Source: Streptococcus sanguinis (GTDB lineage: Bacteria; Bacillota; Bacilli; Lactobacillales; Streptococcaceae). Taken from it: a DNA stretch of 64,000 nucleotides. A program made the translations under genes and the position numbers. The notes beneath the pieces were generated by a model. It was not told the DNA's origin and did not search any database. It saw only the letters and a list, made by a program, of their open reading frames with translations. The DNA lies in NCBI RefSeq assembly GCF_013343115.1, contig NZ_CP054570.1, positions 62,001 through 126,000 of the forward strand, in the 5' to 3' direction. Below are positions 1 to 64,000 of the stretch, piece after piece. The number at the start of each line of letters is the position of its first letter. Within the stretch, counting starts at the first letter, position 1.

Positions 1-1005
1 GAGGGGACAGGGCAGACCTATACTCATGATGAGCGGATTCGGCAGCTGGTAGCAGAGATTGAACTGGCAGACAAGGTGGGGCTGGACGTGTATGGTATTG
101 GAGAGCATCACAGGGAGGACTTTGCGGTCTCTACGCCGGAGATTGTGCTGGCGGCTGGTGCAATCAAGACGGAGAAGATTCGCTTGACCAGTGCTGTCAG
201 TGTCCTGTCGAGCTTGGATCCTATCCGAGTCTACCAGCAGTATGCGACTATTGATGCTTTGTCAAATGGCAGAGCAGAGGTCATGGCTGGCCGTGGCTCT
301 TTTATCGAGTCCTTTCCGCTTTTTGGCTATGACTTGAAGGATTATGAAGAGCTTTTTGATGAAAAGCTGGACCTGCTCCTCTATGCTAGTGCCGAGACTC
401 GGCTAAATTGGAAGGGCAAGCTGACGCAGACTATTGACAATCGGGAAGTCTACCCACGGGCGGTGCAAGAAACATTGCCAGTTTGGGTAGCGACGGGGGG
501 CAGTGTCGAGTCCACCATTAAGGTCGCCCAGAAGGGCCTACCTATTGCGTATGCCATTATCGGTGGACAGCCTAAGCGCTTCAAGCCCCTGCTGGATGCG
601 TATCGCCGGATTGGGCAGGAAAGTGGCCACTCAGATGAAAAGTTGAAGATCGCTGCCCACTCTTGGGGCTGGGTCATGGAGGATAATGAGGAGGCGGTCC
701 GGACTTACTTCCATCCGACCAAGCAGGTAGTGGACGCTATCTCTAAGGACCGCCCTCACTGGCGGGAGATGACCTATGAGCAATACCTAGATCAGGTAGG
801 ACCAGAGGGGGCCATGTTTGTCGGTAGCCCTGAAAAGGTCGCTCAGAAATTGATCAAGATGATAGAGGAGCTGGGACTGGACCGCTTCATGCTGCATCTG
901 CCGTTGGGATCGCTTCCGCATGAGCAGGTTCTCCAGTCTATCGAACTCTTTGGCACCAAGGTTGCACCGCTCGTGCGGGAGTATTTTGCGGCCAAGGGTA
1001 AGTAA
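1..1005 (+). CDS. LLM-class flavin-dependent oxidoreductase, 5' end outside window
   Basis: The reading frame is open from base 1, so the N-terminus lies upstream. About 334 residues are visible. The translation has the features of bacterial luciferase-like monooxygenases: an early GIGEHHREDF segment, AVSVLSSLDPIRVYQQYATIDALS, and GRAEVMAGRGSF. Such enzymes use reduced flavin and O2 to oxidise a small organic substrate in the cytoplasm; the substrate cannot be told here. A GTG at 76 is internal to the family's conserved start and is not the true start. A terminator follows, so it is transcribed apart from the URO-D/ABC operon. In Bacillus, relatives of this family sit beside cystine-type ABC importers similar to the one downstream; any link here is inference. 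Confidence 0.9.
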   Translation, partial: EGTGQTYTHDERIRQLVAEIELADKVGLDVYGIGEHHREDFAVSTPEIVLAAGAIKTEKIRLTSAVSVLSSLDPIRVYQQYATIDALSNGRAEVMAGRGSFIESFPLFGYDLKDYEELFDEKLDLLLYASAETRLNWKGKLTQTIDNREVYPRAVQETLPVWVATGGSVESTIKVAQKGLPIAYAIIGGQPKRFKPLLDAYRRIGQESGHSDEKLKIAAHSWGWVMEDNEEAVRTYFHPTKQVVDAISKDRPHWREMTYEQYLDQVGPEGAMFVGSPEKVAQKLIKMIEELGLDRFMLHLPLGSLPHEQVLQSIELFGTKVAPLVREYFAAKGK

Positions 1006-1123
1006 GATCGGAGTAGCAGTTTTTTGATAAAAATTACCTATCTCATCCATAGAAAATATATATGGTACTTATCTAAAAAGGGTACAAAAAATAAGGTTAT
1101 TCAGCAGAGTCTGAAAAGCCTTG

Positions 1124-1151
1124 AAAAAGCTAGCTTAGTCTAGCTTTTTTA
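1124..1151 (+). terminator. Rho-independent terminator after the LLM oxidoreductase
   Basis: Stem AAAAGCTAG / CTAGCTTTT with loop CTTAGT, followed by a run of T. It separates the monooxygenase gene from the next operon. Confidence 0.8.
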
Positions 1152-1256
1152 TTTTGCTTTGATAAATATTTTTAATCAGGCTGATAGGGAAAATATATTT
1201 CCCAGGAGAAAGAGAGGATGGTAAGATATATTACAAATTCAAAGAAGGAGGAAGTA

Positions 1257-2264
1257 ATGGTCAGCAAGAAAGAATTAGTGCTGAGAGCTTTTCGGGGTGA
1301 AGAAGTTGACCGAGTGCCTGTTGGATTTTGGTTTCACTTTGTAAGCCAAGAGGAAAAGATGCTGGGCCTAGATAATCCAGTGATTTTCAATAAAAGTGTT
1401 GAGGGGCATGCTGCTTATGTTCGGGCTGCACGGCCAGACTTTGTCAAGATTATGAGCGATGGTTTCTTTAAGTATCCTAGCGCGCTTTATTCGGATCATA
1501 TTGAGTCCATTCGGGACTTGGCAGAAATCCAGTCTATCGGCGAGTATCATCCTTGGATCGAGCAGCAGATTGAGATGGTGAAGGCTGTAAAGGCAAGCTA
1601 TCCGGAGGACCTCGCTTCCTTCTACAATATCTTTGCGCCGGTCACCTATCTCAAGCGCTGGTTCCGCAGGGAAGGGTCACGAGGAGATAGAGAAATTGCA
1701 GATTTTTTAGCAGAGAATCCCGAGCTGACAGGACAAGTTTTGGATGTCATTGCCGGCGATATTGCTATTTTGACTAGACGTATCATTGAGGAAGCGGGCA
1801 CTGAGGGGATTTATCTCAGTACACAGCAAATCCAAGACGGCCGGGTAGATGCGGCTAGTTATCGTAGTTATATTGAGCCTAGTACGGTCAAGGTTCTGGA
1901 AGCGGCCAATGCGGCTGGCGGTCAGAATATTCTCCACATCTGCGGCTTTGAAGGGGCCAGCAATGATTTGGAACTGTTCAAGGACTATCCGGCTCAAGTG
2001 TTTAACTGGGCAACCCATCATGAGGGGGTCAGTTTAGCGGAAGGGCGCAAGCTCTTTGGCGGTCAGACTGTCCTGGGCGGCTTTGAAAATGGCAGAGCAG
2101 CTCTTCTAAATACAAGCAGTCGTGCAGAATTAGAGGCTGAGACCAAGCAACTGCTGGCTGAAACTGGCAGTCAGGGAGTGATTCTAGGGGCTGACTGCAC
2201 TGTACCAGATGATTTCGAAGTAGAAAGACTGGACTGGATTCGTCAGGCAGCTAGTCAGTTCTGA
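1257..2264 (+). CDS. Uroporphyrinogen decarboxylase-family protein (paralogue 1)
   Basis: 335 residues from ATG 1257, chosen because AAGGAGG lies just upstream; an in-frame ATG at 1218 lacks a good site. The protein starts SKKELVLRAFRGEEVDRVPVGFW, the usual opening of URO-D-fold proteins, and has the ILHICG and GGFENGR segments of the barrel. The fold is shared by heme-pathway decarboxylases and by corrinoid/thiol methyltransferases (MtaA/MtbA type). Streptococci do not make heme, so a true HemE role is unlikely. It heads an operon with a second paralogue (2610-3611) and an ABC importer, which suggests processing of the imported compound. The substrate is unknown. Confidence 0.85.
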   Translation: MVSKKELVLRAFRGEEVDRVPVGFWFHFVSQEEKMLGLDNPVIFNKSVEGHAAYVRAARPDFVKIMSDGFFKYPSALYSDHIESIRDLAEIQSIGEYHPWIEQQIEMVKAVKASYPEDLASFYNIFAPVTYLKRWFRREGSRGDREIADFLAENPELTGQVLDVIAGDIAILTRRIIEEAGTEGIYLSTQQIQDGRVDAASYRSYIEPSTVKVLEAANAAGGQNILHICGFEGASNDLELFKDYPAQVFNWATHHEGVSLAEGRKLFGGQTVLGGFENGRAALLNTSSRAELEAETKQLLAETGSQGVILGADCTVPDDFEVERLDWIRQAASQF

Positions 2265-2319
2265 TGGAATTGCCAAAGTTCTAAAGAGCATTTTTCAACT
2301 CTTTCAAGGAGGGAGATAG

Positions 2320-2520
2320 ATGAATCGGTATCAAAAAAGGCTTGCAGCTCTTGCTCTGATATTCTTGATAATAGGAACCTTTCTGAGCATCAGTCAGATT
2401 TATGCTCATCAGTCTTCAGACAAAAAAGAAGATGATTTGCAGGTGCTCAAGAAATTACCAGATCAGTCAACTGGCTTGATGCAGCCCAATGATATCGCTG
2501 CCCTGCTCTTGTCGGATTAG
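2320..2520 (+). CDS. Small membrane-anchored or secreted protein, unknown function
   Basis: 66 residues behind a good AGGAGGGAG ribosome site. Residues about 7-28 form one hydrophobic segment (LAALALIFLIIGTFLSISQI), followed by a charged, hydrophilic tail. It looks like a signal-anchor or signal-peptide protein with a very short exported part. No family is recognised. It sits between the two URO-D paralogues, so it is probably co-expressed with them. Confidence 0.6.
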   Translation: MNRYQKRLAALALIFLIIGTFLSISQIYAHQSSDKKEDDLQVLKKLPDQSTGLMQPNDIAALLLSD

Positions 2521-2609
2521 AATTTTTACTAAAAAGTTAGATTAGCTCTATGAGAAAGCTAAAAAACAACTCATTGTTTAGATAGGAACGATTTAAAAAA
2601 GGAGAGAAG

Positions 2610-3611
2610 ATGACTTCAAAAAGAGAATTAGTACTGAAGGCTTTCAGAGGAGAGCCCGTTGACCGAGTGCCAGTTGGTTTCTGGCATCATTTTACCAGCG
2701 AGGATGAGTGGCTGGCTGGTTTTGGAAATCAGGCCATTATTGATAAAAATCTGGCTGGTCATCAAGCTTTTCTGGCAAAAGTCAAGCCAGACTTTATCAA
2801 GCTGATGAGTGATGGTTATTTTGCTTATCCTAACGAACGCTTGAAAAAAGTCCAATCTATCAAAGTCTTGGCAGATATTGAGCCGCTAGGTGCTGACCAC
2901 CCTTGGATTAGTGAGCAGGTGGAGCTGGTTCAGAAGATTAGGGCTAGCTTTACAGAGGACTTGGTCGCTATTTACAATATTTTTGCGCCAGTGACCTACT
3001 TCAAATGGTTGGTCGGCAAGGTTGCCGGAGGGGATGATATCATTGCAGATTTCCTGGCAGAGAATGCAGTGCTCACGAAGCGGGTGCTGGATGTGATTGC
3101 TCAAGATATTGCAGCTCTGACGGAGCGGATTATCAAGGAAGCTGGTGCGGATGGAATCTACCTCAGCGTTCAGAGCATTCAGGATGCACGGGTGTCGCCT
3201 GAAGACTATAAGGCTTTTATTGCACCTAGTGAATTGGCGGTGCTGGAAGCAGCCAACGCGGCTGGCGGAGTGAATATCCTGCACATTTGCGGTTACGAAG
3301 GCGCGCGAAATGATGTTCATCTTTTCACAGATTATCCAGCTCAGGTCATCAACTGGGCAGTGGGGCCAGAAGGTATCAGCCTAGCGGAGGGACGAAAATT
3401 ATTTGGCGGTCGGACTGTCCTTGGTGGCTTTGAAAATGGCAAGGACGGCCTGCTCTACACGGGCAGTCAAGCGGCTATTCAAGATGAGACCAAGCGGCTG
3501 ATAGCAGGAGCTGGCAAGGAAGCTTTGATTATCGGGGCTGACTGTACTATTCCAAGCGATATTGAAGCAGAGCGGATTCAGTGGGTTCGCCAAGCAGCAA
3601 GCTTAACATAA
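2610..3611 (+). CDS. Uroporphyrinogen decarboxylase-family protein (paralogue 2)
   Basis: 333 residues with AAAGGAGAG upstream. It is clearly paralogous to the 1257-2264 product along its whole length: KRELVLKAFRGEPVDRVPVGFW, DFIKLMSDGYFAYP, YNIFAPVTYFK, AANAAGGVNILHICGYEG, GGRTVLGGFENGK. The stop is 15 bases before the substrate-binding protein gene, which has a strong site, so co-transcription with the ABC system is very likely. Two diverged copies side by side could form a heteromer or act on two related substrates; this is inference. Confidence 0.85.
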   Translation: MTSKRELVLKAFRGEPVDRVPVGFWHHFTSEDEWLAGFGNQAIIDKNLAGHQAFLAKVKPDFIKLMSDGYFAYPNERLKKVQSIKVLADIEPLGADHPWISEQVELVQKIRASFTEDLVAIYNIFAPVTYFKWLVGKVAGGDDIIADFLAENAVLTKRVLDVIAQDIAALTERIIKEAGADGIYLSVQSIQDARVSPEDYKAFIAPSELAVLEAANAAGGVNILHICGYEGARNDVHLFTDYPAQVINWAVGPEGISLAEGRKLFGGRTVLGGFENGKDGLLYTGSQAAIQDETKRLIAGAGKEALIIGADCTIPSDIEAERIQWVRQAASLT

Positions 3612-3626
3612 GAAGGAGACGAAAGA

Positions 3627-4511
3627 ATGAGCAAGAAAAAATGGATTATTGGTGGAGCAGCAGTGATTGCTATTGTAGCTGCGACTTACTTGGGCCGGAC
3701 TTTGACAGGTGCTTCATCTAGCAAGACGAGCAGCTCTGCATCAGGCAGCGGCAAGGTCACGACTTTGAAAGTGGCACATACACAGAACTATGTTCCTTAT
3801 GACTTTGTGGATGAAAAGGGCGAGTCAGATGGCTATGAGGTTGCTGTTCTCAAGGCCATTGATGAAAAGCTGCCAGACTATCAGTTTGAATATACTGGTA
3901 CTAGTGATGAGGATCTTTTAGTCGGTCTGGAATCTGGGAAATATGACATCGGAACCAAGGGAGCCTGGTACACCGAAGAGCGGGCGAAGAAGTTCATCAT
4001 TCCAAAAAGCCCAATCGGCGCTAGCATTATCGGTTTCACTATTCGCAAGGAAGACGCTGAAAAATACAAGACCATTGATGACTTTGCCAAGGAAAAGGGC
4101 AAGCTGGTACCAATCTCTCCGCAGAATGCTCAATGGGCCGTTATCGAAGAGTATAACAAAAAGCATAGCGGAGCTCCTATTGATTTGACTGCAGCAGAGT
4201 CCTTCAAGGTGGCTGATGCTTATGCTTGGGTTCTGGAAGGACGCTACGATGCTTTCTTTGACATCAAGCTGTCATTTGAAAAAGCTGTGACGGACAAGGA
4301 AGGTTCTTACCACCAGTATGCGGATCAACTGACTTGGTTCCCTTACAAGGGGATTCCGACCTATCCACTGCTTCATAAAAACGAAAAAAATGAAGAATTT
4401 GCCAAGGCATATGAGAAGGCAATTAAGGAACTGGAAAAAGACGGAACCCTGGCTAAACTATCTGAAAAGTATTTCGGAGAAGATGTCTTCTCTTATGTGG
4501 ACAAGGATTAG
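3627..4511 (+). CDS. ABC transporter substrate-binding protein, polar amino acid/cystine type
   Basis: 294 residues. An N-terminal hydrophobic stretch (about residues 6-24) is followed by a Ser-rich linker and a periplasmic-binding type 2 domain, with the repeated SBP_bac_3 hallmarks (YVPYDFVDEKGESDGYEVAVLKAI, LLVGLESGKYDIGTKG, KDGTLAKLSEKYFGED). There is no lipobox cysteine, unusual for a Gram-positive binding protein. It is either cleaved by signal peptidase I or kept as an N-terminal membrane anchor. Overall it resembles the TcyJ/TcyK group of sulphur amino-acid binding proteins. Partner permeases and ATPase lie downstream. Confidence 0.88.
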   Translation: MSKKKWIIGGAAVIAIVAATYLGRTLTGASSSKTSSSASGSGKVTTLKVAHTQNYVPYDFVDEKGESDGYEVAVLKAIDEKLPDYQFEYTGTSDEDLLVGLESGKYDIGTKGAWYTEERAKKFIIPKSPIGASIIGFTIRKEDAEKYKTIDDFAKEKGKLVPISPQNAQWAVIEEYNKKHSGAPIDLTAAESFKVADAYAWVLEGRYDAFFDIKLSFEKAVTDKEGSYHQYADQLTWFPYKGIPTYPLLHKNEKNEEFAKAYEKAIKELEKDGTLAKLSEKYFGEDVFSYVDKD

Positions 4512-4710
4512 TGGCTGCTGTCTGCCGATAATCAAAGGCTGACTGAGAAGCTGGCTGAGTACAGAACTGGAGAGTCTCGAGCTGACCTTGATGCTGTTTG
4601 AAAGGATTTTCAAAGAAGGTAGCTAGGCGAGAGCTTGGCTGCTCCAAGCTGAAAGTGCCCGTCCAAGAGAAGCTTATTCTATCTAATCACTGTCGAAGGA
4701 GAAGAAAATT
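4512..4710 (+). other. Structured spacer between binding-protein and permease genes
   Basis: 199 bases without a credible gene inside an operon. Two perfect 7-bp hairpins are visible: TTTGAAA/TTTCAAA at 4597-4614 (loop GGAT) and AGCTTGG/CCAAGCT at 4632-4650 (loop CTGCT). Neither is followed by a T-run, so they are not plain terminators. They could stabilise the 3' end of the binding-protein message and set its excess over the permeases, a common arrangement in ABC operons. Confidence 0.45.
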
Positions 4711-5403
4711 ATGGTCTCGTATGACTTATCCCGTGTCTTTGGTCTGCTGCCTAGTCTGCTGCAGGCTCTGCCGACCACTTTATGGATTATGTTTGTGACA
4801 GCTTTGATTGGCTCCTTGCTGGGTGGTCTATTGGCTTGGGCTCAGATTTCTGAGGAGCAGTCTTTTGCTGGCCTAGCTAGAGGATATATATTTATCCTTA
4901 GATGTACACCGCCTATTGTCTTACTTTTCTTGGTTTTTTATGGCATTCCAGAGTTTTTAGAATGGTGGCTGGGGCTGGATATCAATAATTGGTCGCGGAC
5001 TGTTTTTGTCATCATCACCATGATTCTGCTCTTTGCGGCCATGATTGCGGAAGTCTTCAAGGCAGCTTATCTTGCTGTTCCCAAGGGGCAGACTGAGGCA
5101 GGTCTCAGTATTGGCTTGACACCGGCGCAGACTTTTCTGCGCATCGTCCTGCCACAGGCGTTTCGCATCGCCCTGCCCAATCTGACTACTGCCCTTCTTA
5201 ATCTCATGAGGGATGCTGCGCTGGCTTATACGATTGGGGCAGTGGATGTCATGGGAGCAGGGCAAAATCTTATCAGTCGTAATCTGGGCAATTATTCCCT
5301 AGAAACCTATACAGCGGTGGCCTTGATTTACTGGGGGATTGCCCTAGTGGTTTCGCTGGCTTCCCAGCTTCTGGAAAAAAGTCTGACAGTCAAGGAGAGG
5401 TAA
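4711..5403 (+). CDS. Amino-acid ABC transporter permease, subunit 1
   Basis: 230 residues with about five membrane segments and the BPD_transp_1 EAA loop region (EVFKAAYLAVPKGQTEAGLSIGLT). It fits the His/Glu/Gln/Arg/opine permease family. AGGAGAAG lies upstream of the ATG. The next permease begins 3 bases after its stop, so the two are tightly coupled and probably form a heterodimeric pore, like TcyL/TcyM of Bacillus cystine importers. Confidence 0.9.
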   Translation: MVSYDLSRVFGLLPSLLQALPTTLWIMFVTALIGSLLGGLLAWAQISEEQSFAGLARGYIFILRCTPPIVLLFLVFYGIPEFLEWWLGLDINNWSRTVFVIITMILLFAAMIAEVFKAAYLAVPKGQTEAGLSIGLTPAQTFLRIVLPQAFRIALPNLTTALLNLMRDAALAYTIGAVDVMGAGQNLISRNLGNYSLETYTAVALIYWGIALVVSLASQLLEKSLTVKER

Positions 5404-5406
5404 AGC

Positions 5407-6093
5407 ATGGATTTGAATTATATTGTAAACACCTTTCTGGTTACTTTGAAAGGCATACCAGTAACCCTGATCATTATGGTGGTGGCTATTCTGCTCAGCT
5501 TTATTCCGGCTCTGCTTCTAGCTCTGGGACAGATTTATAAAGTTCGGGGTGTTCGGACTTTTTCAGTGGTTTATCTGGCCTTTATTCGGGCGACGCCTCC
5601 CATTTTGCTCATTCTCTTTTTCTACAGTCTTTTTCCTAGCTTACTGAATCAAATTTTTAAAAGTCTGGGCAGTCAGGTAGACGTCTTTAAGTTCAATCCG
5701 CTTTACTATGCTTTCATCATCTATAGCCTGATGACGACAGGCAGTTTATCGGAAATTCTGCGCTCTGCCATTTTGACGGTGGATAAAGGACAGTTAGAAG
5801 CGGCTCAAGCGATTGGTTTAACGAATTTTCAAGCCTATCGGAGAATTGTTTTTCCTCAGGCATTGCGCTCTGCCCTGCCCAATCTGGCCAATCTAGTTAT
5901 CAATCTAGTCAAGGGAACCTCGCTGGTATTTGTCATGACAGTCAAGGATATCACAGCCCTGGCTAAGATAGAAGCCTCCCATTCTTACCAATATTCAGAG
6001 TCTTATCTGGTGATTTTTGTTATTTATCTCATTATTTGTGGCTTGATTCAGTGGATTTTTAGGGGCTTGGAAAAACGCTACGCTCTTGCTTAG
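5407..6093 (+). CDS. Amino-acid ABC transporter permease, subunit 2
   Basis: 228 residues with multiple membrane helices and the conserved cytoplasmic EAA loop (EILRSAILTVDKGQLEAAQAIGLTN). It starts 3 bases after subunit 1 and is followed 12 bases later by the ATPase gene. Paired permeases of this length are typical of polar amino-acid importers. Confidence 0.9.
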   Translation: MDLNYIVNTFLVTLKGIPVTLIIMVVAILLSFIPALLLALGQIYKVRGVRTFSVVYLAFIRATPPILLILFFYSLFPSLLNQIFKSLGSQVDVFKFNPLYYAFIIYSLMTTGSLSEILRSAILTVDKGQLEAAQAIGLTNFQAYRRIVFPQALRSALPNLANLVINLVKGTSLVFVMTVKDITALAKIEASHSYQYSESYLVIFVIYLIICGLIQWIFRGLEKRYALA

Positions 6094-6105
6094 GAAGGAA
6101 AGATT

Positions 6106-6870
6106 ATGTTAGAAGTAAAACATATCTCCAAACGATTTGGAGAGCACCAGGTGCTGGCAGATGTCAGTCTCAAGGTCAATCAAGGTGACGTTGTGGTTAT
6201 TCTGGGACCCTCAGGCTCTGGGAAAACAACATTTCTGCGCTGTCTGAATCACTTAGAAAAAGCGGATAGCGGCCAGCAGACTTTGTCTGGTAAGGACTAT
6301 GATTTGGCTAAACTCAGCAAAAAGGAGATTTTGGAAATTCGTAGAAAGACAGCCTTTGTCTTCCAGCATTATAATCTCTTTGCCAATAAAACTGCCCTTG
6401 AAAATATCTTAGAGGGCTTAGTGATCGCTCGTAAGATACCGAGGGAAGAAGCGCTTAAGATTGCGGAAGAGTCCTTGAAGCGCGTGGGACTCTTGGCCTA
6501 CAAGGACTACTATCCTTCGCAGCTATCAGGCGGCCAGCAGCAGCGGATAGGGATTGCCCGTGCCATTGCTGTTAAGCCAGATGTCATCCTGCTGGATGAA
6601 CCAACTTCGGCTCTAGATCCGGAACTGGTCGGCGAAGTCCTCAGTGTCATGAAGCAGTTGGCTCAGGAGGGAGTGACCATGGTCGTTGTGACCCACGAGA
6701 TGAGCTTTGCCCGTGATGTGGCCAACCATGTCATATTTATGGACGGAGGTCACATCATCGAAGAAAACCCTCCTCAGGAATTCTTCAGCAGTCCAAAGGA
6801 AGAGCGGACCCAACAGTTTCTGTCCCGCATTCTGTCCGATGCCAGCTATAGTGTAGAGTATATGATTTAA
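6106..6870 (+). CDS. Amino-acid ABC transporter ATP-binding protein
   Basis: 254 residues with all ABC ATPase motifs: Walker [10 protein letters not shown] (about residue 34), Q-loop FVFQHYNLF, signature LSGGQQQR, Walker [13 protein letters not shown] and switch histidine VVVTHEM. It matches the GlnQ/TcyN subgroup. It is the last gene of the operon and is followed by a strong terminator. Confidence 0.93.
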
Positions 6871-6897
6871 AAATCTGGATTATGTCCAGATTTTTAT
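6871..6897 (+). terminator. Terminator of the URO-D/ABC operon
   Basis: Perfect stem AAATCTGGA / TCCAGATTT with loop TTATG, followed by T-rich sequence, directly after the ATPase stop codon. Confidence 0.85.
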
Positions 6898-6948
6898 TAT
6901 AAAAAAGCGTCTTTATAGGAACGAAAAGGACCTAAACGATAACTTCGA

Positions 6949-6960
6949 TTACAACTGTAA
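6949..6960. promoter_or_regulatory. CopY/BlaI-type operator box 1 upstream of clpL
   Basis: TTACAACTGTAA contains the cop-box consensus TACANNTGTA, recognised by CopY-family copper-responsive repressors and related BlaI/MecI regulators. An identical box occurs 69 bases downstream. The identification rests on the consensus match only. Confidence 0.55.
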
Positions 6961-6989
6961 ATTTATTTTAAAAAATTATGTAAAATCTA

Positions 6990-7018
6990 TTGACAAATAA
7001 ATTCTGTCATGATAAAAT
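6990..7018 (+). promoter_or_regulatory. Sigma-70 promoter of clpL
   Basis: TTGACA at 6990-6995, exactly 17 bases of spacer, TAAAAT at 7013-7018. The start of transcription would be near 7025, giving a leader of about 300 bases before clpL. Confidence 0.75.
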
Positions 7019-7029
7019 TACAACTGTAA
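7018..7029. promoter_or_regulatory. CopY/BlaI-type operator box 2 overlapping the -10/+1 of clpL
   Basis: A second TTACAACTGTAA, identical to box 1, begins at the last base of the -10 hexamer and covers the predicted start site. That is the classic position for repression. A GTAAAC/GTTTAC inverted repeat (7026-7043) follows directly. Confidence 0.6.
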
Positions 7030-7326
7030 ACAAAAAAGTTTACGTAAATTTAATCAGAAGGTATGAATATAGCCGGAAGGCGATTATTTTGGGAGGATTA
7101 AAAATTATGTAAAATTATCTTCTTCTGAAAGAGATCAAATCACTCATAAAAATAGAGACTGAATCAGTCTTGATTTTTGAAAAGAGAATAAGTTATGTAA
7201 AATAATAGATAGGAGAAGATCTCCCAAATGAATATTTATAGTAGATAAGGAAAAGATTTCTTATCTGAAACTTTGGTAAAATCAAAAATTATGTAAAGCA
7301 AAATATGAAAAAAGCGAGGTAATACT

Positions 7327-9465
7327 ATGAACAACAACTACAACAATTTTAATAATATGGACGACCTTTTCAACCAACTCATGGGGCGCATGGGGGGCTA
7401 CAACAGCGAACACCGGCGCTACTTGATTAATGGTAGAGAGGTCACACCGGAAGAGTTTGCTCAGTACCGTGCTACTGGCAAGCTCCCTGGTCAAGGAACA
7501 AGTGAGCAGACTGGCGAAACTGCTGCTAATGCGCCTAAGCAAGATGGTATCCTAGCTAAGCTGGGTCGCAATCTGACTCAGGAAGCGCGTGATGGTAAGT
7601 TAGATCCAGTCATTGGGCGTAATAAGGAGATCCAAGAAACTGCTGAAATTCTTTCCCGCCGGACTAAGAATAATCCGGTTCTGGTCGGAGATGCCGGAGT
7701 TGGTAAGACAGCTGTCGTAGAAGGCTTGGCTCAGGCCATCGTTAACGGTGATGTGCCAGCGGCCATCAAGAATAAGGAAATTATTTCTGTTGATATTTCC
7801 GGTCTGGAAGCTGGTACTCAATATCGTGGTAGCTTTGAAGAAAATATCCAAAACTTGGTCAATGAAGTCAAGGAAGCCGGCAACATTATCCTCTTCTTTG
7901 ATGAAATCCATCAAATCCTAGGAGCAGGATCTATCGGTGGAGATAGTGGCTCTAAGGGCATGGCGGATATTCTCAAACCAGCGCTTTCTCGTGGGGAGTT
8001 GACCGTCATCGGAGCTACTACTCAGGATGAGTACCGTAATACTATCCTTAAAAATGCAGCTTTGGCTCGCCGTTTCAATGAAGTCAAGGTCAACGCACCG
8101 TCTGCCGAGGATACCTATCAGATCCTTCGAGGCATTCGGGACCTGTATGAAAAGCACCACAATGTCATCCTGCCGGATGAAGTGCTGAAAGCGGCTGTGG
8201 ATTACTCTGTTCAGTATATTCCACAACGGAGCCTGCCAGACAAGGCGATTGACCTGGTCGACGTGACTGCTGCCCACTTGGCAGCCCAGCATCCAGTGAC
8301 TGATGTTCATGCGGTTGAAAATGAGATTGCTGAACAGAAAGACAAACAGGAAGCGGCTGTTGAGAAAGAAGATTATGAAGCAGCTCTAAATGCCAAGACC
8401 CGCATTGAAGAGTTGGAAAAGAAAATTCAAAATCACACTGAGGATATGAAAGTGACTGCTACAGTCAACGACGTAGCAGAGTCTGTTGAGCGGATGACAG
8501 GTGTGCCGGTATCTCAAATGGGTGCCAGCGACATTGAGCGCCTCAAGGGCATGAATGACCGTCTCAAAGCCAAGGTGATTGGCCAAGACAAGGCTGTAGA
8601 AGCTGTGGCTAGGGCTATCCGCCGTAACCGTGCAGGCTTTGATGAAGGCAACCGTCCAATCGGAAGCTTCCTCTTTGTTGGTCCAACTGGCGTCGGAAAA
8701 ACTGAGTTGGCTAAGCAACTGGCTTTGGATATGTTTGGTACCAAGGAAGCGATTATTCGTCTGGATATGTCAGAATACTCCGACCGGACTGCTGTTTCCA
8801 AGCTGATTGGTACCACTGCAGGCTATGTCGGCTATGATGATAACAGTAATACCCTGACCGAGCGTGTGCGCCGCAATCCTTACTCTATCATTCTCTTGGA
8901 TGAGATTGAAAAGGCGGATCCACAAGTGATTACCCTTCTCCTTCAAGTTCTGGATGACGGTCGTTTGACGGATGGTCAAGGGAATACAGTCAACTTCAAG
9001 AACACGGTCATCATTGCGACTTCCAATGCTGGATTTGGATATGAAGCAGGCTTGGAAGAGGATGCTGAAAAGCCTGATCTGATGGACCGACTCAAAGCTT
9101 ATTTCCGCCCAGAGTTCCTCAATCGTTTCAATGCGGTTATTGAGTTCTCTCATCTCAAGAAAGAAGATTTGATGGAGATTGTTAATCTCATGCTGATCGA
9201 AGTAAATCAAACCTTGAGCAAGAAAGAAATTGATCTGGCTGTATCTGATGCAGCTAAGGAATTCCTGCGCGACGCTGGTTATGACCAAGTCATGGGTGTT
9301 CGTCCGCTGCGCCGTGTCATTGAGCAGCAAATCCGTGACAAGGTGACTGACTTCCACTTGGATAATCTAGATGCTAAGCACTTGACAGCCGATTTAGAAG
9401 ATGGTGTCTTAGTTATTCGTGAAAAGGGTGCTGACGCATCTGAAGAAGACAAGCAAGCAGAATAA
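7327..9465 (+). CDS. clpL: ATP-dependent Clp ATPase ClpL
   Basis: 712 residues. The N-terminus is Asn-rich ([20 protein letters not shown]) and lacks both the Clp_N repeats and the zinc finger of ClpE, as in ClpL. AAA domain 1 has Walker A GDAGVGKT (about residue 118) and FFDEIH. A short UVR/coiled middle segment lies near 340-375. AAA domain 2 has GPTGVGKT (about residue 450) and LLDEIEKAD, then a C-terminal ClpB_D2-small domain. ClpL is a stress chaperone/disaggregase of streptococci and lactobacilli. The start follows AGCGAGG. No CIRCE (HrcA) or clear CtsR site was seen upstream; instead there are cop boxes and a long leader. Confidence 0.93.
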
Positions 9466-9490
9466 AGCTTACTGAGTCAACTAACTTTTC

Positions 9491-9527
9491 AAAGATCTCC
9501 TTCTTAGATGAAGGTAGGTCTTTTTTG
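9491..9527 (+). terminator. Terminator after clpL
   Basis: Stem AGATCTCCTTC / GAAGGTAGGTCT with loop TTAGAT and a T6 run. Confidence 0.8.
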
Positions 9528-9664
9528 TTAAGTAGGAATTACAAATATCTCCCCTTTCTGGAAATAAATTACCATTTACCCCAAAATCTCAACTAAATTC
9601 TCCTTGATATCACTTAAAAGAAATGTTTCTATTAGGTATATAAAAAGAAAAACATTGAAACCTG

Positions 9665-9937
9665 ATGCTGAAGAAAAGCCAGACTTGCTTAGAAGGTATC
9701 GGTAAAATGAAACAAAATTTTGATATTGCCGAAGCAGTCGATGACTAGAATCAAGCTAGCAACCTAGCTTTTCTGAAACAAGAGATTAAGCTCGCATGCT
9801 GTAGGATTTTCAAGGAAAAATTTAGACAATTTGGAGGAAGACAGCAAATGGCAACTTTATAAAGCCAGTATATTAGCCTATCAGGGGGATCAGCTTTATG
9901 CAGAAGGATTTAAAACAAGAGAGATGAATAATTTTTG
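9665..9937 (+). pseudogene. Decayed unidentified gene
   Basis: One frame from ATG 9665 reads with an internal TAG after MLKKSQTCLEGIGKMKQNF and about ten further residues, then continues to a TAA. A second frame carries WQLYKASILAYQGDQLYAEG before a stop. This looks like a short gene broken by a nonsense change and a frameshift. The family is not recognised. It lies next to the broken CPBP gene, so both may come from one lost module. Confidence 0.35.
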
Positions 9938-9953
9938 ACGAAAGAAGACTGCT

Positions 9954-10836
9954 ATGAAACGGTCCATAACTACAATTAAACGCAATGCCATTATCTTTGC
10001 TATTCTCAGCACTCTATGCGGCTGGATTGGTTATGTTGTTGATAAAGTAACCGGCCAAGCTCTTTACGATAATATCGGAACAGAGATAGGAATTGGTTTT
10101 TTAGGGATGCTGATTTGGCTGGTAACTCCGTTAATCTGTACCATCTTTCTTCGAAGCTTTGGCGGAGACGGCTGGAAAGAGGCAGGGTTTTCCATTCATT
10201 TTAAAAATAATAAAAAATTATACCTTGTTAGTTTTTTAGTCTACCCTCTTGTTATGATGATAGTGATACTCTTGGGACTGATGACACAAGGTATCAGAGT
10301 GACAGATGTGAAGGTTGAGTTCACAGCCTATCTTGGAATCTTGCTCACACAGATAGGGACTCAATTCATAAAAAATATTTTTGAAGAGTCTGTTTAGAGG
10401 GCATATCTTACCAATCAATTAATCAAATTAAAATTATCCGACTTAAAACTATATCTACTTGTTGGCTTTATCTGGTGGATTTGGCATCTGCCTTACATTA
10501 TGAAGTTTCTGTCTGAGGGAGAAATCCAAAATACCTTGCCGGTTGGAAGGCTTACATTCCTCCTTATCGGGCGGGATGATAATTGTTGTATGCTGGACGG
10601 TCATGTACACAGAGATTTTTAGACTTACTAAGTCTGTCTGGCCGCTGGTAATTATGCATACTATGGAAGATGCGGTTATAAATCCTTTACGATTACTAGG
10701 CTTTGTCTCGGTAGAAAAAAATCAAGCTTTCCTCTTCTCGCTATCAGTGGGGATGATTCCGACTATTCTTTATCTACTCATCGGCCTAGCTATACGGAAA
10801 TGGGGAAAAAAACAGGAGTATGGAAAGGCGAGCTAA
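9954..10836 (+). pseudogene. CPBP intramembrane metalloprotease gene broken by nonsense and frameshift
   Basis: The first frame encodes a multi-helix membrane protein that stops at TAG 10395-10397 inside the CPBP active-site motif: NIFEESV[stop]RAYLTNQL, where the family has a tryptophan before the arginine. Reading on gives LYLLVGFIWWIWHLPYI, the next motif. A frameshift near 10555-10575 then moves the tail (VIMHTMEDAVINPLRLLG and two more helices, to 10836) to another frame. CPBP (Abi) proteases process prenylated or bacteriocin-related peptides and give self-immunity in some streptococci. This copy is almost certainly inactive. Confidence 0.8.
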
Positions 10837-10999
10837 CAGAGTAATAAAAGACCATAATGTTGATTCTTTTTTTATTTAATAGAGGTAAAAGGCTATCAAA
10901 AGTCTGTAAAAATGGAAAAAGTTGACATTTCAATGAGTTATGTTCTAATTTTTTTGTACATTTTCAAGTTTTTATATATGTAAATGTCAGAAAAAAGTG

Positions 11000-11005
11000 T
11001 ATAAT
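11000..11005 (+). promoter_or_regulatory. -10 element of the small orphan gene
   Basis: Perfect TATAAT about 37 bases before the start codon at 11042. An 8-bp inverted repeat TGACATTT (near 10923) / AAATGTCA (near 10983) flanks the upstream AT-rich region and may be an operator. Confidence 0.5.
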
Positions 11006-11041
11006 GGATTAGTAAATTAAATTTTAGGAGAGGATTTAATT

Positions 11042-11299
11042 ATGAAAAAGTTGGATATTACAACTATGCCTGACTATAGGAAAGTCGAGGCTGTTGTTCA
11101 GTTGTTAGTTAACGGAACCTTAACTAGTTATCGAATTGCGACGGATGCAAACATCAGCAAGATGAGTATCCTGACCTTAACTAAAGGGACCAGCAAAATT
11201 AAGAACATTACTTATCAAACTGCGATGGCCTTAATTAATTGGTATGAAGAAAACCATGAAAAATACGGCATCACCATTCATCAAAAGGCCGCAGGATAG
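11042..11299 (+). CDS. Small conserved-looking protein, possible helix-turn-helix
   Basis: 85 residues with a good AGGAGAGG site. The middle (VVQLLVNGTLTSYRIATDANIS, then LTLTKGTSKIKNITYQTAMALINWY) reads like a compact helix-turn-helix DNA-binding fold in which the T-SYRIATDANIS part would be the recognition unit. No named family is recalled. It stands alone with its own promoter and terminator, so it may be a small autonomous regulator. Confidence 0.6.
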   Translation: MKKLDITTMPDYRKVEAVVQLLVNGTLTSYRIATDANISKMSILTLTKGTSKIKNITYQTAMALINWYEENHEKYGITIHQKAAG

Positions 11300-11326
11300 T
11301 TTAAAACTATGATGTAGCTCAACCCT

Positions 11327-11359
11327 AACCCAGCTAACCATTTGGATAGCTGGGTTTTT
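11327..11359 (+). terminator. Terminator of the small orphan gene
   Basis: Perfect 10-bp stem AACCCAGCTA / TAGCTGGGTT followed by T5. Confidence 0.85.
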
Positions 11360-11367
11360 CTATGCCT

Positions 11368-11575
11368 CTTAATGAGACAAGCCGTGGGCGCAGTCGAATT
11401 TAGAGGCATTGATGCAGACTGAGCGTAAGCGAAGTCTACGTTCCGCTAATTTCTTAGCGATTACCAGCTCGCAGAGTCGAGCAGAGCTTAGAGGCATAGA
11501 TGCAGTTTGAGCGTAAGCGAAAACTAGGTTCTGTAAAAACTTAATGAGACAAGCCAGAGGCGCAGTCGAACTTAG
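11368..11575. repeat. Pair of interleaved intergenic repeats with a covarying hairpin
   Basis: Repeat A (cttaatgagacaagcc...gcgcagtcgaa) occurs at about 11368-11400 and 11540-11575. Repeat B occurs at 11399-11437 and 11488-11526. In repeat B the loop GAGCGTAAGCGA is flanked by AGACT/AGTCT in one copy and AGTTT/AAACT in the other, so pairing is kept while bases change. This is typical of small dispersed intergenic elements or a structured RNA. No gene was found between 11300 and 11849. Confidence 0.6.
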
Positions 11576-11674
11576 GAGCAGCCATGCTCACTTTCTTACT
11601 TTTTTCTGTCCTTATGGGCAGATTTTTTTGACAGTCCAAGAGTGAACAGTCGCCTGTGTAATTCTTGGTCTTTT

Positions 11675-11699
11675 TGTTACCGCTTTCACGATTTATAAT
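11675..11699 (+). promoter_or_regulatory. Upstream tkt promoter region with a CcpA cre-like site
   Basis: TGTTACCGCTTTCA at 11675-11688 matches the cre consensus TGWAANCGNTNWCA at all but one constrained position. It lies just before TATAAT at 11694-11699, so CcpA bound here would block transcription. The -35 is weak. Confidence 0.5.
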
Positions 11700-11719
11700 A
11701 AATCTATAAAAAAGATGAG

Positions 11720-11760
11720 ATTATCCCTATCTTGCGATATAGGGATAATTTTCTTATAAT
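11720..11760 (+). promoter_or_regulatory. Second tkt promoter within an 11-bp palindrome
   Basis: ATTATCCCTAT (11720-11730) and ATAGGGATAAT (11739-11749) form a perfect inverted repeat around an 8-base centre. The centre holds TTGCGA (11732-11737), which is 17 bases before TATAAT (11755-11760). This reads as a promoter with an operator around its -35. The same hairpin followed by TTTTC could instead end transcripts from the upstream promoter. Confidence 0.5.
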
Positions 11761-11803
11761 AGATATGAGACAATTTTTATCGTTTCTACGACCATTGTTT
11801 ATC

Positions 11804-11823
11804 CTGTTCTGATGTCAGAACAG
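11804..11823 (+). promoter_or_regulatory. Leader hairpin before tkt
   Basis: Perfect 9-bp inverted repeat CTGTTCTGA-TG-TCAGAACAG followed by ATTTTAG, 26 bases before the tkt start. It may be a second operator or an RNA stem in the 5' leader. Confidence 0.4.
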
Positions 11824-11849
11824 ATTTTAGTAAAAATAAGGAGAATCTA

Positions 11850-13826
11850 ATGTCACAATTATCAGTTAATGCCATTCGCTTTTTAGGGATTGACGCGATT
11901 GAAAAGTCTAAGTCAGGTCACCCTGGCGTAGTCATGGGTGCTGCACCGATGGCTTATGACTTGTTTACTAAACAACTTCGTATCAATCCAGAACAGCCAA
12001 ACTGGATTAACCGCGATCGCTTCGTCCTGTCTGCAGGACATGGCTCTATGCTGCTTTATGCTTTGCTTCATCTGTCTGGCTTTAAAGATGTCAGCATGGA
12101 GGAAATCAAAAACTTCCGCCAATGGGGTTCTAAGACACCTGGTCACCCAGAGTTTGGCCACACAGCTGGTGTTGATGCCACTACTGGCCCACTGGGACAG
12201 GGTATTTCTACAGCTACTGGATTTGCTCAGGCAGAGCGTTTCTTGGCTGCTAAGTATAATCGTGAAGGCTATCCAATTTTCGACCATTACACTTATGTCA
12301 TCTGTGGTGATGGCGATTTGATGGAGGGGGTTTCAGCTGAAGCTGCTTCTTATGCTGGTCTGCAAAAGCTGGATAAGTTGGTTGTTCTCTATGATTCAAA
12401 TGATATCAACCTAGATGGAGAGACCAAGGATTCCTTTACAGAAGATGTTCGTGCCCGCTATGGAGCCTACGGTTGGCATACTGCCTTGGTGGAAGACGGA
12501 ACAGACCTTGCAGCGATTGATGCAGCTATCAATGAAGCTAAAGCTTCCGGAAAACCATCTTTGATTGAAGTTAAGACGGTTATTGGTTACGGTTCTCCAA
12601 ACAAGCAAGGAACTAATGCAGTTCACGGTGCGCCTCTGGGAGCAGAAGAAGCAGAAGCTACTCGTAAAGCATTAGGCTGGGACTATGCGCCATTTGAGAT
12701 TCCTGAGGAAGTCTATGCAGATTACCGTACAAATGTAGCAGAGCGTGGTGCAGCAGCTTACGATGCTTGGAAACAGCTGGTAGAGGACTACAAGCAAGCC
12801 CATCCAGAATTGGCAGCAGAAGTAACAGCTATCATCGCTGGTCAGGATCCAGTAGAAATCAAACCAGAAGACTTCCCAGTGCTTGAAAATGGCTTCTCTC
12901 AAGCGACCCGTAATTCCAGTCAGGATGCCCTCAATGCAGCAGCTAAGGTGCTTCCGACTTTCCTCGGTGGTTCTGCTGACTTGGCTCACTCCAATATGAC
13001 CTACATCAAGGAAGACGGCCTGCAAGATGATGCTCACCGTCTCAACCGCAACATCCAATTTGGTGTGCGCGAGTTTGCGATGGGTACGATTCTTAATGGT
13101 ATGGCGCTTCATGGTGGTCTTCGTGTTTACGGTGGTACCTTCTTCGTATTCTCAGACTATGTTAAGGCAGCTGTCCGTTTGTCTGCCCTTCAAGGTTTAC
13201 CAGTGACTTATGTCTTCACACATGACTCAATTGCAGTTGGTGAAGATGGACCAACTCACGAGCCGATTGAGCATTTGGCTGGTCTGCGTGCCATTCCAAA
13301 CCTGACTGTTTTCCGCCCAGCAGATGCGCGTGAAACTCAGGCAGCTTGGTATCTGGCCCTTAAGAGCCAATCCACTCCGACTGCTCTGGTCTTGACTCGT
13401 CAAAATCTAACAGTCGAAGAAGGCACAAACTTTGACAAGGTAGCTAAAGGTGCTTATGTGGTCTACGAAACAGGAGCAGATTTCGATACCATCTTGCTGG
13501 CTTCTGGTTCTGAGGTTAATTTGGCTGTTGCAGCTGCTAAAGCACTTGCAGCAGAAGGCGCTAAAATCCGCGTGGTCAGCGTGCCATCAACAGAACTTTT
13601 TGATGCTCAAGATGCAGCCTACAAAGAAGAAATTCTGCCAAATGCAGTTCGTCGTCGCGTAGCGATCGAGATGGCAGCTAGCCAGCCTTGGTACAAGTAT
13701 GTTGGTCTGGACGGTGCAGTTGTCGGAATCGACCAGTTTGGTGCATCTGCTCCAGCAGGTAAGGTGCTGGAAGAATACGGCTTTACAGTTGATCACGTAG
13801 CAGAAGTTGTTAAAAATCTTAAATAA
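11850..13826 (+). CDS. tkt: Transketolase
   Basis: 658 residues, normal family length. The thiamine diphosphate motif starting GDGDLMEG lies near residue 154. Active-site segments include [17 protein letters not shown], and [17 protein letters not shown] with the catalytic glutamate region in between. The enzyme moves two-carbon units between sugar phosphates in the non-oxidative pentose phosphate pathway and feeds ribose 5-phosphate and erythrose 4-phosphate synthesis. The start follows AAGGAGAA. The upstream cre-like site and palindromes suggest carbon-source control. Confidence 0.95.
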
Positions 13827-13834
13827 AAAGACAT

Positions 13835-13864
13835 AAAATCAGGGTGTTGCTCATCCTGATTTTT
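13835..13864 (+). terminator. Terminator after tkt
   Basis: Stem AAAATCAGG / CCTGATTTTT with an 11-base loop, eight bases after the stop codon. Confidence 0.8.
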
Positions 13865-13942
13865 GCTTTTTAAAAAATGTGGTTAGGTCAGTCATGCTTC
13901 ATCCGATTTGAGACGGACTTTGCCTGAAAAGTCAGAATCGCC

Positions 13943-13971
13943 TTGTAAAAATAAAGGAAATCTGCTATAGT
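13943..13971 (+). promoter_or_regulatory. yajC promoter
   Basis: TTGTAA, 17-base spacer, then extended -10 TGCTATAGT (hexamer 13966-13971), about 33 bases before the yajC start. Confidence 0.65.
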
Positions 13972-14003
13972 AGTTCATATATGACATTCGAAGGAGAAAA
14001 GAT

Positions 14004-14339
14004 ATGAATCCAATTATGCTTATTGTATTTGCGGTTGTACTGGTAGGAATGACCTATTTCCAAATGCGTGCTCAAAAGAAACAGGCTCAGCAGCGTATGG
14101 AAAGTCTTAACAAGCTGCAAAAGGGCTATGAAGTTATTACCATCGGCGGTTTATACGGAACTGTAGATGAAGTGGACACAGACAAGAAAACAGTTGTTCT
14201 GGATGTGGACGGTGTTTACCTGACCTTTGAGCTGACAGCTATTAAAACTGTACTGCCATTGACTGAGGGCATTCCTGCTGTTGCTGGTGGTGAAGGAAGC
14301 GTTGACGTTCCCGAGGAAGAATCAGCGATTGAAGAGTAA
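14004..14339 (+). CDS. yajC: Preprotein translocase subunit YajC
   Basis: 111 residues. One N-terminal transmembrane helix (about 2-19) is followed by the YajC signature (FQMRAQKKQAQQRMESLNKL, then GYEVITIGGLYGTV). YajC associates with SecDF/YidC at the Sec translocon. The acidic, poorly conserved C-terminus is typical. It has its own promoter and terminator. Confidence 0.92.
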   Translation: MNPIMLIVFAVVLVGMTYFQMRAQKKQAQQRMESLNKLQKGYEVITIGGLYGTVDEVDTDKKTVVLDVDGVYLTFELTAIKTVLPLTEGIPAVAGGEGSVDVPEEESAIEE

Positions 14340-14345
14340 AGAAAT

Positions 14346-14369
14346 AAACAGCTTGCAGGCTGTTTTTTT
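14346..14369 (+). terminator. Terminator after yajC
   Basis: Stem AAACAGC / GCTGTTT followed by a T7 run. Confidence 0.85.
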
Positions 14370-14569
14370 GTTTTGGTTCATGTGGCTAGGAGGTGTCTGG
14401 TTTCAAGCTCATTCACCTTGCAGTTTGGATAGGCTGGGTGAGTTTGGTTTTTTTAGTTGACATTCTGTCCTTATTTTAGGTCATCAGGGTTGAAAAAGCG
14501 GATGAATTGCCCACATTCCAAGGATTTATGATATAATGAACTGACAAAACTTTAAATAGGATAAAAAGT

Positions 14570-15319
14570 ATGTTTAGTTTTAAGAAAAAAGAAAAGCTGA
14601 ACGCGCCGCTGAATGTTCCCAAACACATTGCTGTCATTATGGACGGCAACGGCCGCTGGGCCAAAAAAAGGATGCAGCCGCGCGTGTTCGGTCATAAGGC
14701 TGGCATGGAAACCTTGCAAAGGGTGACGATTGCTGCCAAGGAAATGGGTGTTCAGGTCTTGACTGTCTATGCCTTTTCAACGGAAAATTGGTCTCGGCCG
14801 GAAAAGGAAGTTTCCTTTATCATGAATCTGCCGGTTGAATTTTACGACCGCTATGTGCCGGAGCTGCACAAGAACAATGTAAAAATCCAGATGATTGGTG
14901 ATACGGCTAAGCTTCCTAAGGCGACATTTGAAGCTCTGGAAAAGGCGGAAAGCCTGACCAAGCTCAATACAGGCTTGATTCTCAACTTTGCCCTCAACTA
15001 CGGTGGTCGATATGAGATCAATCAGGCTGTTAAAGAGATTGCTCAAGATGTGTTAGATGCCAAACTCAGTCCTGGCGACATTACAGAGGACATCATCGGT
15101 AACTACCTCTATACCAGCAACTTGCCTAAGATGTTGCGCGATCCGGATCTAGTGATTCGGACCAGCGGAGAGCTGCGTCTCAGCAATTTTCTGCCTTGGC
15201 AGTCAGCCTACAGTGAGCTGTATTTTACGGATATCCTCTGGCCTGACTTTGATGAGAAAGCTTTGAAAGCTGCAATCGCAGAATACAGCCGTCGGAATCG
15301 ACGCTTTGGCGGTGTTTAA
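14570..15319 (+). CDS. uppS: Undecaprenyl diphosphate synthase
   Basis: 249 residues. It shows the cis-prenyltransferase signatures: IAVIMDGNGRWAKKR near residue 25 with the catalytic aspartate, and RTSGELRLSNFLPWQSAYSE-type C-terminal motif. It makes the C55 lipid carrier for peptidoglycan and wall polymers. TATAAT at 14532-14537 serves as -10. It leads the uppS-cdsA-rseP-proS cluster conserved in streptococci. Confidence 0.95.
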   Translation: MFSFKKKEKLNAPLNVPKHIAVIMDGNGRWAKKRMQPRVFGHKAGMETLQRVTIAAKEMGVQVLTVYAFSTENWSRPEKEVSFIMNLPVEFYDRYVPELHKNNVKIQMIGDTAKLPKATFEALEKAESLTKLNTGLILNFALNYGGRYEINQAVKEIAQDVLDAKLSPGDITEDIIGNYLYTSNLPKMLRDPDLVIRTSGELRLSNFLPWQSAYSELYFTDILWPDFDEKALKAAIAEYSRRNRRFGGV

Positions 15320-15337
15320 GGGAGAAAGTAAAAGAGT

Positions 15338-16141
15338 ATGAGTAAAAATTTACAAAAACGTCTAATCTTTGGGGGAATCGCTCTTGCTATTTTTATGCCT
15401 CTGGTATTGACAGGAGGCGTCATCTTTCAGATTTTTGTGGGGCTGCTGGCTATGCTTGCGGTGCATGAATTTCTCCAAATGAAAGGCCTGCCGACAGCGA
15501 CCATCGAGGGAGTCTTGGCCATGCTGGCAGCCTTTGTCCTAACCCTGCCCCTGGAGAACTATTTGAAGTTTCTGCCAGTGGATGGCAATGTCGTGGCCTA
15601 TGGCTTGATCGTCTTCCTTCTATTGATTTCAACTGTTCTAGGATCCAGCTACACTTTTGAAGATGCGGCTTATCCGATTGCAGCTAGTTTTTATGTCGGT
15701 CTTGGCTTTAATGCCTTGATTGATGCCCGCTTGATGAATATTGACAAGGTTCTGCTAGCTCTCTTTATCGTCTGGGCTACTGACAGTGGAGCTTATCTGG
15801 TCGGAGTGCGTTTCGGTAAAAGAAAGCTGGCGCCGAGAGTTTCTCCTAATAAGACTATTGAAGGAAGCCTGGGCGGCATTCTATCAGCCGTTCTAGTGAC
15901 TGGGATTTTTATGTTGGTTCGACCGCAAGTGTACGCACCTTATAATGCCTTTGTCTTTTTGATTCTGGCAGTGCTCTTTAGTATTGCCGGTCAGTTGGGT
16001 GATTTGGTCGAAAGCTCAGTCAAGCGTCATTTCGGGGTCAAGGATTCTGGTAAATTCATTCCTGGCCACGGCGGTGTTTTGGATCGTTTTGACAGCCTTC
16101 TCTTCGTCTTTCCGCTGATGCATTTCTTCGGCTTGTTCTAA
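15338..16141 (+). CDS. cdsA: Phosphatidate cytidylyltransferase
   Basis: 267 residues with about seven membrane helices and the CdsA signature near the C-terminus (SSVKRHFGVKDSGKFIPGHG, then GVLDRFDSL). It activates phosphatidic acid to CDP-diacylglycerol for phospholipid synthesis. It lies 18 bases after uppS behind AGGGAGAAAG. Confidence 0.94.
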   Translation: MSKNLQKRLIFGGIALAIFMPLVLTGGVIFQIFVGLLAMLAVHEFLQMKGLPTATIEGVLAMLAAFVLTLPLENYLKFLPVDGNVVAYGLIVFLLLISTVLGSSYTFEDAAYPIAASFYVGLGFNALIDARLMNIDKVLLALFIVWATDSGAYLVGVRFGKRKLAPRVSPNKTIEGSLGGILSAVLVTGIFMLVRPQVYAPYNAFVFLILAVLFSIAGQLGDLVESSVKRHFGVKDSGKFIPGHGGVLDRFDSLLFVFPLMHFFGLF

Positions 16142-16368
16142 GACAGTCGAGCATGGCCGAAAGCAAGGGACGGCAAGCTTGTCTAACGACCGCACAATCT
16201 GAGAAGAAACTGGGATTTGGAGCTCAAAAATTTTGAATTTAGCTTCTAACTTATTTTCAAGAGTGTCAGCTATGCAGGAGCGGGAAGCTCGGTATTTGGC
16301 CGTTTTCTGCTCCTTCTTTGATTTAAAGAAAAAATAAGATTTCTAGGAAAGGTAAAATATAGAAGTCC

Positions 16369-17625
16369 ATGCAGTTTATAACCTTTATTATTATTTTTGG
16401 GATCATTGTGGTGGTCCATGAGTTCGGACACTTCTACTTTGCGAAGAAGTCCGGCATTTTGGTCAGAGAGTTCGCTATCGGCATGGGACCCAAGATTTTC
16501 TCCCATATTGGCAAGGACGGGACGGCCTACACGATTCGGATCTTACCCTTGGGGGGCTATGTGCGCATGGCCGGCTGGGGGGAAGACTCCACTGACATTA
16601 AGGTGGGAACACCGGCTAGTCTGACCTTGGATGCAGAGGGCAAGGTGGTTCGTATCAATCTCTCTGGCAAAAAGGTTGACCAGACAGCTCTGCCCATGAA
16701 TGTGACTGGCTTTGACTTTGAGGAAAAGCTGGAAATCACTGGTCTTGTCCTTGACGAGCTCAAGACTTATGCAGTAGATCATGATGCAACGATTGTTGAA
16801 GAAGACGGCACTGAGGTGAGGATTGCACCACTGGATGTTCAGTATCAGAATGCTAGTATCTGGGGTCGTCTCATTACCAACTTTGCTGGCCCTATGAATA
16901 ACTTCATCCTGAGCGTGCTGGTATTTATGCTGCTGGCCTTTGTTCAGGGCGGCGTTCGTGATGAAAACAGCAATCATTTTCAAGTCATGGATGGTAGTGC
17001 CATAGCAGCTGCCGGAGTTCAAAATAACGACCAAATCCTTAAGATTAATGACTATGAGATTAGCAACTGGGCAGATCTAACCAGCGCTCTGGCGAAAATC
17101 ACATCCAAAAGCAAGGAAGCACCGACCTTGTCAGTTACCTACAAGCACGGCAGCGAAACGAAAGAAATTACCGTACAGCCTAAAAAAGACGGCAATCGAT
17201 ATCTGCTAGGCGTATCCCCAACAGTCAAGACAGGCTTCTGGGACAAGGTCATTGGCGGATTTACTGCAGCTTGGTCTACCACAGTTCGCATTTTGTCAGC
17301 TCTGAAAGATATCATCTTCAACTTCAATATCAATAAGCTGGGCGGTCCGGTCGCTATTTACAATTTCAGCAGTCAGGCTGCAGAGCAAGGCTTGCCAGCA
17401 GTCCTTAGCCTTTTGGCCATGCTGTCGCTTAATATCGGTATTTTCAACCTGATTCCTATTCCAGCCTTGGACGGCGGAAAAATCGTCCTCAATATTCTGG
17501 AGGCTATCCGCAGAAAACCGCTGAGAAGAGAAACGGAGACCTATATCACTCTGTCTGGAGTGGCTATTATGGTCATCCTGATGATTGCCGTTACCTGGAA
17601 CGATATTATGAAATTATTCTTCTAG
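16369..17625 (+). CDS. rseP: Site-2 membrane zinc metalloprotease RseP/Eep
   Basis: 418 residues. HEFGH at residues 17-21 gives the two zinc histidines and the catalytic glutamate. The PDZ-like domain lies about 200-280, and [13 protein letters not shown] near the C-terminus supplies the third zinc ligand. In streptococci and enterococci this protease (Eep) trims lipoprotein signal peptides and releases peptide pheromones. An in-frame TAG just upstream fixes ATG 16369 as the start although its ribosome site is weak. A 227-base gap with no clear gene separates it from cdsA. Confidence 0.93.
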
Positions 17626-17669
17626 GAAGCTAAAGTTCTTAGAACTATGAAAAAGAAATTATTCAATGA

Positions 17670-19541
<1,872 letters not shown>

Positions 19542-19542
19542 A

Positions 19543-19578
19543 ACAAACTGCCAGTTTTGTCTGGCAGTTTTCTTTTGC
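19543..19578 (+). terminator. Terminator after proS
   Basis: Stem AAACTGCCAG / CTGGCAGTTT followed by TCTTTT. Confidence 0.8.
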
Positions 19579-19628
19579 TTATTGGAGGTGAAAATGCTAT
19601 AGTAGGGAAAAATAGATTGGAGGACCGA

Positions 19629-20012
19629 ATGATGGGATTATTCAGCGGTTTATTAGGCAATGCCTCTCAGAAAGATATTGAAAAAACAGAAAGACAATTA
19701 GAGGATATTCTGACAACAACAGAGAATGTGGAACTGGCTTTTAGCCTTATTCGCGACTTGATTGTCTTTACAGATAAGCGTTTAATCTTGGTCGACAAGC
19801 AGGGAATGACTGGCAAAAAGACTTCTTATAAGTCTTTTCCTTATCGCTCTATCAGTCGCTTCTCAGTGGAAACAGCCGGCCATTTCGACTTAGATGCCGA
19901 GCTGAAAATTTGGGTTTCCAGCGCTCAAGAGCCAGCAGAAGTCCTGCAATTTACCAGTGACCGCAGCGTCATCGCTATCCAAAAAGCCTTGGCAGAAGCA
20001 GTCTTAAGATAG
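19629..20012 (+). CDS. PH-domain protein (bPH_1/YvlC-like family)
   Basis: 127 residues from ATG 19629, selected because TTGGAGGA lies just upstream; the frame is open further up but without a site. The body (LIRDLIVFTDKRLILVDKQG, GKKTSYKSFPYRSISRFSVE, ELKIWVS) matches small bacterial pleckstrin-homology proteins of Firmicutes. No membrane helix is seen. Function is not established. Confidence 0.8.
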   Translation: MMGLFSGLLGNASQKDIEKTERQLEDILTTTENVELAFSLIRDLIVFTDKRLILVDKQGMTGKKTSYKSFPYRSISRFSVETAGHFDLDAELKIWVSSAQEPAEVLQFTSDRSVIAIQKALAEAVLR

Positions 20013-20045
20013 CATATTGCCCCTTTGGGATTTAAAAATAAACAG

Positions 20046-20099
20046 AAAAGCCTTCTGAGCATTAACTATAAAGTTAAATCACTCAGAAAGCTTTTTTAT
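20046..20099. terminator. Bidirectional terminator between convergent genes
   Basis: AAAGCCTTCTGAG pairs with CTCAGAAAGCTTT, T-rich on the plus side, between the PH-domain gene and the minus-strand lipoprotein gene. Confidence 0.7.
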
Positions 20100-20638
20100 T
20101 CTTCTTTAAGTCCTTGCCCCTTCAAATAATCAAAGACAACTTCTGGTTTATCTTGAAGTTTCCTGAAGAAAGTCTGACTACTTTCAGAGTCACTTGCTGA
20201 TTGAATCAACTGTTCTTGATCTATTTTACTGAGATCAAAGTCAAAAATGGCTATAGCGTTTTTCTTGTCTTCAGAAATTTTAAGATGAATTTTAAGTCCT
20301 TTTAGCTTTTCTTGATTTTCAATCATGGGACTTTTCTTAAGATCTTCTCTATAGGATTTCGTTAATTCTTCGACGCTCATTTTTTGATTTTCTTCAGGGA
20401 TGGCCTGGCTGGAAATGAGCTGGAAAGATAGGATCTTGTCTTTAGTATAGAAAAGTTTGACTGAATTAGTATAATACTCATCAATTTTATTAGAAAAAGT
20501 TTTTGTCTTCGTCTTTTCTTCTTTAGTCTTGCTTTGACTCTGATTTTGCTTGGGTTTGTTTTCTTGCTGATTCTGATTAGGCATACTGCAGGCAGTCAGG
20601 GTCAATAGACAAGCGCTGGCTAGTAAAATTTTCTTCAC
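20096..20638 (-). CDS. Lipoprotein, unknown function
   Basis: 180 residues from a GTG start behind AAAAGGAG. The signal peptide ends in the lipobox LTAC at residues 14-17, so the mature protein is lipid-anchored outside the membrane. A Gln/Lys/Ser/Thr-rich linker follows (about 18-48), then one globular domain of mixed charge. The domain resembles other small streptococcal lipoproteins of unknown role; no family is named. Confidence 0.82.
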   Translation of the reverse strand: MKKILLASACLLTLTACSMPNQNQQENKPKQNQSQSKTKEEKTKTKTFSNKIDEYYTNSVKLFYTKDKILSFQLISSQAIPEENQKMSVEELTKSYREDLKKSPMIENQEKLKGLKIHLKISEDKKNAIAIFDFDLSKIDQEQLIQSASDSESSQTFFRKLQDKPEVVFDYLKGQGLKEE

Positions 20639-20803
20639 AATTAAGACTCCTTTTGATAAATGTTTTTTCTATTATATCATAACTTAGCTCCAGGAAGAAT
20701 GTCTTAATAATTGTGTAGGAGTCGCGCTTTGCCCTACTCTTTTTCTGTCGAAAAAAGTGCTGATTTATGGTAAAATAGGGTCACTACTGTACGAGGAAAT
20801 GTC

Positions 20804-23800
20804 ATGTCAAACAAGTTTGAAATTTTAATGCATCAGCTGGATATGCCCCTTGAAATGAGAAATTCAGAGGCCTTTTTGAATGCAGAAATTGAGGAAGTTC
20901 TGGTCCACAAGGTCAGTCGGGTCTGGGAGTTTCATTTTTCTTTTGCGAATATTCTGCCCATTGAGATTTTTCGGGAATTGCAGAAGCGCTTAGCTCAAGA
21001 GTTTTCTAAGACGGGCAATCAAGCTATTTTTGAAATTCACTGTCAGGCTCCCCAGGTGTCGGACGAGCTCTTGCAGGCTTATTACCAGCTAGCCTTTGAG
21101 GAAGGTCCTTGTGCCAGCCATGGTTTTAAGAGCCTGTATCAGGATTTGCGGGTCCATTTGGATGGGGACAAGCTGCTGATTGAGGGGGCTTCGACCATTG
21201 ATACGGAGCATTTTCGCAAGAATCACCTGCCCAATCTCAGTCGCCAGCTAGTCAAGTACGGCTTTCCTCAGTTGACCTGTCAGGTTCAGCACAGCGATGA
21301 GCTGACCCAGCAGCAAGCGGAGAATTTCCAGGCGGAGAATGACAAGATTGTCCAGGCAGCCAATGAAGAAGCGCTCAAAGCCATGGAATCCCTGCAGCAG
21401 ATGGCGCCACCGCCAGAGGAAAAGCCAGCCTATGACTTCCAAGCCCGCAAGGCTGCGGCTAAACCAAAGCTGGACAAGGCAGAGATTACCCCTATGATTG
21501 AAGTTCAGACTGAGGAGAATCGTCTGGTCTTCGAGGGAATGGTCTTTGATCTGGAGCAAAAGGTCACTCGGACCGGCCGGGTCTTGCTCAATTTCAAGAT
21601 GACAGACTATACTTCTAGCTTTTCCTTGCAGAAATGGATGAAAAACGAGGAAGAAGCCAAGAAGTTTGACATGATTAAGAAAGGCGCCTGGCTGCGCGTG
21701 CGCGGAAATGTGGAGATGAACAATTTCACCCGCGACCTGACCATGAATGTGCAGGATGTGCAGGCCGTTACCCACTATGAGCGCAAGGATTTGATGCCTG
21801 AGGGCCAGAAGCGGGTTGAGTTTCACGCCCATACCAATATGTCTACTATGGACGCCTTGCCTGAGGTGGAGGAAATCGTGGCAACGGCCGCCAAGTGGGG
21901 CCACAAAGCTGTCGCCATTACCGACCATGGCAATGTGCAGAGCTTTCCCCATGGCTACAAGGCAGCCAAGAAAGCTGGTATTCAGCTGATTTACGGTATG
22001 GAGGCCAATATAGTAGAGGACCGAGTGCCCATCGTCTACAATGAAGTGGACATGGAGCTGAGTGATGCGACCTATGTAGTCTTTGACGTGGAAACGACGG
22101 GGCTTTCAGCGGTCTACAATGACTTGATTCAGGTCGCTGCCAGCAAGATGCATAAGGGCAATATCATCGCTGAGTTTGATGAGTTTATCAATCCTGGGCA
22201 TCCTCTTTCGGCCTTTACGACGGATCTAACCGGGATTACAGATGAGCATGTTCGCAATGCCAAACCACTGGAGCAGGTGCTGAAAGAGTTTCAGGAATTT
22301 TGTCAGGACAGTGTCCTCGTTGCCCATAATGCCACCTTTGACGTGGGTTTTATGAATGTCAACTATGAGCGTCATGGCCTGCCGAAAATCACTCAGCCAG
22401 TCATTGACACGCTGGAATTTGCCCGCAATCTCTATCCAGAGTACAAGCGTCATGGTCTGGGGCCTTTGACCAAGCGTTTCCAGATTGCTTTGGAGCACCA
22501 CCACATGGCCAACTATGACGCGGAAGCGACAGGCCGCCTCCTCTTTATCTTTATCAAGGATGTAGCTGAAAAGCATGGTGTGACCAATCTCAAGGATTTG
22601 AATACGGATCTGGTCGATGAGAATTCTTACAAGAAGGCTCGGGTCAAGCATGCGACCATTTATGTGAAAAATCAGACGGGATTAAAAAATATTTTCAAGT
22701 TAGTCAGTCTGTCTAATACCAAGTATTTTGAAGGTGTCCCGCGGATTCCACGGACCGTGCTGGATGCCCATCGTGAAGGCTTGATTCTGGGTTCAGCATG
22801 TTCAGAAGGCGAAGTCTATGATGCTGTTGTCTCTCAGGGAGTGGATGCGGCTGTCGAAGTAGCCAAGTATTATGACTTTATTGAGGTCATGCCGCCGGCT
22901 ATCTATGAGCCACTGATTGCCAAGGAGCAAATCAAGGATCAGGAAGAACTGCAGACCATTATTCGTAATCTGATTGAGGTCGGAAATCGCTTGGGCAAGC
23001 CTGTCCTTGCGACGGGGAACGTCCACTATATCGAGCCGGAAGAAGAAATTTATCGTGAAATTATCGTCCGCAGTCTGGGTCAGGGAGCCATGATTAACCG
23101 GACCATCGGTCACGGTGAAAATGCCCAACCGGCTCCGCTTCCTAAGGCTCACTTCCGGACCACCAATGAGATGCTGGACGAATTTGCCTTTCTGGGCGAG
23201 GACTTGGCTAAGAAGCTGGTCATCACCAATCCGAATCAGCTGGCCGAGACCTTTGAGCCGGTTGAGGTAGTTAAGGGCGACCTCTATACGCCTTTCATTG
23301 AAAAGGCCGAGGAAACAGTTGCCGAGTTGACCTATCAAAAAGCCTTTGAGATTTATGGCAATCCGCTGCCAGATATCGTGGACTTACGGATTGAAAAAGA
23401 GCTGACCTCCATCTTGGGGAATGGTTTTGCCGTGATTTATCTGGCTTCGCAGATGCTGGTGCAGCGCTCCAATGAGCGGGGCTATCTGGTAGGTTCACGG
23501 GGGTCTGTCGGATCCAGTTTTGTCGCGACCATGATTGGGATTACCGAGGTTAATCCTCTGTCACCCCACTATGTCTGTGGCAAATGCCAATACAGCGAGT
23601 TCATCACGGATGGCTCCTATGGTTCAGGCTTTGATATGCCGGATAAGGACTGTCCAGAGTGCGGTCACAAGCTGAGCAAGAACGGTCAGGATATTCCTTT
23701 TGAGACCTTCCTTGGATTTGATGGGGACAAGGTACCCGATATTGACTTGAACTTCTCTGGAGAGGACCAGCCAAGCGCCCATTTGGACGTGCGGGATATT

Positions 23801-25192
23801 TTTGGTTCAGAATACGCCTTTCGGGCTGGGACCGTTGGTACCGTTGCGGCTAAGACCGCCTATGGATTTGTCAAAGGCTATGAGCGCGACTATGGGAAGT
23901 TCTATCGGGACGCCGAAGTTGAGCGTCTGGCGCAGGGAGCTGCCGGAGTCAAGCGGACAACTGGACAACACCCGGGCGGAATCGTTGTTATTCCTAACTA
24001 CATGGATGTTTATGACTTTACACCGGTCCAATATCCAGCTGACGATGTGACCGCCGAGTGGCAGACCACCCACTTCAACTTCCACGATATCGATGAAAAT
24101 GTCCTCAAGCTAGACGTTCTGGGACACGATGATCCGACCATGATTCGGAAGCTTCAGGACTTATCTGGCATTGATCCTAATGACATTCCTATGGATGATG
24201 CTGGCGTCATGGCCCTCTTTTCTGGAACAGACATTCTGGGTGTGACTCAGGAACAAATCGGCACGCCGACTGGTATGCTGGGAATTCCGGAGTTTGGGAC
24301 CAACTTTGTACGGGGCATGGTTGATGAGACCCATCCGACAACTTTTGCCGAGCTCTTACAGCTATCTGGTCTCTCTCATGGTACGGACGTTTGGCTGGGC
24401 AATGCTCAAGACTTGATCAAGCAAGGGATTGCTGACCTGTCCACCGTTATCGGCTGTCGGGATGATATCATGGTTTACCTCATGCACAAGGGCTTGGAGC
24501 CTAAGATGGCCTTTACGATTATGGAGCGCGTGCGGAAGGGCCTTTGGCTGAAAATTTCTGAAGAAGAGCGCAATGGCTATATCGCAGCCATGAAGGAAAA
24601 CAATGTGCCAGAGTGGTACATCGAGTCCTGTGGAAAGATCAAGTACATGTTCCCCAAGGCCCATGCGGCAGCCTACGTTATGATGGCCCTGCGGGTGGCC
24701 TATTTCAAGGTGCATCATCCGATTTATTACTACTGTGCTTATTTCTCCATCCGAGCCAAGGCCTTTGATATCAAGACCATGAGTGGTGGTCTTGATGCCG
24801 TCAAGCGCGGGATGAACGAAATCGCTGAGAAGCGTAAGAACAACGAAGCCTCCAATGTAGAAATTGACCTTTATACGACTCTAGAAATCGTCAATGAAAT
24901 GCTGGAGCGGGGCTTCAAATTCGGAAAGCTGGATCTCTACAAGAGCCATGCGACTGAGTTTCTCATCGAAGAGGATACCCTTATCCCACCATTCTCCGCT
25001 ATGGACGGTCTGGGTGACAACGTTGCCCGCCAAGTAGTCAGAGCGCGCGAAGAAGGCGAATTTCTCTCTAAGACAGAACTCCGCAAACGCGGCGGCCTCT
25101 CTAGCACCCTAGTCGAAAAAATGGACGACATGGGTATTCTAGGAAATATGCCCGAGGATAACCAGTTGAGTTTGTTTGATGAGTTTTTCTAA
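20804..25192 (+). CDS. polC: DNA polymerase III alpha subunit, Gram-positive type (PolC)
   Basis: 1462 residues, normal length. Order: N-terminal domains, OB fold (about 235-330), PHP domain ([20 protein letters not shown]) interrupted by a DEDD 3'-5' exonuclease ([32 protein letters not shown]), then the polymerase palm with [13 protein letters not shown] and [10 protein letters not shown], and a zinc-binding CGKCQ...CPECGHK segment. It is the main replicative polymerase of low-GC Gram-positives. TAAAAT at 20771-20776 is a plausible -10. Confidence 0.97.
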
Positions 25193-25210
25193 AATAATTC
25201 AACAAAGTTT

Positions 25211-25240
25211 AAAGATGGACGAATTTTGTCCATCTTTTTT
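25211..25240 (+). terminator. Terminator after polC
   Basis: Perfect stem AAAGATGGAC / GTCCATCTTT with loop GAATTTT, then a T-run. It marks the boundary between core sequence and the AT-rich cargo block. Confidence 0.85.
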
Positions 25241-25278
25241 GCTATATTTATTTTAGTAAATAGTAGATGGGGGAAGAA

Positions 25279-27159
25279 ATGTTTTTTTATCAAATAGAAT
25301 TTAGGAAAATGAATAAAAATATTAAAGAAGCAGATGAGGATTTTATCAAGGAGAATCAATGGTTTTATTATTTCAAAAACCAAACATGTCTTTACGTTGT
25401 TGGAGTAACAGAACATACCAAAGAGGATTTGTTTGATACGCTAAAAACTTTGGGGTTTAATGATGAAGAACGCACTGATTTTAAAGTTAAATCTATCAGT
25501 AAAAGTGAATATTTAAAGGAGGTGGGGAACAAGCATTCAGCTCAAATAGGTCAGCTTTTTCTTTATTCAGATGAAAGAGAGTTTTCAAATTCTGGTGGCT
25601 TTGCTATTACTGATTTAGAATGGGATGGCTTAAATATTATAGGTTTGAATGAATTTCAAGAGTATGTTTTAAAACTAAAAAAGTTTTTAAATAATCAAAA
25701 AGAAAAGGTGCTTGTTGAAAATCAGTTTTTAATTTTCAAAGGTTCTTTAGGAACTGGTAAAAAATTTGCTATAAAATATTTGATGAAATTGTTAAATGTC
25801 AAGTCTAAGACTATTTTGAAAGATGGATTTTCAACTAAATTTGATTCAGAACAGCGTTTAGTGATAATAAAGGACTATTCAACTATGCATCCTAGAAAAA
25901 AAGAGGAATTTAAAAATAATATTTTAGAAACAGGGGGAGGAAGAGTATATATTTTTTTGGCAGAGTCAGATAGTATAGCTTATGAAATATCTAGAGAATT
26001 TCTTCCACTATTTCATGTTGTTTATGAATTAAATTTTCCTCCCTACTCATATAACGAACTTGTTAATATTATAAAATTTCGCTTAGGGGATTATGGTTTT
26101 CATTTAGAAGAGGATCTAATAAAACTGCTTTCAAATCACAATTGTCTTACAAATAGTTACGATAGTTGTTATTTTGCTCAAAAGATTATTGAATATAATT
26201 TAATAGAAAGTAATTTGAGTAATGGAAAACAAACTGTTTCCTTGCCGTCGGAGCTGTTTTGTATGAAAGGTTGCAACAATCCATTAGGCACAAATTCTGA
26301 TACTTTGAAGGAGCTAGACCGTTTGGTTGGTTTATCTACTGTTAAAAGTCTGATTCATAGAATTCTAGATTACTTCTCTATATCGCAAAGAAGATTTGAA
26401 ATAAATTCTTCGCCCGTTCGGCCTTCTATGCACTTTATGTTTTCTGGAGCATCTGGTACTGGAAAAACAATTGTTGCTAGATTGTTGGCAAAAATTTTTT
26501 ATGAACATGGAATTATTAAATCAAACGTTTTGATTGAAGTAGGTCGCTCAGATTTAATTGGTGAATATGTTGGCCAAACAGCTCCAAAGGTTAAAAGATT
26601 ATTTGATAATGCCAAAGGCGGTATTTTATTTATTGATGAGGCCTATAGTCTAATTCCACAAGGAGAGCGTGATTTTGCTAATGAAGCTATTCCTACAATT
26701 ATTCAAGAAATGGAAAATAATAGAAATGATGTTATTGTGATTTTCGCTGGTTATACAGAAATGATGGAGGAGTTTTTAAACACCAATCCAGGTTTAGCTT
26801 CTAGAATTAGTAGAAACATTTATTTTAATAATTATAACAAGTATGAACTGTATGACATTCTGACTCTAATGGCTGATCAACAAGGTTATATAGTGGATAA
26901 GAAATGCAAAACTATCCTCCTGACTCATTTTGAAAAATGTCTTTGCTCAGAAAGTTTTGGTAATGCTCGTTATGTCAGAAAACTATTTGAGTTAGTTTTA
27001 TATATTCAGGCGGAGCGACTGATGAAAGAAGAGATAGTATCAGATCTAACTGATGCAGAGTTGAGCTATTTGTCTTACATAGATTTTGAAAAAGCAATAC
27101 ACGATTTAGAGAAAAAAGAAAATAACTCAAAAATAATAGGATTCAGGGCAGATATATAG
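25279..27159 (+). CDS. Tandem AAA+ ATPase (CbxX/CfqX/SpoVK-like C-terminal domain)
   Basis: 626 residues from ATG 25279, which has GGGGGAAG at the right distance; an in-frame ATG at 25267 overlaps that site. About 110 N-terminal residues have no known fold. A first AAA-like domain (about 140-330) is degenerate: Walker A is GSLGTGKK without the final Ser/Thr, and the Walker B-like strand LVIIKDYS lacks the catalytic glutamate. The second domain (about 350-600) is intact, with GASGTGKT, ILFIDEAYSL and sensor region VIVIFAGYTEMM, close to the CfqX/SpoVK clade. Base composition is much more AT-rich than polC. Its neighbours are a WYL regulator and DUF262 proteins, so a defence role is inferred. 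Confidence 0.8.
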   Translation: MFFYQIEFRKMNKNIKEADEDFIKENQWFYYFKNQTCLYVVGVTEHTKEDLFDTLKTLGFNDEERTDFKVKSISKSEYLKEVGNKHSAQIGQLFLYSDEREFSNSGGFAITDLEWDGLNIIGLNEFQEYVLKLKKFLNNQKEKVLVENQFLIFKGSLGTGKKFAIKYLMKLLNVKSKTILKDGFSTKFDSEQRLVIIKDYSTMHPRKKEEFKNNILETGGGRVYIFLAESDSIAYEISREFLPLFHVVYELNFPPYSYNELVNIIKFRLGDYGFHLEEDLIKLLSNHNCLTNSYDSCYFAQKIIEYNLIESNLSNGKQTVSLPSELFCMKGCNNPLGTNSDTLKELDRLVGLSTVKSLIHRILDYFSISQRRFEINSSPVRPSMHFMFSGASGTGKTIVARLLAKIFYEHGIIKSNVLIEVGRSDLIGEYVGQTAPKVKRLFDNAKGGILFIDEAYSLIPQGERDFANEAIPTIIQEMENNRNDVIVIFAGYTEMMEEFLNTNPGLASRISRNIYFNNYNKYELYDILTLMADQQGYIVDKKCKTILLTHFEKCLCSESFGNARYVRKLFELVLYIQAERLMKEEIVSDLTDAELSYLSYIDFEKAIHDLEKKENNSKIIGFRADI

Positions 27160-27170
27160 AATGTTCATGT

Positions 27171-27176
27171 TATAAT
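27171..27176 (+). promoter_or_regulatory. Extended -10 promoter of the WYL regulator
   Basis: TATAAT preceded by TG and one base (TGTTATAAT), 12 bases after the ATPase stop and about 20 before the regulator start. The regulator can therefore be transcribed on its own. Confidence 0.5.
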
Positions 27177-27196
27177 ATAGGGAAAGAGGAGGTTTT

Positions 27197-28144
27197 ATGA
27201 ACGATCAAGAACGTATTTTATCCATTTTGTTACGTTTGCAATCAGGAGCTCATCTATCAAAAAATCAATTAAGTGATGAGTTTGAGGTTAGTGCAAAAAC
27301 GATTCAGAGAGATTTTTCATTATTAGGTGATTTTTTAATGACTCAGCCCATGATAGCAGCAGAGTTGGCATACGATTCAAAATATCATACAAGATATTTA
27401 AAAGGAAAATTACTTTTTAATAAAAAAGATATTTTAATAATTTCTAAGATTTTATTAGAAAATAGAGCTTTAAATAAAGTAGAAAATGAGGATTTATTAA
27501 AAAGCTTGTTGGGGCTTGTTTCAAAAGAGGAACAAAAAGAAATAGAAATGATTATCAACAGCGAAAGACTGAACTATGCCCCAATTACAGACGAGCAAAA
27601 TCGTATTCAAAAGATTTGGGAATGGTCAGAGATGATTCGCAAGGAGAAGGTTCTAGAAATTGTCTACAAGAGTCCATATCAAGATAAAAAAGAACATTTA
27701 ATTTTTCCAGTTTCTCTGTACTATGATATTCATTATTTTTACATTGTAGCTTACAATATTAAGAATGAGCATTATATGACCTTGCGTTTGGACAGAATCC
27801 AGACTTGGAAGTCCACAAAGGAATCTAAACCCAACATCTCTTATGGCAGAAAATTCAGGGATGGAGATATTCGTAATCAGCGAGTAGACGCTTTTTTAGG
27901 AAGAAAGATCACAGTTGAATTGGAATTCTGTTATGATCCAACTATTGTTTTAGACCAATTTCCTAATGCACAGTGTTTATCTGCCGACGAAGGATGGACA
28001 CGGTTTAAATTTGAAAGTCAATATACACCTGGTCTTAAACGTTGGCTACTCAGTCAAGGAGAAGCAGTGAGAATTTTGTCGCCACAGTCTTTAGTTGATG
28101 ATATTCGGAAAACGATGAAAGAAATTTTAGGCTACTATCAATAA
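27197..28144 (+). CDS. HTH-WYL domain transcriptional regulator
   Basis: 315 residues behind AGAGGAGG. An N-terminal winged helix (ERILSILLRLQSGAHLSKNQ, then a recognition helix around VSAKTIQRDFSLL) is followed by a WYL domain (about 150-225: LEIVYKSPYQ, IFPVSLYYDIHYFYIVAYN, LRLDRI) and a WCX-type C-terminal part. WYL regulators such as BrxR and CapW repress anti-phage operons and sense nucleic acids or nucleotides. A near-perfect palindrome overlapping the promoter just downstream is the likely operator. Confidence 0.88.
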   Translation: MNDQERILSILLRLQSGAHLSKNQLSDEFEVSAKTIQRDFSLLGDFLMTQPMIAAELAYDSKYHTRYLKGKLLFNKKDILIISKILLENRALNKVENEDLLKSLLGLVSKEEQKEIEMIINSERLNYAPITDEQNRIQKIWEWSEMIRKEKVLEIVYKSPYQDKKEHLIFPVSLYYDIHYFYIVAYNIKNEHYMTLRLDRIQTWKSTKESKPNISYGRKFRDGDIRNQRVDAFLGRKITVELEFCYDPTIVLDQFPNAQCLSADEGWTRFKFESQYTPGLKRWLLSQGEAVRILSPQSLVDDIRKTMKEILGYYQ

Positions 28145-28150
28145 ATATTT

Positions 28151-28190
28151 TTGATATTTGAACTTAAGTGGACATAAAATGTCCACCTAA
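28151..28190 (+). promoter_or_regulatory. Promoter with overlapping palindromic operator of the DUF262 operon
   Basis: TTGATA (28151-28156), 18-base spacer, TAAAAT (28175-28180). A palindrome covers the -10: arms at 28164-28175 and 28179-28190 around AAA, core GTGGACAT/ATGTCCAC, with 11 of 12 positions complementary. This suits a dimeric regulator, most likely the adjacent WYL protein. Confidence 0.65.
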
Positions 28191-28230
28191 AGATGTAGAA
28201 TTTATCCATTAAGAAATAAAGGAGGCAAAA

Positions 28231-28353
28231 ATGATTGAATGGATTGTAGTTGATAGGTTTGGCAATCAAATCGCAGGACCATTTTTTGATAAAATAGCAG
28301 CAGAAAACGTTGCAAAAGCAATTCCTAATGCTACTATTATTCCAAAGCATTAA
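28231..28353 (+). CDS. 40-residue protein of the DUF262 operon
   Basis: ATG 28231 has a strong AAAGGAGG site 5 bases upstream, and the frame runs 40 codons to TAA. The product begins MIEWIVVDRFGNQ and includes a short amphipathic helix-like part (DKIAAENVAKAIP). No family is recognised. It sits alone between the operator and the DUF262 pair, where a small regulatory or antitoxin-like component would be expected. A missed tiny gene is more likely than chance given the ribosome site. Confidence 0.6.
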   Translation: MIEWIVVDRFGNQIAGPFFDKIAAENVAKAIPNATIIPKH

Positions 28354-28393
28354 TGGACCAAAGATTCTATGCTGATAAGATTTTTAGGAGATA

Positions 28394-29740
28394 ATGATGA
28401 ATGCCAATGAAAAAGAAATAGGGTTTGAAAGTAAAAAAGTATCAGAAATATTGAAATGGGATAGGCTAACAATACCAAGTTATCAAAGACCTTATAAATG
28501 GAACAGAAAGCATATCCGTAATCTTTTTTATGATTTACGAGATGCTATGGAGAAAAAGGAATATCAAGTTGGCTCTGTTATTTTGCATGAGAATGACGGA
28601 CACATAGATATTGACGGACACATAGATATTGTAGATGGCCAGCAACGATTGGTTTCCATTTCGTTATTTCTTTATGCTTTAAATAGATATGATGAATTTA
28701 AAGGAGCAAAAAACTTACTTGAAGCTGACTTTGGAGAACTATCTTGCTATAATGCTTACGAAAATTTTAATGAATGGAAGAATTTAATCCAACTTGTAGG
28801 CGAGAAAGAAGCTGAACAGGTGTGTAGTTTTCTACTTGAAAATTGTTCTGTCTCGGTGATTACTATGCCACAGGAACGATTATCAGAGGCTTTTCAATTG
28901 TTTGATTCACAAAATAATCGTGGAAAATCTCTAGAACCTCACGATTTACTCAAAGCTTATCATCTTCGTAAGCAAGATTCAGAAGATGAAAAGATTGTTG
29001 AAAAGTGGGAACAGTTTGTGGAAGACAAAGATTTAAGCCTCAAAGAGTTATTTGATAAACATCTTTTTCGTATGAGACGTTGGTCTCGGGGAGAGACAGG
29101 ACTAACAAATAAGCGTTATGGTTCTTATCTGCGTTTTACAGAGGATTTTATCGATGATTTTAAAGGCGTTGATTTAAATCAGAACTTTCCATACCTAGAA
29201 TTGTATCGTCATGTTGAAGAGTTCCCTATGTCAATTACCATGCCTATCATTGATGGAAGTGAATTTTTTAAGTATATTGAATCTGCTCATGAAACTATTA
29301 AAAATCATAAAGATTTTTTAAATGAACAGTTAGGAATTTCTAATGAGTCAGAGGAGGAAGAAAAAAATTTAACTTACCCAGAAGGTATGTTGAAAATTTA
29401 CAATAGCTCAAAGGGACGCTATCTCAAGTGCCAAAATATGTTCCTAAATATTTGTTCGCTTTTCGCAGAGAGATTTGGAAAAGAAGAGCTATCAAAGGAA
29501 ATAGTAGAGACCTTATTTATTTGGTCTTATTACCCCCGTGTGAAATCTCGAGCGATATATGATGCAACAGTTGGAAACTATGCTGCTGGTGGAAGATTCA
29601 GACAAAAAGATGTTCAAAAACTATTCCAACTTTTAGCCCATGCTGTAACTCCGAATGACTTCATGGTCAAGATAGATCGAGAATTATTTGAAAATTATAC
29701 AGTGGAGCAGATTATAGAGGAGGAAAAAGAGAAATGGTAG
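28394..29740 (+). CDS. DUF262 (ParB/Srx-fold) protein without DUF1524
   Basis: 448 residues. DUF262 motifs: IPSYQRPYKW near residue 30, VDGQQR near residue 83, and FDSQNNRGKSLEPHDLLKAY near residue 173. These belong to the GmrS/SspE-type NTPase fold used in type IV restriction and other phage defence. The C-terminal half is unrelated to the DUF1524 nuclease and has no known domain. A perfect 18-bp tandem duplication adds six residues (DGHIDI twice) just before DGQQR. The gene overlaps the next by 7 bases, so the two are translationally coupled. Confidence 0.88.
   Translation: MMNANEKEIGFESKKVSEILKWDRLTIPSYQRPYKWNRKHIRNLFYDLRDAMEKKEYQVGSVILHENDGHIDIDGHIDIVDGQQRLVSISLFLYALNRYDEFKGAKNLLEADFGELSCYNAYENFNEWKNLIQLVGEKEAEQVCSFLLENCSVSVITMPQERLSEAFQLFDSQNNRGKSLEPHDLLKAYHLRKQDSEDEKIVEKWEQFVEDKDLSLKELFDKHLFRMRRWSRGETGLTNKRYGSYLRFTEDFIDDFKGVDLNQNFPYLELYRHVEEFPMSITMPIIDGSEFFKYIESAHETIKNHKDFLNEQLGISNESEEEEKNLTYPEGMLKIYNSSKGRYLKCQNMFLNICSLFAERFGKEELSKEIVETLFIWSYYPRVKSRAIYDATVGNYAAGGRFRQKDVQKLFQLLAHAVTPNDFMVKIDRELFENYTVEQIIEEEKEKW
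28595..28630 (+). repeat. Perfect 18-bp tandem duplication inside the DUF262 gene
   Basis: GACGGACACATAGATATT occurs twice without a gap (28595-28612 and 28613-28630), in frame, giving DGHIDIDGHIDI directly before the VDGQQR motif. The partner protein lacks the extra six residues at the same place. It looks like recent strand slippage. Confidence 0.9.
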
Positions 29741-31596
29741 AAACACATATAAGCTTATCAGTTAATCGTTTGTTAAATGAAGATAGCTATGCTATTCCTC
29801 TTTACCAGAGAAATTTTGCCTGGACTTATGATGAAATAGAGCAATTATTGAACGATGTAGCAGATGCTTTTCAAGAACAAAGAGAAAATTACTATATTGG
29901 AACATTAGTCGTTAATGAAGAGAATGGTATTTTCAAAATCATAGATGGGCAGCAGCGGACAACAGCCCTTAATTTGATTGCCTTGGCTTTGAAACATGAG
30001 TTTGGTTTTGATAGATTGAAAGCTGTCAATCTTACTTTCCCAGCTAGGAAGAAGTCAAATGAGAACATTCAAAAGCTATTTACCAAGCAAAAAATCTCTG
30101 AGAATGATGAAAATGAACTAACTAGAGGTTACCGACATGCTCATGACGCACTGAAAAAAGTGCTAGAGGAGCGCCAATTTAAATCTCAATCGTTCTTTAA
30201 TTATCTTTTTGATAAAGTCATTATTTTTCGTAGTATTCTTCCTAATGATTTAGATTTAAATCTCTATTTCGAACGTTTCAACTCTCGAGGAGAACAACTA
30301 GAGGCACATGAAATTCTTAAAGCGCAAATGATGGCTAAGTTTGGTGAAGATCAAGAAATGGCGCAAAAATTTGCAAGAATTTGGGATGCCTGCGCAGAGT
30401 TTGATAAGCCGGTATTAAAAGCTTTTCAAATTCGAAGTAGACCAAATAATCCTGATGAAGAGGGGGAGAAAATTTTTGGGAGAGAATATGCTAATTTCAA
30501 ATTGCAAGAAGTATTTGATAAGATAGGAGTTGATAAGGTAGAGACAAAAAGTTTACTAGAGGCTATTTCTGAGGACAAATCTGAGAGGGGGAGAGCAGTA
30601 AGTAAAGAGTCAGATATTTCAAACTATACAACTGTAATTGATTTTCCAACGTTTTTGTTTCAAGTGTTTTTCATCATGGAAGGAAGTAATGAAACTACAT
30701 TTGATGATAAAAAATTATTGAAAATTTTTGAAATTGAACGACGAGATAGAGAATGGGTCCAACAATTTGGACAACTACTTCTGACTATGAAGCATATATT
30801 TGATACGCTTATCGTAAAAAATGCCCAATTAGAAAATGAAACCGAATGGCAAATCAAATGTGGTCAGTATGAGACATATCAACGAAATGAAAATGGTGGA
30901 TGGAAATATGTTCGAATTAATTTTCAAAAAAATACTTTTGACAATTTAAACAAAAACATTATCCTCCTCCAATCCATGTTTGCTGTCACCTTCACCGCTA
31001 ATCGTGATAGTCGTTGGTTATATGAGATTTTGCAATTCCTCTTTAACCATATTGAAGAGTTAAATGATCAAGAATTTGGTGCTCAGTTTAAAGATTTTCT
31101 TGAAAAAATGGCAGTGAGATATGCTGAAGAAAGATTGTTTACTGAGGATGGAAGTATAAAGAAATACGGGGATATTCCTGTTTATGCGTTTAACTTTGTG
31201 GATTATGTTTTATGGAAAAATCGTTCTGATTTAAAAGAAAAATATTCGAGTGTTGAATTTGAAGATTTCAAATTTACATATCGCCGTTCCATAGAGCATT
31301 GGTTCCCTCAGAATCCAAATGGACATGATGGAGAAAGCCAATTATCTGCTGAATTTTTGCATTCCTTTGGCAATCTTTGTATCATTACAGATAGTCAGAA
31401 TTCTAAGTTTGGTAATTCGTATCCAGAGTCTAAACTAACACAATGGAAGAGAGAAGATATCTTCAAGCGTCAGAGCTTAAAACTACAAATAATGGCTGCC
31501 CTAACGGAAAAGACTGAATGGGAATCAGATCAGGTTCTAGGGTTGGAAAACGAGATTTTACCTATGATCAACGAATTTATAGGAAGTAAAAAGTAA
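29734..31596 (+). CDS. DUF262-DUF1524 protein, predicted HNH-type nuclease
   Basis: 620 residues. The N-terminal DUF262 has IPLYQRNFAW, IIDGQQRTTALNL and ERFNSRGEQLEAHEILKA. The C-terminal DUF1524 part has the HNH-like core (SIEHWFPQNP about residue 525, then FGNLCIITDSQNSKFGN). Fused DUF262-DUF1524 proteins include GmrSD-type modification-dependent restriction enzymes and SspE. The first gene of the pair carries a second DUF262 domain, so the two probably form a hetero-complex. Codons are AT-rich like the rest of the block. Confidence 0.9.
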   Translation: MVETHISLSVNRLLNEDSYAIPLYQRNFAWTYDEIEQLLNDVADAFQEQRENYYIGTLVVNEENGIFKIIDGQQRTTALNLIALALKHEFGFDRLKAVNLTFPARKKSNENIQKLFTKQKISENDENELTRGYRHAHDALKKVLEERQFKSQSFFNYLFDKVIIFRSILPNDLDLNLYFERFNSRGEQLEAHEILKAQMMAKFGEDQEMAQKFARIWDACAEFDKPVLKAFQIRSRPNNPDEEGEKIFGREYANFKLQEVFDKIGVDKVETKSLLEAISEDKSERGRAVSKESDISNYTTVIDFPTFLFQVFFIMEGSNETTFDDKKLLKIFEIERRDREWVQQFGQLLLTMKHIFDTLIVKNAQLENETEWQIKCGQYETYQRNENGGWKYVRINFQKNTFDNLNKNIILLQSMFAVTFTANRDSRWLYEILQFLFNHIEELNDQEFGAQFKDFLEKMAVRYAEERLFTEDGSIKKYGDIPVYAFNFVDYVLWKNRSDLKEKYSSVEFEDFKFTYRRSIEHWFPQNPNGHDGESQLSAEFLHSFGNLCIITDSQNSKFGNSYPESKLTQWKREDIFKRQSLKLQIMAALTEKTEWESDQVLGLENEILPMINEFIGSKK

Positions 31597-31620
31597 GTTG
31601 TCAGATCTAGCATAATTTAA

Positions 31621-31666
31621 GAAGCCAATGTATAGCTGATAGATTTACATTAGCTTTCTTTTTTGT
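31621..31666 (+). terminator. Terminator of the DUF262 operon
   Basis: AAGCCAATGTA pairs imperfectly with TTACATTAGCTTTC, followed by T6. It also holds TTTACA (31644-31649), 17 bases before TAAAAT (31667-31672), a likely promoter for the toxin-antitoxin pair. Confidence 0.65.
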
Positions 31667-31696
31667 TAAAATAATCTATAGAAAGAAGGTGAGAGT

Positions 31697-31960
31697 ATGT
31701 CAAAGACTAGTATGAGTATACGCTTGGACAGTGAGGTCAAGGAGCAGGCTCAACAGGTTTTCAACAGCTTGGGAATGGATATGACAACGGCTATCAATAT
31801 TTTTCTTCGTCAGGCTATTCAGTACCAAGGGCTGCCCTTTGATGTTAGACTGGATGAGAGTCGGAAGCTAGTGGAAGTATTGGCAGATTTAGATCAAAAT
31901 CGGAATATGAGTCAGTCTTTTGGGAGTGTCTCAGACTTGATGGAGGATTTGCGTGCTTAA
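31697..31960 (+). CDS. RelB/DinJ-family antitoxin
   Basis: 87 residues with an N-terminal ribbon-helix-helix (KTSMSIRLDSEVKEQAQQVF, then SLGMDMTTAINIFLRQAI), the hallmark of RelB/DinJ antitoxins. The C-terminal part should wrap the toxin. It overlaps the toxin gene by 8 bases. Such antitoxins usually autorepress their promoter. Confidence 0.9.
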   Translation: MSKTSMSIRLDSEVKEQAQQVFNSLGMDMTTAINIFLRQAIQYQGLPFDVRLDESRKLVEVLADLDQNRNMSQSFGSVSDLMEDLRA

Positions 31961-32231
31961 GATTCGTTATCATAAACAGTTTAAAAAAGATTTTAAGTTG
32001 GCTATGAAGCGTGGACTTAAGGCAGAATTGTTAGAAGAAGTCTTGGAGTTTTTGATTCAAGAAAAAGAACTTCCTGCTAAATATCGAGATCATCAACTGA
32101 CAGCATCCAAGCACTTTAAAGGAGTGCGTGAATGCCATATACAGCCAGATTGGATCCTGGTTTATAAAGTGGATAAGGAAGAATTGATTTTAAACTTACT
32201 TAGGACAGGCAGTCATAGTGATTTATTTTAA
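31953..32231 (+). CDS. YafQ-family mRNA interferase toxin
   Basis: 92 residues: KIRYHKQFKKDFKLAMKRG, an internal KYRDHQLTASKHFKGVRECH and PDWILVYKVDKEELILNLLR. This is the YafQ/RelE fold with the expected His, Asp and C-terminal aromatic/hydrophobic positions. It probably cuts mRNA on the ribosome when the antitoxin is lost. It lies directly beside the DUF262 cargo and may help keep it. Confidence 0.9.
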   Translation: MLKIRYHKQFKKDFKLAMKRGLKAELLEEVLEFLIQEKELPAKYRDHQLTASKHFKGVRECHIQPDWILVYKVDKEELILNLLRTGSHSDLF

Positions 32232-32318
32232 TCTATTAAAAGATAATTGAGGATTCTGAAGACGCCAGTACAAGTAGGAGTTTATACCTTAGAATTATGA
32301 TTTAGAAAGGACTCTCTC

Positions 32319-32471
32319 ATGAAACTTAGAATAAATGCCGAAGATAAGCCTGCGCAAAAGGTGTTTGATTACCAGCTGGATCTTGACCCAGATACGATTT
32401 TGAAAATGACCGCTTTGATTTGCGGTACGGTGGCAGCGGTTAGCCTGCTGTCCCTGTTTAAAGAGAAATAA
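32319..32471 (+). CDS. Small membrane protein, 50 residues
   Basis: ATG 32319 follows AAAGGACTC. The 50-residue product starts MKLRINAEDKPAQK and has one C-terminal hydrophobic segment (ALICGTVAAVSLLSLF) ending in KEK. It lies 21 bases before pepS and is probably co-transcribed. No family recognised. Confidence 0.55.
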   Translation: MKLRINAEDKPAQKVFDYQLDLDPDTILKMTALICGTVAAVSLLSLFKEK

Positions 32472-32492
32472 CAAAAGAAAAGGAGAAGCAGC

Positions 32493-33734
32493 ATGGTTCT
32501 GCCAAATTTTAAAGAAAACTTAGAAAAATACGCTAAACTATTGGTTGCCAATGGTATTAATGTGCAGCCGGGTCACACGGTGGCGCTCAATATTGATGTG
32601 GAGCAGCGTGAGCTGGCTCACTTGATTGTCAAGGAGGCCTATGCTCTGGGTGCTCACGAGGTCATCGTCCAGTGGGCGGATGATTTGACTACGCGGGAGA
32701 AATTCCTCCATGCGCCGATGGAGCGCTTGGACAATGTTCCAGACTATAAGGTGGCTGAGATGAACTATCTCCTCGAAAAGAAAGCCAGCCGCTTGGGCGT
32801 TCGTTCATCTGATCCGGGGGCTTTGAATGGCGTGGATGCTGAGAAATTATCAGCTTCTGCTAAGGCTATGGGCATAGCCATGAAGCCGATGCGGATCGCA
32901 ACCCAATCCAATAAAGTCAGCTGGACAGTCGCTGCAGCAGCCGGTACAGAGTGGGCTAAGAAGGTCTTTCCAAACGCAGCCAGTGATGAGGAAGCGGTAG
33001 ACTTGCTTTGGGATCAGATTTTCAAAACCTGCCGTGTCTATGAGGATGATCCAGTAGCCGCTTGGAAGGCCCATGAAGAAAAACTCAGTTCAAAAGCTAA
33101 GGTTTTAAATGAGGAGCAATTCACTGCTCTGCACTATACAGCGCCGGGAACTGACTTGACATTGGGCTTACCCAAGAACCACCACTGGGAGTCAGCTGGT
33201 AGTCTAAATGCTCAGGGCGAGTATTTCATTGCCAACATGCCGACTGAGGAGGTCTTTACAGCACCGGACTTCCGACGGGCTGATGGCTATGTGACCAGCA
33301 CTAAGCCCCTCAGCTACAATGGCAACATCATTGAGGGCATCAAGGTGACCTTTAAGGATGGCCAGATTGTGGACATTACTGCTGAAAAGGGCGACCAGGT
33401 TATGAAGGATCTTGTCTTTGAAAATGCTGGTGCGCGTGCTTTAGGTGAATGTGCCTTGGTACCAGATCCAAGTCCGATTTCTCAGTCAGGTATCACCTTC
33501 TTCAATACACTTTTTGATGAAAATGCTTCTAATCACTTGGCTATCGGTGCAGCTTATGCGACCAGTGTAGTTGGCGGAGAGAATTTCTCTGAAAAAGAGC
33601 TAGAAGCAGCAGGCCTCAACCGCTCGGATGTCCATGTGGACTTTATGATTGGGTCTAACCAGATGAATGTCGATGGTATTCGTGAAGATGGTAGCCGAGT
33701 AGCCATCTTCCGCAATGGGGACTGGGCAATCTAA
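32493..33734 (+). CDS. pepS: Aminopeptidase PepS (peptidase family M29)
   Basis: 413 residues, full length for the M29 family. Typical segments: PNFKENLEKYAKLLVANGIN at the start, LGLPKNHHWESAGS, FIANMPTEEVFTAPDF with metal-binding glutamates, and DVHVDFMIGSNQMNVDGI at the end. It removes N-terminal residues from peptides in the cytoplasm using two metal ions. AAAGGAG precedes the start. Confidence 0.95.
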   Translation: MVLPNFKENLEKYAKLLVANGINVQPGHTVALNIDVEQRELAHLIVKEAYALGAHEVIVQWADDLTTREKFLHAPMERLDNVPDYKVAEMNYLLEKKASRLGVRSSDPGALNGVDAEKLSASAKAMGIAMKPMRIATQSNKVSWTVAAAAGTEWAKKVFPNAASDEEAVDLLWDQIFKTCRVYEDDPVAAWKAHEEKLSSKAKVLNEEQFTALHYTAPGTDLTLGLPKNHHWESAGSLNAQGEYFIANMPTEEVFTAPDFRRADGYVTSTKPLSYNGNIIEGIKVTFKDGQIVDITAEKGDQVMKDLVFENAGARALGECALVPDPSPISQSGITFFNTLFDENASNHLAIGAAYATSVVGGENFSEKELEAAGLNRSDVHVDFMIGSNQMNVDGIREDGSRVAIFRNGDWAI

Positions 33735-33828
33735 GATTTTGAGCTGCCCTAAATGGCTCATTCCATAATGACAGCTTCCACTTGCTTCTTGAGAAGCCTT
33801 GCTAGAAATATAGAAAGAAGGGGAATAT

Positions 33829-34059
33829 ATGATTGGTAGTATGTTTGTCGGTTTTATCATCGGCCTTATCGCCGGGGCTATTACCAGCCGTGGGGAGCGC
33901 ATGGGCTGTATCGGAAAGATCCTCTTGGGTTGGTTTGGTTCCTTGATAGGTCAATTTCTCTTTGGCCATTGGGGGCCAATGCTTGCTGATACAGCTATTG
34001 TTCCATCAGTGCTAGGAGCAGTTATCCTCTTGGCTATTTTCTGGAGACGGGATAGTTAG
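33829..34059 (+). CDS. GlsB/YeaQ/YmgE-family membrane protein
   Basis: 76 residues with three short glycine-rich helices (FVGFIIGLIAGAI; IGKILLGWFGSLIGQFLFG; VPSVLGAVILLAIFW). These features mark the transglycosylase-associated protein family, often stress induced. AAGGGGAA precedes the start. Confidence 0.88.
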   Translation: MIGSMFVGFIIGLIAGAITSRGERMGCIGKILLGWFGSLIGQFLFGHWGPMLADTAIVPSVLGAVILLAIFWRRDS

Positions 34060-34066
34060 AATAGAA

Positions 34067-34101
34067 AAAATACCTAGATAGTTTCTATCTAGGTATTTTT
34101 G
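34067..34101. terminator. Bidirectional terminator
   Basis: Perfect stem AATACCTAGATAG / CTATCTAGGTATT with loop TTT and A/T-runs on both sides, between the convergent YeaQ-type and def genes. Confidence 0.9.
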
Positions 34102-34120
34102 ATAATGATATATAAGTTAT

Positions 34121-34753
34121 TTACTCAATCACCAACATGCCGTCTTTAACTGCAAATGGGTCTTTTTCATTGATGCGGTCGTAAAACATGATGCCGTTAA
34201 TATGGTCGATTTCATGCTGAACGACAATGGCATTATAACCCTTGAGTTTGATACGATGCTTTTGACCGTCCTTGTCAAAGTAATCCACGGTGACTCGCGC
34301 ATGCCGAACCACGTAGCCAGGTACTTCTCGATCGACTGACAGGCAGCCTTCACCATCAGCTAAAGCTGCATCCTGAACGGAATGGGCTACAATTTTAGGA
34401 TTGTACATCAGCGTTTGCAGGCTATAAGCTTCCTTAGGCGGACTGCCCTCTTCGTCCTCAGGGTTGGGAACTAAAACAGCGATGAGCCGTTTGGAAATAT
34501 CCAGCTGGGGAGCAGCTAGACCAACACCGCCGCGAAGCCCCATTTTTTCTGCCATGATTGGATCCTGGGAATGCTTGAGAAATTGCATCATCTTCTCGCC
34601 CAGAATGATTTCCTGGTCTGATAGAGGGAAGCTGACTTCCTCAGCGATAGCGCGCAGGGTCGGATTGCCCTCGCGGATAATGTCCTTCATATCAATTAAA
34701 TGGGCTGGTTTGGTTAATCGTTCAATAACAGATGTTTTTTCACTCACAGACAT
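34121..34753 (-). CDS. def: Peptide deformylase
   Basis: 210 residues. The three active-site motifs are [13 protein letters not shown] (zinc cysteine) and QHEIDH (zinc histidines and catalytic glutamate). The inserted loop before the EGCLS motif is typical of type 2 deformylases of Gram-positives. It removes the formyl group from new proteins. AAAGGAGAG lies upstream on the minus strand. Confidence 0.95.
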
Positions 34754-34886
34754 GATTCTCTCCTTTTTCTACCCTTCATCATAACATAAAACCTGCAAGA
34801 AATAAAGGCGGGAGCGGTTTTGACTGGCTGGCGGTGCCTGATTTTGAATGGAGCGACAGCGACCCATAATATTCCTGACAAAGAAA

Positions 34887-34915
34887 TTGCGTCTTGACCC
34901 AAAAAACTGTATGAT
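34887..34915 (+). promoter_or_regulatory. Promoter of the MFS transporter gene
   Basis: TTGCGT, 17-base spacer, TATGAT (34910-34915), about 32 bases before the start codon. Confidence 0.55.
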
Positions 34916-34946
34916 AGAGGTAGTGTGAATTTTAAAGGAAAATAGA

Positions 34947-36116
34947 ATGAAAAAATTGATGGAAAAGGTGAGCATCCTCTCACTTTCTTTGATTCTGACG
35001 ACGGCTTTCTCGATTTCCAGTGCCCAGTCGGCCATGTTTGCTTTTTATAAAGGGATTCCAGAAAGTTGGGTAGAACTTCTGGTTTCTTTGCCTTCGGCTG
35101 GGATTATGCTCATGTTGCTGTTTAATAGGGTCATTGAAAAATACCTGACAGAGCGTCAGATGATAGTGAGCGGCCTTCTGATCTTTTCGCTCTGCGGCCT
35201 TCTTCCTCTTCTTAATCAGTCTTACTGGCTTATGTTTGCCTCTCGGCTTGTCTTTGGGATGGGAATCGGTCTGCTCAATGCCAAGGCGATTTCGATTGTG
35301 AGCGAGCGCTATAAGGGACAGGAACGCGTCCGGCTTTTAGGACTGAGGGGATCAGCAGAAGTAGTCGGGACAGCCCTCTTGACTTTTGGAGTCAGTCGGC
35401 TTCTTCCTCTCGGCTGGCAGGCTGCCTTTCTCGTCTATACCTTCGGACTAGTGGTTTTAGCGCTTTATCTGCTTTTTGTCCCTTATGACAAGATCTCTGA
35501 AAAGCAGCACGAGCAGTCTGAATTGACTCCCAAGCTAAGCCGGCAGGATTGGCAGCTGAGTCTAGCTTTTGCCTTTGTGGCGGGGGTCATTGTGCTGACT
35601 TATATTGCCATCAATCTACGCGTGCCGGGGATTGTAGAGAAGTCCGGCATGGGGACGGCCCAGACTGCAGGTGTGATTCTTTCCTTGATGCAGTTGATTG
35701 GGATTGCAGCGGGTATCAGCTTTGCTAGTTTGACCCGTCTTTTTAGAGATAAACTGCTGATGCTTTCTGGTCTGGTTTTTGGCCTGACTCAGATTATTAT
35801 TGGCTTCTCACCAAATCTCTTGTCACTCAGCTTTGCTACTATTAGCGCCGGCTTTGTCTATAGTGTCGGTCTGACGACCATTTTTTACACCCTATCCGAG
35901 CGCATTTCCGCCCACCTACTCAATCAAGCCACTTCTATCGTGATTTTAGGCTGCAGTATCGGAGCAACGGCCACTACTTTTGTCCTCAGCTTCATTGGGA
36001 GATTCTCTAACGCCCCAGTCTTTATCTTCAGCATTTTGGGACTGGCTATGATTCTGACCTCGCTCTTTGTTCTAAGATTTAACAAAGAAAAGAACGGAAT
36101 GGCTTCAAAAAGCTAG
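34947..36116 (+). CDS. Major facilitator superfamily transporter
   Basis: 389 residues with about 12 membrane helices and an MFS motif A-like loop (RLVFGMGIGLLNAKAISIVSERYKGQERVRLLG). It resembles CynX/NimT-type or drug-efflux members of the superfamily; the substrate is unknown. It is followed 11 bases later by a pseudouridine synthase gene, so the two probably share a transcript. Confidence 0.85.
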   Translation: MKKLMEKVSILSLSLILTTAFSISSAQSAMFAFYKGIPESWVELLVSLPSAGIMLMLLFNRVIEKYLTERQMIVSGLLIFSLCGLLPLLNQSYWLMFASRLVFGMGIGLLNAKAISIVSERYKGQERVRLLGLRGSAEVVGTALLTFGVSRLLPLGWQAAFLVYTFGLVVLALYLLFVPYDKISEKQHEQSELTPKLSRQDWQLSLAFAFVAGVIVLTYIAINLRVPGIVEKSGMGTAQTAGVILSLMQLIGIAAGISFASLTRLFRDKLLMLSGLVFGLTQIIIGFSPNLLSLSFATISAGFVYSVGLTTIFYTLSERISAHLLNQATSIVILGCSIGATATTFVLSFIGRFSNAPVFIFSILGLAMILTSLFVLRFNKEKNGMASKS

Positions 36117-36127
36117 GAGGTTATACG

Positions 36128-36856
36128 ATGCGTCTGGATAAATTTTTAGCAGAAAATGGTCTGGGCTCACGCGCTCAGGTCAAGCAGCTCCTAAAGAAAG
36201 GCCTGGTTTTGGTCAATGGCAGAGTAGAGAAATCACCTAAGACCCAGATTGATGAGACAGCAGATGAGATTATTGTTTCTGGCCAAAGGCTGACCTATGA
36301 AAAATTCGTCTACTACCTTCTCAACAAGCCGCAGGGAGTCATTTCGGCGACAGAGGATGACCGTCATAAGACGGTTCTGGACTTGCTGGACGAGACTGCC
36401 CGTCAGAAAGAAGTCTTTCCTGTCGGCCGTTTGGATATTGATACCCACGGCCTGCTCCTTCTGACCAATAATGGCAAGCTGGCCCATGCCATGCTGTCAC
36501 CTAAAAAGCACGTCGAAAAAATCTACCGAGCTCAAGTGGCTGGCCTGATGAAGCAAGCAGATGTAGATCGCTTTGCTGCAGGAATAGAACTGAAAGACTT
36601 CACCTGTCAGCCAGCTCAGCTCAAGGTTTTAGAGCTGGATGAGGCAAAAGAGACTTCTCTCGTAGAAATTACCCTAGCTGAAGGCAAGTTCCATCAGGTC
36701 AAGCGCATGGTGGCTGCCTGCGGAAAAGAAGTCACGGATCTTCAGCGCCTCACGATGGGGCCCCTACAGTTGGATCCTGCAGTGGCTCTTGGAGAATGGC
36801 GGAGATTGACCGAGGAAGAAATGCTTTCTTTAGAAATCTTTGGGGTAGAATTGTAA
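36128..36856 (+). CDS. 16S rRNA pseudouridine synthase, RsuA family
   Basis: 242 residues. An N-terminal S4 domain (MRLDKFLAENGLGSRAQVKQ) is followed by the RsuA/RluB/E/F catalytic core with GRLDIDTHGLLLLTN (catalytic aspartate) and KFHQVKRMVAACG. It isomerises a uridine in ribosomal RNA. RsuA rather than RluB is favoured by overall length. AGGAGG precedes the start. Confidence 0.9.
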   Translation: MRLDKFLAENGLGSRAQVKQLLKKGLVLVNGRVEKSPKTQIDETADEIIVSGQRLTYEKFVYYLLNKPQGVISATEDDRHKTVLDLLDETARQKEVFPVGRLDIDTHGLLLLTNNGKLAHAMLSPKKHVEKIYRAQVAGLMKQADVDRFAAGIELKDFTCQPAQLKVLELDEAKETSLVEITLAEGKFHQVKRMVAACGKEVTDLQRLTMGPLQLDPAVALGEWRRLTEEEMLSLEIFGVEL

Positions 36857-36903
36857 ATGAAAAAGCCTAAATTCCTCATAAAAAAGGGTTGAAACAGAAT
36901 CAT

Positions 36904-36932
36904 TTGACAAAGGTAGTCCTTCTTGGTAGAAT
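36904..36932 (+). promoter_or_regulatory. rpsO promoter
   Basis: Consensus TTGACA, 17-base spacer, TAGAAT (36927-36932). Confidence 0.8.
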
Positions 36933-36938
36933 AAGTAT

Positions 36939-37022
36939 GTCGTAAAGACAAATAACTTCTTCTTGGTTGCAGGCCATGCCAAACCTGCCACTCGGATGAA
37001 GCGTAAAGAAAAGGAGTATATC
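36939..37022 (+). promoter_or_regulatory. rpsO leader, possible S15 autoregulatory RNA
   Basis: The roughly 85-base leader contains a GCAGG...CCTGC stem and a GC-rich turn ahead of AAAGGAG. In many bacteria S15 binds its own leader. The structure here was only judged by eye. Confidence 0.4.
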
Positions 37023-37292
37023 ATGGCAATCTCAAAAGAGAAAAAAAATGAAATCATTGCACAATACGCACGTCACGAAGGTGACACTGGTTCAGTAGAG
37101 GTACAAGTTGCTGTCCTTACTTGGGAAATCAACCACCTCAACGACCACATCAAACAACACAAAAAAGACCACGCTACTTACCGTGGCTTGATGAAGAAAA
37201 TCGGTCGCCGTCGTAACCTCTTGGCTTACCTTCGTAAGAACGACGTTAACCGTTACCGTGAGTTGATCAACTCTCTTGGACTTCGTCGCTAA
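37023..37292 (+). CDS. rpsO: Ribosomal protein S15
   Basis: 89 residues from ATG 37023 behind AAAGGAG. The sequence ([40 protein letters not shown], then [17 protein letters not shown]) is unmistakable S15. It binds the central domain of 16S rRNA. Codon use is biased to highly expressed choices. Confidence 0.97.
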
Positions 37293-37396
37293 TCTTGCGT
37301 CTAAAACGTTTCTATACTTCGTTGACTTCGCCTTGATGTACCATTAGTACAATCTTCGCCTCGTCGCCTAGTTTATAAACGTTTTATCCAGCAAGA
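37293..37396 (+). repeat. Structured element, copy 1, downstream of rpsO
   Basis: A 104-nt foldback. TCTTGC (37293-37298) pairs with GCAAGA (37391-37396), TAAAACGTTT (37302-37311) with AAACGTTTTA (37377-37386), and an apical GAT-GTAC/GTAC-ATC hairpin lies near 37334-37353. Copy 2 has the same architecture with different bases. No ORF is credible. Confidence 0.6.
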
Positions 37397-37511
37397 ATCA
37401 TGATGCTAAGGGCGTCGAAAATCCGTATGAAAATAGGGAAACGACACTGTGTTCAATGAACACAAGGAGTTTCATCTTTTTCACTAGGATTTTAGCCCGA
37501 GATCAAAATAG

Positions 37512-37538
37512 CTCTCTGACTTCAGGGGGCTTTTTTGT
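37512..37538 (+). terminator. Terminator between the two structured elements
   Basis: Stem AGCTCTCTGA / TCAGGGGGCT (with G-T pairs) followed by T6. Confidence 0.7.
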
Positions 37539-37569
37539 TTTGTCAACTTTTTAGGACTTCGTCGTTAAT

Positions 37570-37672
37570 CTGCTTTATTTTCCACTTACATTGCCTTGTC
37601 ACCTTACCTCGATATACTCAAGTATTATCTTCGGTTACGGTTCCTAGCACTCTAAGGTAAAATAAACCAGAA
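37570..37672 (+). repeat. Structured element, copy 2
   Basis: A 103-nt foldback parallel to copy 1. TCTG pairs with CAGA, TTTATTTT (37575-37582) with AAAATAAA (37660-37667), and the apical hairpin is GAT-ATAC/GTAT-ATC. Directly before it, the last bases of rpsO (GGACTTCGTCG, TAATCT) are repeated, and TTCACTAGGAT-TTAG-CCGAG follows both copies. So the unit was duplicated together with the end of rpsO. Confidence 0.6.
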
Positions 37673-37674
37673 TG

Positions 37675-37702
37675 ATCTCCCTTCGGGGAGATTTTTTTGT
37701 TT
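37675..37702 (+). terminator. Strong terminator after copy 2
   Basis: ATCTCCC / GGGGAGAT stem with a TTC tetraloop-like turn and T7. Confidence 0.9.
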
Positions 37703-37797
37703 TCACTAGGATCTTAGTCCGAGTACAAATCACCTCCTCTGGATTCAGAAGGCTTTTCCTTAGTCTTGCTTCTAACTCAGTCAGACTCTTTTTGTGG

Positions 37798-37832
37798 TCC
37801 AAAAAAGCCCTTCTATTATTTTAGAAGAACTT
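37798..37832. terminator. Terminator of the alpha/beta hydrolase gene
   Basis: AAAAAG...TTCTA pairs with TAGAA...CTTTTT, just downstream of the minus-strand gene's stop. Confidence 0.6.
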
Positions 37833-37847
37833 TTTCTATCAGCAAAT

Positions 37848-38774
37848 TTACTCTTTCAAGAATTTTTGGATTGCAGGAGCGGCAGTGATAGCAAATCTTT
37901 CGTCAATGTGATGTTCCCCACCTTCTACAGTGACCAGCTTTGCATTTGGAATAATCTGACTCGCTTCGACCGCATACTGGTAGGGCACGACTGCATCATC
38001 AGTGCCGTGGATAATGAGGGTCGGAGCCGTGATTTTGGCCTGCTCTGCTTGGATGTCAATGTTTAAGGCATCGATTAGATAAACCTTACCCAGAGTAGTA
38101 TTGTGGTGTGTCAGGCTGTCTGGAAGTTGATCGAAGTCAGGGCTCCCTAGCTCATGATAAGTCTCTTTGGCATCGTCAAAAAGAACGAAAGCTGGAAAGA
38201 TGAGCATGAGTTTGTGCACGCGGTCCGGATAAGCAGCAGCATAGAGACTAGAAACGACACCGCCTTGGCTAGCACCAAATAAGCTCATTTTGCTCTTATC
38301 TACAAAGGTCTCGGAACTCAGCTTTTCCATGACTTGGGTCAAATCTGTCAGTTCGGTCTTGACCGACATATTCAGCATATCCTGTCCACCGCTTTTCGAT
38401 TGGCGGCTGCCGCCGTAGAAATCAAAGCTGTAAACCAGATAACCTTGCTTTGCCAACAGCTGGCTGTACATTTCATATTGCTCAAGGGCATTGTTAAATC
38501 CATGTGCGATAACAATAGTCGGCAATTTTTTTCTCTTGTAGTCAGAAGGAGCAGTAATCTTTCCGTAAAGCTGCTTGTTGTCGTATGAAACACTGTACTC
38601 TTCAGATACGATGTCTTCTGTCGGAGTCGGTTGCTTGTCGCTCTTCTCGCTAGAAGCTGTCTGTGTGGTTTCTGGCTTAGGAGGGGTAGGATTTGGTTTG
38701 GTCTGGGAGTGCCAGAAGAACAGAGCCAGTCCTGTCAAGCTCAAGGCTGCTAAGAAAGCCCAAATATACTTCAT
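37848..38774 (-). CDS. Secreted or membrane-anchored alpha/beta hydrolase
   Basis: 308 residues. An N-terminal signal-anchor (about 4-22) is followed by a Pro/Thr/Ser-rich linker to about residue 55 and an alpha/beta hydrolase domain. Features are the oxyanion-hole HGFNN, the nucleophile elbow GASQG, the acid in IIHGTDDAVVP and the histidine in GGEHHID. No lipobox cysteine is present. It probably hydrolyses an ester or peptide at the cell surface; the substrate is unknown. Confidence 0.88.
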   Translation of the reverse strand: MKYIWAFLAALSLTGLALFFWHSQTKPNPTPPKPETTQTASSEKSDKQPTPTEDIVSEEYSVSYDNKQLYGKITAPSDYKRKKLPTIVIAHGFNNALEQYEMYSQLLAKQGYLVYSFDFYGGSRQSKSGGQDMLNMSVKTELTDLTQVMEKLSSETFVDKSKMSLFGASQGGVVSSLYAAAYPDRVHKLMLIFPAFVLFDDAKETYHELGSPDFDQLPDSLTHHNTTLGKVYLIDALNIDIQAEQAKITAPTLIIHGTDDAVVPYQYAVEASQIIPNAKLVTVEGGEHHIDERFAITAAPAIQKFLKE

Positions 38775-38940
38775 AGTTCTCTCCTTTCAGTATTTGTAGT
38801 ATTATAGCGGAAATGAATGTATTTTACAAGAAGAGAGCTTTCTTGTTTTTTGATTTTTCTACCTTTCATACAAGAAAATCCAATTCACTTATCTAAGCGA
38901 GATTTCGATAACCTTGAATTTTTTAGAAAATCTTGCTAGA

Positions 38941-39061
38941 CTGTAGCTACTAAGATAAAAACACAGTTCTGGTTGGTAGTCCAGACGCAAAAAACCATTT
39001 TTTGTCAGTAACCTTCCTCCTTGGTTGTCCATTCTTAGGGATTTTTAAAGGAGGTGCTGTC
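38941..39061 (+). promoter_or_regulatory. Probable yjdF (azaaromatic-sensing) riboswitch
   Basis: A long leader directly before a yjdF-family gene, the normal location of the yjdF RNA motif. CCTCCTT (39016-39022) is complementary to the AAGGAGG ribosome site (39048-39054), which gives a direct way to hide the start. The full motif was not aligned. Confidence 0.6.
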
Positions 39062-39475
39062 ATGGATAAGATTTCAATGACGCTGACAGTTTATTTTGAA
39101 GAGGGATTTTGGCACGGTCTTTTCAAGCAGGAACATGCTCAATCTTATAGAGTTTGCCGATTCACCTTTGGTGCAGAGCCTAGCACGCAGGAATTGTTGG
39201 ATTTTCTAAACCATTATTATCATCGGTTGCAGTTTAGTCCTAGCATCAGAGTGAAGGAGAAGACTAAGTCGGTCAGTCCTAAACGCCTGCAGAGACAGGT
39301 TAAAAAAGAGCAGATGGCTTCACGTTCTTCAAAGTCTCAGGAAGCGCTGAAGCTGCAATTTGAAGAGCAAAAGAAAATCGCTCGAGTCAAGCGCAAGCAG
39401 CAGAAAGAACTGACTAAGCAAAGGAAATTCGAACTCAAACAGCAAAAACGATTGGAAAAGCACAAGGGGCATTGA
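39062..39475 (+). CDS. yjdF: YjdF family protein (DUF2992)
   Basis: 137 residues from ATG 39062, behind AAAGGAGG; the frame is open further up but lies inside the leader. The N-terminal part (MDKISMTLTVYFEEGFWHGL, then CRFTFGAEPSTQELLDFL) matches YjdF. The C-terminal 70 residues are a highly basic coiled coil rich in Lys/Gln/Arg. The family's role is unknown; its gene is controlled by a riboswitch that binds many aromatic compounds. Confidence 0.88.
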   Translation: MDKISMTLTVYFEEGFWHGLFKQEHAQSYRVCRFTFGAEPSTQELLDFLNHYYHRLQFSPSIRVKEKTKSVSPKRLQRQVKKEQMASRSSKSQEALKLQFEEQKKIARVKRKQQKELTKQRKFELKQQKRLEKHKGH

Positions 39476-39587
39476 GCTTGGTTTTTCTTATTTATATGGG
39501 AAAGTCTTCCGATGGGAGGCTTTTTTGTTTGTCAGGAAATCGGTGAGTGGCTTAAAAAAGTGAATTGATTTCTCCAAGTCGTTTTAT

Positions 39588-39616
39588 TTGACAGATGTAA
39601 CCAAACCAATTACAAT
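39588..39616 (+). promoter_or_regulatory. Promoter of the DUF4649-trxA unit
   Basis: TTGACA (39588-39593), 17-base spacer, TACAAT (39611-39616). Confidence 0.7.
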
Positions 39617-39664
39617 ATAATCATAAAATAAAAATTACAAGCGTAGTTTTGAAAAGGAGAAGTT

Positions 39665-39886
39665 ATGATTGAAATCACATATTTGGATGCTGTAAAGCAG
39701 GAGCGCAAGATGACTTTTGAGTCTTATCAGGAGTTTGAGCAGTCTCAGCAGGCCTGCTTAATTGGTGTGGCAGATTATTACTCAGTTAAAAAATTGACTT
39801 ATAAAGGCCATGATTTGAACTACCAGGGTACTTACGGTGATGTCTTCTTTTTCCTGATGAAGCAGGATTTGACAAAGTTTGGCTAA
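39665..39886 (+). CDS. DUF4649 family protein
   Basis: 73 residues (starts MIEITYLDAVKQERKMTFES; YKGHDLNYQGTYGDVFFFLM near the end). This short streptococcal family often sits before a thioredoxin gene, as here (18-base gap). Function unknown; co-expression with trxA is likely. Confidence 0.8.
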   Translation: MIEITYLDAVKQERKMTFESYQEFEQSQQACLIGVADYYSVKKLTYKGHDLNYQGTYGDVFFFLMKQDLTKFG

Positions 39887-39904
39887 GAATAAAGGAGAAA
39901 AATA

Positions 39905-40219
39905 ATGGTAAAAGCAATCACAGATGCAACATTTGAGCTAGAAACGAAAGACGGATTGGTGCTGATTGATTTTTGGGCGACTTGGTGCGGACCTTGTCGG
40001 ATGCAAGGGCCAATCCTTGACAAGCTCTCAGAGGAACTTTCCGAAGATGAGCTCAAGATTGTCAAGATGGATGTCGATGAAAATCCAGCTACAGCAAGCG
40101 CCTTTGGCATCATGTCTATCCCGACCTTGCTCTTTAAAAAAGACGGTCAGGTCGTTAAGCAGTTAGCGGGTGTCCATACAGCCCAGCAGATTAAAGCGAT
40201 TGTGGCAGAATTGGGATAA
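39905..40219 (+). CDS. trxA: Thioredoxin
   Basis: 104 residues with the active site WCGPC (residues 29-33), the cis-proline in SIPTLL and the usual fold pattern (LVLIDFWATWCGPCRMQGPI). It reduces protein disulfides in the cytoplasm. AAAGGAG precedes the start. Confidence 0.95.
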   Translation: MVKAITDATFELETKDGLVLIDFWATWCGPCRMQGPILDKLSEELSEDELKIVKMDVDENPATASAFGIMSIPTLLFKKDGQVVKQLAGVHTAQQIKAIVAELG

Positions 40220-40255
40220 GGTGAGTGGAAGATTAAATTAGACCTATTTAAAATT

Positions 40256-40290
40256 GAGGCTGCTCTGGTTATAGAGTGGTCTTTTTTATT
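40256..40290 (+). terminator. Terminator after trxA
   Basis: GGCTGCTCT pairs with AGAGTGGTC (with wobbles), followed by T6. Confidence 0.6.
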
Positions 40291-40426
40291 GCGATTGTAA
40301 CAATAAGAAGTCAATTTAAAATTTTTGTTTGAAAATTCACTTTTTAAGGTATAATAAGTAGAAGTATTTTTTCCAATGGGTCCCGTTAGGGAGCCGGGTT
40401 ATTTAAAACATGATGGGAATGAAGTA

Positions 40427-40786
40427 ATGTTTATGATTGAGTTGCTAAAACATCTTTTATTTGTTTTTATGATTTTTACACCATTTGTTGCTCCAGCAGT
40501 TTTGTGTTTCTTTGTGGGGTGGATGATTCCTAGAGAGCAGATCACGCAAAAAAGAATCATACTAGTATTAGCCTTGTTGATTCCTGTTTTGCTTTTAATT
40601 TCGTATTTTGCCCCTCAGATATTAGGCCTCGTGTTTTGGAGTTTGATCTGGTTTTTCATCGGGCTGTTGCGAATGAAGAGTTATACTAAGTCACAGTACT
40701 GGACAAGATGGCTTATATTTATCGCTTGTTTTAGTGCCTATATTTTACTTTATCTCCGCTTTTTTGGATCGCTTTATTTTTATTAA
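40427..40786 (+). CDS. Small polytopic membrane protein, unknown
   Basis: 119 residues from ATG 40427; an upstream in-frame ATG at 40376 would add a poor hydrophilic lead. Three to four hydrophobic segments fill the sequence (LLFVFMIFTPFVAPAVLCFF; IILVLALLIPVLLLISYF; FWSLIWFFIGLL; LIFIACFSAYILLYL). No family recognised. Confidence 0.6.
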   Translation: MFMIELLKHLLFVFMIFTPFVAPAVLCFFVGWMIPREQITQKRIILVLALLIPVLLLISYFAPQILGLVFWSLIWFFIGLLRMKSYTKSQYWTRWLIFIACFSAYILLYLRFFGSLYFY

Positions 40787-40794
40787 ACTATTTA

Positions 40795-40829
40795 AAAATC
40801 AGCTTGAAGATTTGCTTCAAGCTGATTTT
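40795..40829. terminator. Bidirectional terminator
   Basis: Perfect stem AAAATCAGCTTGAAG / CTTCAAGCTGATTTT between convergent genes. Confidence 0.9.
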
Positions 40830-40838
40830 GTCTATTCT

Positions 40839-42635
40839 TTATTCCCCCAACTCCTCGCTGTAGGCAATAATCTGATCAACTGTATCTGACAAGAACTGAA
40901 TCGTGTCGCGGAGTGGTTTATCCGTCGAAATATCTGCTCCGATAATCATAGCTGATTCAAGCGGAGTCTTGCTGCCGCCAGATTTGAGTAGCTCCAGCCA
41001 GTCACGGGCACCGTTTTCGTCATTTTTCAGATGTAGGTAGCCGGCGGTAGAAATGACCAAGCCTGCGGAGTAAGTATAGCTGTAAAGCCCCATGTAGTAG
41101 TGAGCTTGGCGCATCCAAGTCAAGGCAGCATCGTCGTCAATCTCAACGGCATCGCCCCAGAATTCTGTCAAGACTTCTTTCATGATAGCGTTGAGTTTGC
41201 TTGCACCGAAGGTTCCGCCTTCTTCAATCAAAGTATAGACCTTGCGTTGGAAGGCAGCTTCCAGCAAGTGAGTGATGAAGTTGTGGAAGTAGGTATCCGT
41301 CAGACGGTGAGCCAGTGCAAAGCGTTTCTGGCGAGGGTTATCAAACTGGCGCTCCAGGTAATCACTGAGCAGGAGCTCATTAAAGGTAGATGGTGCTTCC
41401 ACATAGTAGGTGGACATGTGGGCGTTGAAATAGCTTTGGTGATTGTCTGAGAAGATAAACTGACCGGAGTGACCGATCTCGTGAATCAGAGTATAGACAT
41501 CGCTCATGCGACCGGTCCAGCTCATGAGGACGTAAGGGTGGATCCGATAAGGATCTGCAGCATAGCCTCCAGAGTCTTTCCCGGCATTGGCCGCAAAGTC
41601 AACCCAGCGTTCTTCCTTGTAGCGGGCAACTTCTTGGCAGTATTCTTGTCCAAGTGGCTCGACTGACTTCATGACCAGGTCATAGGCATCATCAATGCTG
41701 ACTTCAGGATTAAGCTCGCTGTCCAAGTCCAGCTTCCAGTCAGCAAAGGTCATTTTTTCAAGTCCGTTTACCTTAGCAACATGCTTGAGGTATTTCTGAG
41801 CTACTGGGGCAAATTCGCTCATAATCAAGTCAATCTGACGGTCAAACATAGAGCGATCAACTTCTTGCTCTGCTAGTAAGTAGTCAAAGACAGAGTCATA
41901 ACCCTTCATGTCAGCCAGTAGTTTTTCAGATTTGACCTGAGCCAGATAGGCAGCAGCAGCAGAGTTTTGATGCTGACGAAGGCCTTCAGAGAAAGAGCGG
42001 AAAGCTTTTTCGCGGATTTCTGCATTTTCATGGTTTTGGTAGAAATTCTCGTAGGTGACAAAGCTGTTTTTGTAAACTTTTCCTTCTACTTCAAAGTCAG
42101 CCATAGCAAAGTCGCCGGCCCGCATCTTGGTGTAGATATCCTGTGGACTGTAAAAGACTTCACCTAGATTGGTCAAGGCTTTTTCGACATCCGCTCCCAG
42201 ATAGTGAGCTTTTTTGATTTTAGCTTGGCGAATGGCTGAGGTCAAATGGGGCTCTTGACCTAGTTTTTCTAAGACAGCCTCGTCTGCGCCGACTAGGGCG
42301 TCGTCAAAGAAGCTGAGTGCGACATTGGCCTCGGTCTCAAACTCCATAGCTGCTTGGGCAATCTGCGCAAAGCTCTCATCACCAAAGTCAGTGGTCTGTG
42401 GCATAAAACCGTAGTTACCGATGTGGCTGATTTGGATATAAATCTGCTCTAACTCAGCAAATGCCCGTTCAAAATCTTCGAAAGTGCTGAGCTTGCCTTG
42501 GTAATCACGGACGAATTTCTGGATGTCTTCTCTGGCCTTTTCGATGGCCCGCAGGAAGTCCTCTTGGTCTTGGTAAAGGGCCGTTAGGTCCCAGAGTTCA
42601 TTTTCCGGAAATTCAGAACGATGTTTTTGTTCCAT
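40839..42635 (-). CDS. pepF: Oligoendopeptidase F
   Basis: 598 residues. Peptidase family M3 with the zinc motif HEIGH inside YTLIHEIGHSGQFIF, and a downstream glutamate in STYYVEAPSTFNE. It cleaves oligopeptides in the cytoplasm. The start follows AAAGGAG on the minus strand. Confidence 0.95.
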   Translation of the reverse strand: MEQKHRSEFPENELWDLTALYQDQEDFLRAIEKAREDIQKFVRDYQGKLSTFEDFERAFAELEQIYIQISHIGNYGFMPQTTDFGDESFAQIAQAAMEFETEANVALSFFDDALVGADEAVLEKLGQEPHLTSAIRQAKIKKAHYLGADVEKALTNLGEVFYSPQDIYTKMRAGDFAMADFEVEGKVYKNSFVTYENFYQNHENAEIREKAFRSFSEGLRQHQNSAAAAYLAQVKSEKLLADMKGYDSVFDYLLAEQEVDRSMFDRQIDLIMSEFAPVAQKYLKHVAKVNGLEKMTFADWKLDLDSELNPEVSIDDAYDLVMKSVEPLGQEYCQEVARYKEERWVDFAANAGKDSGGYAADPYRIHPYVLMSWTGRMSDVYTLIHEIGHSGQFIFSDNHQSYFNAHMSTYYVEAPSTFNELLLSDYLERQFDNPRQKRFALAHRLTDTYFHNFITHLLEAAFQRKVYTLIEEGGTFGASKLNAIMKEVLTEFWGDAVEIDDDAALTWMRQAHYYMGLYSYTYSAGLVISTAGYLHLKNDENGARDWLELLKSGGSKTPLESAMIIGADISTDKPLRDTIQFLSDTVDQIIAYSEELGE

Positions 42636-42869
42636 AGTCTACTCCTTTTGTCGTATATAGAAATAGTATAGCAAAAAATCCCCCAAAATGTCTTTCCGAG
42701 AATTGATTTGAAATGAAAAAGAAAGCTGATAAATCAACATTTTTTTATGTTCACTGTGAGAATAATAAAACAATTTGTCTGTTTAGCTACCATAAATCTA
42801 CCAAAAATGCCTAGTCTTTATTTTTCTTAGCTTGTCAGCAATCGCTCAGAAAAATTTTTTTAAAATCTA

Positions 42870-42898
42870 TTGACAGAAGCGCAAAAACATGGTAGACT
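42870..42898 (+). promoter_or_regulatory. Promoter of the 42966 gene
   Basis: TTGACA (42870-42875), 17-base spacer, TAGACT (42893-42898). The remaining pepF-side spacer (42636-42869) shows no other gene. Confidence 0.7.
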
Positions 42899-42965
42899 AA
42901 TTGCAACTAGATTTCCTCTAAATATTAAGTGATTGGAACTAGAATAAACTATAGGAGGTTCTATC

Positions 42966-43412
42966 ATGTTAAATATAGAACAATATGAAAATGGATTGGG
43001 ACTTGTCTACAAATTTGGTGAGAGATTTGATGGGGAACTTAGCGCTAGAGAAGGAATAAATATTTATGCTCTTCACGCCAAGGAACACGATGGGAAAGTC
43101 CTTTTAACCATGGAAAGAGGACCAAGAAAAGAATATAGACACATGATTAAAAAAATCATTCTTACTGTAAAAGACGGTAGTTATGCAATAATTGCAGATG
43201 TAGAAGATACAAGCAAAGGAACAAAAAAAACAATCCCCAATGGCTATACCGTGCCGTCAATCTGGGAAAAAGAGCCGGAAAACATGCACTGGTTCGCACT
43301 CTGTAATGTAGAGCGCATTAAAATAGAGCCGGACACATATACTTCCGTGAATGGCAAAGATTTATTGCAAAGTATCGCTGGTAATGCTTATATGGTATAT
43401 GTTACACTTTAA
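42966..43412 (+). CDS. Hypothetical protein, unrecognised
   Basis: 148 residues behind AGGAGG, soluble, no signal peptide. It starts MLNIEQYENGLGLVYKFGER and has a beta-rich pattern with charged turns. Its own consensus promoter and terminator show it is expressed alone. Base use is more AT-rich than its neighbours and it lies next to a broken XRE gene, so it may be acquired. No function can be offered. Confidence 0.65.
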   Translation: MLNIEQYENGLGLVYKFGERFDGELSAREGINIYALHAKEHDGKVLLTMERGPRKEYRHMIKKIILTVKDGSYAIIADVEDTSKGTKKTIPNGYTVPSIWEKEPENMHWFALCNVERIKIEPDTYTSVNGKDLLQSIAGNAYMVYVTL

Positions 43413-43440
43413 GAATGAATAACACAGTTATTTCTAAGAT

Positions 43441-43468
43441 AAGCTCATAAGATTATTCTTATGGGCTT
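43441..43468 (+). terminator. Terminator after the 42966 gene
   Basis: AAGCTCATAAG pairs with CTTATGGGCTT, followed by GTTTGATTTT. Confidence 0.7.
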
Positions 43469-43533
43469 GTTTGATTTTGTAAAAGGGGTTCTCCCAAATC
43501 ACTTTTACAAAAAAAATAATATTTTTGAAATTT

Positions 43534-43818
43534 TTAAAAGTTCTTCAATATTTCCGAATCACACCATCTATTTTTTTCTTCTTTTGTCAGTCCATATTCC
43601 CTCAATAAACTAACAATTTCTTCCAATCCGTCATCGCGCCCCTTTAAAATTTCAAAAGATGTGCCAAAAATTTCAGCTAGCTTTTCTACTGTTTCATCTT
43701 TTGGGTTTCTTCCTCCATCCTCCCACCTAGCATACTGGGCTTGAGCGACACCTAGTTTTTCAGCAACTTCTAATTGAGTATGTCTTGCATCTAGATGAGC
43801 TTTTTTAATATATTCCCA
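43534..43818 (-). pseudogene. XRE-family regulator lacking its start
   Basis: On the minus strand an open frame of 94 codons encodes EYIKKAHLDARHTQLEVAEK, LGVAQAQYARWEDGGRNPKD and ETVEKLAEIFGTSFEILKG, a clear Cro/CI helix-turn-helix. It is preceded directly by TAG and has no ATG, GTG or TTG start, so the 5' end is lost. The rest is a short acidic tail ending NRWCDSEILKNF. Confidence 0.75.
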
Positions 43819-43884
43819 CTATTTCTAATTGGGAGAGAAGGATAAGCCGAAAATTTTAGATGTTTATCAGGTCGAGGATAAAAG

Positions 43885-45246
43885 TCAAAGTTTCTTTGCT
43901 GCAATCGTTTTAAAAAGCAGTAGATAAGACAAGAATACGAAGATAACCAGGCCTAATAGCAGGGTGAAGACGTTTTGAGTTCCTTTTGTCATATTGGGAG
44001 CTTGATTAGCGATGACGGCCGTTACTGCGGTACCTATAGCACCCGCAAAGGTCTGGGCCAGCTGAAACAGCGCAGTCGTATCTGCAGTCTTTCCTTTATC
44101 AACTTGAGTCGTGGCTAGAGCAAGTGTGTTATTGAAGGCCATGTTTCGTCCCAAGGTAAAGCAAATATAAATCGTAATAACAGCTGTTAAGGTGAGTTCT
44201 TTTGTAAAGATAAGGAGCAAGAGTACAGCCAGGAAAAGAAGAGAATTTCCTGTAAAAAGGGTTGGTTTCGGGCCTTTTTTATCATAGAGTTTACCAAAGA
44301 CAGGAGAGAGGAAGGCTCCGAGCATGGTTCCTGGAAGTAATGCAAAGCCTGCCTGAGCGGTTGAAATTTCTTTTTCTATGACCAAGAAGTTGGGAATCAG
44401 AAAATTAGCCGATAGGTTTATAAATTGAAAAATAAAGAAGGGTAAAATAGCCAATAAGACCGTTGGTTGCTTTAAGATACGAATATCTAAGAAGGGATGA
44501 TCAATTTTCAAGCTCCGATAGATAAAGCAAGCTAGTGGAAGTAGGCAGAGAACAAGATAGAGCCAATCGATATGTCCTTCTTCTAAGCTAGAGATGGCTA
44601 CAATAGCAAAGACGAGTGAGCTTGCTAAGAAGATAAATGAGAGAAGATCAAAGGCGCGTTTCCTAGACTTCTCGGAATTTCTTAAAAAGAAAAAGCCAAG
44701 AATAAAGGAAATGATTGGGACAGGAAGAATAAAGGTATAAATCATATGCCAGTCAAAACGACTAATCATAAAACCACCGTAAGTCGGACCAATTGCTGGT
44801 GCTAGGCTGACCACCATCCCAGACAAGCCCATGTAGGTTCCGATTTTTTGCTTAGGAATACGCTCAACAATCAAGTTAAAGAGCAAAGGAATGGCTAATC
44901 CAGTAGCTCCTCCTTGCAGAATTCTCCCTATCATCAAGATTGGAAAGCTTGAAGCCAACATGGCAATCAGTGTGCCCAAGCAAAAGTTGGCCAAAGCGGT
45001 AAAGAGGATTGTTCGCTCTTTCCAATTGTGGGCTAAGGTCGCTCCTAAAGTAATCGTGATGGCCACTGCTAGTAAATACCCTGTTGTAATCCATTGCAGC
45101 GTTCCTAATCCTAACCCAAAGACCTTGCTTAGGTGCGGGAAGGTTACATTCATACTGGTTTCAGATAAGATGCCTGCAAAGCAGACTAAGGCTGTCGCAA
45201 GGAGCGAGAAAAAATCTTTCTTTTCAACTGTTTGATGATTTGGCAC
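43885..45246 (-). CDS. MFS drug transporter, DHA2 (14-helix) type
   Basis: About 453 residues from GTG 45246, chosen because AAAGGAG lies just before it; an in-frame ATG further up lacks a site. It has about 14 hydrophobic segments, motif A-like GATLAHNWKERTIL and motif C-like VVSLAPAIGPTYGGFM, typical of EmrB/QacA-type proton-driven exporters. Substrates are unknown. Confidence 0.88.
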   Translation of the reverse strand: MPNHQTVEKKDFFSLLATALVCFAGILSETSMNVTFPHLSKVFGLGLGTLQWITTGYLLAVAITITLGATLAHNWKERTILFTALANFCLGTLIAMLASSFPILMIGRILQGGATGLAIPLLFNLIVERIPKQKIGTYMGLSGMVVSLAPAIGPTYGGFMISRFDWHMIYTFILPVPIISFILGFFFLRNSEKSRKRAFDLLSFIFLASSLVFAIVAISSLEEGHIDWLYLVLCLLPLACFIYRSLKIDHPFLDIRILKQPTVLLAILPFFIFQFINLSANFLIPNFLVIEKEISTAQAGFALLPGTMLGAFLSPVFGKLYDKKGPKPTLFTGNSLLFLAVLLLLIFTKELTLTAVITIYICFTLGRNMAFNNTLALATTQVDKGKTADTTALFQLAQTFAGAIGTAVTAVIANQAPNMTKGTQNVFTLLLGLVIFVFLSYLLLFKTIAAKKL

Positions 45247-45279
45247 GATTGTCTCCTTTACATGTTTGAAATGAGTCAC

Positions 45280-45735
45280 TGTCTTTATTATAAAGCAAGA
45301 AATCCTCTTTGAAAAGTGAATAGTGGCTATACCGCCATCTTATTTTACGAATCGAAAGGGAAAAACGAACTCAGCCAGCAAGCTATAATCAGCTATAGAA
45401 AAGAAAAATAGATTTTCAGTACTTTTATAGAAAAAAGCCATTTTCAGCCTTTTTCTTTTGCTTGAAATTGTGGTAAAATAAGGTCTGTACGTGCTTGATA
45501 CAAAGATGAGGATATAATAAGCTACTAAGACCATGAAATCAAAGCTAAATCGAAGAGCCTCTTGGTATCTTAAGTCCATGGGTTCTAATTTCTTTGCGCT
45601 TTTCTGAATTGAGCTCAGGTCTCATTCCTTTGGAAAAAGATAAGTTTCCTTGGGGTTGCTTAAGGGCTTAATATCTTGATCTTTGTAGCCAAGGCGTATG
45701 AAAAAATTTGAGCATGTGCTCGGCAAGGAGTCTTT
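45280..45735 (+). other. Long intergenic region and pnp leader
   Basis: About 455 bases between the divergent MFS gene and pnp. Candidate -10 elements are TAAAAT at 45474-45479 and TATAAT at 45513-45518, both with weak -35s. A minus-strand frame here lacks a ribosome site and coding bias. PNPase leaders are often long and processed; no clear stem was defined. Confidence 0.35.
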
Positions 45736-47937
45736 ATGACAAAACAAGTTTTTAAAACCGTTTTTGCAGGTCGTGAACTGGTAGTTGAAACCGGTCAGGT
45801 TGCAAAGCAGGCAAATGGCAGCGCCGTTGTTCGATATGGAGAAAGTACCATTTTAACCGCGGCAACCATGTCCAAAAAGATGGCTACTGGTGACTTTTTC
45901 CCATTGCAGGTCAACTATGAGGAAAAAATGTATGCGGCTGGGAAATATCCTGGTGGCTTTAACAAGCGCGAAGGCCGTCCGTCAACTGATGCGACTTTGA
46001 CTGCCCGCTTGATTGACCGCCCGATTCGCCCTATGTTTGAGGAAGGTTTCCGCAATGAAGTTCAGGTTATCAATACTGTTCTTTCTTATGACGAAGATGC
46101 TTCGCCTCAAATGGCTGCTATGTTCGGTAGCTCTCTGGCTCTTTCTATCTCAGATATTCCTTTTAATGGCCCTATCGCAGGAGTTCAGGTTGGCTATGTA
46201 GATGGTGAATTTATCATCAATCCTAGCAAGGAACAAAAAGAAATCTCACTTTTGGAACTGACAGTGGCTGGTACCAAAGAGGCTATCAACATGGTGGAGT
46301 CTGGAGCCAAGGAACTATCTGAAGATATCATGCTGGAAGCTCTTCTCAAAGGTCACGAAGCGGTCAAAGAATTGATTGCCTTCCAAGAAGAAATCGTTGT
46401 GGCAGTCGGCAAGGAAAAAGCAGAAGTAGAATTGCTACATGTTGATGAAGAGTTGCAGGCAGAGATTGTCGCAGCATATAACAGCGATTTGCAAAAAGCT
46501 GTTCAGGTAGAAGAAAAGCTGGCGCGTGAAGCCGCAACTCAGGCTGTCAAAGACCAAGTCACAGCAGTTTATGAAGAGAAATACGCGGACCATGAAGAAT
46601 TCGACCGTATCATGCGTGATGTGGCTGAAATCTTGGAACAAATGGAGCATGCGGAAGTGCGTCGTTTGATTACCGAAGATAAGGTCCGTCCTGACGGCCG
46701 TAAGGTTGATGAAATCCGTCCGCTAGATGCGGAAGTGGATTACCTGCCGCGCGTGCATGGTTCAGGTCTCTTTACTCGCGGACAAACCCAAGCCTTGTCT
46801 GTTCTGACTCTGGCACCAATGGGCGAAACGCAAATTGTTGACGGTTTGGATCCAGAATACAAGAAACGCTTCATGCACCACTATAATTTCCCGCAATACT
46901 CTGTCGGTGAGACAGGCCGTTATGGGGCTCCTGGCCGTCGTGAAATTGGACACGGTGCTCTTGGGGAACGTGCCTTGGAGCAAGTCTTGCCTAGCTTGGA
47001 AGAGTTTCCTTACGCTATCCGTCTGGTAGCAGAAGTCTTGGAGTCAAACGGTTCTTCCTCACAGGCCTCTATTTGTGCGGGGACTTTGGCTCTGATGGCA
47101 GGTGGTGTGCCGATTAAAGCGCCGGTTGCCGGAATTGCCATGGGCTTGATTTCAGATGGCAGCAACTACACGGTTCTGACGGACATTCAAGGTTTGGAAG
47201 ACCATTTTGGTGATATGGACTTTAAGGTAGCTGGTACTCGCGAAGGGATTACCGCCCTGCAGATGGATATCAAGATTGAAGGAATTACAGCAGAGATCTT
47301 AACAGAAGCTTTGGCTCAGGCTAAGAAAGCCCGCTTTGAAATTCTGGACTTGATTGAAGCGACGATTCCGGCTCCACGTCCTGAATTGGCTCCGACCGCT
47401 CCGAAAATCGACACCATCAAGATTGATGTGGACAAGATTAAGATTGTCATCGGTAAAGGTGGAGAAACCATTGACAAGATTATCGCTGAGACCGGTGTTA
47501 AGATTGACATTGATGAAGAGGGCAATGTATCCATCTACTCTAGCGACCAAGATGCCATCAATCGTGCTAAGGAAATCATTGCTGGCTTGGTCCGCGAAGC
47601 AAAAGTGGATGAAGTTTATCATGCCAAGGTTGTTCGGATTGAGAAATTTGGTGCCTTTGTCAACCTCTTTGATAAGACGGATGCCCTCGTTCACATCTCG
47701 GAGTTAGCTTGGACTCGGACCAACAATGTCGAAGATGTCGTACAAATCGGTGATGAAGTGGATGTCAAGGTTATCAAGATTGATGCCAAAGGCCGGGTAG
47801 ATGCTTCCATGAAAGTATTGCTGCCGCGTCCGCCAAAGTCTGATAAGCCAAAACACCATCATGACAAGGGACATCATCCGCGCAAGGAGCACAAGGGTCA
47901 TAAGGACCATCAAGAAAGCCCTAAAACAGAAGAATAA
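45736..47937 (+). CDS. pnp: Polynucleotide phosphorylase
   Basis: 733 residues: two RNase PH domains, a KH domain with the [13 protein letters not shown] loop (about 575), an S1 domain (about 625-690) and a His/Lys-rich tail ([20 protein letters not shown]). It degrades RNA 3'-5' with phosphate. AAGGAG precedes the start. Confidence 0.96.
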
Positions 47938-48028
47938 GAGGTCGCTTATCCCTGTAGACCTCATCAGAAATCGGCAGAGGCGAGCCTAGTTCTCGTCTCT
48001 CCTTGTTTAGAGAAGGAAGGAGGCTAGC

Positions 48029-48646
48029 ATGGGTTGGTGGAAGGAATCCATTGATATTGTAAAGGAAAATGATCCGGCGGCACGAACGTCGCTGGAAGTT
48101 TTGCTAACCTATCCAGGCATTAAAGCTTTGGCGGCCCACCGCCTCTCGCATTTTTTGTGGCGGCACGGCTTTAAGCTGCTGGCGCGAATGCACAGTCAAT
48201 TCTGGCGTTTCTGGACCCAGATTGAGATTCATCCCGGTGCTCAGATTGAGTCAGGTGTCTTCATTGACCATGGCAGTGGCCTAGTGATTGGTGAGACAGC
48301 CATTGTGGAGAGGGGGGCCATGCTTTACCACGGCGTTACCCTAGGCGGTACGGGCAAGGATACAGGTAAACGCCATCCGACCGTGCGCCGGGGTGCCTTG
48401 GTCTCTGCCCATGCTCAAGTCATTGGACCAATTGAGATTGGAGAGAAAGCCAAGGTCGGAGCCGGTGCAGTTGTTGTGGCGGATGTTCCAAGTGATGTGA
48501 CTGTGGTTGGTGTACCAGCGAAAATTGTCCGTGTTCACGGTGAGAAGGACGAGCCAACCATTCACGAGGTAGAGGAGAAACGGGAATACTATCTAGACAA
48601 GCTAGAGCATGCCCGTGAAGCCAGCCACCATTCATCAAGTCTTTAG
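48029..48646 (+). CDS. cysE: Serine O-acetyltransferase
   Basis: 205 residues. A helical N-terminus leads into a left-handed beta-helix of hexapeptide repeats (IHPGAQIESGVFIDHGSGLV, GVTLGGTGKDTGKRHPTV, VVVADVPSDVTVVGVPAKIV). It makes O-acetylserine for cysteine synthesis. It starts 91 bases after pnp behind AGGAGG; a weak stem (about 47974-48001) lies between them. cysS follows in the same cluster. Confidence 0.94.
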   Translation: MGWWKESIDIVKENDPAARTSLEVLLTYPGIKALAAHRLSHFLWRHGFKLLARMHSQFWRFWTQIEIHPGAQIESGVFIDHGSGLVIGETAIVERGAMLYHGVTLGGTGKDTGKRHPTVRRGALVSAHAQVIGPIEIGEKAKVGAGAVVVADVPSDVTVVGVPAKIVRVHGEKDEPTIHEVEEKREYYLDKLEHAREASHHSSSL

Positions 48647-48694
48647 GAAAGGGTAGCAAAGTTATCGAGGTGAAGTATGACAGGAGGAACCGAC

Positions 48695-48895
48695 ATGTCA
48701 GATTTATCAGATGCTATTTTGAACCAGGTAGTCCTTGAACTGAAAGAGCGCTTGGACGGTCCTGCCAAGGAGCGCTTTACAAAACTACCGCCTAGCCACC
48801 AGCGCGAATGGGCTCGCTATATCAGTGAAGCCAAAAAAGATGAGACCAAGCTGCGCCGCATAGAAAAGATGAAGGTGGATTTGCTGGAGCCTTAA
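48695..48895 (+). CDS. YdeI/OmdA-type small protein
   Basis: 66 residues from ATG 48695 behind AGGAGG. The C-terminal part (FTKLPPSHQREWARYISEAK, then KLRRIEKM) is the OmdA/YdeI signature. The family has been linked to bacteriocin protection in other bacteria; here it is only a short single domain. It lies in the cysE-cysS cluster. Confidence 0.75.
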   Translation: MSDLSDAILNQVVLELKERLDGPAKERFTKLPPSHQREWARYISEAKKDETKLRRIEKMKVDLLEP

Positions 48896-48908
48896 AGAAA
48901 GTGAAGTT

Positions 48909-49673
48909 ATGCTATTAGAGGAATTTGAAGATGTAGCAGCAGTCATTGAGCCAACTGAAAAGCCAGTCCATGACAAGGGTGAAGTGTGTGAAACCATCAT
49001 CCTGTCCTTTAATGGGGAAATTCTGAAACGTTTGATTGCGTCAGAAGAAGTTTATCCGGGAGGCTATTTGAAAAGTATAAACGGACAGCATCCATGGTAT
49101 ATTTATGGGCAAGGACCTAGTAAGCTAGCAGTTATGTTGGCTCCAATTGGGGCTCCCATGATAGTCGGCCAGCTGGAGGAGTTGGCGGCCAGAGGCTTCA
49201 AGAATTTCATCATTCTAGGTTCCTGTGGCGTTTTGGATCGCTCAATTGAGGCGGATAAGATTATCCTGCCCGCAGCCGCATTGCGAGATGAAGGAACTAG
49301 CTATCACTATGCCCCGCCGAGTGACGAAGTAGCTTATGACGAGTCTCTGCTGATCGAGCTGGAAGCCATCTTTGACAAGCACGATATTGAGCATATCCGC
49401 ACCAAGTCTTGGACGACTGATGCCTTTTATCGAGAAACACCTGATAAGGTCAAGCGTCGCTTGGCTGCCGGTGCCCAAGTGGTGGACATGGAAGCTTCGG
49501 CTATCATGGCTTGGAGTCAATTTCGCAAGACCAAGGTCTATCAGTTCTTCTACACTTCTGACTATGTGGATCATCATAACCGAATCTGGGATGCCCGCCA
49601 TGAAGAGCGGACAGCTGATGCCATGACTTTTTTCACTATCGCTTTGACAATAGCAAAGGAACTAGAAAGGTAA
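48909..49673 (+). CDS. Nucleoside phosphorylase family protein
   Basis: 254 residues of the PNP_UDP_1 superfamily: APIGAPMIVGQLEELAARG, IILGSCGVLDRSI, VVDMEASAIMAW. The last is the substrate-ribose binding motif (MEA). It probably splits a purine or uridine nucleoside with phosphate. Confidence 0.85.
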   Translation: MLLEEFEDVAAVIEPTEKPVHDKGEVCETIILSFNGEILKRLIASEEVYPGGYLKSINGQHPWYIYGQGPSKLAVMLAPIGAPMIVGQLEELAARGFKNFIILGSCGVLDRSIEADKIILPAAALRDEGTSYHYAPPSDEVAYDESLLIELEAIFDKHDIEHIRTKSWTTDAFYRETPDKVKRRLAAGAQVVDMEASAIMAWSQFRKTKVYQFFYTSDYVDHHNRIWDARHEERTADAMTFFTIALTIAKELER

Positions 49674-49681
49674 CTACAAGA

Positions 49682-50203
49682 ATGGCAGTATATTTTTACG
49701 GCTGTATCACCATGGATGGCTACTTGGCAGACAGCCAGCACAGGATAGACTGGCTGCATCAGCTTGGTTCTGTAGAGGATACAGGCTATGATGACTTTTA
49801 CAGGCAAATGGATATCACCATCATGGGCAAGCGGACTTTTGAGGAAATCCAAGATTTGCAAGATGTAGAAAGTTTTTATCAAGCTACGGAAAACTATGTC
49901 TTTACGCATGATAGGCACCTGCCTGTCAGCAATTACCAGCCAGTAGCTGGGGATGTGGTGGACTTTGTTCACCAGATTGACAAAGGCAAAAATGTCTTTG
50001 TGATTGGTGGTAATTCCTTGGTAGGACCGCTCTTGGATGCGGATCTTTTCGACCACCTCATTATTCAGATAGCACCCCTTATCCTAGGAAAGGGGGTTCC
50101 CCTCTTTACCCAAGAGGAAGGGCAGCGCTTTTACCAACTGGATAGCCTCAGACAATTTGGCCCTTTTGCAGAGCTGGTTTTCAGCCGAAAAAGTCAGAAA
50201 TAG
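49682..50203 (+). CDS. Dihydrofolate reductase-family protein (RibD C-terminal fold)
   Basis: 173 residues: VYFYGCITMDGYLADSQHRI, ITIMGKRTFEEI, FVIGGNSLVGPLLDADLFD. This is the RibD_C/DHFR-like fold that binds NADPH. Substrate is unknown; the true folate enzyme is normally elsewhere. Confidence 0.82.
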   Translation: MAVYFYGCITMDGYLADSQHRIDWLHQLGSVEDTGYDDFYRQMDITIMGKRTFEEIQDLQDVESFYQATENYVFTHDRHLPVSNYQPVAGDVVDFVHQIDKGKNVFVIGGNSLVGPLLDADLFDHLIIQIAPLILGKGVPLFTQEEGQRFYQLDSLRQFGPFAELVFSRKSQK

Positions 50204-50220
50204 AGAAGGGAGTGGACCGC

Positions 50221-51564
50221 ATGATTAAAATTTACGACACCATGACCCGCAGCCTACGTGAATTTGTGCCCATTGAAGAGGGCAAGGTTCGCATGTATGT
50301 CTGCGGTCCGACGGTTTATAACTATATCCATGTCGGCAATGCCCGCTCAACAGTAGCTTTTGACACAGTTCGTCGCTATTTTGAGTATCGGGGATTTGAG
50401 GTCAATTATATTTCCAATTTTACAGATGTAGATGATAAGATTATCCATCGCGCCAAGGAAGAAGGCATCACTCCCAAAGAAGTGGCTGACAAGTATATCG
50501 CTGCTTTTCGTGAGGATGTGACGGCCTTAGGTGTCAAGCCGGCTACTCAGCATCCGCGCGTGATTGACTTTATGGAGGCAATCATTGACTTTGTGCAGAC
50601 TTTGGTGGACAAGGGCTATGCCTATGAGTCAGAGGGCGATGTCTACTTCCGTGTCGAAAAATCTCACAATTATGCCAAACTAGCCAACAAAACCTTAGCA
50701 GACTTGGAGTTGGGTGCTTCTGGTCGGACAGATGAGGAGACTGCTCGTAAGGAAAATCCGGTGGATTTTGCTCTCTGGAAGGCGGCCAAGCCGGGCGAGA
50801 TTTCCTGGGACAGTCCTTGGGGAGCAGGTCGTCCGGGCTGGCACATCGAGTGTTCGGTCATGTCGACGGAGATCTTGGGTGATACTATTGATATCCACGG
50901 TGGTGGGGCAGACCTAGAGTTTCCTCACCATACCAATGAAATCGCCCAGTCAGAGGCCAAGACTGGTCAGACTTTTTCCAACTACTGGATGCACAATGGC
51001 TTTGTCAACATTGATGACGTCAAGATGTCCAAATCTCTAGGCAATTTTATCACTGTTCACGATGCCCTCAAGACCATTGACGGTCAGGTACTGCGTTTCT
51101 TCTTTGCTACCCAGCATTATCGCAAGCCCATTAATTTCACGGAAAAAGCTGTTCATGATGCAGCGACCAATCTCAAGTATTTGAAGAATACCTATGAGCA
51201 ACCTTTCACTGGTCAGGCAGATTCTGCTCAGCTTCAGGCCTTTCTGGACAAGTTCACCGCTGCTATGGACGAAGATTTCAATGCGGCCAACGGTATCACG
51301 GTTGTCTTCGAGTTAGCCAAGTGGATCAATTCTGGCAATTACACCGCTGAAGTTAAGGAAGCATTTGCCGAGCTATTAGAAGTTTTTGGTATCGTCTTTG
51401 TAGAAGAAGTCTTGGATGCAGACATTGAGCGCTTGATTGAGGAACGCCAAGAAGCGCGTGCTAATCGAGACTTTGCGACTGCAGACCGTATTCGGGATGA
51501 ATTGGCCGCTCAGGGCATCAAGCTTTTGGATACAAAGGATGGAGTGAGGTGGACACGTGACTGA
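50221..51564 (+). CDS. cysS: Cysteinyl-tRNA synthetase
   Basis: 447 residues from ATG 50221 after AAGGGAGTGG. It has the class I HIGH-type motif ([16 protein letters not shown]), the zinc site around ECSVM and [10 protein letters not shown], and KMSKS at [10 protein letters not shown]. Its stop overlaps the next gene by 8 bases. Confidence 0.95.
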
Positions 51565-51949
51565 TGTCAACCTGATTAACGGCATTGCCCTTGCCTTTGA
51601 GGGAGATGCTGTCTACTCCATGTATATCCGGCGTCACCTGATTTTTCAAGGTCTGACCAAGCCCAATCAGCTGCACAGGGAAGCGACCAAGTATGTTTCT
51701 GCCAAGGCTCAGGCTAATCTCATCTCTCTCATGCTGGAAGAAGGGATTCTGACGGAGAAGGAAGAGGATATTTACAAGCGCGGCCGCAATGCCAACAGCC
51801 ACACCAAGGCTAAGAATACGGACATCGTCACCTACCGGATGTCTACCGGCTTTGAGGCAGTCATGGGCTACCTGCATATGACCGAAGCAATTGAGCGACT
51901 GGAAGAGCTGATTGACTGGTGTATTCGGAAGATAGAGGGTTCGTTCTGA
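51557..51949 (+). CDS. mrnC: Mini-ribonuclease III
   Basis: 130 residues: a lone RNase III catalytic domain without the dsRNA-binding domain (NGIALAFEGDAVYSMYIRRH; KEEDIYKRGRNANSHTKAKN; RMSTGFEAVMGYLHM). It matures 23S rRNA ends in Firmicutes. It overlaps cysS, the usual arrangement. Confidence 0.93.
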   Translation: MTDVNLINGIALAFEGDAVYSMYIRRHLIFQGLTKPNQLHREATKYVSAKAQANLISLMLEEGILTEKEEDIYKRGRNANSHTKAKNTDIVTYRMSTGFEAVMGYLHMTEAIERLEELIDWCIRKIEGSF

Positions 51950-51968
51950 TTATGAGAGGAAGTAATTT

Positions 51969-52400
51969 ATGAGTGATTTCTTACAATTTGATAATTTTAA
52001 TTTTAAGTTGGCTATTATTCAGGAGTTAATGTATGAACAAAACGTGCTTGAACCACGATTTGACGTTTACAGTTTTTGTGAATCTGAGAAATTATCTATA
52101 GATCCAGAAGACTTCTATGAGACACCAATTCCTGAAGTAGAGGCTTATTTCGAACGATTGGAAATACCTAAAGAGTATGCGCAGAATGTGGAAAGCCTCT
52201 TCTTTGATGGAGGTAATGATATCTATGCGCAATTAATCCCTTTATGGGATGGTGAAGATGATCAATTTGATTTGGAAAATGTGAGTGAAAAAGAGCTATC
52301 ACAGTTTTCGAATTTAAAAACCATCGACGGAACGATCTTTCCATTTTCTAAAGAAGTACGTGATTTATTTGAATCCAAAGGAATTGATATCGAAGAGTAA
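51969..52400 (+). CDS. Acidic protein, possible DUF6892/immunity-like
   Basis: 143 residues, strongly acidic (VESLFFDGGNDIYAQLIPLW, GEDDQFDLENVSEKELSQF). The opening FNFKLAIIQELMYEQNVLEP resembles DUF6892-type proteins found near polymorphic toxins, but this is from memory and tentative. AGAGGAAG precedes the start. No toxin gene is seen beside it. More AT-rich than mrnC. Confidence 0.5.
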   Translation: MSDFLQFDNFNFKLAIIQELMYEQNVLEPRFDVYSFCESEKLSIDPEDFYETPIPEVEAYFERLEIPKEYAQNVESLFFDGGNDIYAQLIPLWDGEDDQFDLENVSEKELSQFSNLKTIDGTIFPFSKEVRDLFESKGIDIEE

Positions 52401-52494
52401 TATTTAGTAATAACGCTCTTATGTTTTATGAAAAAGCGATAGATAAACCTAAGATACAGTAAAATAATGTATCTAAATTGAATAAAGGAATCTT

Positions 52495-53181
52495 ATGAAA
52501 AAATTTATATTGTTTGCAGTATGCTTATTTAGTCTGATGACACTTAGCGCCTGCATGTTTGTCCCTCTTTTCAGACGAAGTGGCAATACTTCGTCCTCAT
52601 CTAGCTCTAGCTACTCTAGAAAACAGAGTTCATCTTCGAAAAAAGAATACTCTGATGACGACTATGACTATAGCTCATCTAGTTCGTCTTCTGCAATTGA
52701 AGATGATCCATATACTCTCTTTAATGATTTTGGTCAATCTTTGGATGCCCTTACTGATATGCAAGATATTGATAAGTGGGAAGAATTTAAATCAATCAAT
52801 CTCATTTATTTTGAAGAGGAGTCTGATCGGGTTGCTACTAAAAAGGATGAAGTACGTGCTAAGTTGGGTCAGCCAACTTCAGAGCTCAGTAGTGGAGGTG
52901 ACCTGTGGAAATCAGATAATTATACTATCCTTATTGCTTATGATGAAAATTCTGTTGTCATGAATAAGCTGATTACATTCACTTCTTCTAAGCAGGTGGA
53001 AAGTTTAAGCGGTATTTCTAAAGGAATGTCAGCCCAAGATGTTGTCAAAAAACTAGGTAAACCACGTGGACTGGATGTGACAGGTATGTTTACTCGCTTC
53101 GTTTGGGCGGACGAGGATGATAAGGACTATTACGTCTATTTTAAGGGAAACAAGGTTTATGATATTAAGGAACCTAATTAA
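52495..53181 (+). CDS. Lipoprotein with poly-Ser linker and two SmpA/BamE-like repeats
   Basis: 228 residues. Lipobox LSAC gives a lipid-anchored cysteine at residue 20. A long Ser/Asp/Lys linker (about 29-70, including SSSSSSSAIEDD) follows. The globular part has two similar blocks: KKDEVRAKLGQPTSEL and GMSAQDVVKKLGKPRGL, as in BLIP/SmpA-type small beta-alpha folds. Surface role unknown. Confidence 0.78.
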   Translation: MKKFILFAVCLFSLMTLSACMFVPLFRRSGNTSSSSSSSYSRKQSSSSKKEYSDDDYDYSSSSSSSAIEDDPYTLFNDFGQSLDALTDMQDIDKWEEFKSINLIYFEEESDRVATKKDEVRAKLGQPTSELSSGGDLWKSDNYTILIAYDENSVVMNKLITFTSSKQVESLSGISKGMSAQDVVKKLGKPRGLDVTGMFTRFVWADEDDKDYYVYFKGNKVYDIKEPN

Positions 53182-53236
53182 AAAGACATCAGCTATATAG
53201 CCGATGTCATGAAATAAAAACTTGTTGTTTTAATGC

Positions 53237-53273
53237 GGAGATAAAGATGGTTAAAAGTCTTTATCTCTTTTTT
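53237..53273 (+). terminator. Terminator after the lipoprotein gene
   Basis: GGAGATAAAGA pairs with TCTTTATCTC, followed by T6. An earlier GACATC...GATGTC stem (53184-53207) is weaker. Confidence 0.75.
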
Positions 53274-53305
53274 AGTTTTAGTACTTTATTTACCAAACAA
53301 AGCCG

Positions 53306-54262
53306 CTAGTCTTCTTTATAATTTTCGTAAAATTCTACCTTAATTCTAATAAAGGTTTCTAAGTCTCGCAGGAGCTGCAGGAGCATGGCGCGTGTTTCAA
53401 ATTCCTGGCGGGTTTTAGGGAGTGGCCTCTCACGAAATACGGTTAAATAGTTGTCAATCTCGTCCAGAAGGTCTCGGGCGGGATTTTCTTGGCTTAGTTG
53501 CTTAGCGGTCTGGGAGAAGAGGCGGGCTAAAATCAAGCTTTCACTGGCTGCTAGATGGCAGTTATTGATATTGCTGGCCATGTCTTGCAGGATACGGTTT
53601 TGAGCCTGTCGCATTTCAAAATAGTGGATATGGTAGTTGGTCTGGTGAAAGAGGTGGTTGGAGTGATCCAGATAGACCAGCTCCAAGGCCTGCTGCAGAA
53701 TCTTATCCAGCTCCTTGATCAGAGCTGCATCATTTCGGCCGTCTCCAGATTTTAAGAAATATTCAAAGCGTAGCAAAATCTTTTTCAGCTGTTCTTCCAC
53801 TTGCTCGTGGTAGCTGTCAATCTCTTGCTGGCGCGAGGGCATATAGAGATTGGCTAGCAGAGCAAAGCCGGTTCCAATGAGAAATAGAGCTAGCTCATTT
53901 CCAAGCAGAGACCAGGAGGTGGATTTTTCTAAGAGCAGATGGGTGACTAGGACGGTGCTGGGTGTAATGCCGATTTCCCAGCCAAGCCGAAAGGCCAGTG
54001 GTACATAGATCACGATATAGATGGCCAATGCTCCGAGATTGAAACCTAGAAAGTGAAAGGCCAGGCTTCCGATAGCCAGAGCCAGCAGGGTAGATAAAAA
54101 GCGATTGCCAGCTAGCTTTGCAGTGCTGCGGCGGGTATCGGTCACGCTGAGGATAGCAATAATTCCGGCTGAAGTTGAGTAGGCCAGACCTAAAAAGTCA
54201 GCCAACCAGGCAGCTAGACAAGTAGCTAGTACCAGCTTGATGGTGCGTTGGAGGAGAGACAT
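53306..54262 (-). CDS. FUSC/aromatic acid exporter family membrane protein
   Basis: 318 residues. Four to five hydrophobic helices occupy the first 145 residues (LVLATCLAAWLADFLGLAYS; LALAIGSLAFHFLGF), then a long soluble, coiled-coil-rich C-terminal region of the ArAE_1 type. The family includes aromatic carboxylic acid efflux pumps. AAAAAGGAAA lies upstream. Confidence 0.82.
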   Translation of the reverse strand: MSLLQRTIKLVLATCLAAWLADFLGLAYSTSAGIIAILSVTDTRRSTAKLAGNRFLSTLLALAIGSLAFHFLGFNLGALAIYIVIYVPLAFRLGWEIGITPSTVLVTHLLLEKSTSWSLLGNELALFLIGTGFALLANLYMPSRQQEIDSYHEQVEEQLKKILLRFEYFLKSGDGRNDAALIKELDKILQQALELVYLDHSNHLFHQTNYHIHYFEMRQAQNRILQDMASNINNCHLAASESLILARLFSQTAKQLSQENPARDLLDEIDNYLTVFRERPLPKTRQEFETRAMLLQLLRDLETFIRIKVEFYENYKED

Positions 54263-54399
54263 GAGTAAGAGTTTCCTTTTTTAGACTTCTTTCTATTATA
54301 ACATGACTGGCGGGGAATCTTAGGGGCTGCTGATTGCTTTTTATCAGAGCAGAATTCTGTCTCGCCCGAGTAAATCCTGCCGCCATTTTTTCGCCTTTG

Positions 54400-54415
54400 T
54401 GTTATACTAGTCCTA
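54400..54415 (+). promoter_or_regulatory. Extended -10 promoter giving a leaderless rlmB message
   Basis: TGTTATACT (hexamer TATACT at 54403-54408) lies only 6 bases before the rlmB ATG, so transcription should start at or within a base or two of the A of ATG. No Shine-Dalgarno sequence precedes the start. Confidence 0.6.
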
Positions 54416-55143
54416 TGGAAAAAAACGATATTGTCTACGGTGTGCATGCGGTGACAGAGGCTCTCGCTGCTAACACTGGAAATAAACTCTACATTCAGGA
54501 CGACCTGCGTGGTAAAAAGGTCGATAAAATCAAAAATTTAGCTGCAGAAAAAAAAGTTTCCATCTCCTGGACGCCTAAGAAGACTTTGCAGGAAATGACC
54601 GATGGGGCTGTTCACCAAGGGTTTGTCCTGCGAGTGGCGGAGTTCGCCTATACTGACTTCGAGGTGCTGTTGAAAAAAGCAGAGCAGGAAGACAATCCGC
54701 TCCTATTGATTTTGGACGGGCTGACTGACCCGCACAATCTGGGTTCTATCTTGCGGACGGCTGACGCGACTAATGTAGCTGGAATCATCATTCCCAAGCA
54801 CCGGGCAGTCGGTGTGACACCAGTCGTAGCCAAGACCTCAACGGGTGCCATTGAGCATATTCCCATTTCCCGTGTGACCAATCTCAGCCAGACCCTGGAC
54901 AAGCTCAAGGAAGCTGGTTTTTGGATTTTCGGTACAGATATGCAGGGGACGCCTTCTCATAAGTGGAATACGGCAGGCAAGCTGGCCCTCATCATCGGCA
55001 ACGAAGGCAAGGGGATTTCAACCAATATCAAAAAGCAGGTGGACGAGATGATTTCCATTCCCATGAATGGGCATGTTCAGAGCCTCAATGCCAGTGTCGC
55101 AGCTGCTATTCTTATGTATGAAGTCTTTCGCAATCGCCTATGA
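54415..55143 (+). CDS. rlmB: 23S rRNA 2'-O-methyltransferase RlmB family
   Basis: 242 residues from ATG 54415. An N-terminal substrate-binding domain (DIVYGVHAVTEAL) precedes the SpoU/TrmH knotted domain with LILDGLTDPHNLGSILRTAD, NEGKGIS and SLNASVAAAILMYEVFR. It methylates a guanosine of 23S rRNA. Its stop overlaps the rae1 start (ATGA). An upstream in-frame ATG at 54334 would add an unrelated 27-residue lead across the promoter and is rejected. Confidence 0.92.
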   Translation: MEKNDIVYGVHAVTEALAANTGNKLYIQDDLRGKKVDKIKNLAAEKKVSISWTPKKTLQEMTDGAVHQGFVLRVAEFAYTDFEVLLKKAEQEDNPLLLILDGLTDPHNLGSILRTADATNVAGIIIPKHRAVGVTPVVAKTSTGAIEHIPISRVTNLSQTLDKLKEAGFWIFGTDMQGTPSHKWNTAGKLALIIGNEGKGISTNIKKQVDEMISIPMNGHVQSLNASVAAAILMYEVFRNRL

Positions 55144-55655
55144 AAAGAAAAATCTTACTGGTGGACGGCTACAATATGACGGCCTTTTGGCGGGAGACTC
55201 GTCCTTACTTTAATCGTGGGGAGTTAGATGCAGCGCGAACGATTCTGCTCCAGAAGCTCAGCAATTATGCCAGCTTTGAAGGACTGGAAGTTATCTGCGT
55301 CTTTGATGCCCAGTATATGCCGGGAGTTCGGCAGACCTATGAGGAGTTTAATGTAACGGTCGTTTTCACCGAGGAGGAGGAAACGGCGGATGACTATATC
55401 GAGAGCTTGGCAGCTGAGCTCAATACACCCAAAAATCAGGTATCGGTTGCGACCAGCGATCTCAATGAGCAGTGGACTGTCTTTGCCCAAGGAGCTTTGA
55501 GAGTTTCCGCTAGAGAGCTAGAGAAGCGAGTGGCTGTTACCAAATCAGACCTCAATAAACTGAGCGGACAAATCAACCTGCAAAGACCGCCCTTGCGACC
55601 GATGGACAGCCAATCTTTGCGCGATTTACAAAAAATGATGGAGAAAAAAAGATGA
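55140..55655 (+). CDS. rae1: NYN-domain ribonuclease (YacP/Rae1)
   Basis: 171 residues of the NYN (PIN-like) family: KILLVDGYNMTAFW, VVFTEEEETADDYIESLA, VSVATSDLNEQW. The acidic residues form the nuclease site. Rae1 cuts mRNA on the ribosome in Bacillus. It is translationally coupled to rlmB and overlaps degV by 4 bases. Confidence 0.9.
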   Translation: MKRKILLVDGYNMTAFWRETRPYFNRGELDAARTILLQKLSNYASFEGLEVICVFDAQYMPGVRQTYEEFNVTVVFTEEEETADDYIESLAAELNTPKNQVSVATSDLNEQWTVFAQGALRVSARELEKRVAVTKSDLNKLSGQINLQRPPLRPMDSQSLRDLQKMMEKKR

Positions 55656-56515
55656 CCTTTAAAATTTTAACCGATTCAACGGCAGACCTGCCAGAAAACT
55701 GGATCCAGGAAAATGATGTGCAGGTCCTAGGCCTGACCATTCAGCTAGATGGCCAAACTTATGAGACAGTTGGTGCGGACAAGCTGACCAGCCAAGAACT
55801 TCTGGACAAGATGGAGTCCGGCAGTAAACCGACTACCAGCCAGATCAATGTCGGCCAGTTTGAAGATGTCTTTCGCAGCTATGCTAAGGAAGGGACACCA
55901 GTTCTCTATGTAGCCTTTGCTTCAGCCCTATCGGGTACTTATCAGAGTGCTGTCATGGCACGGGAGATAGTCTTAGAAGACTTCCCAGATGCACCGATTC
56001 GTATCATTGATACCAAAGCAGCTTCCATGGGTGAAGGACTTTTAGTCATGAAGGCGGCAGAGGCTAGAGCGGCAGGCCAGACCTTGGAGCAGACAGCGGA
56101 CTTGATTGAGAGCTTGGTGCCTAAGGTCAAGACATATTTTCTGGTTGATGACCTCAATCACCTCATGCGGGGCGGCCGGATTTCCAAAACTGCTGCGCTT
56201 ATGGGGAGCTTAGTTAATATCAAGCCGATTATCGCTGTCAAGGGAGATGGGACTCTGGACTCGGTCGCTAAGGTTCGTGGTAAGAAAAAGGCACAGGCCG
56301 AAGTGGTCCGCATGACCCTGGAGGGAGTGGCTGATCCGCGGGTGGTCATCGCCTATGCAGGTGCCAAAGAAGTTGCTGAGAGTCTAAAAACCCAGCTGCT
56401 GGAAAGCGATCAAGTAGAGGAAGTTCTCCTTATGCCTCTGGGACCTGTCATTTCTACCCATACTGGTCCTGGAACTTTGGGACTCTTTAGTATCGCCCAA
56501 GACATTCAAGATTAA
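55652..56515 (+). CDS. DegV family fatty-acid-binding protein
   Basis: 287 residues: FKILTDSTADLPENW at the start, VLYVAFASALSGTYQSAVMA, and IRIIDTKAASMGEG. DegV proteins bind one fatty acid, and some act as FakB subunits handing fatty acids to the FakA kinase. Coupled to rae1. Confidence 0.88.
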   Translation: MTFKILTDSTADLPENWIQENDVQVLGLTIQLDGQTYETVGADKLTSQELLDKMESGSKPTTSQINVGQFEDVFRSYAKEGTPVLYVAFASALSGTYQSAVMAREIVLEDFPDAPIRIIDTKAASMGEGLLVMKAAEARAAGQTLEQTADLIESLVPKVKTYFLVDDLNHLMRGGRISKTAALMGSLVNIKPIIAVKGDGTLDSVAKVRGKKKAQAEVVRMTLEGVADPRVVIAYAGAKEVAESLKTQLLESDQVEEVLLMPLGPVISTHTGPGTLGLFSIAQDIQD

Positions 56516-56559
56516 GAAAACATGAAATCGCTATTTCATAAATAATTGCTTCAAATCTA

Positions 56560-56588
56560 TTGCTTTTGCCTACTATTTTTGATATGAT
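56560..56588 (+). promoter_or_regulatory. rplM promoter
   Basis: TTGCTT, 17-base spacer, TATGAT (56583-56588). Confidence 0.7.
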
Positions 56589-56591
56589 AGT

Positions 56592-56695
56592 AGGCGGTAT
56601 TGTTTACCCCATTTGTAAGGCCCCGGAACCTTTCAAATAACTCGCGGACCGGAACATCCGCCCTGTAAACAAAAACGATATTCATAGGAGAAATC
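56592..56695 (+). promoter_or_regulatory. L13 leader RNA of rplM
   Basis: A compact leader before rplM with an outer GTTTAC/GTAAAC stem and an inner GCGGA/TCCGC stem, as expected for the Firmicutes L13 leader by which L13 represses its own operon. Judged by eye. Confidence 0.6.
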
Positions 56696-57142
56696 ATGAA
56701 CAAAACAACATACATGGCTAAGCCAGGTGAAGTTGAACGCAAATGGTATGTAGTGGACGCTACTGATGTCCCTCTTGGACGCCTTTCTGCTGTTGTAGCA
56801 AGCGTACTTCGCGGAAAAAACAAACCAACCTTTACACCACACACTGATACAGGTGACTTCGTAATCGTTATCAACGCTGAAAAAGTAAAATTGACTGGTA
56901 AAAAAGCGACTGATAAGATTTACTACACTCACTCAATGTACCCAGGTGGATTGAAACAAATCTCAGCAGGTGAGCTTCGCTCTAAGAACGCTGTTCGTTT
57001 GATCGAAAAATCTGTTAAAGGTATGCTTCCGCACAATACTCTTGGCCGCGCTCAAGGTATGAAGCTGAAAGTATTTGTAGGCGCTGAGCACACTCACGCT
57101 GCACAACAACCAGAAGTTCTTGATATTTCAGGACTTATCTAA
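56696..57142 (+). CDS. rplM: Ribosomal protein L13
   Basis: 148 residues: [64 protein letters not shown] precedes the start. It pairs with rpsI in one operon. Confidence 0.97.
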
Positions 57143-57160
57143 GGAAAGGAACAATAAAGT

Positions 57161-57553
57161 ATGTCACAAGCACAATATGCAGGTACTGGACGTCGTAAAA
57201 ACGCTGTTGCACGCGTTCGCCTTGTTCCAGGAACTGGTAAAATCACTGTTAACAAAAAAGATGTTGAAGAGTACATCCCACACGCTGACCTTCGTTTGGT
57301 CATCAACCAACCATTCGCAGTTACTTCAACTGCAGGTTCATACGACGTTTTCGTTAACGTTGTAGGTGGTGGTTACGCTGGTCAAGCAGGAGCTATCCGT
57401 CACGGTATCGCTCGTGCTCTTCTTCAAGTAGACCCAGACTTCCGCGATTCATTGAAACGCGCAGGACTTCTTACACGTGACTCACGTAAAGTTGAGCGTA
57501 AGAAACCAGGTCTTAAGAAAGCTCGTAAAGCATCACAATTCTCAAAACGTTAA
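57161..57553 (+). CDS. rpsI: Ribosomal protein S9
   Basis: 130 residues: [40 protein letters not shown] and the basic C-terminal tail [14 protein letters not shown], whose last residues reach the ribosomal P site. The 3' end is the target of an integrated element: the same tail is encoded again at 59549-59593 with other codons. Confidence 0.97.
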
Positions 57554-57576
57554 TCAATACGATTATATCAACGTTT

Positions 57577-57613
57577 ACAGACATTCAAGAATTATTTCTT
57601 GGATGTCTTTTTT
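57577..57613 (+). terminator. Terminator after rpsI
   Basis: AGACATTCAAGAA pairs with TTTCTTGGATGTCT, followed by T6. It lies inside the integrated segment, so it replaces the original terminator. Confidence 0.75.
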
Positions 57614-57630
57614 GTTTCAAAAAATCAAAG

Positions 57631-57662
57631 TTCACCCCAAAATTCACCCCATATTCACCCCA
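57631..57662. repeat. Three TTCACCCCA direct repeats, putative integrase arm sites
   Basis: Copies at 57631-57639, 57643-57651 and 57654-57662, spaced 11-12 bases, between the rpsI end and the integrase fragment. Short repeats in this place are typical arm-type binding sites of tyrosine integrases. Confidence 0.6.
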
Positions 57663-57884
57663 TCAATTTTTTAAACTACGAAAAGCAATATCACCTACAG
57701 TCTGATTGACTTTATCTTTGATATTAACGTAAGTTTTTGTAATCTCTTTATCACTATGAGTAAGAGCTTCTGAGAAGGCTTCAAGAGAAACACCTGCTTG
57801 TTTAGCAAGAGTAGCACCAGTATGTCTTAGTTTGTGTGGTGATGCTGGTGCTAATTCGGGATGTCTTCGTCTGACTGATTTCAT
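57663..57884 (-). pseudogene. Tyrosine integrase, C-terminal fragment
   Basis: 73 residues: ELAPASPHKLRHTGATLAKQ with the H-x-L-R-H box, ALTHSDKEITKTYVNI with the second histidine and the catalytic tyrosine. The remaining two thirds (arm-binding domain, core-binding domain and the first catalytic arginine) are missing; the frame meets a stop shortly upstream. It points away from rpsI in the usual way for integrases next to their attachment site. Confidence 0.85.
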
Positions 57885-58128
57885 CTTGATAAAACTTAAA
57901 ATTTTTCTAATTATAACGAAGCATAGTCAAAAAGCTATGACCTCTATATTCACAAAAAAATCCAGACCAATACTAGTCCAGATTTCTTGTCTATTAAACA
58001 TTCTTTTCAAAGAATGGAAGAACGGCTGTAACGGCTTTGTCAACGCAATTATTTAACTGTGAGAATCCGACGCACATAAATTTTAAATGGCGTCTCAGTC
58101 ACATTTAAATTTATGAGACGCTTAGACG

Positions 58129-58737
58129 TTAGGCTTTCAATTTGTCAAATTTTGCTTTGACATTTGCCTTGAATTCTTCAAGTTTAGCCTTGCGTTCGGC
58201 TTTACGTTCAGCCTTCATTTGTGCACGTGCCTGGTTGTAGAGGTCTTCTTGGACTTGCAGAGCTGCTTCGATTTCGGCTACGACGGTTGCTACATCCCAA
58301 CGCACGATTTGGGTGTCGTACTTGGTGAAGTAAGCATCGATGACTGCTTCGTTGTTTTCTTGCACCAAGGCGACAACGGCTGTTTCGCCGTCGATCAATT
58401 TTTGAGACACAACGTCAATCAAGCCAGCTTCTGCCGTATCAACGGTATCACCAGCAGCCAAACCATAGAGGCTGCCAATACCATAACCAAACAAGACGCC
58501 GATAGGACCACCCAAAAGCCCGATAACTGCACCGAGCAAGCCACCTTCTAGGGTTGCATCCGTCGTTGAATCTTCAAAGTCATAGCGTTCTTTTTCAACG
58601 ATGTGACCGTTTTCATTTTTGACCAAGGCGATTTGAGCAACCTTGGTCGTCTGAGTTTGGCGGAAAGCCTTCAAATCCGCAAAGGACTGATAAGCTTCGC
58701 TTTCAGTGTTAAAGACTGAAACTACTAGGTTTTCCAT
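58129..58737 (-). CDS. DUF1269-type membrane-associated protein
   Basis: 202 residues: MENLVVSVFNTESEAYQSFA, a glycine-zipper hydrophobic core (LEGGLLGAVIGLLGGPIGVL) and a long Lys/Glu/Ala helical tail. It resembles the DUF1269 group of stress proteins. AGAGG precedes the start. An 8-bp stem GCGTCTCA/TGAGACGC (58090-58121) lies at its 3' side. Confidence 0.75.
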   Translation of the reverse strand: MENLVVSVFNTESEAYQSFADLKAFRQTQTTKVAQIALVKNENGHIVEKERYDFEDSTTDATLEGGLLGAVIGLLGGPIGVLFGYGIGSLYGLAAGDTVDTAEAGLIDVVSQKLIDGETAVVALVQENNEAVIDAYFTKYDTQIVRWDVATVVAEIEAALQVQEDLYNQARAQMKAERKAERKAKLEEFKANVKAKFDKLKA

Positions 58738-58803
58738 AGTTAGTACCTCTTTTCTAAATATATACGTTCATTATAATACAGTTTCAATCACTTTTCAATC
58801 ATT

Positions 58804-59175
58804 TTAGTGCGACATTTTAATTGATATGTCGCGTTTATCAGCGTCAAAGAACAGTTTCAGGCAGCGGTATATCTTTGCCATATCCCAGCCCAGACACTCT
58901 GGCGACTCTGAGTGATTATCAAGAAAGGCGTCCAGCAACATCTTAAAGCCTCCCGTGCAAAAAGTAAATAAATAGTGTTTTTCCTGTATGCCTGTCACAC
59001 GGCTAAAAGACCGCTTGACCAAATCTTCCAGAAAATTATAGCAGATATTATGTACCAGCTCTGTGTAGCGAGTCTGATGAGCGTGCCGAATCACATCGAC
59101 ACTTTTATAGAATCTGCCAACTGTTTCCTTATGGTCGAATCCTTGAAAGAAGTCGCTTTATTCGTCGGTCAAGAC
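58804..59175 (-). pseudogene. TetR-family regulator remnant (C-terminal part)
   Basis: The minus strand encodes DFFQGFDHKETVGRFYKSVD followed by VIRHAHQTRYTELVHNICYN and a helical C-terminus ending DADKRDISIKMSH. This looks like the ligand-binding half of a TetR/AcrR regulator. An in-frame TAA stands just upstream of DFFQG after a short KLIVLTDE-like piece, and no DNA-binding N-terminus is present. Confidence 0.55.
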
Positions 59176-59189
59176 AATTAATTTGGCTG

Positions 59190-59572
59190 GTGCAACTGAT
59201 TCGCCAAGCTATGAACAAGCAATTATTACCTTTTGAAAGCAAAAATGGCAATTATGAAGGTGAAGCTACTCAGGTCTTAGTTCTTCTATCCAATTACTAT
59301 GCAGACAAAAAACTATTTGATGAAAATACAGATGAATATGGAAATATCTTGATTTTAAAGGATTCATCCATCATTTCTAAATTATCGGCTATCCCAGATT
59401 TATTAAAAAGGGGATCTAGTAGGTAACAATAATATCGAATATATCAAAGTACGCAATATTAGGATTTCTTCAGAGGTTGAGTTAGAGTCAGATGTTGATG
59501 GGGATAAGTCGGATAATCTGCCAATAGATATAAAAATACTAGAAAACAGGCTTGAAAAAGGCTCGTAAAGCT
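59190..59572 (+). pseudogene. Frameshifted mobile-element gene, unidentified
   Basis: A first frame (ATG 59190-59424 region) gives MNKQLLPFESKNGNYEGEAT and KLSAIPDLLKRG. A shift near 59415-59425 moves to NIEYIKVRNIRISSEVELES and LPIDIKILENRLEKGS, ending with TAA at 59568-59570 inside the second rpsI end. It reads like one gene broken by a frameshift and cut at the attachment site. Family not recognised. Confidence 0.4.
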
Positions 59573-59593
59573 AGCCAGTTCTCTAAACGTTAA
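59549..59593 (+). other. Displaced second copy of the rpsI 3' end (attachment site)
   Basis: These 45 bases encode [14 protein letters not shown] and a stop, identical in protein to the rpsI tail (57509-57553), but with several synonymous differences. The two copies bound the segment 57554-59593. One is the junction made by integration and the other the original or donor end. Confidence 0.8.
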
Positions 59594-59613
59594 TTCGTTG
59601 CTGGACAGCAGAA

Positions 59614-59652
59614 TACAAACGAAAACACTTTGCATCTTGCAAGGTGTTTTTT
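59614..59652 (+). terminator. Original rpsI-type terminator, now displaced
   Basis: AACACTTTGCA pairs with TTGCAAGGTGTT, followed by T7, just after the displaced rpsI end. Confidence 0.7.
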
Positions 59653-59685
59653 TCTATGAGAACTGGCGGTGCGCAATTAGGATAG

Positions 59686-59710
59686 CTCTAGCGACTTTAG
59701 TCGCATAGAG
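59686..59710. repeat. Imperfect palindrome before the IS256 remnant
   Basis: CTCTAGCGACT pairs with AGTCGC(A)TAGAG around TT, with one bulged base. It may be part of a decayed insertion-sequence end. Confidence 0.4.
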
Positions 59711-59725
59711 ATATGCTATGCACAG

Positions 59726-60307
59726 TTGCCTCAAGAAAACAATGCTTCTTGGTCCACCCTGTTAGACAAGCTTCAAAACCAAGGAATCCAACAGATTTCT
59801 CTTGTAGTTACAGATGGCTTTAAGGGGCTTGAGCAGATTATCAGTCAGGCTCACCCATTAGCTAAACAACAATGTTGCTTAATTCATATTAGTCGAAATC
59901 TAGCTAGTAAAGTGAAACGAGCAGATAGAGCGGTTATTCTGGGGCAATTTATAATGATTTATCGTGCTGAAAATTTAGAAATGGCAGGACAAGCTTTAGA
60001 GGACTTTCTCGCCGAATGGAAACCAAAGTATAGGAAAGTCATGGAAAGTCTGGAGAAGACGGATAATCTTTTAACTTTTTATCAGTTTCCCTACCAGATT
60101 TGGCACAGCATGTATTCGACAAACCTCATTGAGTCTCTTAACAAAGAAATCAAACATCAAACGAAAAAGAAGGTTCTTTTTCCTAATGAGGAGGCTCTGG
60201 AACGTTACTTAGTTACGTTGTTTGAAGATTATAATTTCAAGCAAAGTCAACGAATCCATAAAGGGTTTGGTCAATGTTCTGATACACTTGAAAGCTTATT
60301 TAATTAA
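59726..60307 (+). pseudogene. IS256-family transposase, C-terminal half
   Basis: About 193 residues (family length about 390). Visible: the second catalytic aspartate in LVVTDGFKGLEQI, QQCCLIHISRNLASKV, and the glutamate region MYSTNLIESLNKEIKHQTKK. The first aspartate and N-terminal DNA-binding part are missing and there is no proper start (the frame begins at TTG in mid-domain). Sequence after the stop (to about 60350) may hold its right end. Confidence 0.88.
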
Positions 60308-60437
60308 CACTCCGTAACTCTACTTAAGTGTTTACACATAATTATTTACAGTATCAAAAAATAAAGTATATTGTTTTCATCATAATATAATTAAATATCA
60401 GTATAGAGAATTTTATCTATATATCAGATATCAGCAA

Positions 60438-60466
60438 TTGCTTTTGCTGTCATTTTTCGCTACAAT
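60438..60466 (+). promoter_or_regulatory. Promoter of the DUF6110/P-type ATPase operon
   Basis: TTGCTT (60438-60443), 17-base spacer, TACAAT (60461-60466), about 22 bases before the first start codon. Confidence 0.65.
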
Positions 60467-60487
60467 AGTTACAAGGAGGAAATAAAC

Positions 60488-60766
60488 ATGTTAAAAGAAG
60501 TATTAAACGTCGCAAAAGTTGCGAAAAAATCATCTCTCTTCTTAGGAGGGGTAGCATTTGGGACGCTTGGCTTGAAAGTCTTAGCAAGTAAAGAAGCTAA
60601 GAAAGGCTATTCTAAGGCCTTGGCTAAAGCTTACAAATTGAAAGATGGACTGGATGCATCTGTTTCTGTTGTAAAACAACACGGTGATGATGTTTTACAA
60701 GACGCTAAATATTTATACGAACAGGAAAAGAAAGAAGAACAATTAGATAGCCTGACAGGTGAATAA
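60488..60766 (+). CDS. DUF6110 family protein
   Basis: 92 residues behind AAGGAGG. A short hydrophobic segment (SSLFLGGVAFGTLGLKVLAS) is followed by a Lys-rich amphipathic tail (AKKGYSKALAKAYKLKDGLD). The family occurs directly before metal P-type ATPase genes in Firmicutes, as here (stop and next start are one base apart), and may be an accessory membrane subunit or metal chaperone. Confidence 0.75.
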   Translation: MLKEVLNVAKVAKKSSLFLGGVAFGTLGLKVLASKEAKKGYSKALAKAYKLKDGLDASVSVVKQHGDDVLQDAKYLYEQEKKEEQLDSLTGE

Positions 60767-60767
60767 T

Positions 60768-62831
60768 ATGTCTTTTAAAGTGCTACACAGAGGATATCAA
60801 CATATCCGATTATCGTCCTCGTTTTCACTGACCTTGGATATTCAAGATTATCTTCGTTCCTTGGCTAAAGATGAAAAAGGGATCGACTCTATTCAGTTTT
60901 ATATGGATCAGCAGCACTTTACTCTACGTATGAAAGAAGGCTTCTCTGTATTAGAAAATGCAGAGGCCTTTTTAAAAAAAATTGACAAGGGGAAAGTTTC
61001 GGACTTGATGACTCTTCCCATTCGTAGAGAAGAGAGTGCTTATTCAATTGTATCGGGTGCAGCGATTAAGCGTTTGCTGTTTCGAAGTTTTGTACCCTAC
61101 CCTATTCGTTATATTTGGACTTGTTATCAGGCTTTGGGTTATGTCAAAGAAGCCTATCAAACTTTAGCGCGCAAGGAACTAACCATGGAGGTCTTGGACT
61201 GTTCGGCCATTTTGTTGTCCTTGTTTATGAACCAATCCAAGACAGCTAGCAACATCATGTTTATGCTTGATTTGGGTAATCATCTGGATCAGTGGTCTTT
61301 AAAAAAAACAGCAACAGATTTGGAACAAAGCCTTCTTGCTAAAGAAAGTGATGTTTTCTTAGTGCGGGGAGACATGGTCATCAGCATCAAGAGTTCTGAT
61401 GTTCAAGTAGGTGATGTATTAGTTGTCTCCCAAGGTAATGAAATCTTGTTTGACGGCCAAGTGGTTTCAGGATTAGGCATGGTCAATGAGAGTTCCTTGA
61501 CTGGAGAGAGCTTCCCTGTTGAAAAGAAAGAGGGAGATTCTGTATGTGCGAATACTGTTTTGGAAACAGGAGAGTTAAGAATTCGTGTGACTGATAATCA
61601 GATAAACAGTCGTATTTTGCAACTCATCAATCTGATGAAAAAATCTGAAGAGAGTAAGAAGACAAAACAACGTCATTTTATTAGGATGGCAGACAAGGTT
61701 GTAAAATATAACTTCTTAGGTGCTGGTTTGACTTATCTGTTAACAGGTTCGTTTTCAAAAGCCATTTCCTTTTTATTGGTGGATTTTTCATGTGCTCTAA
61801 AAATATCCACACCTGTAGCCTACCTTACGGCCATAAAGGAAGGTCTAAATCGAGAAATGGTTATTAAAGATGGTGATGTATTAGAAAAATATCTGGAAGT
61901 GGATACTTTCTTGTTTGATAAAACGGGTACCATCACGACGAGTTATCCTTTGGTTGAAAAGGTTCTTCCTTTCGGAGATTATACTGAGAAAGATATTTTA
62001 AGAATAAGTGCATGTTTGGAGGAACATATCTATCATCCTATTGCCAATGCAATTGTTAAACAAGCTGAAATTGAAGGCATTGAACACGAAGAAATGCATG
62101 GCAAGCTTCAGTATGTTGCAAGCAAAGGGATTAAATCGCAAATTGATGGTCAATCGGTTGTCATTGGAAATTATGTACTAATGCAAGACGAACAGGTAAG
62201 AATTAGTTCTGAGCAGCTGGCCTTGATTGAGCAATATAAGACTCATTACAATTTATTGTTTTTGGCTTATAAGAAAGAATTAATTGGGATGTTTTGTATC
62301 CACACTCCCTTGAGAAGCGAGGCGAAAGTTGCATTGAAAAAGCTAAAGCGCCAAGGGAAAAAACTGATTCTGGCAACTGGTGATACGTTGGCTAGAACAG
62401 AAGAGTTGGTTAAAGATCTGCCATTTGACAACGTTTATACTGATTTAAAACCAGATGGTAAGTTTCAGTTGGTTCAGGAATTACAGAAAGCTGGCCGAAC
62501 TATTTTGATGGTTGGAGACGGGTTAAACGACTCTGCTGCCTTGACGCTTGCAGATATTGGGGTTGTGATGAATGAAAGTGCTGATATTTCTAAGCAGATG
62601 AGTGATATTTTATTATTAGATAATCGTTTAGATTTCTTCGAGGAATTGAATTCTTTATCTGAATCGTTGCAGAAATTAATTCAAAGAAATATTCAAGAAA
62701 CAGTTGTAATAAATGGAAGTTTAATTGGATTTGGGTTGTTAAATTGGTTAAGCCCATCTAATCTTTCGATATTGCACAATCTGACTACTTTAAGAATCGT
62801 CCTTCGTAGTCTTTCTATTAAAAGTAGGTAA
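60768..62831 (+). CDS. P1B-type heavy-metal translocating ATPase
   Basis: 687 residues from ATG 60768. It has the actuator motif SSLTGESFPVE, the phosphorylation site FDKTGTITT, the P1B HP motif in EEHIYHPIANAI and the hinge GDGLNDSAAL. The membrane metal site reads SCA (DFSCALKIS) instead of the common CPC, and the N-terminal 100 residues look like a metal-binding fold without CxxC. The transported metal therefore cannot be named; zinc, manganese or cadmium are possible. No cysteine-rich N-terminus. Confidence 0.85.
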   Translation: MSFKVLHRGYQHIRLSSSFSLTLDIQDYLRSLAKDEKGIDSIQFYMDQQHFTLRMKEGFSVLENAEAFLKKIDKGKVSDLMTLPIRREESAYSIVSGAAIKRLLFRSFVPYPIRYIWTCYQALGYVKEAYQTLARKELTMEVLDCSAILLSLFMNQSKTASNIMFMLDLGNHLDQWSLKKTATDLEQSLLAKESDVFLVRGDMVISIKSSDVQVGDVLVVSQGNEILFDGQVVSGLGMVNESSLTGESFPVEKKEGDSVCANTVLETGELRIRVTDNQINSRILQLINLMKKSEESKKTKQRHFIRMADKVVKYNFLGAGLTYLLTGSFSKAISFLLVDFSCALKISTPVAYLTAIKEGLNREMVIKDGDVLEKYLEVDTFLFDKTGTITTSYPLVEKVLPFGDYTEKDILRISACLEEHIYHPIANAIVKQAEIEGIEHEEMHGKLQYVASKGIKSQIDGQSVVIGNYVLMQDEQVRISSEQLALIEQYKTHYNLLFLAYKKELIGMFCIHTPLRSEAKVALKKLKRQGKKLILATGDTLARTEELVKDLPFDNVYTDLKPDGKFQLVQELQKAGRTILMVGDGLNDSAALTLADIGVVMNESADISKQMSDILLLDNRLDFFEELNSLSESLQKLIQRNIQETVVINGSLIGFGLLNWLSPSNLSILHNLTTLRIVLRSLSIKSR

Positions 62832-62887
62832 GAGACCGAGAAGCTGAGGTTATAAAAACTAAAAGGAGTTGTCTCATTTGAGAATAA

Positions 62888-62915
62888 CGGCTCTTTGTCA
62901 ACTGTAGTGGGTTGG
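62888..62915. mobile_element. Possible lone inverted-repeat end of an ISL3-like element
   Basis: The sequence around GGCTCTTTGTCAACTGTAG resembles ends of streptococcal ISL3-family elements known from memory. No transposase is attached. Confidence 0.35.
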
Positions 62916-62931
62916 TGGAAAATTATACCCT

Positions 62932-62962
62932 GGAGAGGACCAAATTGGTTCTCTCCTTTTAA
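62932..62962 (+). terminator. Terminator-like hairpin after the P-type ATPase
   Basis: GGAGAGGACCAA pairs with TTGGTTCTCTCC around one A (one G-T pair), followed by TTTT. Confidence 0.65.
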
Positions 62963-63069
62963 ATATTGAAAAAACCATTGGCAGTGGACATACTTTAAGA
63001 CTATATATTTCTGAAACTAGTTTCACAATACAAATATTGACATGCAATTATTAATTGGTGGATTTTAAG

Positions 63070-63098
63070 TTGACATCTACAAAGTTTAATGTTAGAAT
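63070..63098 (+). promoter_or_regulatory. cadD promoter
   Basis: TTGACA (63070-63075), 17-base spacer, TAGAAT (63093-63098). Confidence 0.8.
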
Positions 63099-63100
63099 AC

Positions 63101-63120
63101 ATTCAAAAATATATTTGAAT
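63101..63120. promoter_or_regulatory. CadC/CadX-type operator
   Basis: ATTCAAA-AATATA-TTTGAAT, a perfect 7-bp inverted repeat just downstream of the -10. It matches the known cadmium operator pattern of ArsR/SmtB-family repressors. Confidence 0.75.
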
Positions 63121-63130
63121 AAGGTGTTTT

Positions 63131-63745
63131 ATGATTCAAAATATTGTTACTTCAATAATCCTGTATTCTGGGACAGCCGTAGACTTACTTATTATCCTAA
63201 TGTTATTTTTTGCCAAAAGAAAAAGCAGAAAAGACATCATTAACATCTATTTAGGACAATTTCTAGGCTCTGTTAGTCTAATATTCCTAAGTTTGCTTTT
63301 TGCATTTGTCTTAAATTATATTCCTAGTAAAGAGATTTTAGGTTTACTCGGTTTGATTCCAATTTTCCTAGGCCTCAAAGTTTTGCTTTTAGGAGATTCT
63401 GATGGAGAAGCTATTGCAAAAGATGGTTTGCGAAAAGACAATAAAAACCTGATTTTTCTAGTCGCTATGATTACTTTTGCAAGTTGTGGCGCTGACAATA
63501 TTGGTGTCTTTGTCCCATATTTTACCACCTTAAATTTAGCGAATTTGATAGTGACTTTACTTACTTTTCTAGTCATGATTTATCTCTTGGTTTTTTCTGC
63601 CCAAAAATTGGCACAAGTCCCTTCTATTGGAGAAACCTTGGAAAAATATAGCAGATGGTTTATTGCCGTTGTTTATTTAGGATTGGGGATATATATCCTG
63701 ATTGAAAACAACAGTTTTAACATGCTATGGACTGTGTTAAGCTAG
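63131..63745 (+). CDS. cadD: Cadmium resistance transporter CadD
   Basis: 204 residues with about five to six membrane helices. Family segments: SGTAVDLLIILMLFFAKR near the start, FLGLIPIFLGLKVLL-like loop and ITFASCGADNIGVFVPYF. CadD gives cadmium efflux in staphylococci and streptococci. It is followed 11 bases later by its ArsR-type regulator gene. AAGGTG serves as ribosome site. Confidence 0.93.
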   Translation: MIQNIVTSIILYSGTAVDLLIILMLFFAKRKSRKDIINIYLGQFLGSVSLIFLSLLFAFVLNYIPSKEILGLLGLIPIFLGLKVLLLGDSDGEAIAKDGLRKDNKNLIFLVAMITFASCGADNIGVFVPYFTTLNLANLIVTLLTFLVMIYLLVFSAQKLAQVPSIGETLEKYSRWFIAVVYLGLGIYILIENNSFNMLWTVLS

Positions 63746-63756
63746 GAGAAAATATT

Positions 63757-64000
63757 ATGAAAAAAGATAGTATCTGCCAAGTGAATGTTATAAATCAACA
63801 AAATGTTACAACCGCAACGAACTACCTTGAAAAGGAAAAAGTCCAAAAATCACTTCGCATTTTATCAAAGTTTACCGATAATAAACAGATAAATATCATC
63901 TTTTATCTCCTTGTTGTTGAAGAACTCTGTGTCTGCGATATAGCCTGTTTACTAAATCTCAGTATGGCATCTGCCTCCCACCATCTTCGTAAACTAGCCA
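63757..64000 (+). CDS. cadX: ArsR/SmtB-family cadmium-responsive regulator, 3' end outside window
   Basis: ATG 63757 follows AGGAGAAA. The visible 81 residues include MKKDSICQVNVINQQNVTTA and ILSKFTDNKQINIIFYLLVV, then ELCVCDIACLLNLSMASASH, with the ELCVCD metal-binding motif inside the recognition helix region. This is the CadC/CadX pattern. The frame runs off the window end. Confidence 0.88.
   Translation, partial: MKKDSICQVNVINQQNVTTATNYLEKEKVQKSLRILSKFTDNKQINIIFYLLVVEELCVCDIACLLNLSMASASHHLRKLA

Follow-up and report, generated by a model that had tools for sequence, protein, structure and literature searches.

In the 64,000-nt stretch of Streptococcus sanguinis DNA analyzed here (the window; NZ_CP054570.1, positions 62,001 to 126,000, forward strand; all coordinates are positions within it), a block of five genes at 25267–31596 lies between polC and pepS: a AAA ATPase, a WYL regulator, the small ORF40, and two overlapping DUF262 genes. 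The locus raises the question of whether these genes form one unit and, if they do, what holds them together. We consider it likely that the five genes form a single inducible cassette against phages, in which a WYL regulator controls a TgvAB-like restriction pair with a AAA accessory. The novelty would lie in the control half, a sensor-type regulator with a putative shared DNA switch.

Genes and Domains of the Block

A sequence-only reading had described an AT-rich, single-strand gene set between the two core genes. All five ORFs were found there, all on the forward strand (Table 1), and the G+C content of the block is 0.30–0.36 vs. 0.45–0.52 over polC and 0.41–0.50 past 32 kb. The start of DUF262-b overlaps the end of DUF262-a by 7 nt. 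A further AT-rich dip (G+C 0.35–0.37) lies immediately upstream of polC, and a RelB/YafQ pair at 31697–32231 was taken as independent cargo of the polC–pepS slot.

Table 1. Features of the block and its flanks in the window
Feature	Positions	Strand	Description
polC	20804–25192		Left flank of block
WYL box 1, TGGACGAATTTTGTCCA	25216–25232		Candidate operator; begins 24 nt past polC stop, 34 nt before AAA start
Tandem-AAA ATPase	25267–27159	+	630 aa; C-terminal AAA CbbX/SpoVK-like, N-terminal AAA degenerate
HTH-WYL-WCX transcription regulator	27197–28144	+	315 aa
Predicted sigma-70-type promoter, TTGATA-18-TAAAAT	28151–28180	+	Consensus match only; −10 inside box 2
WYL box 2, TGGACATAAAATGTCCA	28169–28185		Candidate operator; begins 25 nt past WYL stop, upstream of ORF40/DUF262-a/DUF262-b
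ORF40	28231–28353	+	Small conserved protein, 40 aa
DUF262-a	28394–29740	+	448 aa; GmrSD_N + DUF7834 (Pfam), TgvA-like layout
DUF262-b	29734–31596	+	620 aa; GmrSD_N + GmrSD_C (DUF1524, His-Me nuclease; Pfam), TgvB-like layout
pepS, peptidase M29	32493–33734		Right flank of block

The earlier identification of a WYL regulator was borne out by Pfam, with WYL and WCX above cut-off and HTH_11 1.9 bits short of its own (E 6.7e-05). The HTH-WYL-WCX layout is shared with BrxR and with CapW, a WYL repressor of defence loci; unlike these, the window regulator matched no solved protein among PDB sequences at E 0.01. The description of the ATPase as a tandem AAA stood for the second AAA, which Pfam recovered (AAA and AAA_lid_6, both in the C-terminal half), but the first fell below Pfam and resembles, by eye, a degenerate P-loop ATPase (GSLGTGKKF). 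The C-terminal AAA is 34–39% identical to CbbX chains by structural alignment, and the best NCBIfam matches of the protein are spore_V_K, cbbX, and EccA, with scores below the CbbX and SpoVK equivalog cut-offs (257.6 against 422.95 and 228.6 against 459.25 bits, respectively). It differs from CbbX, SpoVK, and EccA in the tandem arrangement with a degenerate first AAA and in an extra N-terminal stretch. Its predicted structure, of low confidence (mean pLDDT 60.6), best matched CbbX and, over a longer stretch, tandem p97/Cdc48-type proteins; we judged the model too weak to serve as a clue to function.

Both DUF262 proteins carry the motifs QR, DGQQR, and FxxxN, and DUF262-b carries H..N..N (by eye, using the definitions given for two-protein type IV systems in the available text of PMC11411939). 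As had been claimed, only one partner is a nuclease: Pfam found no nuclease domain in DUF262-a. The further claim that two DUF262 subunits, one of them nuclease-free, are unusual had to be abandoned, as this is the layout of TgvAB/GrwAB (PMC11411939 and PMC12409362, in the parts available). The window pair shares with this GmrSD-type IV system of Vibrio cholerae adjacent genes, an N-terminal DUF262 in both proteins, a C-terminal DUF1524 His-Me nuclease in one, and the motifs above; it differs in lying beside a WYL regulator, a AAA gene, and ORF40 and not within a type I RM, and its non-nuclease partner, unlike that of TgvAB, carries DUF7834. In domains and motifs, the pair has the two-protein GmrSD type IV layout. 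The DUF262 core is also shared with HEC-06, SspE, and BrxU, which are described as acting as single proteins (available text of PMC11411939), unlike the pair in the window.

Candidate Operators in the Window

Two boxes of the common palindromic form TGGACA-N5-TGTCCA stand in the block, one before the AAA gene and one before ORF40 and the DUF262 pair. Box 1 doubles as the stem of a terminator-like hairpin (25211–25237) followed by a T-run. Box 2 is embedded in a 19-bp perfect palindrome and overlies the best-scoring promoter-like match of the stretch, from among matches that barely exceed those in shuffles (37 vs. 29.4). In the whole 2.36-Mb genome, these two boxes are the only perfect matches to TGGACRN5YGTCCA, and the box search of this genome gave two matches vs. 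one for the reversed control. The sequence-only reading made no mention of candidate operator boxes tying the gene set together.

The defence-gene repressor BrxR, itself a WYL protein, binds to inverted repeats of 10–11 bp separated by 5 bp (available text of PMC9122601), and the window likewise has an inverted repeat of this spacing close to a predicted promoter. Unlike the situation for BrxR and CapW, boxes of the window type also precede exchangeable accessory genes, and repression here is putative. By analogy with DriD, a WYL protein described as an activator, the box could serve an activator rather than a repressor.

Candidate Operators across Related Loci

We sampled the WYL family at a cut-off of E 1e-50 and obtained 65 mutually related loci, whose counts are not independent events, from 62 of 284 Streptococcus genomes; five loci without an intact WYL ORF are included (intact in 60/65). 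More distant WYL genes, from other genera of Lactobacillales (at most 33% identity, 395 genomes), were rejected as family members, the nine loci read having no replication copies. A search of genome contigs with one single protein as query gave five close loci.

Allowing at most one mismatch, we counted 78 box sites in the 1.125 Mb of sequence from the 65 loci. Of these sites, 72, in 58 loci, were found at module positions, defined as 34–78 nt before the start of a module gene (AAA, DnaA-like, DnaB-like, EXO-like, ORF40, and a few others) or 1–25 nt past WYL; the motif was derived from 44 loci, for which the count is no independent test of it. The reversed control gave 11 sites in the same loci, none at a module position, and no module-position sites were found there with 20 permuted palindromes (19 distinct). 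Seven of the 65 loci had no box at a module position. An independent test comes from 18 loci added once the motif had been fixed, although many of these are closely related to earlier loci; 17 of the 18 had the box with at most one mismatch. No boxes were found in the 19 readable polC–pepS gaps without the block (among 30 pepS loci). The box sequence and its 5-nt spacer are kept across loci whose regulators are 43–100% identical to that of the window, the single exception being a 6-nt spacer in locus L177.

A perfect box occurs somewhere in 126 of 197 genomes, many of the matches listed being TGGACGACCTGTGTCCA, with G+C at its centre, or sequences close to it; the box was therefore rejected as a genome-wide signature, and the signal is carried by placement, not by presence alone. 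We also rejected an extended −10 element behind every box, seen in only 17 of 139 strand readings. Because the boxes are placed at module gene starts or after WYL and have the operator form of BrxR, the AAA gene, WYL, ORF40, and the DUF262 pair very probably constitute one WYL-controlled regulon.

Recurrence and Exchange of Parts

The sequence-only reading had proposed a defence system with type IV restriction logic and no named counterpart, and the defence parts, the WYL regulator, and recurrence at unrelated loci agree with this. Far from never co-occurring elsewhere, the intact set of AAA, WYL, and both DUF262 genes was found in 15 of the 65 loci, the window included, with 4 in the polC–pepS slot and 11 elsewhere; in these, the ATPase is found together with the DUF262 genes, not always without them. 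The AAA gene is not a constant part of the cassette: it is intact in 28 of 65 loci, and in the S. sanguinis SK1-like locus L134, whose transposase we take to be IS200, no more than a remnant is left. PADLOC-DB 2.0.0 gave partial matches (HEC-06, Orf5, SspE, IetA, WYL models, and a few others), those of HEC-06 and SspE covering only parts of the window proteins, and no full-length match of the gene set to any of its systems. Two S. suis phage records, nearly identical to each other, also contain relatives of the cassette.

WYL has both DUF262 genes in its vicinity in 39 of 65 loci, counting ORFs of both strands within the stretch read per locus. The pair was present in 16 of the 18 later loci (L254 had only a DUF262-b-like gene and L260 neither), with the DUF262-a gene fragmented in L258 and L259. 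In 11 of 65 loci, c18 was present, in eight of them with c22, and no intact DUF262-a was found, which indicates that the effector is exchangeable. Homologues of ORF40 (41–62% identity) adjoin the same genes in other loci, ORF40 is present in 30 of 65 WYL loci, and a relative of 39 residues is annotated as a CDS in an S. suis phage record; it is therefore not a chance ORF.

Proposed Mechanism

Beyond the observed gene content, motifs, boxes, and placement and conservation of the boxes, we infer binding and repression by the WYL protein, its ligand, cleavage, and the roles of the AAA protein and ORF40. The WYL protein would bind the boxes before AAA and before ORF40–DUF262-a–DUF262-b and most likely repress both units. 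During infection, the boxes would be freed by a ligand acting at the WYL domain, single-stranded DNA being the best precedent, and the DUF262 proteins would then assemble a TgvAB-like, NTP-dependent restriction enzyme, with the DUF262 domains recognizing modified invading DNA and the His-Me domain of DUF262-b cleaving it. The tandem AAA would be an accessory remodeller of the same regulon. A Gram-positive WYL defence regulator thereby gains a short candidate operator, and the question of what WYL senses becomes open to a simple reporter.

Truncated Replication Proteins in Sibling Loci

In 28 of the 65 loci, the cassette also encodes truncated proteins related to DnaA, DnaB, or the exonuclease of PolC; 37 loci have no strict copy and the window has none. 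DnaA-like copies (at least 130 aa) were found in 26 loci, DnaB-like in 4, and EXO-like in 5, the last count leaving out polC itself, which was removed by length in polC-slot loci. The DnaA-like copies stop at about the same point past what we presume to be domain IIIa, and 17 of the 26 retain Walker A, whereas 9 have lost it; it is also lost in the copy of L098, outside the census. All four DnaB-like copies lack the N-domain, and in the C-terminal KNRSG stretch, from which we presumptively assign the Arg finger, Gln replaces an Arg in three and the stretch is missing in one. Every EXO-like copy lacks at least one of what we take to be the DEDDh residues, in four different patterns; those of L117 and L254 are near-identical. 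In terms of placements across the 65 loci, boxes precede 24 DnaA-like, 3 DnaB-like, and 1 EXO-like copies. In 12 loci, AAA and WYL are separated by c17, a protein of about 176 aa with Walker A in none of them; c17 was rejected as a certain DnaA relative, being only a probable one (hhalign 70%, E 4e-5) with no significant Pfam match. A public S. suis phage record labels such copies "replicative DNA helicase" and "polC-type DNA polymerase III," and a limited literature search found nothing on truncated DnaA, DnaB, or PolC copies with WYL.

Tentatively, the family may be a defence regulon in which copies of host replication proteins (DnaA domain IIIa, DnaB motor, PolC exonuclease), excised and disabled in part or entirely, serve as baits or brakes, the WYL protein senses seizure of the replisome and acts through the box on interchangeable DNA-cutting or -modifying effectors, and the window is a variant with a CbbX-like remodeller in the sensor slot. 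The copies are reminiscent of decoys in plant immunity: as a guard cassette, they, and perhaps the window AAA, would bait phage proteins that shut off replication, and capture would be signalled to WYL and release the effectors. That excised copies of three distinct core replication proteins recur close to this regulator, with catalysis lost and fold kept, fits such a binding role; if they are baits, the copies would reveal which host proteins phages attack. We nevertheless regard baiting as rather doubtful, given the loci without strict copies, the window among them, the retained ATP site in most DnaA-like copies, the putative nature of the physical link to WYL, and the boxes at the copies, which imply a regulation unnecessary for a sentinel.

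That regulation is what would be expected if the copies were WYL-controlled dominant-negative inhibitors, stalling host (and phage-borrowed) replication once derepressed and adding an abortive arm to the nuclease one, since they sit downstream of boxes as effectors do. We would expect the native assembly to be poisoned by a DnaA fragment in which the lid and DNA-binding domain are missing, and likewise by a DnaB motor domain that has lost its Arg finger. Against this, the window AAA is not a replication protein and c17, if derived from DnaA, has little resemblance left, and we consider braking, too, somewhat unlikely.

Less Likely Readings: Loose Assembly or Terminators

Alternatively, an ordinary TgvAB-like pair, a WYL gene, and an ATPase might have gathered loosely in a defence hotspot without being related or sharing control. 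The polC–pepS slot does hold other cargo, namely a RelB/YafQ-type pair in L291 and, in L275 and L278, a gene that by sight looks methyltransferase-like; four polC-slot loci (L097 and L139–L141) have the DUF262 pair without WYL, and AAA and the replication copies are variably present. Such an assembly is improbable in view of the box placement, the intact sets, and the proximity of AAA to WYL, as 20 of 21 near-full-length AAA matches in 197 genomes lie at most about 1 kb from a WYL gene (one split).

That the palindromes are transcription terminators rather than operators is likewise improbable, for although box 1 has its T-run behind polC and T's follow the palindrome in L175 too, box 2 has none, the boxes keep their sequence and, but for L177, their spacer and precede gene starts by 34–78 nt, and terminator-like matches in the stretch do not exceed shuffles (3 vs. 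3.3). Box 1 may be both terminator and operator.

The gene block and its distribution

The sequence-only reading had drawn the block as five ORFs, all on the forward strand, and ORF reading confirmed this arrangement (table below). G+C content is 0.30-0.36 in the block, compared with 0.45-0.52 across polC and 0.41-0.50 past 32 kb. Judged by eye against the list in the TgvAB paper, the QR, DGQQR, and FxxxN motifs are retained in both DUF262 proteins and the H..N..N residues in DUF262-b. DUF262-a is 442 aa long in three other loci (L132-L134), compared with 448 in the window.

Features of the gene block and other elements of the window
Feature	Coordinates	Length	Strand	Description
Five-gene block	25267-31596		+	polC on one side, pepS on the other
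AAA		630 aa	+	second AAA CbbX/SpoVK-like, first AAA degenerate
WYL		315 aa	+	
ORF40		40 codons	+	
DUF262-a		448 aa	+	Pfam GmrSD_N + DUF7834
DUF262-b		620 aa	+	Pfam GmrSD_N + GmrSD_C
18-nt unit gacggacacatagatatt, tandem duplicate	28595-28630			directly 5' of DUF262-a DGQQR codons
RelB/DinJ-YafQ type toxin-antitoxin pair	31697-32231			after block
Azaaromatic (yjdF) riboswitch	38945-39048			Rfam gathering score reached
L13 leader	56596-56675			Rfam gathering score reached

Among 197 Streptococcus genomes, relatives of AAA are found in 48 (partial ones counted), of DUF262-a in 36, and of DUF262-b in 40. A WYL gene lies within about 1 kb of 20 of the 21 near-full-length AAA matches in these genomes; the remaining one (G014) is split, one piece adjoining WYL and the protein cluster c17 and the remainder lying ~27 kb off, seemingly through a ~27-kb insertion (L129, L130). 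The WYL gene itself was found at 65 loci in 62 of 284 Streptococcus genomes (E 1e-50 or better). Relatives outside the genus reach at most 33% identity in 395 genomes of the order, and one Lactococcus plasmid carries a partial 67% copy. A tally of similar ORFs in the 65 loci, covering both strands of each stretch read, gave intact WYL in 60, DUF262-b in 43, DUF262-a in 39, and AAA in 28 (fragments in 3); ORF40 was present in 30, and intact AAA, WYL, and both DUF262 genes occurred together in 15, the window counted. The five-gene order occupies the polC-pepS slot in the window's genome and in G145, G046, and G182, while G035 has a remnant of AAA and, by sight, an IS200-like transposase. The toxin-antitoxin pair is found in this slot both with and without the DUF262 block. 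In L139 and L140, the slot holds the DUF262 pair without WYL, with a 935-962-aa SpoVK-like AAA protein a few genes downstream.

The partners of WYL are exchangeable. The cluster c18 (~300 aa, no significant Pfam match) occurs in 11 of the 65 loci, each time beside AAA and WYL and without intact DUF262-a; it is accompanied by cluster c22 in 8 of the 11, and c22 is also present in G236. Other WYL loci contain the modification-associated proteins Nmad2/Nmad3, a ClpB-like AAA protein, or a KAP NTPase. In L175, L176, and L177, the neighbours of WYL are a 176-179-aa protein without Pfam match and a double AAA protein of ClpB type that is 882-958 aa long or split in two; a KAP-type NTPase also lies beside WYL in the latter two.

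A candidate operator at WYL loci

The palindrome TGGACA-N5-TGTCCA, a candidate WYL operator (box), stands upstream of AAA and again downstream of WYL in the window. No other perfect match to TGGACRN5YGTCCA exists in the 2.36-Mb genome; allowing one mismatch adds 16 sites, versus 11 in total for the reversed control. The second box overlaps the top-scoring promoter-like match, itself a weak match to the consensus. Allowing two mismatches, the box was found within 150 bp past the WYL stop in 23 of 44 loci, within 150 bp upstream of WYL in 1 of 44, and in none of the 44 downstream flanks once shuffled (one shuffle each). Allowing one, the 65 loci (1.125 Mb) contain 78 sites, 72 of them (58 loci) at module positions, defined as no farther than 150 nt upstream of a module gene or 60 nt downstream of WYL; the reversed control gave 11 sites in these loci, and neither it nor any of 20 permuted palindromes (19 distinct) fell at a module position. 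With some sites carrying two labels, 27 lie after WYL, 24 before DnaA-like genes, 22 before AAA, 13 before ORF40, 3 before DnaB-like genes, with a few others besides. The box is present in 17 of 18 loci added once the motif had been defined and absent from all 19 polC-pepS gaps without the block (among 30 pepS loci). In L176 and L177, the two arms have changed in concert to TAGACA..TGTCTA, with a 6-nt spacer in L177.

As a perfect box occurs somewhere in 126 of 197 Streptococcus genomes, its genus-wide count is unspecific. A G+C-centred look-alike, TGGACGACCTGTGTCCA, recurs across many Streptococcus species (e.g., G001:C1:1695584), perhaps within a conserved gene. In form the candidate operator closely parallels that of BrxR, the WYL-type repressor of a defence island, which binds inverted repeats of 10-11 bp with 5 bp between the arms (PMC9122601). 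The window's WYL protein itself matched no solved protein in sequence at E 0.01.

Truncated replication proteins in sibling loci

Short copies of replication proteins, absent from the window itself, were found in 28 of the 65 WYL loci, or 39 if c17 is included, and in none of nine WYL-relative loci inspected outside Streptococcus. The DnaA-like proteins match the DnaA ATPase domain only (Pfam Bac_DnaA, E 2e-18 to 2e-46, four tested) and end directly past domain IIIa. All were checked: 17 of at least 130 aa have Walker A, and 9 are of a Walker-less type, six of which aligned to eight Walker A proteins with hhalign (97%, E 1e-11). One DnaA-like query against 197 genomes gave, among the matches listed, at least three short second DnaA copies, each located in a WYL locus; that list does not include all the copies identified in the loci.

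The four DnaB-like copies (54% identity between that of L117 and DnaB of the window's genome) match the DnaB_C motor only (Pfam, two tested). Three are without the N-domain and have Gln in place of the Arg of the KNRSG stretch, which we take to be the Arg finger; the fourth lacks this stretch too. The five EXO-like copies match the RNase_T exonuclease only (Pfam, one tested plus its S. suis twin), and all have lost at least one PolC DEDDh residue: E to A and D to E with H and the last D missing (L117, L254); D to T, D to V, and further losses (L208); D to E with H and the last D missing (L209); and His alone (L142). The PolC stretch directly preceding the first motif is retained in L142 and L209.

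Such copies could serve as baits for phage take-over proteins or as brakes on replication. Their recurrent, mutually different catalytic losses favour a binding role without deciding between bait and brake.

Proposed mechanism

Beyond the gene set, motifs, boxes, and box placement, which are observed directly, WYL would keep both units closed via the boxes until an infection signal freed these of it. DUF262-a and DUF262-b would form a two-part modification-dependent nuclease by analogy with TgvAB, whose activity requires both proteins (PMC11411939), and AAA would act as an accessory remodeller. The DUF262 effector is of an already known kind. A regulon with candidate operator, exchangeable effectors, and replication copies had no match in the literature searched; the decoy reading, if true, would be more novel than the window's block alone.

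Mobile relatives

By tblastn, two S. suis phage records, nearly identical to each other, match the WYL gene at 67%. The gene order, taken from one of them, is DnaB-like (annotated 'replicative DNA helicase'), WYL, DnaA-like, a 39-residue ORF40-like CDS, EXO-like (annotated 'polC-type DNA polymerase III'), and a relative of DUF262-b; two boxes, each with a single mismatch, are present. An IMG/VR contig carries AAA, WYL, DnaA-like, ORF40, Nmad2, and Nmad3 and equals an S. entericus locus (L252) in those genes. In locus L304, the public record MN270266.1 gives these two labels, helicase at 7095-7916 and polymerase at 9655-10179, to copies that are truncated and probably inactive.
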